DNA of 64,000 nt, from positions 16,029,427 to 16,093,426 of the forward strand of contig OX442417.1 of the NCBI GenBank assembly GCA_949361645.1. The letters are read 5' to 3'. Shown here one piece after another: positions 1 to 64,000 of this stretch. The first letter of the stretch is position 1, and every line of letters starts with the position of its first letter. Under the pieces are notes generated by a model that worked only from the letters and a program-made list of their open reading frames with translations, made no database searches and was not told the origin of the DNA. This DNA comes from Spongilla lacustris. Lineage: Eukaryota > Porifera > Demospongiae > Spongillida > Spongillidae. The position numbers and the translations under genes are program-made.

Positions 1-18
1 CTTTGAAGGCGAGCCAGC

Positions 19-232
19 TGTGTGTGGTCTGGGAACCTGTAGGTATGTGTGGTCTGGGAACCTGTAGGTATGTGTAGTCTGGGAACCTGTAGATATGTGT
101 GGTCTGGGAACCTGTAGATATGTGTGGTCTGGGAACCTGTAGATATGTGTGGTCTGGGAACCTGTAGGTATGTGTGGTCTGGGAACCTGTAGGTATGTGT
201 GGTCTGGGAACCTGTAGGTACATGTATGTGTG
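19..232. repeat. 25-bp minisatellite
   Basis: About eight to nine near-identical 25-bp units containing GTCTGGGAACCTGTAG followed by GTATGTGTG. The same unit resumes at 4362-4412, so the 4.1-kb element at 245-4356 interrupts one array. The array probably lies in an intron of the dipeptidyl peptidase gene whose exons start at 4457. Confidence 0.9.
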
Positions 233-571
233 GTTTAGGAATCTCATAGGCGGCGGAAGGTCAATAAACCTGGGGGGAGGAGGGCGGAAAAGTGGTGACC
301 ACGAATATAAAACAGGGGGTACCCTTAATTTATTTCTTGTTGCCGATTTTTTTCTCCTCCAACTAAATGCTGCGCGCTTTCAAAACAGCAAGCGCCCTCG
401 ATATCGACTATTAAATGCATGCAGAAAATTGTTACACATATCATTTACGTGAATGCTCCAATAAATGCTTTCCTCTTCTCATTAGCTGCAATGAAATCTT
501 TAGCGCATGTATATATGGTGTTCAAATCTATTGCATCTGTCATTTCCTTGTGACAATGGAGTAAAAGAATG

Positions 572-2393
572 TTACTCAATCTGCTTTGAGTCATAGTTGA
601 TCTCAAGTGGGTTTTCAACCTTCTTAATGCTGAAAATGACCTTTCTGCAGTTGCAGTTGTTATTGGAATAATTCATGAAGATTTTTACTAACTTTACCAC
701 CTTGGAAAATACACCTAATGTTAATGGCGAAGATGGTAGTAATTCAGCTATCGTTGAGATACTGCTGACACTTTTAAGGTGCATGAATGTGGGTGTTGAT
801 TTCAAGATCTGGAAGCATGTTCAACTGCCTTGATAATTTAATAGCCCTTTCTTAAGCAGGTCTTTGTCAATTGCTAGGTCCCAATCAGCAGCTTGTAGAA
901 GAAGTCTTTCAATGGCCAGTGGTATCTTGAGGGATGCTGGGTCAAATCTTCTCACTAATTCATTCACTACAACATCAATGACTTCAAAGTATATCTTCCT
1001 ATAGTATTCTAGAGGAGTTTCAAATATATGAGGTTCACAGTCAATATCTATCCTTCTTGGTGGCCGCCTAGCACGAGGGAGACATGGAGGATTTGTTAAG
1101 GTGTTTGAATCATTTTGATAAACAAACTGTATGCGTCACCTGTGCTCTGCCTCTTAAAGCATCTACGTGCCACAGTCACGTGTCCCACAGCATCCTGCAA
1201 TATGACAGTTTTGCTTTGAAGAAATAATGACACTTCTTCTGTTATATAGCAAAAACAAGATGGCTTAACCTGAGACCAAAGTATTTTAAGCTGTGTAATA
1301 ACTCCTCCAGATCGTTGGCCGTAATCATCATGGCTAGTAGTGTTCACATCTCTACATGCATGGATTAAAGTTTAATAATTCTTCATAATTGAGTCCAAAG
1401 CAGATGTACGAACTGTCCACCGTGCAGGACACAAAGGTCTAAGCCCTGGAGCAGCTTCAGGTGAGAATTCCTTTTGGCATTTTATCAAACACAAGAGAAC
1501 GCTTTGGAGAGTATAGTATTAATTGAAGCATTTCCCGTACTAAACCCAGACATTCTCTAACAATAGTACATAACTTTGCTGCATCTTGCAAACAAAGGTT
1601 CAGAGAACAGTGCACCTGGTGTGCTGCTGGTTCTACCTGCCTCAGCTGTGTAGCAACCCCAGTTATGTGTCCCACCATCACTGAACAACCATCATACCCC
1701 TGACCTCTGCACTGTGAGGAACAACATACTAAAACATCTTTGATTGCAGTGCTAATTGAAGTTGCATCCACTTTTATTATTTTTTTCAACATGGACCAGT
1801 CCAATGAGATCATCTTCATGGATTGAAAACTCTGAATCAATCCAACGAATGGTTTCATCAGCCATTATGGAAAATATACTGGTTTTACGTATAGAGCACA
1901 ACAGCTCCCGGAGTAATGTATTTCCCAATACATTTACAATCTCATGAGATAGGATATTCGGAATTTTTTAGCCATGTCTTTATCATCTTCAGATCTTAGT
2001 TGCAATAACTGTTCCAAATTTCCGTCAAACTTATCGTGACCTCTTGTTGCTAGTCCTTGTCTTAACAACATTCTGAGAGATGATCTAATTGTTTTAAGAG
2101 CATCAACCTCTTCTCATCTGTTGTGCTAATTCAGTGTTTAATGCCATGAGCTAACCACCTGCTTAATTTGAAAATGGATTCCTTATGACCAGCACTTCTT
2201 TGATGTGCATCAAATAATTGGAGAGCCTTCTTCCAATCACTAAAACCATCTCAGATGAATGCAGGTTCTTTGTTTTTTGCTTAAACAATTCTTTTTGTTC
2301 ATAATATTTAGAGTCTGCAATAGAAGCAAAGTGCCTTCTTGGTTGTAATGCATAATAATGTGAGCCACTGAACTTGAAACGATCGATATCCAT
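572..2393 (-). pseudogene. decayed hAT-family (ZMYM1/DUF4371-like) transposase
   Basis: Read on the minus strand, several disconnected open stretches keep the order of a hAT transposase of the TTF/DUF4371 type. 2163-2393 resembles the region upstream of the catalytic domain. 1457-1858 holds GQGYDGCSVMVGHITGV followed by VHCSLNLCLQDAAK, which matches the family's conserved 'GQ.YDGA..M.G...GV' and 'HC..H.LNL...D' blocks. 1096-1347 is a central piece. 572-805 ends with a degenerate version of the C-terminal dimerisation signature (NCNCRKVIFSIKKVENPL). Stops and frameshifts separate the blocks, so no functional transposase is encoded. It sits inside the TIR-bounded element 245-4356. What remains uncertain is which exact hAT subgroup it came from. 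Confidence 0.7.
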
Positions 2394-2517
2394 AATTCTT
2401 GCTTTGTTTCATTTCTATGCCATCAAGTTTTATTTTGTTGACGCTCTATACATTAAGTGCAATACATATACATTCATGCATACAGGTTCATACTAACACA
2501 TCATAACACATAAGGGT

Positions 2518-3100
2518 TCAGCTAACAGGCCTGCTGGATCTTGCCAGGATAGCCTTAGCGTTCTCCCTCACCAAGGTCAGGCTTAGTCTTCCATACATGT
2601 CCTGCCTCACCCCGGCTTCACTGGATGCTGAGCCCACTGCCAACCTCCTGCTGATACGGTTGAACATTTCCTGGGCCTTCTCTCCCCAACCACCATATGT
2701 CACTACAGCCAGGGGAATGCACTCCCGCCCAAGTTCCGCACACTAAGGGCCATTCTTGGTCATTTTGACTACTTCATTTTCTGCTGCCGAGTAACCCACA
2801 GTTGAGCTCGCTCCCAGAATCAAGCTTGGGTTGAGCGGATTCACAACTGTGACATCACAGGCAGCAGATTTTCCGATGGACCACGATGGAACCAGGATAT
2901 CAGCTGGACGGGTTTGGGAATGCATGTGGTCCATGCCACTTCCCTTCTCAAGCTCAGGAGAAAGCAGAGCCCGACTGAAAAAACATCTCTTAAAACATTG
3001 TGATGGCGGCAAACATGTGGTCCTCTTTTACATGTGGTGGCGTGGTGACCTAGCTTATCCAGGGGCTCCTGAGGTCCACACAGAGGGCAAGTGGACAATC
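2518..3100 (-). pseudogene. retroelement C-terminal nuclease-like/zinc-knuckle fragment
   Basis: Overlapping minus-strand frames give, in order, CPLCG...LDKLGHHATTCKRG, then RHHNVLRDVF (2841-3098), TRPADILVPSWSIGK and DVTVVNPLNPSLIL (2743-3012), then TYGGWGEKAQEMFNRISRRL and MYGRLSLTLVRENAKAIL (2518-2703). This arrangement (Cys-Cys-His-Cys knuckle, RHN, 'PADILVP.W', 'YG.WG.EA') recurs in many sponge and cnidarian reverse-transcriptase proteins downstream of the RT domain and looks like a restriction-like endonuclease tail. That last point is inference from motif layout. At least two frameshifts break it and no RT domain is present, so it is a dead fragment nested in the hAT-like element. Confidence 0.65.
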
Positions 3101-4456
3101 TTCAAAGAGTGGGAGGCCCAGCCACCATTTGATCAGAACTTGGGCTTCATCTGGGGACAGCCGCAGACTCAGACCAGGGGATGGAGTTACCTTTAACCAA
3201 TCAGAAGTTCCTGGGGCAGTCACAGCCAAAAGCCTCGATCTGGTAGTAGGTGGAGAAGCCTCCCAAAGGGCTGCTTGGTCTAGGTCTTCAAGGACTGCAG
3301 AGTTTCTAACAAAACCTTTTCATCTTGAGATTCTGCTGCACATATTGGGATATCTGTTGTACTATCATCAATAGGGCTACGTTTATAGGAATCATTAAAT
3401 ATGCACATCACATACACAAGCTGATAATCAAACTCTACTTGATACCTTGATATAGACCTTCAATATTCGTTGATGATATTGATGGTGAAGGTGTCGGAGA
3501 GGTGTACTGCTTGCCGAAACAGTTAGTACCTCACAAAGATTATGCTCATGTGAGGGACCTTGGTTAATGTTGAGGGTTGCGTGTGCATGCAATAGGCAAC
3601 TTAAATTAGTGTGTATATACATATTAAAAATATAAAAGACATACCTGGTTGGTCCTGATCATGGCACACCTTGGTTAAAGCTTCCTCAGCATCACTTTCT
3701 TGGATAATACAAGAATTAATCACATCAGCATGGTACAATTTTAATACCTGCAAGCACGTTATTGGATGAAGATGAATCATCATCTGCACCCTTGCTGTTA
3801 CATTTAAGGAGTAATGTTGTTGAGGGATTACGGGTATCATGATAGTGGATTGCCTTGCTGACGTTTCATCTCTCTTCAGTCCTGAGTAAATCTCTTCCTC
3901 AACTGAGCTCCAGTGTTAGTATATTTTAATAATCGCGTCAACTACGTTTGGCTCTGGCGGACTTCGACAGATAAACATAACTTCATATGATCAAATTGAT
4001 AGTAAAACGAACTAGCTGAGGGTGGATAGACGATTGCGGAATGAGATATGACGGGCTGCAACAAGTGTTCAAGTTTACATGTACTTCACGTGCCGGTGGA
4101 CTGTACCGTTAATTAGAATCTAACTCGTGCCGCAAGTGGAACTGTGTAGCACATTCGGTCTCACAGAACTTAACGATCACTGTCACTCGTATGTAATAAA
4201 ATACCTTTATAACGGTATACCTGCCTGTAGGCCTACCGTCTGCACTGTAAAATCTGGGGGTGCTGAATGATACTTCTGCCCCCAAAAGTGGGGGGGGGGG
4301 GGGGGGGGGGGAGCAATAACCTCCTAGCCCCCCCTGCCCATCTCCGCCGCCTATGAATCTGTAGGTATGTGTGGTCTGGGAACCTGTAGGTCTGTAGGTA
4401 TGTGTGGTCTGGGAACATGATCTTTTGCCCTCGCCTTTATTCATTCGTAAATACAG

Positions 4457-6353
<1,897 letters not shown>

Positions 6354-6637
6354 TACCTCCTTGATCAGTGGTAGTGTGTGTGCGTAAGTGTGCAACAAAA
6401 AGGTTCTATTGCTAGATTTATAGACACTTCTTTACATTTTTAAATTACAAGAACAGTGCTATATTTAGTAACAAGGTGTATGACATAATGGGGTTGCACC
6501 AGGTGCATGTTCTACACAGCAGTGGGGGGGATATCAATCCTTGCACTCCAAGGGACAGCTAGGGTGCCTGGGTACGTACATGTTAGTGGAAACATTCACC
6601 ACACACGACATCAAAGGAGTTCAACATCAAAAGGTGT

Positions 6638-8683
6638 TCAGCGTTGCCAGACAAGAGACAATGAGTGTGACAGATCGTTGAGGGAGGTGTCCAACAGGAA
6701 CTGCATCTTGAGGATGTTGCCAAGTGTTGTGTCCCTCTGCTTGGCCACTGCCGATACCATAGCCGCCTGCTCATAGGCCAGGTAGTGCTGGAGTGCCCTG
6801 GCCGGTACCGGTTCTTGGAACCACTTGGGAGGTAACCATAGTAACGCCTGGCACAGGATAAGTCCCGTGTGGACTGTCATACGAGCTCTGGGGTCATGTG
6901 CCAGGAGCTGTTGGGCCAACCACAGCAGGGTCACTGAGCGGGCTGAAGCAGGGTCAGTTGCAAAGGGGAGGAGGTCTCTGTGGGCGTAGCCCTGAGTGAG
7001 CAGTCTGGGATTGCGCTCAAAAGGGTGTGGCTCTCCCATCATGTTGTAGATAAGGCAACCCAGAGCAAAGCTATTGACCAGGCTGCAGTCGAGGGTCTTG
7101 GAGGAGTGGTTGGGGGCTGTTACCACTTCTGGTGGGGCAACAGATATGTTCGACCATTTCAACTCGCTCAGATTGTACATGTGCCACTGTCCTGTGATGG
7201 GAGGTGGTCTTTGTAAGACACTGTGGAGATCGCCAATGGCAACTAGCCACTCTGAGCCATGAGGTGTGGCACAGAGAGTATCCATGGTAACGTTCCTGTG
7301 GCAGATGCCATTGGAATGAAGGTATGCAATAGCAGAAAAAATCTGAACAAGGCAGGAGAGCACTAAATGGAGATAGGCTTTTGGCGTCAGAAGCTTGCTC
7401 TTGTCTTGAAGGAGGTACGTCAGTGGAATGGCTTCACCGTGATCTTTGAGGAAATAAAGGGTGCCACAAGAGTGGAGGAGTGTGGAGGGGGAGGTGCCCA
7501 GGCGGGCCCTCACCAGCCGGAGATGGGGGTGGGGCAGCAGGGACCTACACACCTCCATCTCTCTCTCTGCTGTCTGAAAGGACTGTGTAACCTGTAGGAT
7601 GAAAGGTTTGATCAACAGTACATGGCTGTGGCTACATGTACATGCATGGAATGAATACAGGTGTGTTTAAATGAGGCTGGCACAAGCTTGTTGTATAGTC
7701 ACGTGATGGGCCCACTTCCATTTAGCTACTTGGCAACTTTACATGTGCGAGGAATGTACACACACAAACGTCCCTCCACAGTACACACTCACCTCTTCCA
7801 CAGTGAGGGCGGTGCCTTTGTAGACGACCTTAGACCCGGAGACACGTTGTACCCACGACCAGTCAGACAGGGTCCACAGGTTCTCCGAGCACGAAATCTT
7901 CTCTATACTCTCCGCTACGATGCCGCGTAGCGTGGTGCTTATGAGGTCTACTATCTCCTTATGGAGCTGGCCGCTGTTAACCTCTTCGTGTGGTTCCGCT
8001 AGATTTACTGCCGTGCCTTCAACCTGTTCGTCGTTATTTGACTCCTCCACTCGAAGTGGAACCGCCACTGACTCGCTCTCTTCACCAGATTCATCTTCTG
8101 CGGGAGCCTCTTGCTTGACCTTAATCCTCCTCTTTCTATTGCGGCACCACTTGGACGAGGAGCGTCTAGGCTTTGGAAATACGTGTACTGAGGTTTCAGC
8201 TACATCACAGCCTACGGCGCACGTGACGGAGTGCGCTCGAGTCTGCGCGCGGTATTCCTCGGCTTCGCTCACCGCCTCGGGGAGACCTTTCCTCGGTACG
8301 TTGTACTTTTCTAGGTATTCATCGTATGGACACAGGTAGCCAGCAGTTAACCACGCACTGTATTAAATAATATACAAAAAACGATAGGTTAGTACGACAG
8401 GTTACGTACGTAGCTATCTATAGGCCTACGTGATGTCACGTACATGAACACGTGCGCACACTTACTGGTCATGGGAACCGAAAAACATGATGTAGAATTT
8501 GTTGTTAGGTGCCTTGGACCCTCGCGGCACGCTCTCGACCTATAACGCATTGCTGTTATCTAAACGTGCTCCGTTTCCTTTCAGGAACAAGTGGGAGGTG
8601 CCCCCCTACAATACCTTAGCGGGCCATGGCGGGTAGCCACGGATCTTGGCCCATACCAAGTCCTTCTCCTTGAACTGGTCCAT
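6638..8683 (-). CDS. PWWP domain fused to PEAK/PRAG1-like pseudokinase
   Basis: Four exons on the minus strand: 8615-8683, 8466-8539, 7793-8357, 6638-7591. Phases agree and the product is 553 residues. Residues 1-80 form a PWWP domain: KDLVWAKIRGYPPWPAK, then KFYIMFFGSHDHAWL, PYDEYLEKY and PEAVSEAEEY, closest in layout to the GLYR1/HDGF type that binds H3K36-methylated nucleosomes. A basic and acidic linker follows (RNRKRRIKVK, then DESGEESES). From about residue 190 the sequence is a PEAK1/PRAG1 (NKF3) pseudokinase: N-terminal helix SGQLHKEIVDLIS, HRN in place of HRD, no DFG, VAPPEVV, FALGCLIYNMMGEPHPFE, and the C-terminal helical bundle around ILCQALLWLPP and NILKMQFLL. No VAIK lysine is evident. 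The long third exon encodes both the end of the PWWP domain and the pseudokinase's first helix, so the fusion is seen within one open exon. A role linking chromatin and kinase-scaffold function is inference only. Confidence 0.85.
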
Positions 8684-9703
8684 CGGCAAAAGATTCGACT
8701 GTCAAATCCCGCACTACAAAGATGCTCTTACAACGTACCACGTGGGTTTTTTAATAGTAATTTTGTAATTTTTATTTTATTATTTTAAAAATATCATTGG
8801 AAATTTTATGTTCATGTATCTGTAATCTATATCTGATATGCAAATATAAATACTTATATCATAGCGCATAGTAATATACACTGCAGCACACAAGGCCTAT
8901 TTGCACACAGTTACAGTCAGCCAGAGAGCTTAATTTGGAGCAAATCAAACGAAGATTTTCGTAAGGGGAGTTATGTTTGACACACTTTTCAATCATTTGC
9001 TAACTTAGTTTGTTAGTAATACAGTCCTACTTCGCACTAGTGGAAAATAAGTACTTTCCTTGTGGAGTTAGGAAAACTGTTACATGTAACGTAAGTGACT
9101 GCTTTCTTGATTTGATGAAGGCTGGTCCAGATGGTCGAAGGTAAAGCTTGAATTTATGATACATGCAGTTAACTTTCCTAACTCCACATTGAAAGTACTT
9201 ATTTCCACTACATGTACATGTACAGTGGGTAGTGTGCACAAGTAGGCCACCACAGATTTTATCCGCTTTGGAACAGCTGGTCCACACTAATCTAGTTGTC
9301 ATAGTGGCCAGAAACCACCCCAGGCCCAGGTGATAAGAGAGTAAACAGGCCGAGCTAGATACATACACCATACATGTAGATAATAGAGTACTCTTATCTA
9401 TGGCCCATCTTTATGCATAAAGATGTGGCCTGGTGGAGCTAGCCGTCTAGCATCATATGTTATCAGAGACATGGTGCTCTAAACACACTGAAGATAGAAA
9501 CATATGCATGTAGACAGCAAGACTAAGGAAACAAGGAATTACATATTACTGGTATAATTACTTTATATCAGTAATATCTATATAAAACCATTTAGCCAAT
9601 ATACCTGCTTGAGAAATTGCCGGAGGCTAAATGTAGGTACTGGTACGAAAAATTCCTTTTTTCCCCCTCAATTGATTTTAATTAAACGTTTATTATCTTG
9701 ACA
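8684..9703. other. intergenic, no gene seen
   Basis: AT-rich sequence upstream of the PWWP-pseudokinase start. It holds one palindromic element (9040-9208). Its right-hand part, about 9530-9660, is repeated at about 11230-11345 on the far side of the hAT-like insertion. No coding sequence is recognised. Confidence 0.6.
9040..9208. mobile_element. palindromic MITE with TA flanks
   Basis: Roughly 45-bp inverted arms, GTGGAAAATAAGTACTTTCC at the left and its near reverse complement at the right, with TA on each outer side (9038-9039, 9209-9210). The layout fits a Tc1/mariner-type MITE, though no transposase is nearby. Confidence 0.7.
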
Positions 9704-11198
9704 TAGGCGGATCTGGGGGGGGAGGGGGCGGGTGCCTAGGGTGCCCGGGCAAGTCCAGTGAATAGTTAATTTATTAAATTACTTTATTCTACCGTGGCGC
9801 GTTTTATGAAACGCCAAAGTATAGCACAGTGAATTACAAAACAAGAATAACATTCAAAGAAAAGACACAAAAACGAATGCTAAAAAAATGCTAGGTCCTC
9901 TTAGACATAAGCTTGATGCTCGAACGCCAAAGTACCATCGCTTCGGCGCAAAGCGAAGAGCATAATTTGAAATCGGGATCCATGACGAAGCTAACTTCTG
10001 GCGATAGTTATCATTATTAATCACATGAAATTTCAGTACTTTTAAAATTTTAAACGGTGGCCCATATTTGCATCCGAACTTCCACAGCGCGTTTGCACGT
10101 AATGTCGTATACGTATTGTTTATGCGGATTTAATATACAGCAACGCGGAACTGAAACAACAGGCTACATGTTAAGCAGAACGGAAACAACGGGCAACAAC
10201 GTTCAACTGACTGAAGCAACAGGCAACAACGTACAACAATTGGAAATGGAAAGAATGTTACTGACTAGCTAGATATAGATAAGATCGCCAAGTTACTGAA
10301 TAAAACATGTATTCTTCGCTAACTTTAAGGTAAATTAAAAAAACCGGACCTTCTCTGTGAGTTCAGTGGTGATATATAGGATTTGAAGGCAATGGTGGTG
10401 TAAAAAGGAAGGGAACAAGGGATCAATGATGATATGAAAAATAAAATAGTCCTATATTTAGCAACGTAAAATGTACGTACATGTACTACAAAAGTGCTAA
10501 ATGTAGGACTATTTTATTTTTCATATCATCATTGAACCCTTGTTCCCTTAACACCACCATTGCCTTCAAATCCTATATACCACCAAATTTCTCACAGAGA
10601 AGGTTTTTATTTAGTTGTAATTAACCTACATCTAGTGAAATTGTGGCATGGGTACAAAAATGAATGAAACAAGTAATAGGTGTAGTGCCCAGACCGTACA
10701 CATTGGATTACAAGTATACATGTACAACTACTTGAGCAAACTAAGTCTATGACCAAGTTCTAAACCATTTGATCGTTTTGAGTCCTGTCAGATACAGGAT
10801 ACTCATGATTTGCTAACATGTAGCCTCAATACATTTTGACCACTGAAGTGAGAATGCCAATGAATTCTGATGTGATTTTCAAAAGTGTTCCTATTCTGAG
10901 TTATGCACGGTCAAGAACAACGAGAAATGCGAGGGACTGGGGACGAGTTTAGACAAGCGTTTTTTTCTCTACAACCCTGAACCACGTGGTTTTTTGACAT
11001 GAAACTGCTTGTTTTTGACTGCTTGTTGGATGATGACAAAGAGCTATGCGATCCGATTGATAGGAGTCCCTTTTTAATGACTTCATAATCAAGGTCAAAT
11101 TAACACTCGATACTCAAATGAATAAGAGCTGTTAAATGTGTGCCCTCCCTTCATTAATATTCATGTCACCACTCTGCCAAAAATCCTGGATCCGCCTA
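9704..11198. mobile_element. non-autonomous hAT-like element with nested MITE
   Basis: TAGGCGGATCTGG at the left end and CCTGGATCCGCCTA at the right end form inverted termini of the TAGGCGG type, like those of the element at 245-4356. No clear target duplication is visible and no transposase is encoded. It carries a nested palindromic MITE at 10337-10610. Confidence 0.55.
10337..10610. mobile_element. palindromic MITE, family P copy 1
   Basis: Long near-perfect inverted arms containing GGATTTGAAGGCAATGGTGG and GGGAACAAGGG meet around a short spacer with GTACGTACATGTAC. Related copies are at 21321-21570, 22681-22959 and, decayed, near 44430-44630 and 50470-50650. Confidence 0.85.
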
Positions 11199-11779
11199 TA
11201 TAAAAAATAAGTAGAATTTGTGGACACCAATACTAAGGAAACAAAGAATTACAAAAATTATACATAATTACTTTCTATATATAAAATCATTTAGCCAATA
11301 CACCTGCTTAAGAAATTGCTAATTGTAGGTACTTTGGTGCTTACATCTGCAATATTAATTTGAATTAAATGTTGTTATTAAGTTTCAACCTTACTTTGTA
11401 TGTATATGGTAACAGTGTCCTTTTGGAGGGGGACTCCCCTGTTCTTTTTGTAAGGGACTGATGGTTTAGCGTTTTTGTTTTTTTTTTAATTAAGAGTATG
11501 GTACCTAACATAACCGCATTAACATACAGTATGTCAATTCAGTGCTGATTTTATTGGCTGTCACCCAACTATCCAAAGTCAAGGGGAAATTATATGCTAG
11601 TTGGCTTGTCATTTCAGGAATTTATATTAAAATTACCCCCAGTAATCACAACCTGCAGCACTAAATAGGGGGGTTACAACAGTTGTTCAGCAATGGAGAA
11701 AATATATATATATATGACAGCTGGATGCCTGAGTATGTACATGTTAGCAAACATTTTAACATTACACATCAAAAGGTGT
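11199..11779. other. intergenic, no gene seen
   Basis: AT-rich sequence downstream of the second pseudokinase gene. About 11230-11345 repeats 9530-9660. No gene is recognised. Confidence 0.6.
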
Positions 11780-13750
11780 TCAGCGTTGCCAGACAAGAGA
11801 CAATGAGTGTGACAGGTCGTTGAGGGAGGTGTCCAACAGGAACTGCATCTTGAGGATGTTGCCAAGTGTTGTGTCCCTCTGCTTGGCCACTGCCGATACC
11901 ATAGCCGCCTGCTCATAGGCCAGGTAGTGCTGGAGTGCCCTGGCCGGTACCTGTTCTTGGAACCACTCAGGAGGTAACCATAGTAACGCCTGGCACAGGA
12001 TAAGTCCCGTGTGGGCTGTCATACGAGCTCTGGGGTCATGTGCCAGGAGCTGTTGGGCCAACCACAGCAGGGTCACTGAGCGGGCTGAGGCAGGGTCTGT
12101 TGCAAAGGGGAGGAGGTCTCTGTGGGCGTAGCCCTGAGTGAGCAGTCTGGGATTGCGCTCAAAAGGGTGTGGCTCTCCCATTACGTTGTAGATGAGACAA
12201 CCCAGAGCAAAGCTATCCACCAGACTGCAGTCGAGGGTCTTGGAGGAGTGGTTAGGGGCTGTTACCACTTCTGGTGGGGCAACAGATATGTCTGACCATT
12301 TCAACTCGCTCAAATTGTGCATGTGCCTTTGACCTGCGATGGGAAGGGGTTTTTGTAGCGCTTTGTGGAGATCGCCAATGGCAACTAGCCACTCTGAGCC
12401 GTGGGGTGTGGCACAGAGAGTATCCATGGTAATGTTCCTGTGGCAGATGCCATTCAAATGAAGGTATGCAATAGCAGAAAAAATCTGAACAAGGCAGGTG
12501 AGCACTAAATGGAGATACGCTCCTGGTGTCAGCAGCTGTCTCTTGTCTTGAAGGAGGTACGTCAGTGGAATGGCTTCACCGTGATCTTTGAGGAAATAAA
12601 GGGTGCCACAGGAGTGGAGGAGTGTGGAGGGGGAGGTGCCCAGGCGGGCCCTCACCAGTCGGAGATGGGGGTGGGGCAGCAGGGACCTACACACCTCCAT
12701 CTCTCTCTCCGCTGTCTCAAAGGACTGTGTAACCTGTAGGATGAAAGGTCTGATCAACAGTACATGGCTATGACTATGAAATGCATTCCACACACATGCA
12801 AATGTGCCAAGTAGCTAAATGGAACCAGTGGGCAGTGTGGCTGGGCCCCCATCACGTGACTATACAACAAGGCGAGCCGCATTTGTACACACCCTTATTA
12901 GTACACCCGCATTGGCACACACAAACGTCCCTCCACCGTACACACTCACCTCTTCCACAGTGAGGGCGGTGCCTTTGTAGATGACCTTAGACCCAGCGAC
13001 ACGTTGTACCCACGACCAGTCAGACAGGGTCCACAGGTTCTCCGAGCACGAAATCTTATCTATACTCTCCGCTACGATGCCGCGTAGCGTGGTGCTTATG
13101 AGGTCTGCTATCTCCTTATGGAGCTGGCCGCTGTCTGCATAAGCGACCCGGGTGGTAGTGGCGGGAACGCAAGGGAACTCTTCCACTTCGTTGTTCGGCA
13201 GGTTCGCGTAGTCGAGGAACGCATCTCGTTCCGAGTCCGTCAGAAATGTACTGAGTGTGCGCGGTGGTTTCTCGGGCGGCAACTTCGCGAACGATTGGTA
13301 ACTAGACCTAGCTCTTTCGGCTGTGAACGGTACGTCAGTCGCCAGTGTATTCGCCTTCTTTTTAACAGAGCAACGCTTGGCTTCTGTAGAAGCTTGCCTG
13401 GGAGGCGAAGGCGGTGGAGAAACGAGCTTCCTCCTGCTGCTGTGCGGTTTTAGGCGGCATAGAAGAGCGGTCGCACGAGGCCACCGCTCACGTGAGCCCC
13501 TTTGTGCGCGATCGGGCTCTTGCCCTTCCGCAATTTTGACCACTGCATACGGCTTGACCACTTCGGTAGGAACCTTCACGCAAGTACTGCCACCGCTTTG
13601 CGAAAGCTCGGAGCGATTTTTGGGGTTGGGTTTTCGTTCCATTTCATCCTTGTCTTTAGCTGGGTGATGTTTTGACCTGTGCTGGTAGCAGTTTGTACAA
13701 GTACTCGGCCGCCAAAAGTTTGGGCGGAAAATGCTGCAGCCGCTTGACAT
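11780..13750 (-). CDS. PEAK/PRAG1-like pseudokinase, tandem paralogue without PWWP
   Basis: Two exons, 12950-13750 and 11780-12733, give 584 residues. The 954-bp kinase exon has the same length and splice phase as in the neighbour at 6638-8683 and the proteins are nearly identical from SGQLHKEI onward, so the two are recent tandem duplicates. The pseudokinase marks are the same: HRN, no DFG, VAPPEVV, GCLIYNVMGEPHPFE and a PEAK-type C-terminal helical bundle. The first ~205 residues are different: a Cys/Lys-rich start (MSSGCSIF), basic and proline-rich stretches (VSPPPSPPRQ), a PPEKPPR SH3-type motif and DAFLDYANLPNNEVEEF. Long proline-rich leaders with SH3 and phosphotyrosine sites are usual in PEAK-family scaffolds; this copy may therefore keep the ancestral layout. 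The start ATG at 13750 is the first in-frame choice and lies 96 bp from the divergent LRRC71-like start. Confidence 0.85.
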
Positions 13751-13846
13751 GGCACAGATATGTAGCGCATTTTGAGACCCTTTAAAACTTATGCCCGCAG
13801 GAGAAGGTGTGGCCGGACGTTTTCTGGTTACCGTAGCAACTACGGC
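13751..13846. promoter_or_regulatory. candidate bidirectional promoter
   Basis: Only 96 bp separate the ATG of the minus-strand pseudokinase gene (13750) from the proposed ATG of the plus-strand LRRC71-like gene (13847). Such spacing implies overlapping or shared promoter elements. No TATA box is apparent. Confidence 0.5.
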
Positions 13847-16800
13847 ATGGGCAAGAAGGGTAAACAGGCAAAAGATGAAGTACCTCCAGAGGAAGGTACG
13901 GGTTTATTCACTGCTATGGGGCTGGAATAAAAGGTGGCCTCCACCTCCAATCCACTCAGGTGCTGAAGGCGCCAATATCACGGGAGTGTTTGAAAACGAC
14001 TTCCCTTTGCTTTGTGCCCAGTCCGGTTTGCCCGCCATACATGTCCGCATTCAATCCAGGTGAAGAGAGCGGGATAGGTCATCTTAGCGCCCGCTTTTAA
14101 CGTGCTCATTGCTGCAACTGCTCTTAGGGAAAACCAGGTAGCCACTAGGCCTGCCGATGCCCAAGTGGAGTTCTCTGTCCTTGTGGAGGGCTTGCAGGAG
14201 GACCCATCAGCCATTCAAACACTCCACGTACGAGGTAGTTGTATTTCTCGACGAATAATGTAACGCCACTTACCATTCATCTTTCTCTTTATAAAGGCTG
14301 GCTAGTTGACGAGCGTATTGTATCGCTGTTACGCAAAGCTCTGCAATCGACTGTCTTGACCGCTCTCGAGTAAGGTTGAACATACAAAAAATCATTTCTT
14401 TTTGTTTCATTTTTTTTGTTGTTGAAAATGCACATGGTAGCTTGTGGAATACGGGTCTTGACGAGCCCGCTCTCAGCCAGCTCCCTCTACTGATCAGCGA
14501 CTTGAATTTGAAGTAACTTCCGTTCAGGTCGCTGCTGTCACGTAATATGTTTCGTTCCGTTTATTCAGGTCCTTGTCAATAGACGGGAATGATCACGTGA
14601 CTACCAAAACCTTATCGGAGCTGATCGGAACTAAGTGAGTACTGATCTTGAAGCGCGCTGTTGGCTCATTAACGCTTGAGAATGTTGCCCCACGTAGTCT
14701 TCAGAACCTCTCCCTCAAATGTTGTGGAATTTCTCACGAGCACTTATCATGTGTGGTGGCACCCTTGCAAGAAAACAAGTCATTAGCCACACTTGACCTA
14801 AGCTGTAATCACGTGGGTGATGAAGGGACGTGCCATTTGGCCAATGCCCTCAGGCTGAACAGGACACTCCTCTCACTTGCTCTGGTAAACAACCACATTG
14901 GCGACAGAGGTGCAATAGCTCTGGCAGCCATTTTGGTGCAATTTCCAATGTCACACGAGGAGATAGTGGCTCGAAGATGGCTGCTATCCCAGCGAAGAAC
15001 AGAAGATGACTTGGTGAGTTGGTATCTTCACACCTCCCCCTGATCTCCTCCTCCCCATCCCTTTTCCTCCCAATGCAGTCAGTGCCAGATGTGGAAAGGA
15101 CGGCCAGGAGGTAAGTACTGTAGAGTAGACCATTGGGAGGTAAGTACTGTAGAGTAGACCATTGGGAGATATGTACTGTACAGTAGACCATTGGGAGATA
15201 TGTACTGTACAGTAGACCATTGGGAGATATGTACTGTACAGTAGACCATTGGGAGGTAAGTACTGTACAGTAGACCATTGGGAGGTAAGTACAGTACAGT
15301 AGACCATTGGGAGGTAAGTACAGTACAGTAGACCATTGGGAGGTAAGTACTGTAGAGTAGACCATTGAATATCCTTATTGTGTGTGAAGGCTATGGTGCT
15401 TGGTGACCACATTGATGGAGATGGTGTGGTGTGTGTATGTGTTGGGAATGTGGTGATGTGTATTGATGTGGTGTGTATGTGTGTTTTTACCAATTCACCT
15501 ATATAATTGACTCAATGACAGGGTTTCTAGGTGTGTGTGTGTTTGTGTGTTTGTGTGTTTGGGGGGGGGGGTATAAGACGGATCCATATGTTTGGTTATG
15601 GTAGGGTGTTGTTAGTCTATGTTATTCCGTAACTAGTCAATTGTAGAAGAGGTATCCCTGGGCCCTTAAGGACGTTGGTCTCTGTTGTCCGCAGTCCATC
15701 AGCTATCAGCACCAACAAGGCTTCCAGCAGACTGGACAAAGAAAAGTTGTCTGCTGGGAAGACTAAGAAGGTAACCATGGCAACAGTGTTACCTGTGCAT
15801 GTGACCCGTGTGTGTCTATGTGCTATGTGTAAGGTGGGGTGGGGGTGGGTGGAGGGGGGGCCTGGGGACGTTGTGTGAGTATATGAAAATGTAACAGCAC
15901 ATGTACCCCTCCTCCTCCCCCTCCCCAACTTTCACATCATGTGCTCCAACAGAACGACTTGCGAAAAGACGAGAAGCCAAAGAAAGAAGACAAGCCAAAG
16001 AAAGGTTAGTATTTTGGTACACACAGCGCTGCAGACCTTCTCGTCCCTTTCTCTGTGTGTAGTACCAGAAGCCAAGAAGCCCAAAGGGAAGGACAGCAAG
16101 CTGGGGAGGAGGGGTACTGACCAGCCCTCTGACTCACCTCCGGTAAAAGGGGGGGGGGGGGGGAGGAAGTGGGCATGGCTTCAGTTCCATTGGATGTTTC
16201 CTGCTGCAGCTGGACATGGCGGAGCAGCCACACCCCCTCCTGGATGGGGTGGTGGACAGAGATGGGTGGCCACACCTCACAGGAAATGCTACCTTGGTTA
16301 ATTTAGCACTATCCCGTAAGCACTCCAGTGAAGGTATGCATGTCACCCCAAACACCCACACCCCCACCTCATTCCCAGGTAACGAGATCTCAGAGCTAGG
16401 GCTGAAGGCTCTGGTGGAAGCTGTGAGATACCAAGCCTGTACCAGCACCACACCTGGTATACTGCGACTGGCTATACATGTGCGTGAGCTCCTCTTTCTC
16501 CTTATTTCTCCCTCCTCCCCCATCCCATCCCTCCCTCCTCCCCATCCTCCTCCCCATCCCATCCCCATCCCTCCCTCCTCCTCATCCCATCCCCATCCCT
16601 CCCTCCTCCCCACCCCCTTCCCTCCCTCCTCCTCATCCCCTTCCCTCCCTCCTCTCCATCCCCTTCCCTCCCTCCTCCTCATCCCTTCCCTCCCTCCTCC
16701 CCATCCCCTTCCCTCCCTCCTCCTCATCCCCTTCCCTCCCTCCTCCCCATCCCCTTCCCTCTCTCTTCTGATCTCAAGTTTTCTTCTCTCTCAGCACAAT

Positions 16801-16932
16801 GCCACGCCCCCTTCGTGCCAGCTTGCAACAGAGCTGGATTCACTGCTGACCTTGAGAGACCCTCTAAGAACACCTGACCCTCTAAGAACACCTGCAGAGC
16901 AGGTCACGGGCAACGACAAGCTAACATCATAA
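13847..16932 (+). CDS. LRRC71-like leucine-rich-repeat protein
   Basis: Fourteen exons: 13847-13895, 13960-14025, 14088-14234, 14297-14369, 14441-14512, 14569-14634, 14698-15013, 15079-15110, 15695-15770, 15953-16004, 16063-16142, 16210-16315, 16379-16479, 16795-16932; all phases agree, giving 457 residues. The order of features follows LRRC71: FENDFPLLC near the start, RGWLVDERIVSLL, a block of leucine-rich repeats (LATLDLSCNHVGDEG, LRLNRTLLSLALVNNHIGDRG), the landmark MSHEEIVARRWLL, a lysine-rich linker (KPKKEDKPKK), then a last repeat (NATLVNLALS, NEISELGLKALVEAV, GILRLAIH). The family is little studied and is linked to ciliated cells and testis. Most 5' introns are only 55-75 bp. The donor at 14025 is the weakest call; a stronger-looking site at 14059 would leave a 28-bp intron and the wrong phase. 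The start Met is also tentative. Confidence 0.85.
15111..15366 (+). repeat. 29-bp minisatellite starting at a splice donor
   Basis: About nine units of 29 bp begin at the donor of the LRRC71-like exon ending at 15110. Several units end in GGGAG followed by GTAAGTACTG, repeating a consensus 5' splice site. Confidence 0.92.
16490..16770. repeat. CT-rich minisatellite in an intron
   Basis: TCCCTCCTCC/CCATCCCC repeats fill the last intron of the LRRC71-like gene. Long open frames here arise from low complexity. Confidence 0.9.
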
Positions 16933-17132
16933 GACATTGTGTAAACAAAGGGTTAAAAAACCATGTGTGATAATAGCATATATATATATATATCCAGTGG
17001 GATATAGAACAAAATTTAAAACCCACACTTGGTGGTACCCACACATACACACACACATGCACATACACACACACACACCACCACCACATACATACATACA
17101 TACATACATACATACATACACATATACATGGA

Positions 17133-19861
<2,729 letters not shown>

Positions 19862-21320
19862 GATGCTCTCTCTCCTCGGCCCTGGAACAATATATTACAA
19901 TGCCATGGGTACGAACTAAAACCTCACCCTGGATCACGTGATCAAACCAAAAATAAAATCACAGTGCAAACTTTTAAGTGTACGCGTACATGTATGTAGC
20001 GTATTTTGCAGCAGTGCGGTTTTTGTAATCATGTTGCCCAAATGATTCGAACATACATTCCACGAGACACGCCGACACGTTACCGAACACGCATCGCATC
20101 ACCAAAAATGTCTTTGAAACACGAGATGCCCACTTGTTCAATGCACCATCTGCTATTCGTTGAGTGCATGTACACGGTTCATTAGCTACGTCCGATGATT
20201 AGATTGTTAAATTGCATACCAAATGCTGCGCACAACTTCGAGTGTGGAGTAGATGTATATTTCCAATCATGAATACACAAAGGTTTAGAGATTAGAAAAA
20301 GTAATCGTTCACTGGAGGCACGATCACCAACGTGCTGAATTATGTTTGATAGAAATGCAATGCTGCGCGCGACTCTTGCCTTACGTATGATCACGTGACA
20401 CACGTTGGCATTTCAAGGACGTAGAGCTGAAAGGAGCGGCACAGCAATAGATTATTTTAAGGACACTATATGGCTGATGACTACAGAAATCAGTTGTGTG
20501 TTTCGCTTTAAACCTCGCTTTGTATTGCGTCTAGCTCACTTCAGTCGAGTCACTTGTTATAGACTTCCTCGATTATACTATAGCGTTAGTATAAAAACGA
20601 CGAGTCAAAATCATCTCGCTACTTCAAAGTATTAATATCTAAAGATATATATACTTACTGAGCCATCAGGCTAAACAGAACACTGCATGGGAAAAGCCAT
20701 CACCATAGCATATATACTTCGGAGAAACATGAGAGAGCATCCGCTGTACACAAGTAAACAAGCCGCCAGACCACGCGAAAGACCGCAGCGTGCGCGGAAG
20801 CAGAAAATGCAATGCATGCAAAATCCTAAGGCCATATTGTCAGTCATGCCGGCTGATCCCATACATTTATGGCGTTGCTCTTGCATCTATAATTATAGCA
20901 CAATCTCAGTTCCCGATAATACATGTACATAAGCGTACAGGTGATTGTACTGATGCACATACGTGACCGGTTATATATATAATATTATATATATATATAT
21001 AAAGTCAAGACTAATCGACACGATAGAGTATTCATTATTCCATCGCCATGGAAATGCAATACCAAAAAAAAAAAGAATCGTGCTCACGAGATAGAAAAGG
21101 CCTATACATGTAGCTTTAAAAATCAACTTAGCTAAATTTAGAACTAGGCCTTTTCCATCACGTGAGCATGATTCGTGATCAGCTATCCTCTTGAAGGCTT
21201 CTCTTGTATAGGAGTAGGCAAATGGTATGGCTATTTTGTGGCTTTTCTTAGCCTAATTGTCTTGCGGTTTTATCACGAATCAGAGTCCTGTACGCCGCAT
21301 ATTTGGCAGAAGTATATTGA
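19862..21320. other. upstream/intergenic, no gene seen
   Basis: Contains the putative 5' flank of the G-alpha gene starting at 19861, an AT microsatellite near 20975-21000 and an imperfect inverted repeat at 21073-21176 (GAATCGTGCTCACG against CGTGAGCATGATTC, with AAAGGCCTA against TAGGCCTTT). No coding sequence is recognised. Confidence 0.6.
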
Positions 21321-21570
21321 AACAAGATATAAAAACATTCTCTCTGAGAAAGTTAGTGGTATATAGGATTTGAAGGCAATGGTGGTGTAAAAAGGAAGGG
21401 AACAAGGGATCAACGATGGTACAAATTTTTGAATAGTTATATTTAGCACTTTCGTAGTATGTATAAATTTTACATTGCCAAATATAGGACTATTCAAAAA
21501 ATTTGTACCATCATTGATCCCTTGTTATATACCACTAACTTTCTCAGAGAGAATGTTTTTATATCTTGTT
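21321..21570. mobile_element. palindromic MITE, family P copy 2
   Basis: Near-perfect palindrome with outer arms AACAAGATATAAAAACATTC and their reverse complement; inner arms share GGATTTGAAGGCAATGGTGG with the other copies. No coding content. Confidence 0.9.
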
Positions 21571-22395
21571 ATAAGTACAATGTACAATGTGTGACAAAAT
21601 CCAGCCGTTGTAATTCCCATGTTTATTGCCTAGCAACACAATGTTTACAATTATGTTACATTTGCAGCTGTTCTAGATCGAAACTCGCGCGCCAAGCTTT
21701 GCCTCTTAGAAGCTCGTTTCTCGTCTGAGTTCAGTTCATAACGCCGCCTCTTAGAAGTTCGCACCGCCACCTCTTAGAAGCTCGGTTCGACTCCAGATTT
21801 GCTATGTACATATCACGAGCAGACGCCCACCTTTGTTCAGCATCAGCATCGTACCGAACTTGGGAGGACTCTAACTCATAGTCTCGATTTAGGACGTATT
21901 CCTCGTGTCGCTTTTTTCTCCTCTTTCGTTCCCGTGAAGGCATTTTGACAACGCCAATAATGGTACCATAAATGTCTAATTATACGTATAGGTATTGTCA
22001 TGGAAACGCTTTTGTCCTCGGACGTAATTATTGCTTCATACCAAACATGTATATCTGACATCAAGGGGCAGTCGGTAGGATTTTTCTAGATTTTTTGGTG
22101 TAACTGGCGCTCTTTAAAACCTTTCCTATCACGAGTTATACTCACCCATAAAGACGACTATGGACAAATCAAGGTCTGAGAACGAGAACTACGACCTTTT
22201 TTGTTCTCTTAAACTAAACGGTTTGGCGACTTGAACAAAGTATGAAAATGATCGTCTTTCCATTGTCGCTCGATAGCAATAAAGAGCTACACTATCCGTT
22301 TCTCGGTTCGTGAGTTATACGCGAATCGCGTATTTTTAATGATTTCATGATACGGCACAAATCCTATATGAGAGTTACTGCCGTAACTCTCGATA
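21571..22395 (-). mobile_element. composite repeat block A with basic coiled-coil ORF remnant
   Basis: This block is repeated as 23040-24246. The minus-strand frame 21731-21943 encodes a 70-residue, Arg/Glu/Lys-rich peptide beginning MPSRERKRRKKRHEEY, with RDMYIANLESNRASKRW. Arg-Ala-Ser-Lys-Arg type repeats like these are common at the N-terminus of Helitron-like and related transposon proteins in sponges; this is a resemblance only, because no Rep or helicase domain is present. A perfect 9-bp-stem hairpin, GAGAGTTAC-TGCC-GTAACTCTC, closes the block at the right. Confidence 0.5.
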
Positions 22396-22680
22396 AGTTT
22401 GGGTTATATAGGAATCAAATAGGATAAGTATATACATGTACAGCCGATATCGCTTTAATATCAGTGGGAAATGTCTCTCATGCACTGCATGCAGCAAATA
22501 CCTGTCTGGCATTGTCATGCGTGTTATAACTTCATGAAGCATATCTTGCATGCATGTGGATTATGCTTTATACCTTACACAGCGGGATAATATGTGATTC
22601 GATTTCATATATTATGTATATGCGTGGCAGACTGGCAGGCCTATATACATGTACATGCATGTATATACATCGCATAATGT

Positions 22681-22959
22681 ACAAGATATAAAAAACATTC
22701 TCTCTGAGAAAGTTATTGGTATATAGGATTTGAAGGCAATGGTGGTGTAAAAAGAAAGGGAACAAGGGATTCAGTGGAGATACAATGATTATTCCTATAT
22801 TTAGCAACATAATTGTAATGGCGTTCTATACAGTGCTAAATATAGGAATAATCATTGTATCTCCACTGAATCCCTTGTTCCCTTTCTTTTTACACCACCA
22901 TTGCCTTCAAATCCTATATACCAATAACTTTCTCAGAGAGAATGTTTTTTATATCTTGT
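22681..22959. mobile_element. palindromic MITE, family P copy 3
   Basis: Very well matched inverted arms from ACAAGATATAAAAAACATTC to GAATGTTTTTTATATCTTGT. It occupies the same place relative to block B as copy 2 does to block A. Confidence 0.92.
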
Positions 22960-23039
22960 TTCATTCATTTTTTCTAAATAAGTGACTACTAGTATATAGG
23001 TATACATGTAGTACAATGTAGAAGTAACTGAATACGATT

Positions 23040-24246
23040 GTACGATAAAATCCAGCCGTTGTAATTCCCACGTTTATTGCCTAACAACACATATTAATGT
23101 TTACAGTTACTGATGTTACATTTGCAGCTGTTCCATTAGTTCGAAACTCGCGCGCCAAGCTTTCCCTCTTAGAAGCTCGTTTCTCGTCTGAGTTCAGTTC
23201 ATAACGTCGCTTCCTAGAAGCTCGCACCGCAACAGAATTCTTTTCCTGTTGCCACCTCTTAGAAGCTCGGTTCGACTCCAGATTTGCTCTGTACATATCA
23301 CGAGCAGACGCCCGCCTTTGTTCAGCATCAGCATCGTACCGAACTCGGGAGGACTCATGGGCGCCCCCAGCTTTTCTGGAAGGGGAGGGGGGGGCCAGGA
23401 TAGGGCAAGGAGGGCGCCATTTGACAGCCGTGAATACGTTGTCCGCTTTCGGCCGATTTAACGAGCGGGGGGGGGGGGGGGGGGAGGGGGGGGGGAGGGG
23501 GGTGCTATCCGCTTTCGTCCGATTCAATCCGATCCAGTCATTCAATCAGTGGGTAGAGGGTACTGAACTTTTATTACAAGGGGGACGCCCTTGACTGACT
23601 CTAACTCATAGTCTCGATTTAGGAGGTATTCCTCTCGTCGCTTAGCTTTCCTCATTCGTAGCCGTAAAGGCATTTTGACAAAAACAACTTCGCTAGCTAA
23701 AAGTGGTGAGCAAACTAAAAACACAAATGAAACTCACATCTGTTCCATACCAATCATACACAATCCACAATTCTGAAGCATTGTCATGGAAACGGTTTTA
23801 ATATAGCTAACTCTCTATATTACGTAGCGATTACGTACTGATATCTTGGCGCGCGAGAACAGCTGCAAATTACGTATATTGGTTACATACTTTATTTATA
23901 AATCTGATACCTGAAGATGTATTGTCAGAATTTTCTACGATTTTTGGTGTAACTGGCGCTCTTTAAAACCTTTCCTATCTCGAGTTATACTCACCCATAA
24001 AGACGACTATGGACAAATCATGGCCTGGGAACGAGAACTACGACCTTCTTTGTTCTCTTAAAGTAAATGGTCTAGCGACTTGAACAAACCATGCAAATGA
24101 TCGTCTTTCCATTGTGGATCGATAGCAATAAAGAGCTACACTATCCGTTTCTCGGTTCGTGCGTTATACGCGGGACGCGTTTTTAAAATGATATTCATGA
24201 TACGACACAAATCCTATATGAGAGTTACTGCCGTAACTCTCGATAA
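23040..24246 (-). mobile_element. composite repeat block B with split coiled-coil ORF remnant
   Basis: Second copy of block A. The minus-strand peptide starts at 23673 (MPLRLRMRKAKRREEY) and resumes after an insertion with SSRVRYDADAEQRRASARDM, continuing to 23081 with SRKRRYELNSDEKRASKRES. The frame is interrupted by a nested 240-bp element (23357-23598). The same hairpin as in block A lies at the right end near 24220-24245. A Helitron-type origin is a guess based on the repetitive basic peptide. Confidence 0.5.
23357..23598. mobile_element. nested MITE with oligo-G core
   Basis: Absent from block A at the matching point, which reads GGACTCTAACTC. Its ends TCATGGGCGCCCCC and GGGGGACGCCCTTGA are inverted. 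It contains long G runs near 23466-23505 and copies of CCGCTTTCGNCCGATT. Confidence 0.65.
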
Positions 24247-24616
24247 ACCCACAATTTTAATAACGTATAGCACCACGCTTTAAAAAAAAACTTTTCTATA
24301 ATCTTTGCTGCGATCATTTGAACTCCGCCCACCTTCTCAGTCGGCAGTTGCATACAAGTTAAATTAAACATGCACAACAGATATATTTAATTCAGTCCAT
24401 CCAATTAAGCGAAATACACTGTCTGAGTTGGGCAAACTATATATCTTTATTAGCAGTTGGTTTCTATGGATTAATAGCTGACCGAGAAATTCTACGTATA
24501 CTGCGTGATTATTACACTCAATGCTGAACAGCTATAATTAAACCACTTAGCATAAATTATATTAGTGTAAAGCTACAATTTTTACCAGTTATGCATTACC
24601 GTAATCGCACTGCCTT

Positions 24617-24808
24617 CACAGCAAAAAAAAACTTGACGCATCAAATCAATTATTGATTTCACAACGGATTTTTAAAATCAATTGTTAAATCAATGCATGA
24701 TTTGATAGTAAAATCAAGTGCACTTGATTTGCGATTGATTCTAAATACTGCATGTGAATCAAACCAATTGTGAATCAATAATTGATTTGACGCGTTTTTT
24801 TTGCTGTG
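24617..24808. mobile_element. small TIR element (MITE)
   Basis: CACAGCAAAAAAAA at the left and its counterpart TTTTTTTTGCTGTG at the right, followed inward by ATCAAATCAATTATTGATTT and its reverse complement. About 190 bp, AT-rich, non-coding. Confidence 0.75.
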
Positions 24809-25396
24809 TTCCGCTACAGCTAACATTTGTGTTTGGGATTCTATCTGTATATAGAGTGACGCTGTATACAATATCTGTGCACTGCCGGGATGTCTCAAAG
24901 AAACGTGGATTTCACGCAGGGTTAAAGTGCTTTTTCAACTGAAGAGTTTCTAGGGATATACACGCATGCACGTTTTCAAACCCAACTATTTCACACTGAT
25001 CAGTTCAGTCAAGGAAAACTGTGCCGGGGGCGCTGGAAAGAGCTGTTCGCTTCCAATTGAATCAACCAGAGATGATATATAGAGGGATTGGAACGAATCA
25101 CGTGCGCCATAGACTTCAGCAATTTTAGCCGGCGCGACCGGCGTCCTATCCTTGCACGCGTGAATCGCACCTACGTTGACCAAAAATGGGGGTGGAATTG
25201 AAGGCTTGAATAGAAGTCTTGAATGTCGCAAGGTAATGAAACACGCCCTCTCAAGTTTAAATAAAGTAGTCGATAGACGATCCACTAAAGATTCATTGAA
25301 TCTTATAGGTTCGATTTTGCTAGGCCATTTTTACTTTTGGGGGCCGAGAATCTGTCGATCTAGAAGAACTGTCCTCGCCATTATTTGTGTATATAA

Positions 25397-26039
25397 TACC
25401 GCGTTTACACGACGATGGCGCGGTACGGAACGGCTCAGCATGGCACGGTACGGCACTGTTATCGAGTAACGTTTACACGCGTTTGTGGCTATGTGGTATA
25501 GAATGGTTTTTTAAAAAGCAATTCCGTAATTAACTACAATTATTGCCAGAAATCAAAATGGATGACTTGTTTACAATGTTCCGTGCAATCGAGAAAAGGA
25601 GGCATCAGACGCACAAAAGAAGGAGAGCGATTATATTTTCTCGTTTTTCTCGTAACATACACAATACTATGGCAATGGCCATCCAATACACCTCAAATGG
25701 CCTCAGTGTTGTACACCAGTAGATTTTTTTTTTACAGCTTTCCAGTTGCACTTGTATCGATTCTTCTCCCCAAATATCTTTATCAGCCATTTGTTTCGTC
25801 CAATCCGCCATTTTAATACTATGGAAACCAGTTCTACGCATGCTCAATTGCTATCATATCCCGATCTACCACAATCGAGCCGTGCCGTGCCAGGTAGTCC
25901 GATTATTGCAACCGTGCTGGCTCGGCACGGTACTTCACGGTTTTGACAGGGTTTGCACGTCAAATTTAACCGAACCGTACTGTGCCGAGCCGTACCGTAT
26001 CGTGCTGGCACGGAAAAATTGTGTCGTGTAAACGGGGTA
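25397..26039. mobile_element. 643-bp non-autonomous element with TAA flanks
   Basis: Termini TACCGCGTTTACACGAC and GTCGTGTAAACGGGGTA are inverted and the element is flanked by TAA on both sides. Subterminal CGGTACGG/CCGTACCG motifs repeat near both ends. TAA duplications and GTTTACACG termini are typical of PIF/Harbinger MITEs; no transposase is encoded. Confidence 0.65.
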
Positions 26040-27158
26040 TAATGCTCATAGTCTATTACGCCGGTGCCCATCGCTATGTAGTTTGCGTCATGTATAGTAT
26101 CAGTCTTCGCTGTGACGTTTGGGGTACCCTTACTCTCTGGGGGAGCCACAGCGTTGTGTTACGATGGTGGCTGGTTTTGATCCGTAGCATGTTTCTAAGG
26201 GTAATCCACGTAAGGCACGTTCCATTTGTTCAGTGAATTTCTTCAAAGGTGATGGATGGGCAGAAGAAAATCGAAGCTTCGGCACATACATCAGTAATAA
26301 ATTCGCTCGGTGTCTCCTTCCCTTTGTCCCATTTCACTGGTGGCATGGACGGCAAGGCTTGGTACGATCGTTGACCATGCTGAGTGCGCTGAATAAAGGG
26401 TCCGGCACACTCCCTCCATCCTGGGTGATTTAAGTTCTCTTGTAAGGATTCGTTCGAGGAATGCGCGCGTTGATTAGTGATGATTGGCCCCGTTTCCAAA
26501 TCCCTCTATGTATATTATCTCTGAATCAACTCTGTGATAACATAGGCACTGGTATGTATAAGCTACATAATCAAAGTTATTAACACCCAATTAATACCGT
26601 ACTGTGAACCCTTACAAGTTAAGATAACCTCAATCTAGAGTGAGATTTTTTTCTGATTGCCCGTTCTATCCATGCGGTAGCTTGTAAAATACCTCGAGTG
26701 CGAACAACACATTCGTCAATAATCACACCCAAGAGTCTCCACTTGTTTCAGGCTCATTTTTATCCCTCCAAACCTGCAGTTATACTCTAGCCTTGCTGCA
26801 TTCCCCGCGTACGCGCATTTAAGACGGTGACCAAGGCGAAATTTTCTTCCTATATCACGCAACTTTGGTACAGCATGCACAGCTCAAATACACTGATATA
26901 TAGCTTGTTAACGCCACATGCACACTGTCGGCTTCGCCGCTCTTTCTTGTACTGCTCACCTTAAAAAGTCTTTGTGTTCTCCACAAACAACGCAAAAGGG
27001 TTTTTACGTGGGTCAGTCACTATATCCGCGTGCAATTCTGGGAATATTGTGACAACCGCGTAGTTAACCTTACTGTTAACCACAACATCCATACATAATG
27101 CCACGCGCGCATGCGCAATACAATGCACTTATATACCAGCTACAGCACGTGAGGACCC
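26040..27158. other. no gene seen
   Basis: Unique-looking sequence without recognisable coding, RNA or repeat content, ending at the assembly gap. Confidence 0.5.
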
Positions 27159-27358
27159 NNNNNNNNNNNNNNNNNNNNNNNNNNNNNNNNNNNNNNNNNN
27201 NNNNNNNNNNNNNNNNNNNNNNNNNNNNNNNNNNNNNNNNNNNNNNNNNNNNNNNNNNNNNNNNNNNNNNNNNNNNNNNNNNNNNNNNNNNNNNNNNNNN
27301 NNNNNNNNNNNNNNNNNNNNNNNNNNNNNNNNNNNNNNNNNNNNNNNNNNNNNNNNNN
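27159..27358. other. assembly gap (200 N)
   Basis: Run of exactly 200 undetermined bases, the usual size for a gap of unknown length. Frames crossing it are not evidence of coding. Confidence 0.99.
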
Positions 27359-27602
27359 GGAAATACAACAGTGCAGCTGAAGCACGTCGAGCATCTTTTA
27401 CCCCTTTTGTTGTATCTACTGATGGAATGCTGGGTAGAGAGGTGAATTTCTTACTAAAAAGGTTAGCCCAAAGCATAAGCATTAAATGGGAGAAACCACA
27501 GGGGCAAACTACAGGATGGCTGCGTGCAAAGCTGAGTTTTGCAATACTTCGAGCAACAAATCTTTGCAGGCTTGCGTGGTTCTCGCACCAAGTGGAGAAG
27601 TA
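27359..27602 (+). pseudogene. retroelement C-terminal fragment
   Basis: Translation in one plus-strand frame gives RRASFTPFVVSTDGMLGRE, NFLLKRLAQSISIKWEKPQG and WLRAKLSFAILRATNLCRL before a stop. This resembles the short domain found downstream of reverse transcriptase in sponge and cnidarian retroelements ('GSF.PLV..T.G..G.E', '..L....RL.FALLR'). The upstream part is lost in the gap. No catalytic domain is visible. Confidence 0.5.
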
Positions 27603-28409
27603 GTGTTGGAATGGATGATGGTGCTGGGCTACCGGCAGAATTGCCAAAATCAAATTAAAACTTTTATTCTTTTGTTCTGTCATTTTGTTGTTTATGTTTC
27701 CTCTTTTACTGTTATCATTATTATTTATGTATAATTAAATACATGCTCAATAACTGTCAAAATTTATTAAAAAGTTAATATGCGTCACGGATATTGTGTA
27801 AACTAAAGTGTATGCTCGAACTATGTGTTCCTCTATAAAGTAGTGAATAAACTGTCTCCGATGTTTGTTAATAAGCTTCGAGTCCACCATGAATTGGAAA
27901 TACCGTAATTCAATGATTTTAAAACCCAATGTGATTGTCACACCGAAACAGCCGACTCTAGCGATGATGTAATCAACATCCGCTGCTGTGTTAGTCTCGT
28001 ACCCAGACCCTCTTACCGCAGCTACTCGGAAAGTGGGGACAGTTGGGTAATGTGGCTGCATGTGTAATGTGAGGACAATGCTACTGGTCGACGGCCTTTT
28101 TAGTGCGTAGTTGGAATTCCAATGTAATTTTGGCAATTGGAATATGCTACATCTTGTCCTTAAAAATTCCGGCGCACGTACTAGTTAATGGAAACGATCA
28201 CCAGTACATGTACGCCCTATAGATTATTTTTAATGGTCTGGGCGCTGGCATGAGTGCATTTTTTTTGTGACCGCATATTTGTGGCCACGCATATTTGACG
28301 TGCTTTGAGCTTATTATATTGATAGGCAGGTACACGTAGTTCGTCTGCTCTCATAGTGCTCCCCAAGACCATTCTACGTCTACTCTTGTCAACCCGATTG
28401 CTAGCGAGG
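27603..28409. other. upstream/intergenic, no gene seen
   Basis: AT-rich 5' flank of the G-alpha gene starting at 28410; nothing recognised. Confidence 0.5.
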
Positions 28410-30778
28410 ATGTGCGATTGTTTCCTCGACGAGGAGGCACAATTGGAGAGGACCGTCAGCAAACAGATTGACCGCGAACTGCAACGCGCCAAACAAGAGC
28501 GGGACAAGGAGTACAAACTGCTGCTGCTGGGTACGTCAGCGGCGTGAGTGCTAACAGTCGCGTGCGATCGTAGGACATGACATACTATCTCTTGTTTTGT
28601 TATTTTTTGTTATGTTTTGTTAGTTGTTTACAGTACTTCAACATCTCGTTTGTTTTTCCGTGTGTGTGACAGGTACGGGTGAATCAGGGAAAAGCACATT
28701 CATAAAGCAGATGAGGATCATCCATGGTCAAGGATACTCTGATGCAGATCGTGCTGACTTTCGCTCTCTTGTGTTTCGTAACATTTTCACGGCAGTCAGT
28801 GCCCTCACGGAGGCCATGACATCGTTGAAAATCCCCTTCCAAAATGCGGCAAACAAGGTGCAATTGGTGGCAGAGTGTCGTGTGTTGCAGTTGTCATGTT
28901 AACCATGACTTGATAGGAGTCGGGGACATTGTATGGAAGGAAGAAAGAAGATGAGGTGACTGAGTTATCACAGTCCGATGCGGACAGACTGAAAGCCTTC
29001 TGGGTTGACAGAGGAATACAGTGTTGCTTCGAGAGGAGAAACGAGTTCCAAATCTCAGATTCTGCCAAATAGTATGTGCAAACAGTAGTGATGTGTGGGT
29101 GTAATAGCTGGGACCAGTGGAAGTGTGCCTGTGTGTGCACAAGTTGACCCCGAAAGCAGACCGAACTCGCTACACGTGTGTGCCCAGTAGACAGGCCTGT
29201 TGCAAGGGAAGGGGTGGTTTGAAAAATGTGGCAGTGCTTGCCTGGGTCCCTATATCGTGTGAACCTCCCATATCCCTGTATAGTATGCAGCCCCATATCT
29301 CTATATAGTGTGCACCCCCATATCTCTAGACAGGGTATAATCTAAACCTTAACGCATTTCTAGATAGGGTGTTTGCCAGGGAGGGGAGAATCCCCCAAAT
29401 ATCTGTCAAGTCAGTGCAAGTGCATTCATGTTTAAAATACATAGCATGCCATTGGGAGGGGCTAACCCTTATTATGCAATGTGGGGCCTAACCTTCAAAG
29501 CCGTCTGCACTGTGTGATGTCATGACTGCTTTCCATACCTTTACGGTTGATGACCATTGCCCTTGTCACCACCCCCCCTCCTGGCTAGATCACCCCTCCC
29601 TCCCTCCTGGCTAGATCACCCCTCCCTCCCTCCTGGCTAGATCACCCCTCCCTCCCTCCTGGCTAGATCACCCCTCTCTCCCTTCTGCTTTCCTCCTCCC
29701 CCCCACTTCCCTCCTTGATCCTTTCCCTCTTCCCCTTCATTCCCCTTTCCATCTCTTCTTAGATTCCTCCCCTTTGGATGTAACTCCTCCCCTTTCAGAC
29801 ATAGCTCCAGGCCCCTCCCTAGTCAGCTGGTTATTAATATTGTGTTTCATCACATGTGTCGTATATGTATGGCAAGAGAAGTTAGTCAGGGGAGGAGATG
29901 GTCAAATAAGGATAAGACCATGTGACTGTACATGTACACCACCTCCTCCCATGACCACCTCCTCCCATGACCACCTCCTCCCATGACCACCTCCTCCCAT
30001 GACCACCTCCTCCCATGACCACCTCCTCCCATGACCACCTCCTCCCATGACCACCTCCTCCCATGACCACCTCCTCCCATGACCACCTCCTCCCATGACC
30101 ACCTCCTCACATGACCACCTCCCACATGACTACCTCCTCCCATAACCACCTCATCTCATGACCACTTCCCATAACCACCTCCTCCTCCCATACCACCTCC
30201 TCCCATGACCACCTACACACATCACCACCTCGTCCCCTGACCACTGCTTATATTTGACTGCCTCCTTTCCCCTACCAGTTACCTGGACTCTCTTGATCGT
30301 ATCTGCACTAGCAGTTACCTACCAACCGTTGACGATGTGCTGAGGATTAGGATAGCCACAACAGGCATAGTGGAGTACACATTTCAAATGCGGAAGGATG
30401 TGATTTTTAGGTGAGCAGGAACATCGTCATGGAAGCGCAATTGATCAATGCTCTTTAATTAGAATGGTCGATGTAGGCGGTCAGAGGTCGGAGAGAAGAA
30501 AGTGGATACACTGTTTTGAAGATGTGAAGGCGATCATCTTCCTTACAGCCATCAACGAGTATGACCAGGTCAGTGTGGGAGGGAAAACCCCCTGTAATTA
30601 TGCCCTTGACAAATCAAATGACTGCTCAGTTGATAGAACACCTATAAGGTAGATTAATCTTCTTTTAACCAACGTTGGTTTATTGGTTGCTGTGAAGTCT
30701 GAATAAGGTAAACACTTATTAGGATCAGAGCTCTGGATCTTTCAATGTCCACCCTATTTAGATTAGTGTGCGTGTGCA

Positions 30779-30821
<43 letters not shown>

Positions 30822-32149
30822 ATGTATGTATGCATGTATGTATGTATGTATGTATGTATGCATGCATGTATGCATGCATGTATGTATGTATGTATGCGTG
30901 TATGTATGTGTGTGTATGCATGTATGTTTGTATGTATGTATGTATATATGTGTGTATGTATGTATGTATGTATGTATGTATGTATGTATGTATGTGTATG
31001 TGTGTGTGTGTATGTATGTATGTATTTATGTAAGTATGTATGTATGTGTATATGTATGTGTGTGTATGTATGCATGCATGTATGCATGCATGTATGTATG
31101 TATGTATGTGTGTATGTATGTATATGTGTGTATGCATGTATGTATGTATGTATATATGTGTGTACATGTGTATGTATGTATGTATGTATGTATGTATGTA
31201 TGTATGTGTGTATGTATGTATGTATGTATGTATGTATGTATGTATGTATGTATGTATGTATGTATGTATATGTGTATGTATGGTTATTTGTTCACTCAGG
31301 TACTACTTGAGGATGCAAAAGTAAACCGACTGCAGGAAAGCTTGGCATTATTTGGAACCATCCTTCGCTACCCTTTCTTCCTCAAGTGTGCCATCATCCT
31401 CTTCATGAACAAGACAGACCTCTTTGCAGAGAAGATAATTAAGTCCAACCTACAGCAGTACTTCCCAGAGTACACAGGTACATCCCACCTCCCTCACATT
31501 CCACCTCCCTCACATCCCACCTCCCTCACATCCCACCTCCCTCACATCCCACCTCCCTCACATCCCACCTCCCTCACATCCCACCTCCCTCACATCCCAC
31601 CTCCCTCACATCCCACCTCCCTCACATCCCACCTCCCTCACATCCCACCTCCCTCACATCCCACCTCCCTCACATGCCACCTCCCTCACATGCCACCTCC
31701 TCACATCCCACCTCCCTCACATCCCACCTCCCTCACATCCCACCTCCCTCACATCCCACCTCCCTCACATGCCACCTCCTCACATCCCACCTCCCTCACA
31801 TCCCACCTCCCTCACATCCCACCTCCCTCACATCCCACCTCCCTCACATCCCACCTCCCTCACATTCCACCCTCCCTCACACCCCACCTCCCCTCTCACC
31901 TCTGTTATGGCCTCCCCTCACACTCCTCCCCCTCGTGCCCCTCCCCTTCACACCTCAGGTCCCCAGCACGAGGTGGAGCCTGCTCAGCTGTTCATTCTGC
32001 AAAAGTTTAAAGACCAGATAGACACGGAGAGGCTGTTCTCCCATCACTTCACGTGTGCCACTGACACAGAAAACATCAAGCATGTCTTCAAAGATGTCAA
32101 AGACCAGATCCTCCAGGAGAACATTGACACCATATTCAACAACGGATGA
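28410..32149 (+). CDS. G-protein alpha subunit, Gq-like, divergent C-terminus
   Basis: Seven exons: 28410-28530, 28673-28857, 28917-29071, 30279-30410, 30463-30568, 31300-31477, 31959-32149, giving 355 residues, the normal G-alpha length. Key motifs are P-loop GTGESGKST, switch I RIRIATTG with the catalytic Arg, switch [14 protein letters not shown] with the catalytic Gln, NKTD and TCATDTEN. The start [10 protein letters not shown] has cysteines at 2 and 4 that suit palmitoylation; there is no Gly2 for myristoylation. The C-terminus, [11 protein letters not shown], lacks the ..YNL. ending that Gq proteins present to receptors. G-alpha subunits bind GDP/GTP at the inner plasma membrane and relay receptor signals. 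Large introns hold (TG/TATG)n and CT-rich minisatellites. Exons 2, 3 and 5 and the intron between exons 2 and 3 are almost the same as in the neighbour at 33825. Confidence 0.93.
29571..29690. repeat. 26-bp minisatellite
   Basis: Four to five units of TCCTGGCTAGATCACCCC/TCCCTCCC in an intron of the G-alpha gene. Confidence 0.9.
29938..30130. repeat. 16-bp minisatellite
   Basis: About a dozen CATGACCACCTCCTCC units in the same intron; open frames on the minus strand here are repeat artefacts. Confidence 0.93.
30772..31285. repeat. (TATG/TG)n microsatellite, ~510 bp
   Basis: Long mixed TG and TATG array filling the intron before the exon at 31300. Both strands are open for over 100 codons because of the repeat. 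Confidence 0.97.
31478..31900. repeat. 16-bp CT-rich minisatellite
   Basis: About 25 units of ACATCCCACCTCCCTC start right after the donor of the exon ending at 31477. Confidence 0.95.
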
Positions 32150-32339
32150 TCCAACTTGTACCTCACCCTCACCACCCTAATAGTTGTGCAGTTGTAAAGG
32201 TGCTGTTTGTGTTTGTACTGAGGATACAGTAAGCTAATTATCGTTGGACTGGTCACCACAATGGACCCACACAATGTGATGTATCTGTTGATATATGGAG
32301 TAGCATTATAGGACAGTGGAGGAAAGACCAAATATGATG

Positions 32340-32775
32340 GGGCCATGTGGTGTGTTAGGACCATGTGGTGTGTTAGCACCATGTGGTGTGTTAGGACCAT
32401 GTGATGTGTTAGGACCATGTGGTGTGTTAGGACCATGTGGTGTGTTAGGACCATGTGGTGTGTTAGGACCATGTGGTGTGTTAGGACCATGTGGTGTGTT
32501 AGGACCATGTGGTGTGTTAGGACCATGTGATGTGTTAGGACCATGTGGTGTGTTAGGACCATGTGGTGTGTTAGGACCATGTGGTGTGTTAGGACCATGT
32601 GATGTGTTAGGACCATGTGGTGTGTTAGGACCATGTGATGTGTTAGGACCATGTGATGTGTTAGGACCATGTGGTGTGTTAGGACCATGTGATGTGTTAG
32701 GACCATGTGATGTGTTAGGACCATGTGATGTGTTAGGACCATGTGGTGTGTTAGGACCATGTTGAGGCCATGTGG
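32340..32775. repeat. 18-bp minisatellite, ~23 units
   Basis: GTGTGTTAGGACCATGTG units alternate a G/A variant. The array starts about 190 bp after the stop of the upstream G-alpha gene and may lie in its 3' UTR. Open frames on both strands result from the period being a multiple of three. Confidence 0.95.
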
Positions 32776-33824
32776 TGTGTTAGCACAATGATATGGTGTG
32801 GGGCATGCTCATAAACACTGATAACAGGTATTGTACCCTCAGTATAGGGGCCGGGGTAAGGCACTCTAGGGGGCCGGGGTACCCTCAGCATAGGGGCCGG
32901 GGTAAGGCACTCTAGGGGGCCAGGGTACCCTCAGCACAGGGCCATGTGGAGAACCAGGCATCACAATGTTCACGGTCACAATAAATTTGACTATCTAACA
33001 TCGAAAGACCATCAAGACCCTCTGCAATCAAGGCCACAAGATGCAGTAATTGATATTACTGTCATTGACACCTTTTAACAGTAAGGCTTCAAAGCTGTTC
33101 TAAAATTCAGAGTGGGTGAGCTCACCATATTGGATATCTGGAGGCAGGTGGGAGCTGTACAATGCTGCACTTGCCCATTGTCACTGGCAAGCCCTCCTCC
33201 TACTATCATAACTGATTCCCAGGACTTCCATTTCCTCAAAATCCTCCGTAACATCAAAAAGATCTTGATTTATTTACATATTTTGCTAGGGTCCCCTCCC
33301 CCGCACTTTTAATAGCCGGAAATATAACGAGTATACAACAACCCTATAATAGCCTGGCTCCTTTGTTAGCACTTCTATGCAAAACCAGGCTAGCTACCCG
33401 ATTTTATGATCACCTGCTGCTCATTTGCTGAGTTAACATTGACTGATCTATAGTGGGCTAACGTGCGCACAATGCAGGTGACCGAATCATGCACCATGGT
33501 TACGAAACAGCAAAAATACTTTTGTACGCAGTACGGTAGCGTCCGAGCTTGTAAAAATAGTTTTTTAAAACATTTTGGCAATTGCAGTAGCACTTCATTC
33601 CAAAGGAGACGATAAAATAGCTGTATTGTATACATCAGACATGTCTGCAATCAATGAGTTTGTTTTCCTTCTCTACCTAACAGTTGCCCACGATTGTTTA
33701 TTCAAACCGCACCTAGTATTCCACGTGATCAATAACTAAAAATAACTGCCAAGCGTACGCATTCCATACACGCACTCTCTATAGCATAGCGCCTCAGCGA
33801 AGTAGAAATAGTTGACACTAGAGG
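32776..33824. other. intergenic, no gene seen
   Basis: A short duplicated segment (GGGGCCGGGGTAAGGCACTC) occurs twice at about 32846-32925. An AATAAA at about 32980 could serve the upstream G-alpha gene. Nothing else is recognised. Confidence 0.5.
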
Positions 33825-35081
33825 ATGGCGCTGTGCGATTGCTTTCTTGACGAAGAAGCTAGGCTAGAGAGGATTATCAGCCGGCAAATTGACCGCGAAC
33901 TTGAACGATCGAAACGGGAGCAGAGTAAGGAATTCAAACTTTTATTGCTAGGTAAGTAACGAACATATGTACGCAGCTTTTGTAAATGGGTTGTGTATGT
34001 GTGTTTGTGTGCGTGTGTGTTATGTGTGAGTGTTGTTTGTGGCATTGTGTGGCCACTATGTACCACACACGTATATGGTATTATTGTGTGACGCCTGCAT
34101 GGCAGCTGCTGATACTTATCTATTGTACTTGTATCACGTGCCTTAGGTACCGGAGAAGCAGGGAAAAGCACATTTATAAAACAGATGAGGATCATCCATG
34201 GTCAAGGATACTCTGATGCAGATCGTGCTGACTTTCGCTCTCTTGTGTTTCGTAACATTTTCACGGCAGTCAATGCCCTCACCGAGGCCATGACATCGTT
34301 GAAAATCCCCTTCCAAAATGCTGCAAACAAGGTGCAATTGGTGGCAGAGTGTCATGTGTTGCAGTTGTCATGTTAACCATGACTTGATAGGAGTCGGGGA
34401 CATTGTATGGAAGGAAGAAGGAAGATGAGGTGACTGAGTTATCACTGTCCGATGCGGACAGACTGAAAGCCTTCTGGGTTGACAAAGGAGTACAGTGTTG
34501 CTTCGAGAGGAGAAACGAGTTCCAAATCTCAGATTCTGCCAAATAGTATGAGCATCCCTATATAGTATGCACCCCCATATCCATGCATAGTGTGCACCCC
34601 ACGTCTCTATATAGTGTGCACCCCATATCCCTATATAGCGTGCACCCCATATCTCTATTGTGCACCCCCATATCCATATATAGAATATGCACCCCAATCC
34701 CTATATAGTATAAGCACCCCAATCCCTATATAGAGTATGCACCCCAATCCCTATATAGAGTGCACCCCATATCCCTATATAGAGTGCACCCCCATATATA
34801 CAGTATGCACCCCCATATATAGAGTATGCACCCTAATCCCTATATAGTATAAGCACCTACATGTGTATGCTTTGCTCTCAAACGTTTCACTGCCCTCCCC
34901 GCATGCACTGGTCCCCTTCCCCACCCTACACTAGTACCCCTCCCCTCATGCACTGGTCCCCCTCCCACCCTGCACTAGTGCACACTCGTCCCCATCCCCA
35001 CATGCACTGGTCCCCCTCCCCACCATATACTGGTGTTCTCTCTTTTTCCTTTCCCTCCTCCCCCTATAATGGGCTGACCCC

Positions 35082-35116
<35 letters not shown>

Positions 35117-36177
35117 CCATATAATGAGCTCTTCATTCGTTCCCACCTCTTCATTGATAAGCTCTCTTCATTTGTTACCAGTTACCTGGACTCTCTAGAT
35201 CGTATCTGTAGTCCTGGTTACCTCCCAACCATTGACGATGTGTTGAGGATTAGGATAGCCACCACGGGCATAGTGGAGTACACATTTCCCATGAGGAAGG
35301 ATGTGGTGTTCAGGTGGGTGTGGTCAGCAACAAAAGTGGCACTCAATCGGTTTTATTGATTAATGCTCTTTAATTAGAATGGTCGATGTAGGCGGTCAGA
35401 GGTCGGAGAGAAGAAAGTGGATACACTGTTTTGAAGATGTGAAGGCGATCATCTTCCTTACAGCCATCAACGAGTATGACCAGGTCAGTGTGGGAGGGGA
35501 GATGATTAAGCCATTAAACAGGAACACACCTCTTGTGCACACACACACACACACACAGGTTTTGGTTGAGGATGACACTGTAAACAGACTAAAGGAGAGC
35601 CTAGCACTATTTGAGACCATCCTGCGCTATCCGTGGTTCGAGAAGTCCTCGATAGTTCTCTTTCTCAACAAGGAGGACATATTCAAGGAGAAAATTATGA
35701 AGTCTGATCTAGCCCGCTATTTCCCAACGTACCAAGGTACTGTTACCCTTCCTTCTCCCATTTAATGCCCCTCCCACTTAAAGCTCCTTCCATTCAATTC
35801 CCCTTCCACTTACATGAACTGTAATGCATCTCCCATTTAATGAATTCCCTTCCCATTTTCTGTCCCTCCCACTTAATGAATTCCCTTCCCATTTTCTGTC
35901 CCTCCCACTTAATGAATCCTTCCATTTTGCTCCCTCCCACTTAATGAATTCCATTCCCATTTAATGCTTCACTCTCCTTACAACAGGCCCGAAGCAGAAC
36001 AATGAAGTTGCGCGTGATTACTTGAAAAACGAGTTCCTGTCAGTTAATCCCAACCCCGAAAGAATCATCTCCCCACACTTCACGTGCGCCACGGACACGG
36101 AGAACATTTCGCGTGTTTTTGAAACTGTTCGTCAGCATGTATTGGAAGAGAATCTGAAGGATTACAACCTCATGTGA
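33825..36177 (+). CDS. G-protein alpha subunit, Gq-like
   Basis: Seven exons: 33825-33951, 34147-34331, 34391-34545, 35182-35313, 35378-35483, 35559-35736, 35987-36177, giving 357 residues. Exon lengths from the second onward equal those of the gene at 28410. Motifs are P-loop GTGEAGKST (Ala replaces the usual Ser), switch [25 protein letters not shown] and TCATDTEN. The C-terminus [10 protein letters not shown] matches the Gq ending LK(E/D)YNL(V/M) that docks receptors, so phospholipase C-beta coupling is likely by family. The start [12 protein letters not shown] offers cysteines for palmitoylation. A polyadenylation-like AATAAA is at 36429. The final exons differ clearly from the neighbour while exons 2, 3 and 5 are nearly the same, which points to gene conversion. 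The gene converges on the ANP32-like gene. Confidence 0.94.
34546..34862. repeat. ~20-bp minisatellite CCCTATATAGTATGCACCCC
   Basis: Variable units of CCCTATATAG(A/T)(A)TGCACCCC in the intron after exon 3. A few decayed units also occur in the matching intron of the other G-alpha gene near 29260-29340. Confidence 0.88.
34880..35115. repeat. C-rich repeats and poly-C run
   Basis: Units with TGCACTGGTCCCC repeat several times, then a C homopolymer at about 35083-35114, in the same intron. Homopolymer length in assemblies is unreliable. Confidence 0.85.
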
Positions 36178-36542
36178 AAAGGAGTTATATGGCCTTTGTT
36201 TGTTTTAGAATGACCACATCAATGTTTCTGTTGCCACAACAACCACTGTGTACATGTCGCCACTGCACACGCATGTAGTTTTAATTGTCGTGTTGTTTTT
36301 CATTTCTTTTCACTTTTTTTTTTTTCTCTGTTTCTGTGTGTTGACTATGATGATATAAGAGAAATAATATGTGTGTCCACATCAAGGTGCACTGGTAGCG
36401 GGGTGGGGGGTGCTTTACAAGTTAGTGCAATAAAAGGGAAATAAACAAAAAAAAAAAAAAAAAGGAGTAGTCATGGAGGTAGTAGTTGATGAAAAAAAAA
36501 GGGGGAGGAGGGGAGGGTGGTGTGTGTGTCCTTTGCTTGTGC

Positions 36543-36805
36543 TTATACGTCGCTGTCGGAGGATTGCTGTTGTGGTTCGGGATCAAGGCGGGGCCGCTTG
36601 CTCGACGTGCGCCCCTCCTCCTCGTCCTCGTCTTCGCTGTCAATGGTGTGGTCCTCCTCCGCAGAGACGTCATCTTCTGCTGGATTGTACTCTTCAGACT
36701 CGCCAGAACTCTCCTGGAACCATGGCAACCACGCAACAAAACAAAAAAAAAAAGGTGAAGTTTCCACACTAGTACGCACCGGATCCCAACTCTACTGCAG
36801 GTATT

Positions 36806-36857
<52 letters not shown>

Positions 36858-37748
36858 GTACACACCGATCCCAACTCCTTCTGTAGGTACTCCAGACCTG
36901 GTTCTTCATCACCACTGTTGCCTGCCTCTGCAATATTTGCACGAAACACTCAAAAGTGTGGTGGGAGCACACCGCAACCCCTTTCCTCACCATCTCCATC
37001 CTCTCTGTTCCCTTCTCTGTCCTGGTCATCGTCTTCGCTGTCCTCCACCTCCACGCCTTTCGAGTCCAGCCCGTCCAGCGACTTAAGAGCTGGCAACAAG
37101 TCGAACACCTTGTCTCTGTAGTCCTTTAACCCTGTCACGGGGCAGTTGTAGAGGTCCAACGACGACAGCTGTGGAAGCTTACACTGTTGGGAGGGAGGTG
37201 AGAATTTTTTTTTTAGATATACACGCGTTTAAAAAGAAAACTGGGTAATTAAACGATTAAAAGGGACCGGGCTAACGAATTATTCATTTATAAGTTCAAA
37301 CGCACCAGTGGCTTCAGTTCATCCAAGGTCGATATCCTGTTCCCGACCAAGTTGAGTACCCGCAGGGAAGGACACTTCGCGAGCATCTCCAGGCCATTGG
37401 TCAACTTGTTGTCTCCGAGGTCCAGCTGAGGGGAACGAGGGGTGGAGCCTTTCAACCAAGCGCACCCACTTTTGCGACACCTTAAAAACGGGTGTGCGCA
37501 CTTACAGTTTCGAGCTTGGGGAGCGCGGGAAAGCCTTCCAAAGTTATAAGTCCGACGTTAATAAGCGAAAGGTGCTTGAGGGCGGTGAACTTGTCAGTCA
37601 GGCCCGCCAATTTGCTGGATTTTACATTGTCAAGGTTCAGTTCTTCTACCTGAAAAAATTATATTCAATCGTCTCTTCTTTACTTCCTTTAAGGACTTAC
37701 TTCTCCGATCTCTGCGCCACTCAGTTCCCCCTGTATGTACGCTTCCAT
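36543..37748 (-). CDS. ANP32-like acidic leucine-rich nuclear phosphoprotein
   Basis: Six exons on the minus strand: 37701-37748, 37506-37649, 37306-37425, 36991-37183, 36866-36927, 36543-36713, phases consistent, 245 residues. The first ~150 residues form the ANP32 leucine-rich-repeat cap: VEELNLDNVKSSKLAGLTD, LKHLSLINVGL, LDLGDNKLTNGLEML, LRVLNLVGNRIS, then the LRRCT piece LDLYNCPVTGLKDYRDKVFD. The rest is the acidic tail (EDSEDDDQDREG, DSEDEDEEEG) ending with SSKRPRLD, which fits a nuclear localisation signal. Family members are histone-binding chaperones and phosphatase inhibitors of the nucleus. Length equals that of the family (about 230-270). A CA microsatellite at 36810-36856 and a relic duplicate of the fifth exon's end at about 36778-36808 lie in the last intron. 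Confidence 0.93.
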
Positions 37749-37978
37749 TTTTTGAACTTTTTAAGTTGCAATGAACAAATATTTGGAACGCATGCGCGCC
37801 TTTAGCCTGGCGCGCAAACATTAGTTAACTAAATAGTCCGCCCATTATAATAGTTAACGTACAAGGTTGTCTAAATAATCTATGGTACAAGGCAAGGCAC
37901 AGCCGCTAAACTGCATTACTGTTTACTAGTACGCCTTCAGATTCCAAAAGGAAGGACTACTGAATTCTTGTTCTGGTT

Positions 37979-38018
<40 letters not shown>

Positions 38019-38382
38019 TTTGTTCCTCCCTACTGGTAGTAGGAAGGAATAAAGAAAAGTGCCTTAAAGAGGATTACATGTATTTGATGTATACCCCCGG
38101 TAGTCAATGCATGTAGCTGCTAGGACTAGAACGGTCCAGCCAAAATTCACATCATACGTACTGGAGCTCAATTAAGAGATGCTAATGCCAGAAAACAGTT
38201 GCAATGCACTCTGACTACAATTTTATTCGCCAAGTAGCGAAGAAATTGGCTGTGAAAGCCCGGCCGGCCCGGCCGCCCAGATGAGCTGATGGGGGAAATG
38301 TCGGCATAGCATGTCCTGGAGCCGTACCAATAAATTAACAAGCAGATGCACATTTGAATAATATTATTCTAAGGGGGAGAAG

Positions 38383-38423
<41 letters not shown>

Positions 38424-38721
38424 CGGAGGGGGGCGCGTTAGTAACTTAGTATCTTAGTATGCATGTATCCGGCGAACTTCACGCCTACGCCCATGTACCA
38501 TGAATTTACGGTGACGTCAAGCAAGGATTTCTATTCTAGTTTCCAGGCTGACGTTTAGCACATGGTCCATCCGGCATAAATTACGGCCGGCCGGTCGTCG
38601 TCAGTGCGCGCGCCGTCGACTAATTGTACTACAAAAGCGCGGTACCAAAAGGATGCACCCGTACAAATACTTTTTTTTTTTTTTTAAACGCGAACTGTGC
38701 ACATAGCCACATTATTTTACA
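37749..38721. other. divergent intergenic region
   Basis: Between the divergent ANP32-like and PSAT1 genes. It contains a poly-C run (37980-38010) and a poly-G run (38387-38423), a GGCCGGCC-rich spot near 38262-38275 and another near 38583-38595. No gene is recognised. Confidence 0.6.
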
Positions 38722-39512
38722 ATGGTGGAGCGAAGGAAGTCCGAGGAAATACTGAACTTCGCACCAGGTCCCGCCAAACTGCCTCTGGAAGTGAGTGTCG
38801 CGTGGTGCTTCAATAACCTCCGGTTCAGATTTTAGTATACCCCCCCCCCCCCCCCCCCCCCCCCCTAAATGCCCCTCTAGCCACACTAATGAATCTTGTA
38901 CGTTATGGTGTCTGCTAACGATCCCGCGCTCTGCACAGGTGCTGATGGAGGCGGCCGAACAGGGCGTCTTCAGTTACAAGGACTCGGGCATAAGCGTGAT
39001 GGGTACGTGCTGTGCACGAGGTCGCACGGAATCGCGCGATGAATAACATTCCCACCGCATGATGTATTTAGAAATGAGTCACCGCTCGTCAGACTACCTC
39101 GCGATGAGTCACGAGACAGTGGAGCTGCTTCGCGAGCTGCTGTAAGACTAGCCCCCCCTCCTCCCCAGCCATGTCAATTATATATATTATATCCATGCTT
39201 TTCAAATGCACGCAGCAACATTCCCGCGAACTACCACATCCTCTTCCTGCAAGGCGGCGGGACAGGGCAGTTTGCGGCCGTCCCCCTCAACCTGAGCCGG
39301 TCTGCTGATGCAGTGGCTGACTACTTCGTGACGGGAATGTGGTCCAAGAAGGCCGCGGAGGAGGCTCAGAAGTATGTCAAGGTTAATAACGTCCTGGCTC
39401 CCACTGGGCAGTACAACACCATTCAGGGGAAGGACGAGTGGAAGTTGACACCGGGTGCTTCCTATGTCTACTACTGCGCAAACGAGACTGTACACGGTGT
39501 GTGTGTGTGTGT

Positions 39513-39575
<63 letters not shown>

Positions 39576-42500
39576 CTTGAGTTGAAGTGTGAATATTTAT
39601 CGCATGACATGAATAATGGTAACATCAAATGTGACCTTTTTGGATGTTACCTTTATTCATGTTCACCTAACTGCACATGTGTATGACATGTAAGTGCCTA
39701 TGTGTGGGGGCATGTGTGGGTGCATGGTGGGGGCATGGTGTGCACGTGTTGTGTTCATGTGCGGATGTATGTGTGGGTGCATGGTGGGGGCATGTGTGGG
39801 TGCATGGTGGGGGCATGGTGGGGGCATGGTGGGTGCATGGTGGGGGCATGTGTGGGTGCACGTGTTGTGTTCATGTGCGGATGTATGTGTGGGTGCATGT
39901 GTGGGTGCATGTGTTGTGTGTATATCTGTGGGTTGTAAATTAATAAGAGTGAGAAATGATGGCATGGGGACTGGTGTTTGTGGGTAGGGGAGGTTTTTTT
40001 TAAAAGCACCATTACTTTATCAGGTGTGGAGTTTCCATGGGTACCAGAGACAGGAGATGTTCCTTTGGTGTGTGATGCGTCCTCAAGCTTTCTGACTCAC
40101 AAGATAGACGTCAGTAAGGTAAGTGATCAAGAGCTACAAGGGATGGTGTGCTTCTATTGGGATGGTGTGCTTCTATTGGGATTGTATGCTTCTATTGGGA
40201 TGGTGTGCTTCTATTGGGATGGTATACTGCTATTGGGATGGTGTGCTTCTATTGGGATGGTATGCTTTTATTGGGATGATGTTTGGTGTGCTTTCATGAT
40301 ATGAGCCAAGGTGTGGTCTATCCTCACTAGGGGGGGGGGGGGTTCAGGTACATCTATTGTCTGGTATCTTTGTCTGCCTTCTACCAATGTTGATTGGGAG
40401 CCTCTACATATCCATGGTAGCGTAGTCACAACACCTGTCTCCACCAGCCACCACATCACTCCATGGCAAACATCCAATTGTTACAGCTCATTGACCCACA
40501 CACCCCTCTGTGCATAACATGTGTACATTACATTGACTAAGTGTGAGGTATTGTATAAGGTTAAGGTTATATAAGGTATTGTGGTGTTATAAAGGTATTG
40601 TGGTGTTGTATAAGGTATTGTGGTGTTGTATATGGAAGCATTGGTCATGTAATACTCACCTACACATGGCACCCTAACACCCTCACACCCTCACATGCAG
40701 TATGCCGTGATCTTTGCTGGTGCTCAGAAGAATGTCGGGTGCGCAGGGGTGACCATAGTCATAGGTAGGTGTGGCACTCCATGAAGTGCTGCCATGATTT
40801 CTCTCCCTTCCCTTTCTCTCCTTCCTCCCCTACTCCCTTCCCTCCCCTCTCCCCTCCTCCCTCTCTCCCCTCCCTCCCTCTCTCCCCTCCCTCCCTCTCT
40901 CCCCTCCCTCCCTCTCTTCCCTCCCTCCCTCTCTCCCCTCCCTCCCTCTCTCCCCTCCTCCCTCTCTCCCCTCCCTCCCTCTCTCCCCTCCCTCCCTCTC
41001 TCCCCTCCCTCCCTCTCTCCCCTCCCTCCCTCTCTCCCCTCCTCCCTCTCTCCCCTCCCTCCCTCTCTCCCCTCCCTCCCTCTCTCCCCTCCCTCCCTCT
41101 CTCCCCTCCCTCCCTCTCTCCCCTCCCTCCCTCTCTCCCCTCCCTCCCCCTCTCTCCTCCTCCTCTCCCTTCATGCAGTTAGAGATGACATGATAGGCAA
41201 AGCACGATCAATATGTCCTTCTATTTGGGACTACAAGGCAAGTGTACACCCTCACATCCTTTTCACACACTACACCCATCCTTCTCACATCCCACACTCC
41301 CCTCTCAAACACCACACCCATCCCTCATGCACCACACCCATCTCTCTCACACCACACCCATCTCTCTCACACCACACCCATCTCTCTCACACCACACCCA
41401 TCTCTCTCACACCACGCCATATACCACACACCTTTCCTCCTTTCCTTCCTCCCCACATAAGCACACTACTGTTCCTGGTAATTAAATTTAGGTTTAATGT
41501 GTTGACTATTCAGTAATTGATGACTTTCGAGGATTTGCACATTTGTATGTTTTGCCATGCCACCACATTGAGATATCCATAAAGCGTTTTTTCTGTGAAA
41601 TATCATGAAAGATTTCATGTTTTCGGCTATACTGAAAATATCACAATCTTTCCCCCTTAGACTACTGACCCCTCCTCCCTCCTCCCTACATATCCCTCCT
41701 CTCCCTCCCTACATATCCCTCCTCCCCTCCCTACATATCCCTCCTCCCCCTCCCCTGCTGACAGGCTTTGTTGTTTGCAGGTGCAGGCAGACAACAGCTC
41801 CACTTACAACACACCATCGGTCTGGGGACTGTACATAGTCAACCTTGTCCTCAAGTGGCTCAAGAAGGAAGGGGGTGTGGCAGGTACGGTACAAGCTCCA
41901 CCCATGCCTTCCCATGACATCTCGAACAACCGTTGTCCATGCAACAAGCTTTGTTACACACAAATGTACCAAACCTGCTACATGTGCACTACATGTATAA
42001 TGACACAACTCCTTCCTTCATACACCTGACCACGTGGCTACTCCCAATTATCAGAGGGAGATTAGTTTCTGTATAATTCGCTTTGTTCAACTGGCAGTAA
42101 TGTTTATTTACCTCTTTCCCTCCTCCCCTCCCCTCCTCTCCTCTCCTCTCCCCCCTCCCTTCCCTCCTCCTCCCCTCCCCTCCTCTCCTCCCCCTCCCTT
42201 CCCTCCTTCTCTCCTCTCCTTTCCCTCCCCTCCCCTCCCCTCTTCCTCTCCTAGCAATAGAGGAACGCTGTGCATCGAAAGCCAAGCTGGTGTATGATGT
42301 CATCCTGAACTCAAATGGATTCTACCACCTCGTGGTCGAACCGTCATTCCGTTCCAGGGTCAACATTCCATTCCGCATCTGCAAGAACGGGAAGCCGGCC
42401 AAGGACCTGGAGGAGAAGTTTGTGAAGGAGGCAGAGGCCCAGAAGCTGTACGAGCTGAAAGGCCACAGGTCCGTGGGCGGGCTGAGGGCCTCTCTGTACA

Positions 42501-42577
42501 ATGCGGTCACCCTGGGGGAGGTGGAGACCCTAGTGCAGTTCATGGAGACCTTCGTGGCTCACAACAGAACAGAGTGA
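38722..42577 (+). CDS. PSAT1: phosphoserine aminotransferase
   Basis: Nine exons: 38722-38790, 38939-39002, 39072-39141, 39216-39496, 40024-40118, 40701-40764, 41179-41237, 41781-41883, 42255-42577, giving 375 residues (human PSAT1 has 370). The enzyme transfers the amino group of glutamate to 3-phosphohydroxypyruvate, the second step of serine synthesis, in the cytosol with pyridoxal phosphate. Diagnostic stretches are [57 protein letters not shown], the Schiff-base lysine in [25 protein letters not shown] and [15 protein letters not shown]. The intron after 41237 uses a GC donor (AAG then GCAAGT). Several introns begin directly with minisatellite or (GT)n arrays. Confidence 0.97.
39497..39572. 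repeat. (GT)n microsatellite at a splice donor
   Basis: The GT array begins with the donor GT of the PSAT1 exon ending at 39496. Confidence 0.96.
39695..39925. repeat. GTGGGTGCATG minisatellite
   Basis: Units of 12-18 bp based on GGTGGGGGCATG/TGTGGGTGCATG in a PSAT1 intron. Confidence 0.92.
40140..40275. repeat. 19-bp minisatellite in PSAT1 intron
   Basis: Seven or so units of GGGATGGTGTGCTTCTATT begin about 20 bp after the donor at 40119. Confidence 0.92.
40797..41165. repeat. 13-bp CT-rich minisatellite
   Basis: About 27 units of CCCTCCCTCTCTC in a PSAT1 intron. Confidence 0.95.
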
Positions 42578-42819
42578 TGGCTGACACCTTTCATCAGCAC
42601 CACATAAGAATATATGTATATCTGGAAGGCATATCCAATGGGGCAATGATATCCTGTGTATTTATCAGTTTTCTTTTAATAACTGCAAACAGGACAACAG
42701 TGTACCACACGTACAGTTTGGGTCTGGGTCATACCACTCTGCCTATAATGTTTGAATGGAGGGTCTGAAGCTGTTGGGCCCATTTGTCCATAGCCTGGTA
42801 CCTGCTGCAGTGGCTGATG

Positions 42820-43160
42820 GATTGATAACCAAGCCTCCCCCCTCACACCTCACACCCCAGGCCTCCCCCTCACACCCCAGGCCTCCCCTCACACCTCACA
42901 CTCCAGGCTGCCCCCTCACATCCCAGGCCTCCCCCTCACACCTCACACCCCAGGCCCTTATCATTTGTCAATGGCAGACTTATTGCTGTGACAAAGAATG
43001 GCAACGCAGCACAAGTGTGTCTTCAGAAGATGGGTTCTACCTGCTTCCCCTTCACACCTCACACACTAGGCCTCCTCCTCCCCTCATACCCTACCCCTAG
43101 GCCTCCCCACCCACACTCTGGGCCTCCCCCTCACACCCTGGGCCTCCCCCCACACCTAGG
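42820..43160. repeat. CCCCTCACACC/AGGCCTCC repeats
   Basis: Irregular units of CACACCCCAGGCCTCCCCCT downstream of the PSAT1 stop, possibly in its 3' flank. Confidence 0.8.
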
Positions 43161-43275
43161 CCTGGGTGGTCACTGGAGTTATTTCCCCTCCCACACGCTT
43201 GACTTGTCATGTATGTGGAGGTATAATGTCACAGGTCAATCTTCCCAGTACAGTAGCGGCTCAGTTATCATCAGA

Positions 43276-43347
43276 TCCTCGGTAGTATAGTGGTTAGTAT
43301 CTCCGCCTGTCACGTGGAAGACCCGGGTTCAATTCCCGGCCGGGGAG
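43276..43347 (+). tRNA. tRNA-Asp (anticodon GTC)
   Basis: A 72-nt cloverleaf starting TCCTCGGTAG and ending CGGGGAG. The anticodon loop reads CTGTCAC with GTC; the A box region TAGTATAGTGG and the B box GGTTCAATTCC are intact. The acceptor arm pairs TCCTCGG with CCGGGGA (two G-T style pairs). The sequence is very close to other animal tRNA-Asp genes. No CCA is encoded, as expected in eukaryotes, and there is no intron. Confidence 0.96.
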
Positions 43348-43348
43348 C

Positions 43349-43356
43349 TTTTTTTT
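43349..43356 (+). terminator. RNA polymerase III T-run terminator
   Basis: Eight T residues begin two bases after the tRNA-Asp 3' end, a standard Pol III terminator. Confidence 0.85.
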
Positions 43357-43695
43357 AAATCAACTTTTATTTTTTATTTCACATACCACCATACATGTAC
43401 ATCTAAATCTAAAATGCACTTCTACTCAACATCGCTCTTGAGTTGGCCTTAATTAGGGACGACCATATAGATTTGAAATCACTCTGGACATCGTTTGGTT
43501 AGTTTTGATGCAGAGCCTGCGGGCCAAGCATGAGATGGTACGTTGTGCTTCTATGCCCCTTGCACCATAGGCTTCCACTACTAAGGGCACACAGATCCAT
43601 CCAAGTTCTTAACACTTTTTTTAATTAGCCTTTTTTTTCTTAACGTACTGTCACTATAGATAATAATTATGAATAGGAGGGAGAATTAATAACTT

Positions 43696-44885
43696 GACAG
43701 GAGGTGTCATATTCCTGACCATCCCTTCTCGTTATTTGAAGGTGAGGATGTATATTGGTATACATGCCTGTATCTAAACCTGGTCCCCAGACCTTTGGCA
43801 CTCATATATACACTACCACATATCTTGTTATGCAGACCCAATTCTATTCTGTAAGCAGGTTTAGCCATCTGGAACAGCCCTCTTCTACACTGACATGGCC
43901 CATGACCCATCCCATGCCTTCTACCCAGCCTTGGAGCTGCCCTCCAATAAAAGCACGTCGTGAGCAATAAGTGGGTGGAGCATAAAGCTTGTGACGTGCT
44001 TAGCTGCGTGGTGTTGTATAGTCACTGTGCTGTACAGTACCTGTGGTGTAATGAAGCTATACACATGCTTAGCTGCCTGGTGTTGTATAGTGGTGTAATG
44101 AAGCTATACACATGCTAAGCTGCCTGGTGTTGTATAGTGGTATAATGAAGCTATACACACGCTCAAGGTGAATGCACACGCTTGGCTTGTGGCTCAATCG
44201 TGACAGTCTGTTAACTATTGTAGGCACAGTACTTGAGATCCCTTGGTAGCTTTACTCACACAGTGTTAGCGTATTTAACCTCGCTGTGAACAGACGTGAC
44301 CACACACCACTTGACCTTCAGGGCAGTGGCCATTGACAGAGCCCAAAATCATCTATGCTTGCTAATTTAAGTATCAGATTTAAATTGCCTGTGTTAATGT
44401 TTTTTTAAGGTGAAAGATGTTACCAAGTAAGTAAAAACATTATCTCTGATTATGAGAACGTTGGTGAACGGTATATAGGATATGAAGGATATGGTAGTGT
44501 AGGAAGGAAGGGAACAAGGCCGGGTTCAATAATAAGGATAGTTTTAAATTTAGCACACAAAACAATAGACCCCACCATTGCCTTCAAATCCTATATACCA
44601 CCCAACCTTCTAATATTTTTATTTTCTTTGTTAAATGTAGTCCCCCCCCCAATGTTGCCTATTAGTCCCCTCCACCCAATACTCCCTATTAGTGCCCCCC
44701 TCCCCCAACACTACCTATTGGCCTCCCTTGTAGTGCACAAGAGTGTGGCCATGGTCACTGTCATCAAGGCACACCTCAAACAAGGCAGAGTCTATCCTGC
44801 TCAGAGCACTGGCATTGGTTAGGTCTGCTACCAGCTGTTCTCTACATGTAGCCTCCACCCACCTGTTCCTCACCGGGGAGGTGCT
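43696..44885. repeat. dispersed repeat D, copy 1
   Basis: Direct copy of 49568-50940 from GACAGGAGGTGTC through CAAGGCAGAGTCTATCCTGC to the CCACCCACCTGTTCCTC end. It contains a decayed palindromic MITE (44430-44630) and about three units of a ~47-bp repeat (TTAGCTGCCTGGTGTTGTAT...). No coding sequence is recognised. Confidence 0.85.
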
Positions 44886-44978
44886 GGTGTGTTGCGAGGA
44901 CTGGGTTCTTTTATGCATGCTCCTAAATGTGCATACATGTATGTGTGTGCATGAGTTCCAGAGAAAATTTGATATTTA
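44880..44978. repeat. 100-bp dispersed repeat, copy 1
   Basis: GGTGCTGGTGTGTTG...ATGCATGCTCCTAAATGTGC...AGAAAATTTGATATT recurs at about 53682-53780 with few changes. Confidence 0.85.
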
Positions 44979-45313
44979 GTAAATGATAACTTTCTATTGG
45001 GTCATATTCTCATGTTGCAGCTGATTGGGTGGAAAAGCATTTCTCAATGAGCAGAAGGTACTTGATGTGATATAGGGTAAAGGGGCACTTGTACATATAC
45101 CACTAGCATACATATCATGCAGGCCAACCAGTAGATTGACGAGCCCTGTTAAGGCCCATGGGATTCAGCAAGAAGCATTCTTGGTTGTCCTTAGATGAAT
45201 TTGGCCTAGCAAACAGAACGTGTTTGTTGCTATGCATATAGAAGCTTAGAACACTTCACATTTCTGAACAAAATACTTACTAGCAAATTTGAATTGGTTT
45301 CATGCGACATGAC

Positions 45314-46132
45314 TTAAGATGGTATTCCAAACTGTTCTTGTACAGGAAAGATTTGGTACATCCACTGTTGCTGCACCTCAACCTCTCTCCAGTATGAATC
45401 CTGCAGTGCATCTGACCTAGTAAATGATCTTTTACAGAAGCAGTTGTAAATTTTCTCTCCAGTATGAGTGAGCATGTGTGTTTTCAGATTTGACTGTTGA
45501 GAAAATGCTTTTCCACATTGTTGACATTGATGAGGCTTCTCTCCAGTATGAGTGAGCATGTGTCTATTAAGATCTAACTGTCCCTTTCCACATTGTTGAC
45601 ACTGATGTGGCTTCTCTCCAGCATGAGTGAGCATGTGTCTTTTCAGATTTGACTGTCGTGAAAATCCCTTTCCACATTGTTCACACTGATGTGGCTTCTC
45701 TCCAGTATGAGTGAGCATGTGTGTTCGCAGATTTGACTGCCGTGAAAATCCCTTTCCACATTGTTCACACTCATGTGGCTTCTCTCCAGTATGAGTGAGC
45801 ATGTGTGTTCGCAGATTTGACTGTTGTGAAAATCCCTTTCCACATTCCTGACACTGATGTGGCTTCTCTCCAGCATGAGTGAGCATGTGTCTTTTCAGAT
45901 TTGACTGTCGTGAAAATCCCTTTCCACATTCCTGACACTGATGTGGCTTCTCTCCAGTATGAGTGAGCATGTGTGTTCGCAGATTTGACTGTAGTGAAAA
46001 TCCCTTTCCACATTGTTCACACTGATGTGGCTTCTCTCCAGTATGAGTGAGCATGTGTCTTTTCAGATCTGACAGTAGTGAAAATGCCTTTCCACATTCT
46101 TGACACTTATGAGGTCGTCGTCCTGAAGCCAT
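45314..46132 (-). CDS. C2H2 zinc-finger protein, damaged C-terminal end
   Basis: A single minus-strand open frame of 272 residues starting MASGRRPHKCQECGKAF. Eight Kruppel-type fingers joined by TGEKP linkers follow, most with the helix QSNLRTH or QSNLKRH, so they would contact similar DNA triplets. Finger seven is short (CQQCGKGQLDLNRH) and lacks its Phe-Ser segment. A ninth finger begins at KIYNCFCKRSF but then loses frame; the neighbouring frame carries RIHTGERLRCSNSGC and SFLYKNSLEYHLKSC up to a stop at 45280, which clearly belonged to two further fingers. Near-identical fingers suggest recent internal duplication. The protein would be a nuclear DNA-binding factor. No KRAB, SCAN or BTB domain is seen. 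It lies between the two copies of repeat D. Confidence 0.8.
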   Translation of the reverse strand: MASGRRPHKCQECGKAFSLLSDLKRHMLTHTGEKPHQCEQCGKGFSLQSNLRTHMLTHTGEKPHQCQECGKGFSRQSNLKRHMLTHAGEKPHQCQECGKGFSQQSNLRTHMLTHTGEKPHECEQCGKGFSRQSNLRTHMLTHTGEKPHQCEQCGKGFSRQSNLKRHMLTHAGEKPHQCQQCGKGQLDLNRHMLTHTGEKPHQCQQCGKAFSQQSNLKTHMLTHTGEKIYNCFCKRSFTRSDALQDSYWREVEVQQQWMYQIFPVQEQFGIPS

Positions 46133-46951
46133 TTTTACCTGCAGACTGAATGATTTGTTATGAAAATCTGATTGCCCAAAAATATCAGAACTGCATGCAC
46201 AGATATCACAGGTCTAAAGTGTTACGTTTTGGTGCTTGTTTCATTTCTGCAACCATAACATTTATGAGCAACACATATTAGAGCAACATCCTAGCAGAGA
46301 TAATATATATAGGGATTGGAAACGAGCTGCCATAAGTGTTTCCATGACCCTGACAAGCAGCAACACTATATGTACTAAGCCCTGGTGACACATGTACAAT
46401 GACTAGCTGGTGAGGGATTGGAAAAATGGCCTGTGTTTAAACGAGCGTATCAACGTAATCAGGAACACAGATGCATGGGTGCTATTCTGTATAATCCTGT
46501 TGGAGTACCAGTTCTCTAAAACAGGTATGTGGATCCGATCCGCCGCTGGCTAAACACACATGTCTCACGTGAGTCGTGATCACTGCACGGTCCAAGGTTT
46601 GTTCTTATTTTTTTCTGAGATAAAATAGCCAGGGTGGACGAACGTTATTTGCAGTACCATCGTATTCGAAAGAACTATGTTATTAACATACCTTACTATG
46701 CACTCTATCTGGTGTTAAAAGGTACGTAGAACGGTTTAACTTTTAATGATTCACCGATAAATAGTAATATAATACGAGCGTGCGCATCTACATGTAAGGG
46801 GCCAGCCTAGGACAACTGCAAATGCGCAAGTTAAGTTAGTAGGCCTACAAGATAGAAACTTAATTACGCGGCCCGCATATTGCATTGTTGTCCATTGGTA
46901 AGCCAGTGACAGTGTTGTAATACTGCGCGCCTCCACTTCCACATGCACAAG
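46133..46951. other. no gene seen
   Basis: 5' flank of the zinc-finger gene; may contain its promoter or a non-coding first exon. Nothing recognised. Confidence 0.5.
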
Positions 46952-47704
46952 TAGTTGGGCGTAGCCCGACCTTCGCGTATTGGCGGAAGGTCGGGTACCA
47001 AACCCGCACAGTTTTTGTACAAGCTGCAACGGGGATTGCAGTCCAATCAGAATGCAGCATTTCGATGCGGGCAATTATCACCTAATCAACATACACAAGT
47101 GTTTATTCATTCAATGTACAGCTGTTGCAAGAGAGTTGTATGGAGATAACAGTAATGCAAGTGTGTGATCGAGGCGGCCATGGAACTAGGCTACTCTTCA
47201 ATGAAGCCTGAACAGGTCGAAGTAGCTGTGGCGCGGCTCTAATTGAAGGCTAGGACGTATTTGCTATTCCTCTGTTATGCTTGCGCCAGTGGCGTTTGAT
47301 AAATGTCAGAAGAAAGAGCGGGGCTATTCCATTGTCGTTATAGTTTCCCCTCTAGTGGCCATCATGAAAGACCAGGTAAGATCAGGAAATGGATGATATA
47401 AAACATTTAATCATTGTTTACATTTTAAAACAGGTTTCTACCTATTCATTAAACAACCTATGTCTCTGGTGAGGTTACTGACAAGTCAGTTCTTGATGAA
47501 GTCTCACAGGGAAATTTCCAGTTGGTACCAGAGATGCTCGTAGCCAATCTGTTCACACTTAATTTACACACAAGTATTCATCGATACCGATTGTATAACA
47601 CGCCAAAATTCATTGACAAATTGCATAATACGTCTGTACAAAAACTGTGCGGGTTTGGTACCCGACCTTCCGCCAATACGCGAAGGTCGGGCTACGCCCA
47701 ACTA
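46952..47704. mobile_element. 753-bp TIR element with 9-bp target duplication
   Basis: About 70-bp terminal inverted repeats: the left begins TAGTTGGGCGTAGCCCGACC, the right ends with the complement, each holding an internal hairpin (CGACCTTC...GAAGGTCG). ATGCACAAG flanks both sides (46943-46951 and 47705-47713). A 9-bp duplication and long TIRs are the marks of Mutator-like (MULE) elements. Its inside carries a RecQ-like helicase fragment and no transposase, like gene-capturing Pack-MULEs. The superfamily call is inferred from structure. Confidence 0.75.
47180..47375 (+). pseudogene. RecQ-like helicase fragment inside the TIR element
   Basis: Frame-shifted pieces translate to MELGYSSMKPEQVEVA and then, in another frame, VAFDKCQKKERGYSIVVIVSPLVAIMKDQ (read as two parts), ending at a splice-donor-like GTAAG at 47376. 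These match the start of the helicase core of RecQ-like proteins abundant in sponges and cnidarians: the 'LG...LKPEQ' Q-motif region and motif Ia 'VSPL.ALMKDQ'. The Walker A stretch that should stand between them is missing. It is a broken single-exon-like fragment and cannot encode an active helicase. Confidence 0.65.
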
Positions 47705-47995
47705 ATGCACAAGCACATAAGCATAAGCACACACAAGCACATATAAGCACACTTCCACACAAGCACACCTCCCAAGCACATATAAGCACACTTCCACACA
47801 AGCACACCTCCCAAGCACATATAAGCACACTTCCACACAAGCACATAAGCACACCTCCACACAAGCACATAAGCACACCTCCACACAAGCACGTAAGCAC
47901 ACCTCCCAAGCACCATACATGTGTAGATTAATAACCTTACGTTCCGTAAGGTTATTAATCTATGCAAGCACAGATAAGCACACTTCCACACAAGC
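47705..47995. repeat. AAGCACA minisatellite with hairpin insertion
   Basis: Units of ACACTTCCACACAAGCACATATAAGC type. A perfect hairpin, 18-bp arms and a 3-nt loop, lies inside it at 47924-47962 (TAGATTAATAACCTTACG arms). Confidence 0.9.
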
Positions 47996-48319
47996 ATGAT
48001 TCTTTTCTCTTCGCGATCGACGTGACTGCATGTAGAATAAAGAGGAGTGCTATTGAATTTATTGACATTGTCTGCATGCAGTCACTATTACTGTGTGGTA
48101 ATCTTTACTGAAGGTGACATCTGACCACTTATTAGACCACGGGCAAATGTGTATGTATGTCTGTACTCTAATATGTATGCCACATCCACAAGACAGCCAT
48201 GATGATGGAAAGTGGAGGGGAGGGAGGAGAAGAAGATGGATTAGTGTTAGATTTTTCAAATCTATAAGTTTGCAGTTATTGAGGTCCTGTATATACATGT
48301 ATATATAATTATATATATA

Positions 48320-48925
48320 TATATATTGTGTGTGTGGTGTGTGTGGGTGTTTGTTGGGTGACATATAGTGTGTGTGATGTGTGTGGTGTGTGTGTATGAC
48401 ATGTGGAGTGTGTGTGTGATGTGTTTGTGACTAGTGTTTGTGTGTGTGATGTGTGTGGTGTGTGTGTATGACATGTGGAGTGTGTGTGTGATGTGTTTGT
48501 GACTAGTGTTTGTGTGTGTGATGTGTGATGTATGTTATATGTGTGTATGTGTGTACATGTATATGTGACATCTGTGGTGTGTGTGATGTGTGTTTGTGTG
48601 CATGATGTGTATGATGTGTGATGTATGTGGTTAGTGTATGTGTGGTGTGTGATGTGTGTGAGTGTGTGTATGACGTGTGGTGTGTGGTGGTGTGTGTGAT
48701 ATGTGATGTATGTGTGACATGTGGTATGTGTGTTTTTGTGATGTGTGTATGACATGTGTGATGTGATATGTGTGATGTGTGTGGTGTTTGTGTGTGAGAT
48801 GTGTTATGTGTGTATGTATGTGTGTGTATGTGATGTGTGACATGTGTGTATGACGTGTATGGTATGTGATGTGTGTGTGGCGTGTGCTTGTGTACATGTG
48901 TGTGATGTGTGTGTGTGTTTGACTT
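48320..48925. repeat. TG-rich microsatellite region
   Basis: About 600 bp of TGTGTGATGTG/TGTGTGGTGTG with longer internal duplications (the ~90-bp segment at 48385 recurs at 48455). Long minus-strand open frames of Thr/His are artefacts. Confidence 0.93.
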
Positions 48926-49092
48926 TCAAAATACATTGTGTAACTTATTTACAGAATAAATTAAGGTTAGTGAGGGCGGGTATAAAGTACATTGTATCAG
49001 ATCCCTACACCTCTCCTACAATAATCTTGCACCCACCATGCACTGATGTATGTGGAAATGCCGTGTCAATATACATTCTATTTCCTGCCCAG

Positions 49093-49297
49093 GTGTACAC
49101 CTTAGTCCCCAGTCTTCAGCCTCAAATATCTGCCTCGGTGAAGAAGCCCTGTGTGGACTACCTTCTCTCCCTAAAGAGATGCCCTCAGGGAACTTCCCTG
49201 GTTCCCTGGAGTCAGCCAGAATTGACAAGATGGTGCACTGGTGTCATGGAGCACCTGGTGTCATCCATAAGTTTGCCCATGCCTACAGGGTATATAG
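49093..49297 (+). pseudogene. LanC-like (LANCL) exon relic
   Basis: After an acceptor-like CCCAG the sequence reads VKKPCVDYLLSLK, then after an extra 2 nt MPSGNFPGSLES, DKMVHWCHGAPGV and HAYRVY. This matches the LANCL1/2/3 stretch 'VK.S.DYL..L..PSGNYP' and 'LVHWCHGAPGV'. LANCL proteins are zinc-containing, glutathione-binding relatives of lantibiotic cyclases. No other LANCL exon is seen nearby, and the frame is broken, so this is a stranded or decayed exon. An assembly error causing the frame change cannot be excluded. Confidence 0.7.
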
Positions 49298-49567
49298 AAT
49301 TATGGGTATGGGAGTTAGAGTATCAAGGGGTTACATGTACATGTACATGTATCAGCACATAAGAATAAGGTTTTAGAGTTTTTAAAAGCCTTAGGAGTTA
49401 TGTGTAGTGAGTGGGGTTGTATGGGAGCTGGTTTTGAAAACTAACAATGTGATTTACTTATGCGACGATGTCAGCACATATGTATTGAAGTAATCAAAAT
49501 ATCCGTACCATCAGCATACAGGCACATGGTGTTGCCTTCCATCTAGTGTAGAGTGGTGCCTCTCTAG

Positions 49568-50940
49568 TTATGACAGGAGGTGTCGTATTCCTGACTGGTC
49601 ATCCCTTCTCATTGTTTGAAAGTGAGGATGTATATTAGTATACATGCCTGTATCTAAACCTGGTCTCCAGACCTTTGGCATTCATATATACAGTACCACC
49701 TATCTTGTTACGCATTTTATGCAGATCCGGTTCTATTCTGTAAGCAGGTTTAGCCATCTGGAACAGCCCTCTTCTACACTGACATGGCCCATGACCCATC
49801 CCATGCCTTCTACCCAGCCTTGGAGCTGCCCTCCAATAAAAGCACATCATGAGCAACAAGTGGGTGGAGCATAAAGCTTGTGACATGCTTAGCTGCCTGG
49901 TGTTGTATAGTGGTGTAATAAAGCTATACACATGCTTAGCTGCCTGGTGTTGTATAGTGGTGTAATGAAGCTATACACATGCTTAGCTGCCTGGTGTTGT
50001 ATAGTGGTGTAATGAAGCTATACACATGCTTAGCTGCCTGGTGTTGTATAGTGGTGTAATGAAGCTATACACATGCTTAGCTGCCTGGTGTTGTATAGTG
50101 GTGTAATGAAGCTATACACATGCTTAGCTGCCTGGTGTTGTATAGTGGTGTAATGAAGCTATACACATGTTAGCTGCCTGGTGTTGTATAGTGGTGTAAT
50201 GAGCTATACACACGCTCAAGGTGAATGCACACGCTTGGCTTGTGGTTCAATCATGACAGTCTTTTAATTATTGTAGGCACACTGGAGATCCCTTGGTAGC
50301 TTTATTTACACAGTGTTTTAACCTCGCTGTGAACAGAAGTGGAACACACCACTTGACCTTCAGGGCAGTGGCCATTGACAGAGTCCAAAATCATCTATGC
50401 TTGCTAATTTAGGTATCAGAATTTAATTGTCTGTGTTCATGTTTTGAAGTTGAAATATGCAAGTAAGTAAAAACATCATCTCTGAGGAAGTTGGTGGCAT
50501 ATAGGATTTGAAGGCAATAGTAGTGTAAAATCGAAGGGAACAAGGGTCTAATAATAAGGATAGTTCTATATTTAGCACACAAACGTACATATTATATACC
50601 CCCCCATTGCCTTCAAATCCTATATACCTCCCAACCTTCTCATAATTTTATTTACTGAGTCCTCCCCTCCTCTCCCCCTGCCCCCCCCCCCCCCCCCAAT
50701 GTTACCTATCAGTCCCATCCACTCAATACTCCCAATACTCCCTTTTAGTGCCCCCCTCCCCCAACACTACCTATCGGCCTCCCTTGTAGTGCAGAAGGAC
50801 ATGGGAGACTTGCTCTAGTCACTGTCATGAAGGCACACCTCAAACAAGGCAGAGTCTATCCTGCTCAGAGCACTGGCATTGCTAGGGTCTGCTACCAACT
50901 GTTGTCTAGCCTCCGCCCACCTGTTCCTCTCCAGGGAGAG
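49568..50940. repeat. dispersed repeat D, copy 2
   Basis: Second copy of the repeat at 43696-44885, same orientation. It has about seven units of the ~47-bp CTTAGCTGCCTGGTGTTGTA repeat instead of three, plus a decayed palindromic MITE near 50470-50650 and a poly-C run at about 50681-50697. Confidence 0.85.
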
Positions 50941-51354
50941 GGGTGCTCAAGAAGGGAAGGGGCAGGCTTCGAAGTGGATACTATTTGTGAGTGGATGACA
51001 AGAGGGAGGGACAGGAAGGCCTGGGGAGGAGAAGAGACCTGTGTGGGATCAGCATACAAAAATGAGGTCAGGCCTTTCAATGCACAAAGCTGAGCTGTAG
51101 TTCAAAGATGATTCATGGCTTCAGTCAGCAGTTTCTCATCAATGGTGTCTACAGGTACATGTATAGAGGAGGAGCTATCCATTGAAATCATACTCAATGG
51201 TTCCAAAGGTTTAATAACATGTACATCTACACCAGTACATGTACCAAGGCCAGCCACATACATGTGCACAACCACCAGAATGAAGCAGTACAAGTACATA
51301 TACCAGGTCATGTGACACCTCTCCCAGATCATTATATGGAGTAGTGAGAGGAGA

Positions 51355-51610
51355 AAGAGGGAGGGAGGGGGGGAGGGAGGGGGAGGGAGGGAGGGAGGGG
51401 AGGGAGGGAGGGAGGGGAGGGAGGGAGGGAGGGAGGGGAGGGAGGGAGGGAGGGAGGGGAGGGAGGGAGGGAGGGGAGGGAGGGAGGGAGGGGAGGGAGG
51501 GAGGGAGGGAAGGAGGGAGGGAGGAGGGAGGGGGAGGGAAGGAGGGAGGGAGGGAGGGAGGGAAGGAGGGAGGGAGGGAGGGAGGGAAGGAGGGAGGGAG
51601 GAGGGTAGAA
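51355..51610. repeat. GGGA-rich minisatellite
   Basis: (GAGGGAGG)n with AAGG variants for about 250 bp. Open frames on both strands are low-complexity artefacts. Confidence 0.95.
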
Positions 51611-54600
51611 GGGGAAGGGGAGGAGGCAGCTGATGGATTCCCTTGTGGTTTTTGTTTGATAGTCTCAGATTGAGGACCAATGATTGTGGATGAGAGGTTA
51701 AATTTGACAGACACTACACAAATGCTATACCCATCGCTATATTGGGGACTCAAAACACGGGTAGGCAGATAAATGAAATTAGTTTGTTTTTTTTTTACAC
51801 TCGACCTTTGGCGCGCGCATGCGCAGTTATCGTATCTGCTCGGCAGCGTTGATAATAGTTATGACTTCTTTGTGCTCAGAAAAACTCTGTCATGGCTGCT
51901 CCCGTCGTTCCTGTACAACCTGTAGGTGGCACAGTGGTGTGTTTATATGTATGTCTAGCCAGTGTTTCTCCACGCGCAGCTTCGTTCGTCTTTCACTCTG
52001 CTACCACTTCGACCTACAACTCTCGTGTGCTTCAAATGCCATGACGGGTACACCGTGCCTCGGCAGGTAAGGAGAGCAGGCCTCTGTTCGTCTTTTACTT
52101 CCCCATTTCTATGGGAACGTTTTTATTAATGATGCATTTTAATAGGGGGCATAATTCGCTCAACCGGGCCGCGGTGCCGCGGTGGCCTTGGGAAAAGGTT
52201 CCTTCGCGTGCAGGTGACATGCTACGTGAAGCATTTGCTTTGACACCATGCCCATGGTAAGTCAGCATGAAGATGTATTAGGCTAATTATCGTAGTTAAA
52301 AACGAAACGTAGTTATGTTCGAGTCATGGTTGTATGCGTGCACGTGCCTCGGGTAACCCGTGCCCAGCTCTCTTCCGTGCTTTTCCTCTCTCCGCTGCAT
52401 GTTATAGTACCTGTATGTGTGGGGACGGCGGCATGCGTGCGCGTGGCCAATAATAGATAATCACACGGATGAGCGTATAGTTCTCGTACTCAGACCTGAT
52501 CCGAAGAGTTGAGTGCACCGTACGATTATCGCTACATGTATAGTACATATGCATTGTATACGCTTTATGCATGTATACTGCACTGCCACATAGCCTGTAG
52601 CGCACAGTACATGTGGAGTGCGCATCAAGTAGAAAATAAAATAGTATTACATTTTTGGGCAATTTTAATCAGCATGCCCACATGTCCCTCACAACACGTA
52701 TTTACAAGGCACTGCTGTCACAATGTGAAATAACCTTAGTTAAAAAAAAAAAAAGCTAACACATCGCTATTATCAGCTACTTTCCACTGCATTCAGATTG
52801 CTAATCCAACACCACTGACCGGACACATAGTAAGTGTTGAATGGATCACCTATAGTACATGCCAATAGAGAAGATGTGGTGTCACATGACTCACCTTTGC
52901 ACCTCAAAGTCACGGGTGCTCACATTCCCACACTGGCCCACACAACCTGCATGTTCATTGATGTTATGCAGATGTGCAATATGGGATGGATTATGATTTG
53001 TATTTACTTTTATTTAGAACTGAAGCAGCATAAAGGGACAGATGATAGCTGCATTAGAGCAGCAGCTGAATCACCTACCACCATCAGCTGTCTGGTCATC
53101 CCCTCATGCCCTCAGCACCATCACCATCACAGGATGAGGGGAGAAGACTTAACTCTGGAGACCAACATTGCTGAGCGGAGGGCACAGCTCCTCGTCCATA
53201 GGGGATGTGGAGGAGGTGGTGAGTATGCTAGAGGCGACAGGTTCTGCCCATGTAGTCCTCTAAATATTCAGCATTTGGTCCTATCCACTTGTTTGTCCCC
53301 TCCCCCTGTGTCCCCCTCCTTCCCTTCCCTATGTTTCCCCCTTCCATAACTCCCCTTCTACACCCTCCTACCCCCTCACTGTATGTTCCCTCCCCATGTA
53401 CACCTCTGTGTATGTTCCTACCTATACCTGTCTCACGGTGATACTTATAAGGTCATTGTCATCATTGAAGAGTCACCTTCACCCTCCTCCCCTCCCTGTA
53501 TGTCCCCTCTCCATGTGCCCCTCTTCTACACCCTCCATTTATATGTTCCCGTTCTGTACCTTTCTCACAGTGATACTCTGTCATTACTTTCTGTTGTGAA
53601 TTGTCCTGTGGATTAGAGATCATTTCTGGTTCACCTCAGGCAATATATATCTGAGCCCATGTCGATTAACGTATGTTGTGTGTGCTGGTGTGTTGTGAGA
53701 GACTGGGTTCTGTTATGCATGCTCCTAAATGTGCATACATGTATGTGTGTGCAAGAGTTCCTGAGAAAATTTGATATTGGTGGATTTAGCTTTACCATGG
53801 GATAGATCTTTGAGCTAGCATTGTTGGCCTTGGTTCACCATTCCTCCAGCATGTGCATGTTGGGAGAGGGGTAGGGAGGGAGGGGGTTGGGTTAACAAGC
53901 TGCGTCTCACTTCAATGTTACGGCAATTTAATTCCGGCTCTCTTTTTGCGTGTATGTTTTCCAAGATGTATGCGGTTGTCATGTCAGGTATTTAGAGCAC
54001 GATGTTTTCTAGCTCTTGTATCTCGCTTTATACCTTCTGTCTCTAGCTTTGTATGCTTAGTGACCTTAGCATCCTTCTCTTGTGCTTCTTATAGCAGTCG
54101 CTTTAGGCAGGAATGTCCCCTAGTGGTATCACATACATCAAATACAGATTGGAAAACAATTGCCAAAATGTTCAGTCTTGGATTACTATTGCCCCGTTGA
54201 TGTGAGATGCAGCCGGTGTAAATCAAGTAGACATGTGAATGTGGCCTAGTGCAGTGTCCTTAAGGATTGGACACTGAAACTGTAAGCTTACAAAAAGGCC
54301 AACATAGTAGTTGTACTGGGGTGGGAGGACTTGTTCTACTCTCCATGTCTCTTCTTTCACTCTTGAGGGTGTCCAAGGGGGAGCACTTTGGGCATGCCCA
54401 CCCAATAGTGTTATCCCAACTGGAGAAGCCTTACCTCTCCCTGTCCTTAAGCAACAGGTCCATGGGTGGAGGGGGGTGGGCACTTTGGGCACGTGCTCGC
54501 CCCTCACACACCATGGATTTGCCGCTGCCCCTATCTCTTCCCTCTTCCTTGGCATGGCCCCACCCTTTCCCAGGCTAGCATACCTGGGTATACCACTTAA

Positions 54601-54880
54601 GAGAGAGAGGGCAAATGTGTTTGTGGGGAGGAGAAAAAAATAACATTCAAAACTTAAATAATCAATATAGCATGTGCAAGAAGGCCACCAAGCTAAAGGT
54701 AGCTGCCAAGAAGCTTGCTGGGCCCATGGCCACATAGAAGTTGTGCATGGTGAATCTATTGGTACATGTGTAGATGTAAGCAATTCCTGAGTATGTTATC
54801 TGCTATCACTCCATTCCCTCCTCATGGACTTCTTTCCACCACTACTGCTGGGAGGGACAATCACAAAGCCTGATTAGCAC
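51611..54880. other. no certain gene
   Basis: No recognisable protein or RNA gene. A possible 5' exon lies at 51893-52070 (an ATG at 51893 and a donor CGGCAG followed by GTAAGG at 52070), and an exon-like segment at about 53018-53218 sits between TTTATTTAG and GTGAGT, but neither gives a known product. 53682-53780 repeats 44880-44978. Confidence 0.4.
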
Positions 54881-54887
54881 TACCGGT

Positions 54888-55135
54888 ATGTGTGCAGAGC
54901 TATGTGTGGAGGGCTATGTGTGTGCAGGGCTATGTGTGCAGGGCTATGCGTGCAGGGCTGTGTGTGCAGGGCTATGTGTGCAGGGCTGTGTGTGCATGGC
55001 TATGTGTGTGCAGGGCTATGTGTGCAGGGCTATGCGTGCAGGGCTGTGTGTGCAGGGCTATGTGTGCAGGGCTATGTGTGCAGGGCTGTGTGTGCATGGC
55101 TATGTGTGCAGGGCTGTGTGTGTAGGGCTATGCTG
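54888..55135. repeat. 14-16-bp minisatellite TGTGTGCAGGGCTA
   Basis: About 17 units of (TATG/TGTG)TGTGCAGGGC. All three plus-strand frames stay open through the array, which is a repeat effect. Confidence 0.93.
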
Positions 55136-56480
55136 ATGAGCTGAAGAAACAGTATTTAAATCACAGCACTAATTACGAGGTAATATTTCTCATAGCTCAT
55201 GTTACAGTGTGTTTATACATTTGTTGTATCACATCGTAGATGTAGGGTGGCAGATCAAGTGTGGTGGAAGTCATACACATGTAATGTAATTAGCAGCACA
55301 TTAACCATATAGTCATGAATATGTTTGCACAATGCACATATAAGATGGACATCTTACAATAAGCTGTGTGTGTGTGGCTGCCCATCTCTTACAATGTGCA
55401 TACCTCTTCTCTCCACGTGGACTAGTTGCTGAAAAAGCTCTCAAAAGATGTGGAGCACAGTGCTGGAAGGTCAGGAGGAAGAGCTCAAGGCCATCAAGGG
55501 GAACACAGCGGCTAGTGAGGAAGACTTTTAAGTGCGAGGCAGAGGTGAGAGTTTTTAAAGTACCAGTTCATAATACAATTACCCACAAGGTGATTTGATT
55601 GATTTATAAATTCGATACTGCAAATTTTATTTTGATTCATATATAGTGATACACGTAACTAAATACAGTGAGCTTAGCCCCTCCCTCTGCATATCTCTGT
55701 CACTGCTCTGTATGTGTTCTGCTGTGTGCTATTCTACCTCCACATTCAATGTAGGTGCACATAGTATGATCACAATAGGCAACCATGTATGTCCGGGAGA
55801 TCCACTCTGCATGCCCCCTAGGAAGCATCTGGGTGCTAGGTTATTGATGTTCAAAGTTACCAGAGCAGCCAACATGCATGTACCTTTTGAATTTAGCTTG
55901 TTGGTGTACCAAACTGATGCTTTCTGAATACAAAACAGTTAATGACCTGAGATAAACAGTAGTATGCATCCTACTTGTGTAAAAGGGAGGTTAGTTGAAA
56001 TTTAGCAGCCAACTGTTTGCATGTAGCTTTTGAATTTAGTGAGCTATTAGCATTGAAGCTGCATGTCTGAATTCAGAACAACTTAAGACATCTTTCTCTC
56101 ATGTTTTGATGTTAAATCGACGGACCTGGTCAAAATCATCTACATGTAGACGCTATTTCAGAGCAATTTTCGGGTATTTATATCCTCCAAAAAACATTCA
56201 TTTTCTTACTGAGCCATCTAAACAGGTTAAACAGCACATGGGTAGGTTTATTAGTTTATTATAATAAATGATATTCAAAGTACACAATCGTCTACGCGTA
56301 GACGATGATTAAACATGAATTCATTTCAGAGAAAAGCATCTCACCAGTAAATATTTTCTACTAGGTACTGCAGGCGACATGTTGCAGTGGGGCCTGAACG
56401 GATTACAGCATGATTGCAAAAGGAAACAAGTAAACCATTCTGTCTTTCTGCCTCATCCAATTAGAGGTAAGTGAACGAGC
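55136..56480. other. no gene seen
   Basis: Ordinary AT-rich sequence. A short direct repeat of the type GCATGTAGCTTTTGAATTTAG occurs near 55870-56040. Nothing recognised. Confidence 0.4.
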
Positions 56481-56499
56481 AGCTGTTTCGTGTGCCTTG

Positions 56500-57065
56500 T
56501 TGCCTGATCCAATGAGAGGTCAATGCCTTGAAGGGGATTTGGTTTTGTTTGTTTCCTTGCCTGATCCAATGAGAGGTCAATGCCTTGAAGGGGATTCGGT
56601 TTTGTTTGTTTCCTTGCCTGATCCAATGAGAGGTCAATGCCTTGAAGGGGATTTGGTTTTGTTTGTTTCCTTGCCTGATCCAATGAGAGGTCAATGCCTT
56701 GAAGGGGATTCGGTTTTGTTTGTTTCCTTGCCTGATCCAACGAGAGGTCAATGCCTTGAAGGGGATTCAGTTTTGTTTGTTTCCTTGCCTGATCCAACGA
56801 GAGGTCAATGCCTTGAAGGGGATTCGGTTTTGTTTGTTTCCTTGCCTGATCCAATGAGAGGTCAATGCCTTGAAGGGGATTCGGTTTTGTTTGTTTCCTT
56901 GCCTGATCCAACGAGAGGTCAATGCCTTGAAGGGGATTCAGTTTTGTTTGTTTCCTTGCCTGATCCAACGAGAGGTCAATGCCTTGAAGGGGATTCGGTT
57001 TTGTTTGTTTCCTTGCCTGATCCAATGAGAGGTCAATGCCTTGAAGGGGATTAGGTTTTGTTTGT
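56500..57065. repeat. 57-bp minisatellite, ten units
   Basis: Ten tandem 57-bp units with GATCCAA at 56506, 56563 and so on to 57019. Units differ at a few sites (AATGAGAG or AACGAGAG; GGATTTGG, GGATTCGG or GGATTCAG). Because 57 is 19 codons, a 19-residue peptide repeat can be read on both strands (minus: KQTKPNPLQGIDLSLDQAR). No flanking domain supports coding. Confidence 0.97.
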
Positions 57066-60000
57066 TTTGCATTGAAGTGGATTTGCATTGCCTTGGAGTG
57101 GCCATTTTGTGTAACCTGATTGTCTTGTTGCCTCCCAAGTGCAGGTAAATACTATGAAGTGGAATGGGCAGCTGGAAGAGTGCAGACAGCGCAGTGATTG
57201 GTGGAATTACTCGTGTGAAAACAGGTGTGCATGCACCTGTGTGTATGTGTGTGTGTGTGTGTGTGTGTGATGAGCTTCAAAAGTTCCTTTTGCAGGTGCC
57301 ACCACTAATCATCTGGACTTGAGAGGTTCCCATTCAAAGAAGGACCTGTTCCAACTACTGTTCCCTAAGGACTGTAGGGAGTCATTGCATTATGTAGATG
57401 TAGCTGTGCAGGGCACAGAGCTGAGGGAATGGAGGTGTGGACATTTTCTTTATGATCAAACAGAGGATGGCTTTCTTATGCTGTCTCCCTGAACATGTGC
57501 AACTGGACCAACGCAGTGGTGTGATAGACCTTGCAACCCCATCCCCAGGTCTGTTATAGGTAGATCTACATATTGATCACTCATACCCAACTATCCAATG
57601 TGTTATTTAGATAATGGAAGTACGTAGATACAGTATTGCCATGTCTTGCCTTATTTGTGTAATTAATGCTGTCTGAGCTAGGCTTGCTATGGTGGAACCA
57701 GGAGGGCAGAAGGAGCAGGATCATCTTGGGAGGACTTCTTCACCACTACCTTGCTGCAGAGTGCTGGTAGTGTTTGTGAGTGGTTCGTGGAAACGACCAC
57801 CAAACAACGTCAAGTGTTGGCAGTTGCAGACAGGTACACTTGTCCAAATGTACACGCTGGTCACATGCACAATGAAAACGGTAGATTAGATTATGCTTTA
57901 CATGTAAAATACTTAATTCAGTTGGTGCTGATGCTTACTAAACTTCTGTTCCTTCACTATAGAGAGGAACAGATGTCATGACCTCTTCACTAAACCAGAC
58001 ATGCAGGCTCTCAGCATGTCACATACTTGTGCGGATGGAAGGCTTTAGATGTTAGAAGTCATGCAAGCCTGTACATGTAAGTGATACATGCCTACTTTGG
58101 GTATGATTCCTTATTGTACATATACATGTATATCAGAAGTGTACATGTGCATGCACATAATTGTGTTGGGGGAAGTGATATTCAAACCTCTGGTATGTGT
58201 ACACATGTACATGCGCATAAATGTGTTGGGGGAAGTGATATTCAAACCTCTGGTATGTGTGCATGTATCATTGTCACTGATGGATAGAATGCTGGAAAAA
58301 GAAACGTCAAACTGAGCATGTATATGTGTGTTAATAAGAAATATGAACCAATATATTCTTAACAAGAAGTTATTTCAAAAATAGACTGATATTTTTGGCA
58401 AGAAGTTTCAATTGAATGTCATATTATGTGCATCACATGCTAATTGCTTAAACTAAATATAGAGTAGATTTGCTCAGCTAAAAATGTAGTATCCTAAGTG
58501 CTATTAACCATTAATGAAATTCAGGTACCATGTGATGTATATTTTATTTTTGTGTTATTTTCTCTTACAAGTATTTCCTGTTATTGAAAAAAAAAAAAAC
58601 ATGTGATGTATAAGTGGTTACATAGATATTTGTGTGTTTTGTGTTTCATATGTGATGTATTTGTTTGTTATATTATTACTTTACATAGATACAATAAAAA
58701 ATAAATACAAGATGTAGTATGATAGGGAGAATGTACAGTAGAGTGTAAAGGGGAGAAAGGAAAAAATGTGATACATGTGAAGTAATTAACTTGGAAACAA
58801 TAATTTAATTATTGTAGATTACCTGGCCCCTCCTGGAACTGTTGAAACTGAGATACTACTGCTTTTGGAGATCCTCACATGCTGTAGATAGATAGGTGCA
58901 ATGACAACGTCAATGGCAGTGTAGCCACAAGCTTAGCATTCCAGTGGTAGACTACAAATTAGCCGCTTTAAGGTCAACCAATACCGCACTCTTTGAGTTC
59001 CTCTTCATCACCCCCATGACATTTCTTATACTCCCCTTGTCTACATGTCCATGCTTGGAAGTCATTAGTAGTAGGCCTATGCTTTGGACAGTCCGCCCCA
59101 TACTACCATTGATCAATCAATATGGATTGTCACTTTTGTATGCACTTCTGGTCCTTCTCCACTAAATGATGTCTCAGCTTAGCAGAAAGATGTGCATGCA
59201 AGTCTACAAAGCACATTACTATTGGCTTGCCTACACTATTTGAGCTGCCTCAATCCGGTCATTATCGCTGGTGCACTGTAAAGCCTCAATCTCTCCTCAA
59301 GGCTGGAAAGCTGCACGGATACCGAGCCAGGTGTATTTAAAAACAAGGTACATGGGTAGTATTAGCAAGGTGAGATGGCAAGACCACATATGGGCAATTG
59401 AAAAGGTGTCAGTTCAGAAGATGCATGTGTCTTGTGGATTTAGTTATGCAATCACTAAATGATGGGGAGCTCTCTGCTCCACAGTAACACTGGGAACCTT
59501 GTTTGCGGCTACACCTACCAAAGCTGTGACCATAGCTGTGTTCTATTCACTGACTGTAGGCGCTCAGGGGAATCGTTCTGCTGCATAGCTGCATAACTGT
59601 AGGCGCTCAGGGGAATCTTTCTGTTCCATAGCTGCATAACTGTAGGCGCTCAGGGGAATCTTTCTACTGCATAACTGCCACATTTTCAGTATCCTCCCAT
59701 CCTCCGCATGGAACCGGGGGAGGTGTGGGGAGTGTTGGCAGCTCTACATTATCAGTAACCCATTTTTGGTATCCTCCCGTCCCCTGCTATTTAGAGGTGC
59801 TTCATTTCCCAGATTATCACGTCCAGTGTATCCTGATTTTGCTGGGCTGTTTGCCTCGTCTTCTTTGGCATCTCCTGCACAGGTCGTTCATCACTTTCAC
59901 CTAAACGTTGCAGTTCAGTTCCAGGGGGCGGGGGATGTCGTATTTCTGCCGGGGTTGACGCTGGATTCTCTGGCAGCTTTCAAGGATTATGTTTACTGTT

Positions 60001-60443
60001 TGATACCCTCTGGCATGTGGATAGATGTAGCACACGGCTTGAGCTGATCAAAATGTACTATCTGTCGGTTTCTTCTTCTTCCATATCTTGTGTCTTGAAT
60101 CCTATATACAACGGTAAACAGCTTATTCTCTACTGTATAGGGTTGGCTCCAGGGGCAGTGCAGTTTCCTTGATGCTTCCCTATAGCCATGACTGGATTAT
60201 TTAACCACACCAGATGTCCCACCATGAATTCCTGCCCATGTACTCTTTCTGCTTGTGAACAGCAGTGCCGAGATGTTCTTTAACCCTCAATCGAGTATGC
60301 CACATCCAGTACTCTGTACATATTCATGACAGGGCAGCGGCTGCGTTGGTGGTGACCCATGTACAATATCCACTGATAGCTTGGCCTGCCTTCCGAACGT
60401 CATATAGAATGAAGTGAAACCTGTGGAGGACTGCACAGAAGTA
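57066..60443. other. no certain gene
   Basis: No confident gene. 57300-57490 has a 60-codon open stretch (HSKKDLFQLLFPKDC) of unknown nature. 58140-58260 carries a ~60-bp direct repeat (two units). 59555-59670 has three ~50-bp units with CTGTAGGCGCTCAGGGGAAT. ATTGATCAATCAA...GGATTGTCAC recurs at 59108 and 63750, suggesting dispersed repeats. Confidence 0.45.
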
Positions 60444-62234
60444 TTATGCCATACAAAGCTGACGCAGATGTCTGTCCCAATCTCCTGGGTGCTTGTGAAC
60501 TGTGGTTGCCAGCATGTTGATAAGTGTGCGATTCAGTCTTTCAACCAACCCATCACATTGAGGGTGATAGGGTGTGGTACGGGACTTGTGAATGTGCAGC
60601 AACTTGCATATTCCTTGTATGATGTTCGATTCAAATTGGCGTCCTTGGTCTGAGTGGAGTTTTTCTGGTATGGAGAACCGGCAAAAAAATTCCTTGACCA
60701 GCTTTTCAGCCACTGTACCGCCTCCTGGTTTGGAATGGCGTATGCCTCTACCCATCTGGTGAAATAATCCCAAACCACCAATACATATGCATTACCACTC
60801 TCACCTCTTGGGAACAGTCCAGTGATATCGACTGCCACCATTTCCAACGGGTACCCCGTGACGATTCCTTGGAGTGGTGCTCTGCGTTCTGGGTTGGGCT
60901 CTTCCTAGCTGCACAATCTGGATAATTTTTACACCACATCTGCATGACCCAGCCAATAGAACCTTTCTCGAAGTCGACTTAACGTCTTCACCTCTCCCGG
61001 ATGACCCTCTAGTGCCCCGTCGTGCAACTGATGTAAAATATCCGACCGACTCACTTTGGGTATGACTGCCTGCAGATGCTGGTTTCCAGTGGTGTCTTCG
61101 AATTGTCTGTACAGAACATCATCCTTAAGCAGCTGGTCCCATTGTTGAGCCAGTTCTGCACGTTCTCTGCCTTTCCTCTTGAGATCTGACGGGTTTGGTC
61201 TTGTTCCAATACACAGTGCCTGGTAGATTGGCCCAATGGCTTCATCATCTTGTAGTGACTGTTGCAAGTCAGGCTCGCTTAGAGATACAGGGTCCTCAAG
61301 TGTGAGTGGAGCAGCTGCCACAGTGTCACTCCGAATTCTCTCGGATTCTGTTTTGATGGGAGAGAGCATCAGCGTTGGTGTGGCTACGCCTACTCCAATT
61401 CATGAATGGCTTCGAAGTCGAACTCTTGAACTAACTCTAGCCATCTTGCCATCTGTCCCTCTGGTTCTCTGAAATTATAGAGCCACTGTAGGGAACTGTG
61501 ATCAGATCGTACAACAAAATGTCGCCCCAGAAGGTATGCTCGAAAGTGCTTCACGAATGTTACCGCTGCCAACAACTCCTTCCTCATAGCACAGTATCGT
61601 CTGTCGGCTCTGCTGAGTATTCGGCTGGCATAGGCTACGACACGTTCACCGCTGCCTTCATGCACTTAGGACAATACAGCTCCTAATCTAGACTACGCTG
61701 GCATCTGTGTCAAGGATAAATTGTTTAGAAAAATCAGGAAATGCCAAAATAGGTGCAGACATCAGCTGTGACTTTAGCTCAACAAATGCTGCATCACACT
61801 CAGTGGTCCATTTAAACTCCCTCCCTTTTTCTGTTAGTCGATACAGAGGTTTGGCAATAGCTGCAAAGTTGCTCACATACTTACTGTAGTACCCGACCGG
61901 ACCCAAAAATGTTTGGACTTCCTTCGTCGTAAGAGGTACTGCCCACTTCTGCACAGCATCTGTCTTGGAAGGGTCGGTGGCTACACCTTCTCTTGTAATT
62001 CTGTGACCTAGAAACACGACATGTCTGCAAAACAGAACACATTTAGACGGCTTAAGTTTCAAACCTGCACCTCTTAATCTGTCCAACACCAACTTCAGAT
62101 TTGCTAGATGCTGGGCTGAATGTCCTCCTCATAATCAAAATATCGAGGCAACAGCTCCATTGGATGCCTGATAGTACTAGATCCATAAGTCTCTGGAAGG
62201 TGGCAGGAGCACTGCATAGCCCAAAGGGCATCAC
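60444..62234 (-). pseudogene. decayed Ty3/Gypsy retrotransposon pol
   Basis: Minus-strand blocks run in Ty3/Gypsy order. Reverse transcriptase: MMPFGLCSAPATFQRLMDLV, then LKLKPSKCVLFC and VVFLGHRITREGV (62234-61688). RNase H: VAYASRILSRADRRYCAMRK and VRSDHSSLQWLYNF (61665-61390). Integrase zinc finger and core: LHDGALEGHPGEVKTLSRLR, MVAVDITGLFP and TTPYHPQCDGLVERLNRTL (61369-60444). The segment where the YxDD catalytic motif should be is deleted or shifted, and at least five frameshifts or stops separate blocks. No gag, protease or LTRs were identified, so this is an inactive relic. It is a cellular retrotransposon remnant, not an intact virus. Confidence 0.9.
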
Positions 62235-62539
62235 TTTAAACTCGTATAGCCCAATTACTGATTTACATCTGATCTATTAATAGCTATCCTGCCTTTCAGG
62301 AAGGCCCAGCCAGTGTAACATTGACAGCAAAGGAGAGCTTGCTGAATCTAAGAAAAGTAGTTGGGAGTTAGTGCTTTTTGCCTGCCTGAACTAGCCACAA
62401 ACAGATCAGAGAATGTCCCCCCCCCTTTTATTCTCAAGCAGTGACTGCTGCTGGGTGGCTGAATCCAAGGTGTTTTCTAAAACACTGTGAATGGGTAGGA
62501 GGACCCTCTAGCTTTTCAGACCCACAGGTATGCCTTGTG
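62235..62539. other. no gene seen
   Basis: Short unassigned sequence between two reverse-transcriptase fragments. Confidence 0.5.
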
Positions 62540-62660
62540 CTTCACATGTACTGATACGGAGGACTGGACATAAATGGCACACTGATGATGGTCTGCTGAG
62601 CCAACAAGCAGGACATCGTCCAAGTAATGGATGGCATCACCTTTTGTATCTTCTAGAAAG
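62540..62660 (-). pseudogene. reverse-transcriptase fragment, possibly DIRS-like
   Basis: Minus-strand reading gives DTKGDAIHYLDDVLLVGSAD followed by HHQCA. The YLDD catalytic box with following 'LLVG.AD..QC' fits tyrosine-recombinase (DIRS/Ngaro-type) reverse transcriptases better than Ty3/Gypsy. Only about 40 residues are readable, without the recombinase, so the class is tentative. Confidence 0.45.
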
Positions 62661-64000
62661 AATCTAATGAGGGGAGGGCCTCAGACATCCCAACAGATCT
62701 CAATCTTCAACTGATACCGGAACCATACAAGAAGAGCACTGGAGGGGAATGTCTTCCTACGAGATCCAGTCATTTACACTCGACCCTCTGAGGCAGAGGG
62801 AGATTATCCTGCACTGAGCATTCTATTTTGTGCAACTCTTAGGCCAGATGTCCAGAAGGTTGGATCAAAGTATGGGCTTAGGACACGGCATGCTGGAATC
62901 TCTTCAAGTTCTGCACTAAGTATTTTATGGTGCTGAAGTGTAAAATTGTCAATTTCGAATGGACAACATGGGAGTAAAGTCTCCGGTGGACAACTTCAGG
63001 TGGCCTGTTGCAATACCTATATGTAAGAGCACAGGCAAGATGATAAAGCTGCATGTTGCCAACCATGTGTTAGCTGAAGTTGTTAGCTTCTTGTGTACTC
63101 AAATCAAACACATCAGGAGAATGGTCCAGTTGCAATGGTGGATGGAACAACCTTAGTGCATTCTTAAAAGCTCCACAAAGCTGTCATTTGCCAGTAGAGC
63201 ACCATTGTGGAGAGGATTTTATCTAATGGAGTGGAAGAAGTACTTATCGAGCAGTTTGCTTTAAAAACACAGCAGATGGTACCATGGATACATGTTATAA
63301 TGCCTTTGGTATACACGACTGCTTTCAAAGTAAACTGAGAGCTGTTGTTCGACTTCACTGGAGGACAAGGGGACAGACATGGACCTCCTTATGCACGACC
63401 AGCTCTTCTCTGTGGCTATATAAACCCTGCCTTCCATTGCTTGCAACGTTTCTTGCATTGCTGCTCTCATTATGTGTGTGGAGTCCTACGGTGGACTGGC
63501 CGTCAAGCTCAGTGTCACGGTAACCTGGCAAACATGAGAACATCTCTACAGTCTTTCAGCATGGATTCTTGTATAGGCTCTTAAGTTGTTCCACCGTGCA
63601 AATTTATTCGGCCTCAGTGACAACATAATATACTTAGTCTACTATATCTCACATCAACACCTTCTGTCGGTTATGTACTTAGACTTGACTAACTTCTTAC
63701 TGACTTGTCATACCTGTACATAGTTTAGAGTGGCAGGAATCTCACCCCATTGATCAATCAATGGATTGTCACTATTGTATACACCAGGTCTTTCCACACT
63801 AACTCTCAGTTTGTCCAGCTGTTTAGAGAGCAGCTGGTGTAGTGCTGCTGTCAAGTCTTGCTACCTCCCGCCACCTCACTCTCTCCACTGTTCGGCCCAC
63901 CACACATTCTTTCAACAGCAGGACTGCTTCTACCATGTGCACATTGCTCCACCTTTGTGGATGACCACAGCAAGTACACACATGTGGTCCTAGTTCTTTT
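62661..64000. other. no gene seen
   Basis: Probably more decayed repeat sequence; 63730-63790 resembles 59090-59145. No coding sequence is recognised. Confidence 0.4.

Follow-up and report, generated by a model that had tools for sequence, protein, structure and literature searches.

A predicted PWWP-pseudokinase chimera in the sponge Spongilla lacustris, with a neighbouring PEAK-like gene and an HDGF-like gene as its parents

A 64,000-nucleotide stretch of the Spongilla lacustris genome (GCA_949361645.1, contig OX442417.1, positions 16,029,427 to 16,093,426), hereafter the window, contains a predicted gene that joins a chromatin-reading PWWP domain to a pseudokinase. Is it a single protein-coding gene, and from which parents did it arise? 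The gene, here called A, is laid out as follows.

8615..8683, minus strand: exon 1, start codon and first half of the PWWP core (KIRGYPPWPAK)
8466..8539, minus strand: exon 2, middle of the PWWP (FYIMFFGSHD)
7793..8357, minus strand: exon 3, end of the PWWP, basic linker, join and start of the pseudokinase, in one open frame
6638..7591, minus strand: exon 4, bulk of the pseudokinase, C-terminal helices and stop codon
8252..8665, minus strand: PWWP domain, residues 7-83, split by two introns (coordinates converted by hand)

The preliminary description of this locus proposed four phase-compatible exons, and they hold: the three introns are all GT-AG, their phases are compatible, and the single frame gives a predicted protein of 553 amino acids. 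The domain it called a complete PWWP is recovered by the Pfam profile at residues 7-83 (profile positions 1-91 of 93, E 4e-14), and residues 218-478 match Pkinase (E 6.8e-11). In order, the predicted protein consists of an HDGF/PSIP1-type PWWP, a basic linker and then a pseudokinase of PEAK-like type. As had been claimed, the open frame of exon 3 is uninterrupted and carries the last part of the PWWP together with the first part of the pseudokinase. A poly(A) site between the halves had been named as a sign to look for against a fusion; neither AATAAA nor ATTAAA, the two hexamers scanned, occurs on the minus strand between 8755 and 5990, so neither signal separates the two parts.

The same fused exon 3 is encoded by P0006, on a separate ENA contig of 955,653 bp, from about residue 77 onwards. 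One residue is changed, T for A, and the first P0006 residue is a start codon read as Met. This contig appears to be a second haplotype or assembly from the same species; the ENA contig size is likewise 955,653 bp for P0001 and P0007, which belong to the sister gene described below. A fused exon with one changed residue on another contig argues against an assembly error, which we judge an unlikely source of the fusion.

The first half of the protein resembles PSIP1 and the HDGF-related proteins. They are the nearest solved PWWP structures: PDB sequences matching the gene A domain at E up to 0.01 number 56, the best 17 of which are PSIP1 or HDGF-related (best E about 7e-18). The aromatic cage of PSIP1 is described as M15, Y18, W21 and F44, and the mutation M15A as abolishing its H3K36me3 specificity (PMC3663649). 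In an alignment by hand these positions correspond to I14, Y17, W20 and F42 of gene A, three of the four being identical and M15 being replaced by Ile. Among the DNA-contacting residues of PSIP1, K14, K16, K39, R74 and K75 align by hand with K13, R15, K37, R70 and K71, while K56 and K73 are not kept. Like the HDGF-related proteins and PSIP1, gene A has an N-terminal HDGF-type PWWP with the cage Y, W and F, and the linker behind it contains a basic cluster and acidic stretches. By eye, the linker sequence RKRRIKVK resembles a nuclear localisation signal; the simple pattern K[KR].[KR] did not match it. Unlike these proteins, gene A continues after the linker into the pseudokinase and has no HDGF-type tail. 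An integrase-binding domain of the LEDGF type was not found in the genome by a search that detected 0 of 14 controls.

The second half has a close relative within the window. The preliminary description was right about the fusion, its frame and both domains, and silent on where the pseudokinase half came from: it arose by segmental duplication of an adjacent PEAK-like gene that lacks the PWWP. This sister gene, copy B, lies upstream of gene A on the same strand, at 11780-13750, and has the same pseudokinase.

12950..13750, minus strand: copy B exon 1, coding for the ancestral-type N-terminus, which has no PWWP, and for the start of the pseudokinase
11780..12733, minus strand: copy B exon 2, most of the pseudokinase
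6554..7977, minus strand: duplicated unit in gene A, whose 5' edge at 7977 is the fusion point inside the coding exon
11716..13134, minus strand: matching unit in copy B, with the intron and 3' flank included

The start codon of copy B was set at 13750 because P0008 also starts there. BLAST aligns 7977-6554 with 13134-11716 at 88.5% identity over 1.42 kb. Since the intron and part of the 3' flank are included, the segment was copied from DNA and not from a spliced RNA. In their common coding sequence the two genes differ at 53 of 1134 bases and at 24 of 378 residues, and the splice-site sequences of intron 3 are identical. A search of the 248.6-Mb assembly with the pseudokinase part scored 10 candidates and reported five matches, of which one is weak (E 5.5e-4) and the other four correspond to exons of A and B. 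P0001 and P0007 correspond to copy B itself, and P0008 and P0009 are B-type proteins of relatives. The N-terminus of B also occurs in P0002, P0008 and P0009, proteins from other sources, and B was accordingly taken as ancestral and A as derived.

Two short motifs are found in this B-type N-terminus (coordinates converted by hand).

13259..13276, minus strand: PEKPPR of copy B, a PxxPxR SH3-ligand-like motif, at the same place in P0002 and P0009
13202..13210, minus strand: YAN of copy B, a YxN Grb2-SH2-like motif, also in P0002 and P0009

The N-terminal region of vertebrate PEAK proteins is reported to contain a CrkII SH3 ligand, PxLPxK, and, in PEAK3 and PEAK1, a Grb2 SH2 ligand, pYxN (PMC10279719). 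Upstream of its join, gene A has no YxN, and its sole PxxPx[KR] is a PxxPxK inside the PWWP core. A 14-3-3 motif of the form Rxx[ST]xP, described in the same source, was found in none of the five proteins scanned. Lacking the N-terminal SH3- and SH2-ligand motifs, gene A is classed as derived from PEAK rather than as a typical PEAK protein.

A relative of the other parent was identified among public proteins. The first search of these scored 7995 candidates sharing most words and gave 5 matches; a query with exon 3 returned five proteins, P0006, P0007, P0008, P0009 and P0010. Residues 1-175 of gene A, searched at whole-protein length, had no match among 503 scored candidates. P0010 is an HDGF-like, 278-aa frame on a 1401-bp contig from another source, and it delimits one further feature.

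7979..8350, minus strand: the stretch of exon 3 that is HDGF-like, with homology to P0010 as far as EPHEEV

Read from 8350, the match runs to 7979; beyond EPHEEV, P0010 carries a different, kinase-free tail where gene A passes into the pseudokinase. The end of this homology at 7979 and the duplication edge at 7977 come from independent comparisons, and together they place the join within two bases. P0010 gave no PWWP match against PDB and Pfam because most of the domain lies ahead of the start of its frame. Of 40 pattern matches to P0010 in GTDB genome contigs, none was confirmed, as expected for an animal gene.

Genome searches in which the best candidates were scored, with the PWWP half and with P0010 (E up to 10) as queries, matched gene A alone and yielded no second HDGF-like copy. 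The tail of P0010 has no match within the window at E up to 1; it is of low complexity and could be missed. From these two results the HDGF-like gene seems to have been converted rather than duplicated. A DPP/prolyl-oligopeptidase-like gene (identity by eye) occupies about 4600-6353 on the plus strand, its 3' end heading towards gene A. Only about 200 bases separate its end from the duplicated unit, which leaves little room for a lost HDGF-like tail. Four other PWWP loci of the genome match the gene A domain weakly, with a best tblastn E per locus of 7e-6 to 0.003. A GLYR1-type donor was considered: the NAD-binding matches on C2 belong, by eye, to a HIBADH-like gene beside an MCM-like gene, with no notable PWWP match in the surrounding 9.9 kb. 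Three more NAD_binding_2 matches lie on C19 and C12.

The proposed course of events is as follows. A 1.42-kb piece of the PEAK-like gene B, running from within its first coding exon through the intron and the last exon into the 3' flank, was copied as DNA and joined in frame into exon 3 of an HDGF-like PWWP gene, replacing the tail of that gene. The predicted product would retain the PWWP and basic linker of the HDGF-like parent together with the pseudokinase and flanking helices of the PEAK-like parent, and would be without the SH3- and SH2-ligand-like motifs of the B-type N-terminus. Sequence comparison identifies both parents of the predicted gene and the position of the join, and it shows that the frame is intact, that the PWWP was kept and that the B-type N-terminus was lost. 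The pseudokinase half being a duplicate of the adjacent PWWP-less gene, gene A is a derived chimera with identifiable parents.

Does the chimera work? The join could be real and in frame by chance, a partial duplicate having truncated the HDGF-like gene and left a non-working copy that has not yet decayed. The fusion was found only among sequences of this species. No standard poly(A) signal lies within 600 bases 3' of the stop (6638); going on from the stop, the first AATAAA or ATTAAA is met about 650 bases away, at 5990 within the neighbouring gene. In copy B, by contrast, one lies at 11555, 225 bases past the stop. Under neutrality, the probability of no stop after 27 substitutions is 0.36-0.39, so the open frame alone is weak evidence. 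Yet the amino-acid changes are too few for two neutral copies. Genes A and B differ by 24 amino acids, whereas neutrality of all 53 substitutions would predict 35.5-37.6 nonsynonymous codons, stops included. At each of three transition biases, from 8 to 2, 2000 simulations put the P of this deficit at no more than 0.0005. Estimates of dN and dS are 0.032 and 0.10 by NG86, 0.036 and 0.079 by YN00, and 0.032 and 0.10 by LWL85.

Polarised with P0002 and P0003 as outgroups, the 24 protein changes fall about equally on the two copies, 10 on A and 9 on B, with 5 unassignable. Three of the 10 on the A branch (E242Q, R301S and D409N) are at positions identical in P0002, P0003 and P0004, as a decaying gene would allow. 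If gene A received half of the substitutions, neutral evolution would seldom leave it with as few as 10 changes (P 0.0003-0.003); with all 5 unassignable changes added, making 15, the neutral P is 0.10-0.22. Constraint on gene A alone is suggested by these counts, not proved. The PWWP and the splice sites are nonetheless complete, the second contig has the same fused exon, and the coding parts are less diverged than the noncoding ones. In a global alignment of intron 7592-7792 with 12734-12949, 117 of 196 aligned sites are identical. Both the intron and the flank of the duplicate are more diverged than its synonymous sites (dS 0.08-0.10). The excess in the intron suggests gene conversion of the exons, which makes dating by dS unsafe, and such dating was dropped. 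Taken with both sides of this evidence, a non-working duplicate is unlikely.

We consider it probable that gene A is a chimeric protein-coding gene, an HDGF-like PWWP joined to a PEAK-like pseudokinase, whose product would most likely be nuclear and serve as a nucleosome-bound docking module. Our confidence is no higher because constraint on A alone is unproved, the intron is over-diverged and the poly(A) signal is distant.

The preliminary description assigned the pseudokinase to the PEAK/NKF3 type. The kinase fold stands, and a PEAK origin is likely from the sequence, although the assignment is not clean since PINK1 competes. PEAK proteins consist of an N-terminal disordered region, a SHED region and a pseudokinase (PMC10279719), and a single PEAK gene is reported for early animals, from placozoans to lancelets (PMC8699254). 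With the members of this family (PEAK1/SgK269, PRAG1/SgK223/Pragmin and PEAK3), gene A shares a degraded kinase fold and C-terminal extension helices, and copy B shares an N-terminal region with PxxPxR and YxN motifs; gene A differs in having a PWWP and basic linker in place of that region.

The pseudokinase might instead be a PINK1-derived branch, in which case a PWWP would have been fused to a PINK1-like kinase fold and the chimera itself would be unaffected. PINK1 is the better match in a single-sequence search and the equal of PEAK in a profile search. A fold search, done with the relative P0002 and not with gene A, ranks PEAK1 first in both Foldseek and VIA, with PINK1 within 1 Z unit, effectively a tie. 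The C-terminal region and N-helix of PINK1, the latter giving a monomer, have been likened to SgK223 and SgK269 (PMC8828467). Against this origin, the C-terminal 152 residues favour PRAG1/SgK223/PEAK1 (6e-8 to 2.5e-6) over PINK1 (4e-4), with PRAG1 nearest. The active site is also degraded: PINK1 has HRD and DFG, while in the alignment, read by eye, gene A has HRN at the HRD position and GDL at that of DFG. The PEAK-like motifs of the copy B N-terminus point the same way, and descent from PINK1, too, appears improbable.

The SHED module of PEAK proteins combines an N1 helix with C-terminal helices; in the P0002 model the C-terminal helices are at good confidence and the N1 helix (165-180) is below pLDDT 50. 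Using the SgK223 residue numbers of PMC5660093 and a mapping by hand, A1360, M1362 and A1367 are kept in gene A, and M1363, F1366 and W1382 are changed to V, V and I. Two distant pseudokinase relatives from outside the window, P0004 and P0005, keep HRD and lack DFG; loss of the catalytic Asp may therefore be a later step in the A/B lineage.

It is very unlikely that the locus makes two proteins, a PWWP protein ending in intron 3 (the exon 3 frame reads on into the intron, adding a short tail after VEE to a stop at 7739) and a pseudokinase from a downstream start (exon 4 has an in-frame Met, MEVCRS, at which P0001, from the equivalent B exon, begins by a non-splicing gene caller), given that the intron 3 splice sites are those of B, that the transcript-like, 539-aa P0002, from another source, runs straight across the B-intron position (VEE/VTQ) already joined, that the two poly(A) hexamers are absent between the halves, and that the start of the pseudokinase is encoded within exon 3 itself.

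A chimera of an HDGF-like PWWP and a PEAK-like pseudokinase is a new domain architecture. The preliminary description knew of no PEAK member with a histone-mark reader, and a literature search at the level of titles and abstract openings likewise found no description of a PWWP-pseudokinase fusion. Its picture of PEAK proteins as cytoplasmic scaffolds is too narrow: PMC9221080 states that they can localise to the nucleus and induce transcription, its authors adding that they saw no clear nuclear PEAK2 in their cells. A nuclear role is thus not foreign to the family. We infer that the product of gene A is most likely nuclear, that the PWWP may hold it on nucleosomes with some preference for methylated H3K36, and that the pseudokinase may act as a non-catalytic docking, possibly dimerising, module, as a homodimer or with the product of B. 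The Ile at the M15 position counts against the H3K36 preference, and the structural tie with PINK1, a monomer, against the dimerisation. The fusion appears to be a case in which a signalling protein was naturally redirected to chromatin. A partial parallel is described in Drosophila, where the PWWP protein JASPer places the kinase JIL-1 on H3K36me3 chromatin (PMC6877644). In that complex a PWWP protein brings a kinase partner to active chromatin; JASPer and JIL-1 are distinct polypeptides and the kinase is catalytically active, whereas gene A predicts one chain with a dead-looking kinase.

A more specific scheme, which we regard as rather doubtful, would place gene A on H3K36-methylated gene bodies, where SHED-type pairing would recruit copy B and its SH3- and SH2-bound signalling partners. 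If true, A-B pairing would link tyrosine-kinase signalling directly to transcribed chromatin and a PEAK-type scaffold would have been relocated in one step. Fusions are often recognised late, when parents and join are blurred; here one parent is 5 kb away and a relative of the other is known. The swap is interpretable, with adaptor-docking motifs out, a nucleosome-binding module in and the pseudokinase kept. It amounts to a natural domain-swap experiment: can a PEAK-type pseudokinase be carried from one protein to another as a docking or dimerising module, and is a chromatin address enough by itself to create a new function?

Elsewhere in the window, inspection of the sequence and its open reading frames by eye indicates two G-protein alpha-subunit-like genes, at about 17140-19880 (minus strand) and 30700-32150 (plus strand). 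Two similar palindromic stretches with near-identical arms, at about 10330-10600 and at 21340-21580, resemble small inverted-repeat transposons by eye. At 45314-46213 on the minus strand, a 299-codon open frame encodes, again by eye, many near-identical C2H2 zinc fingers.
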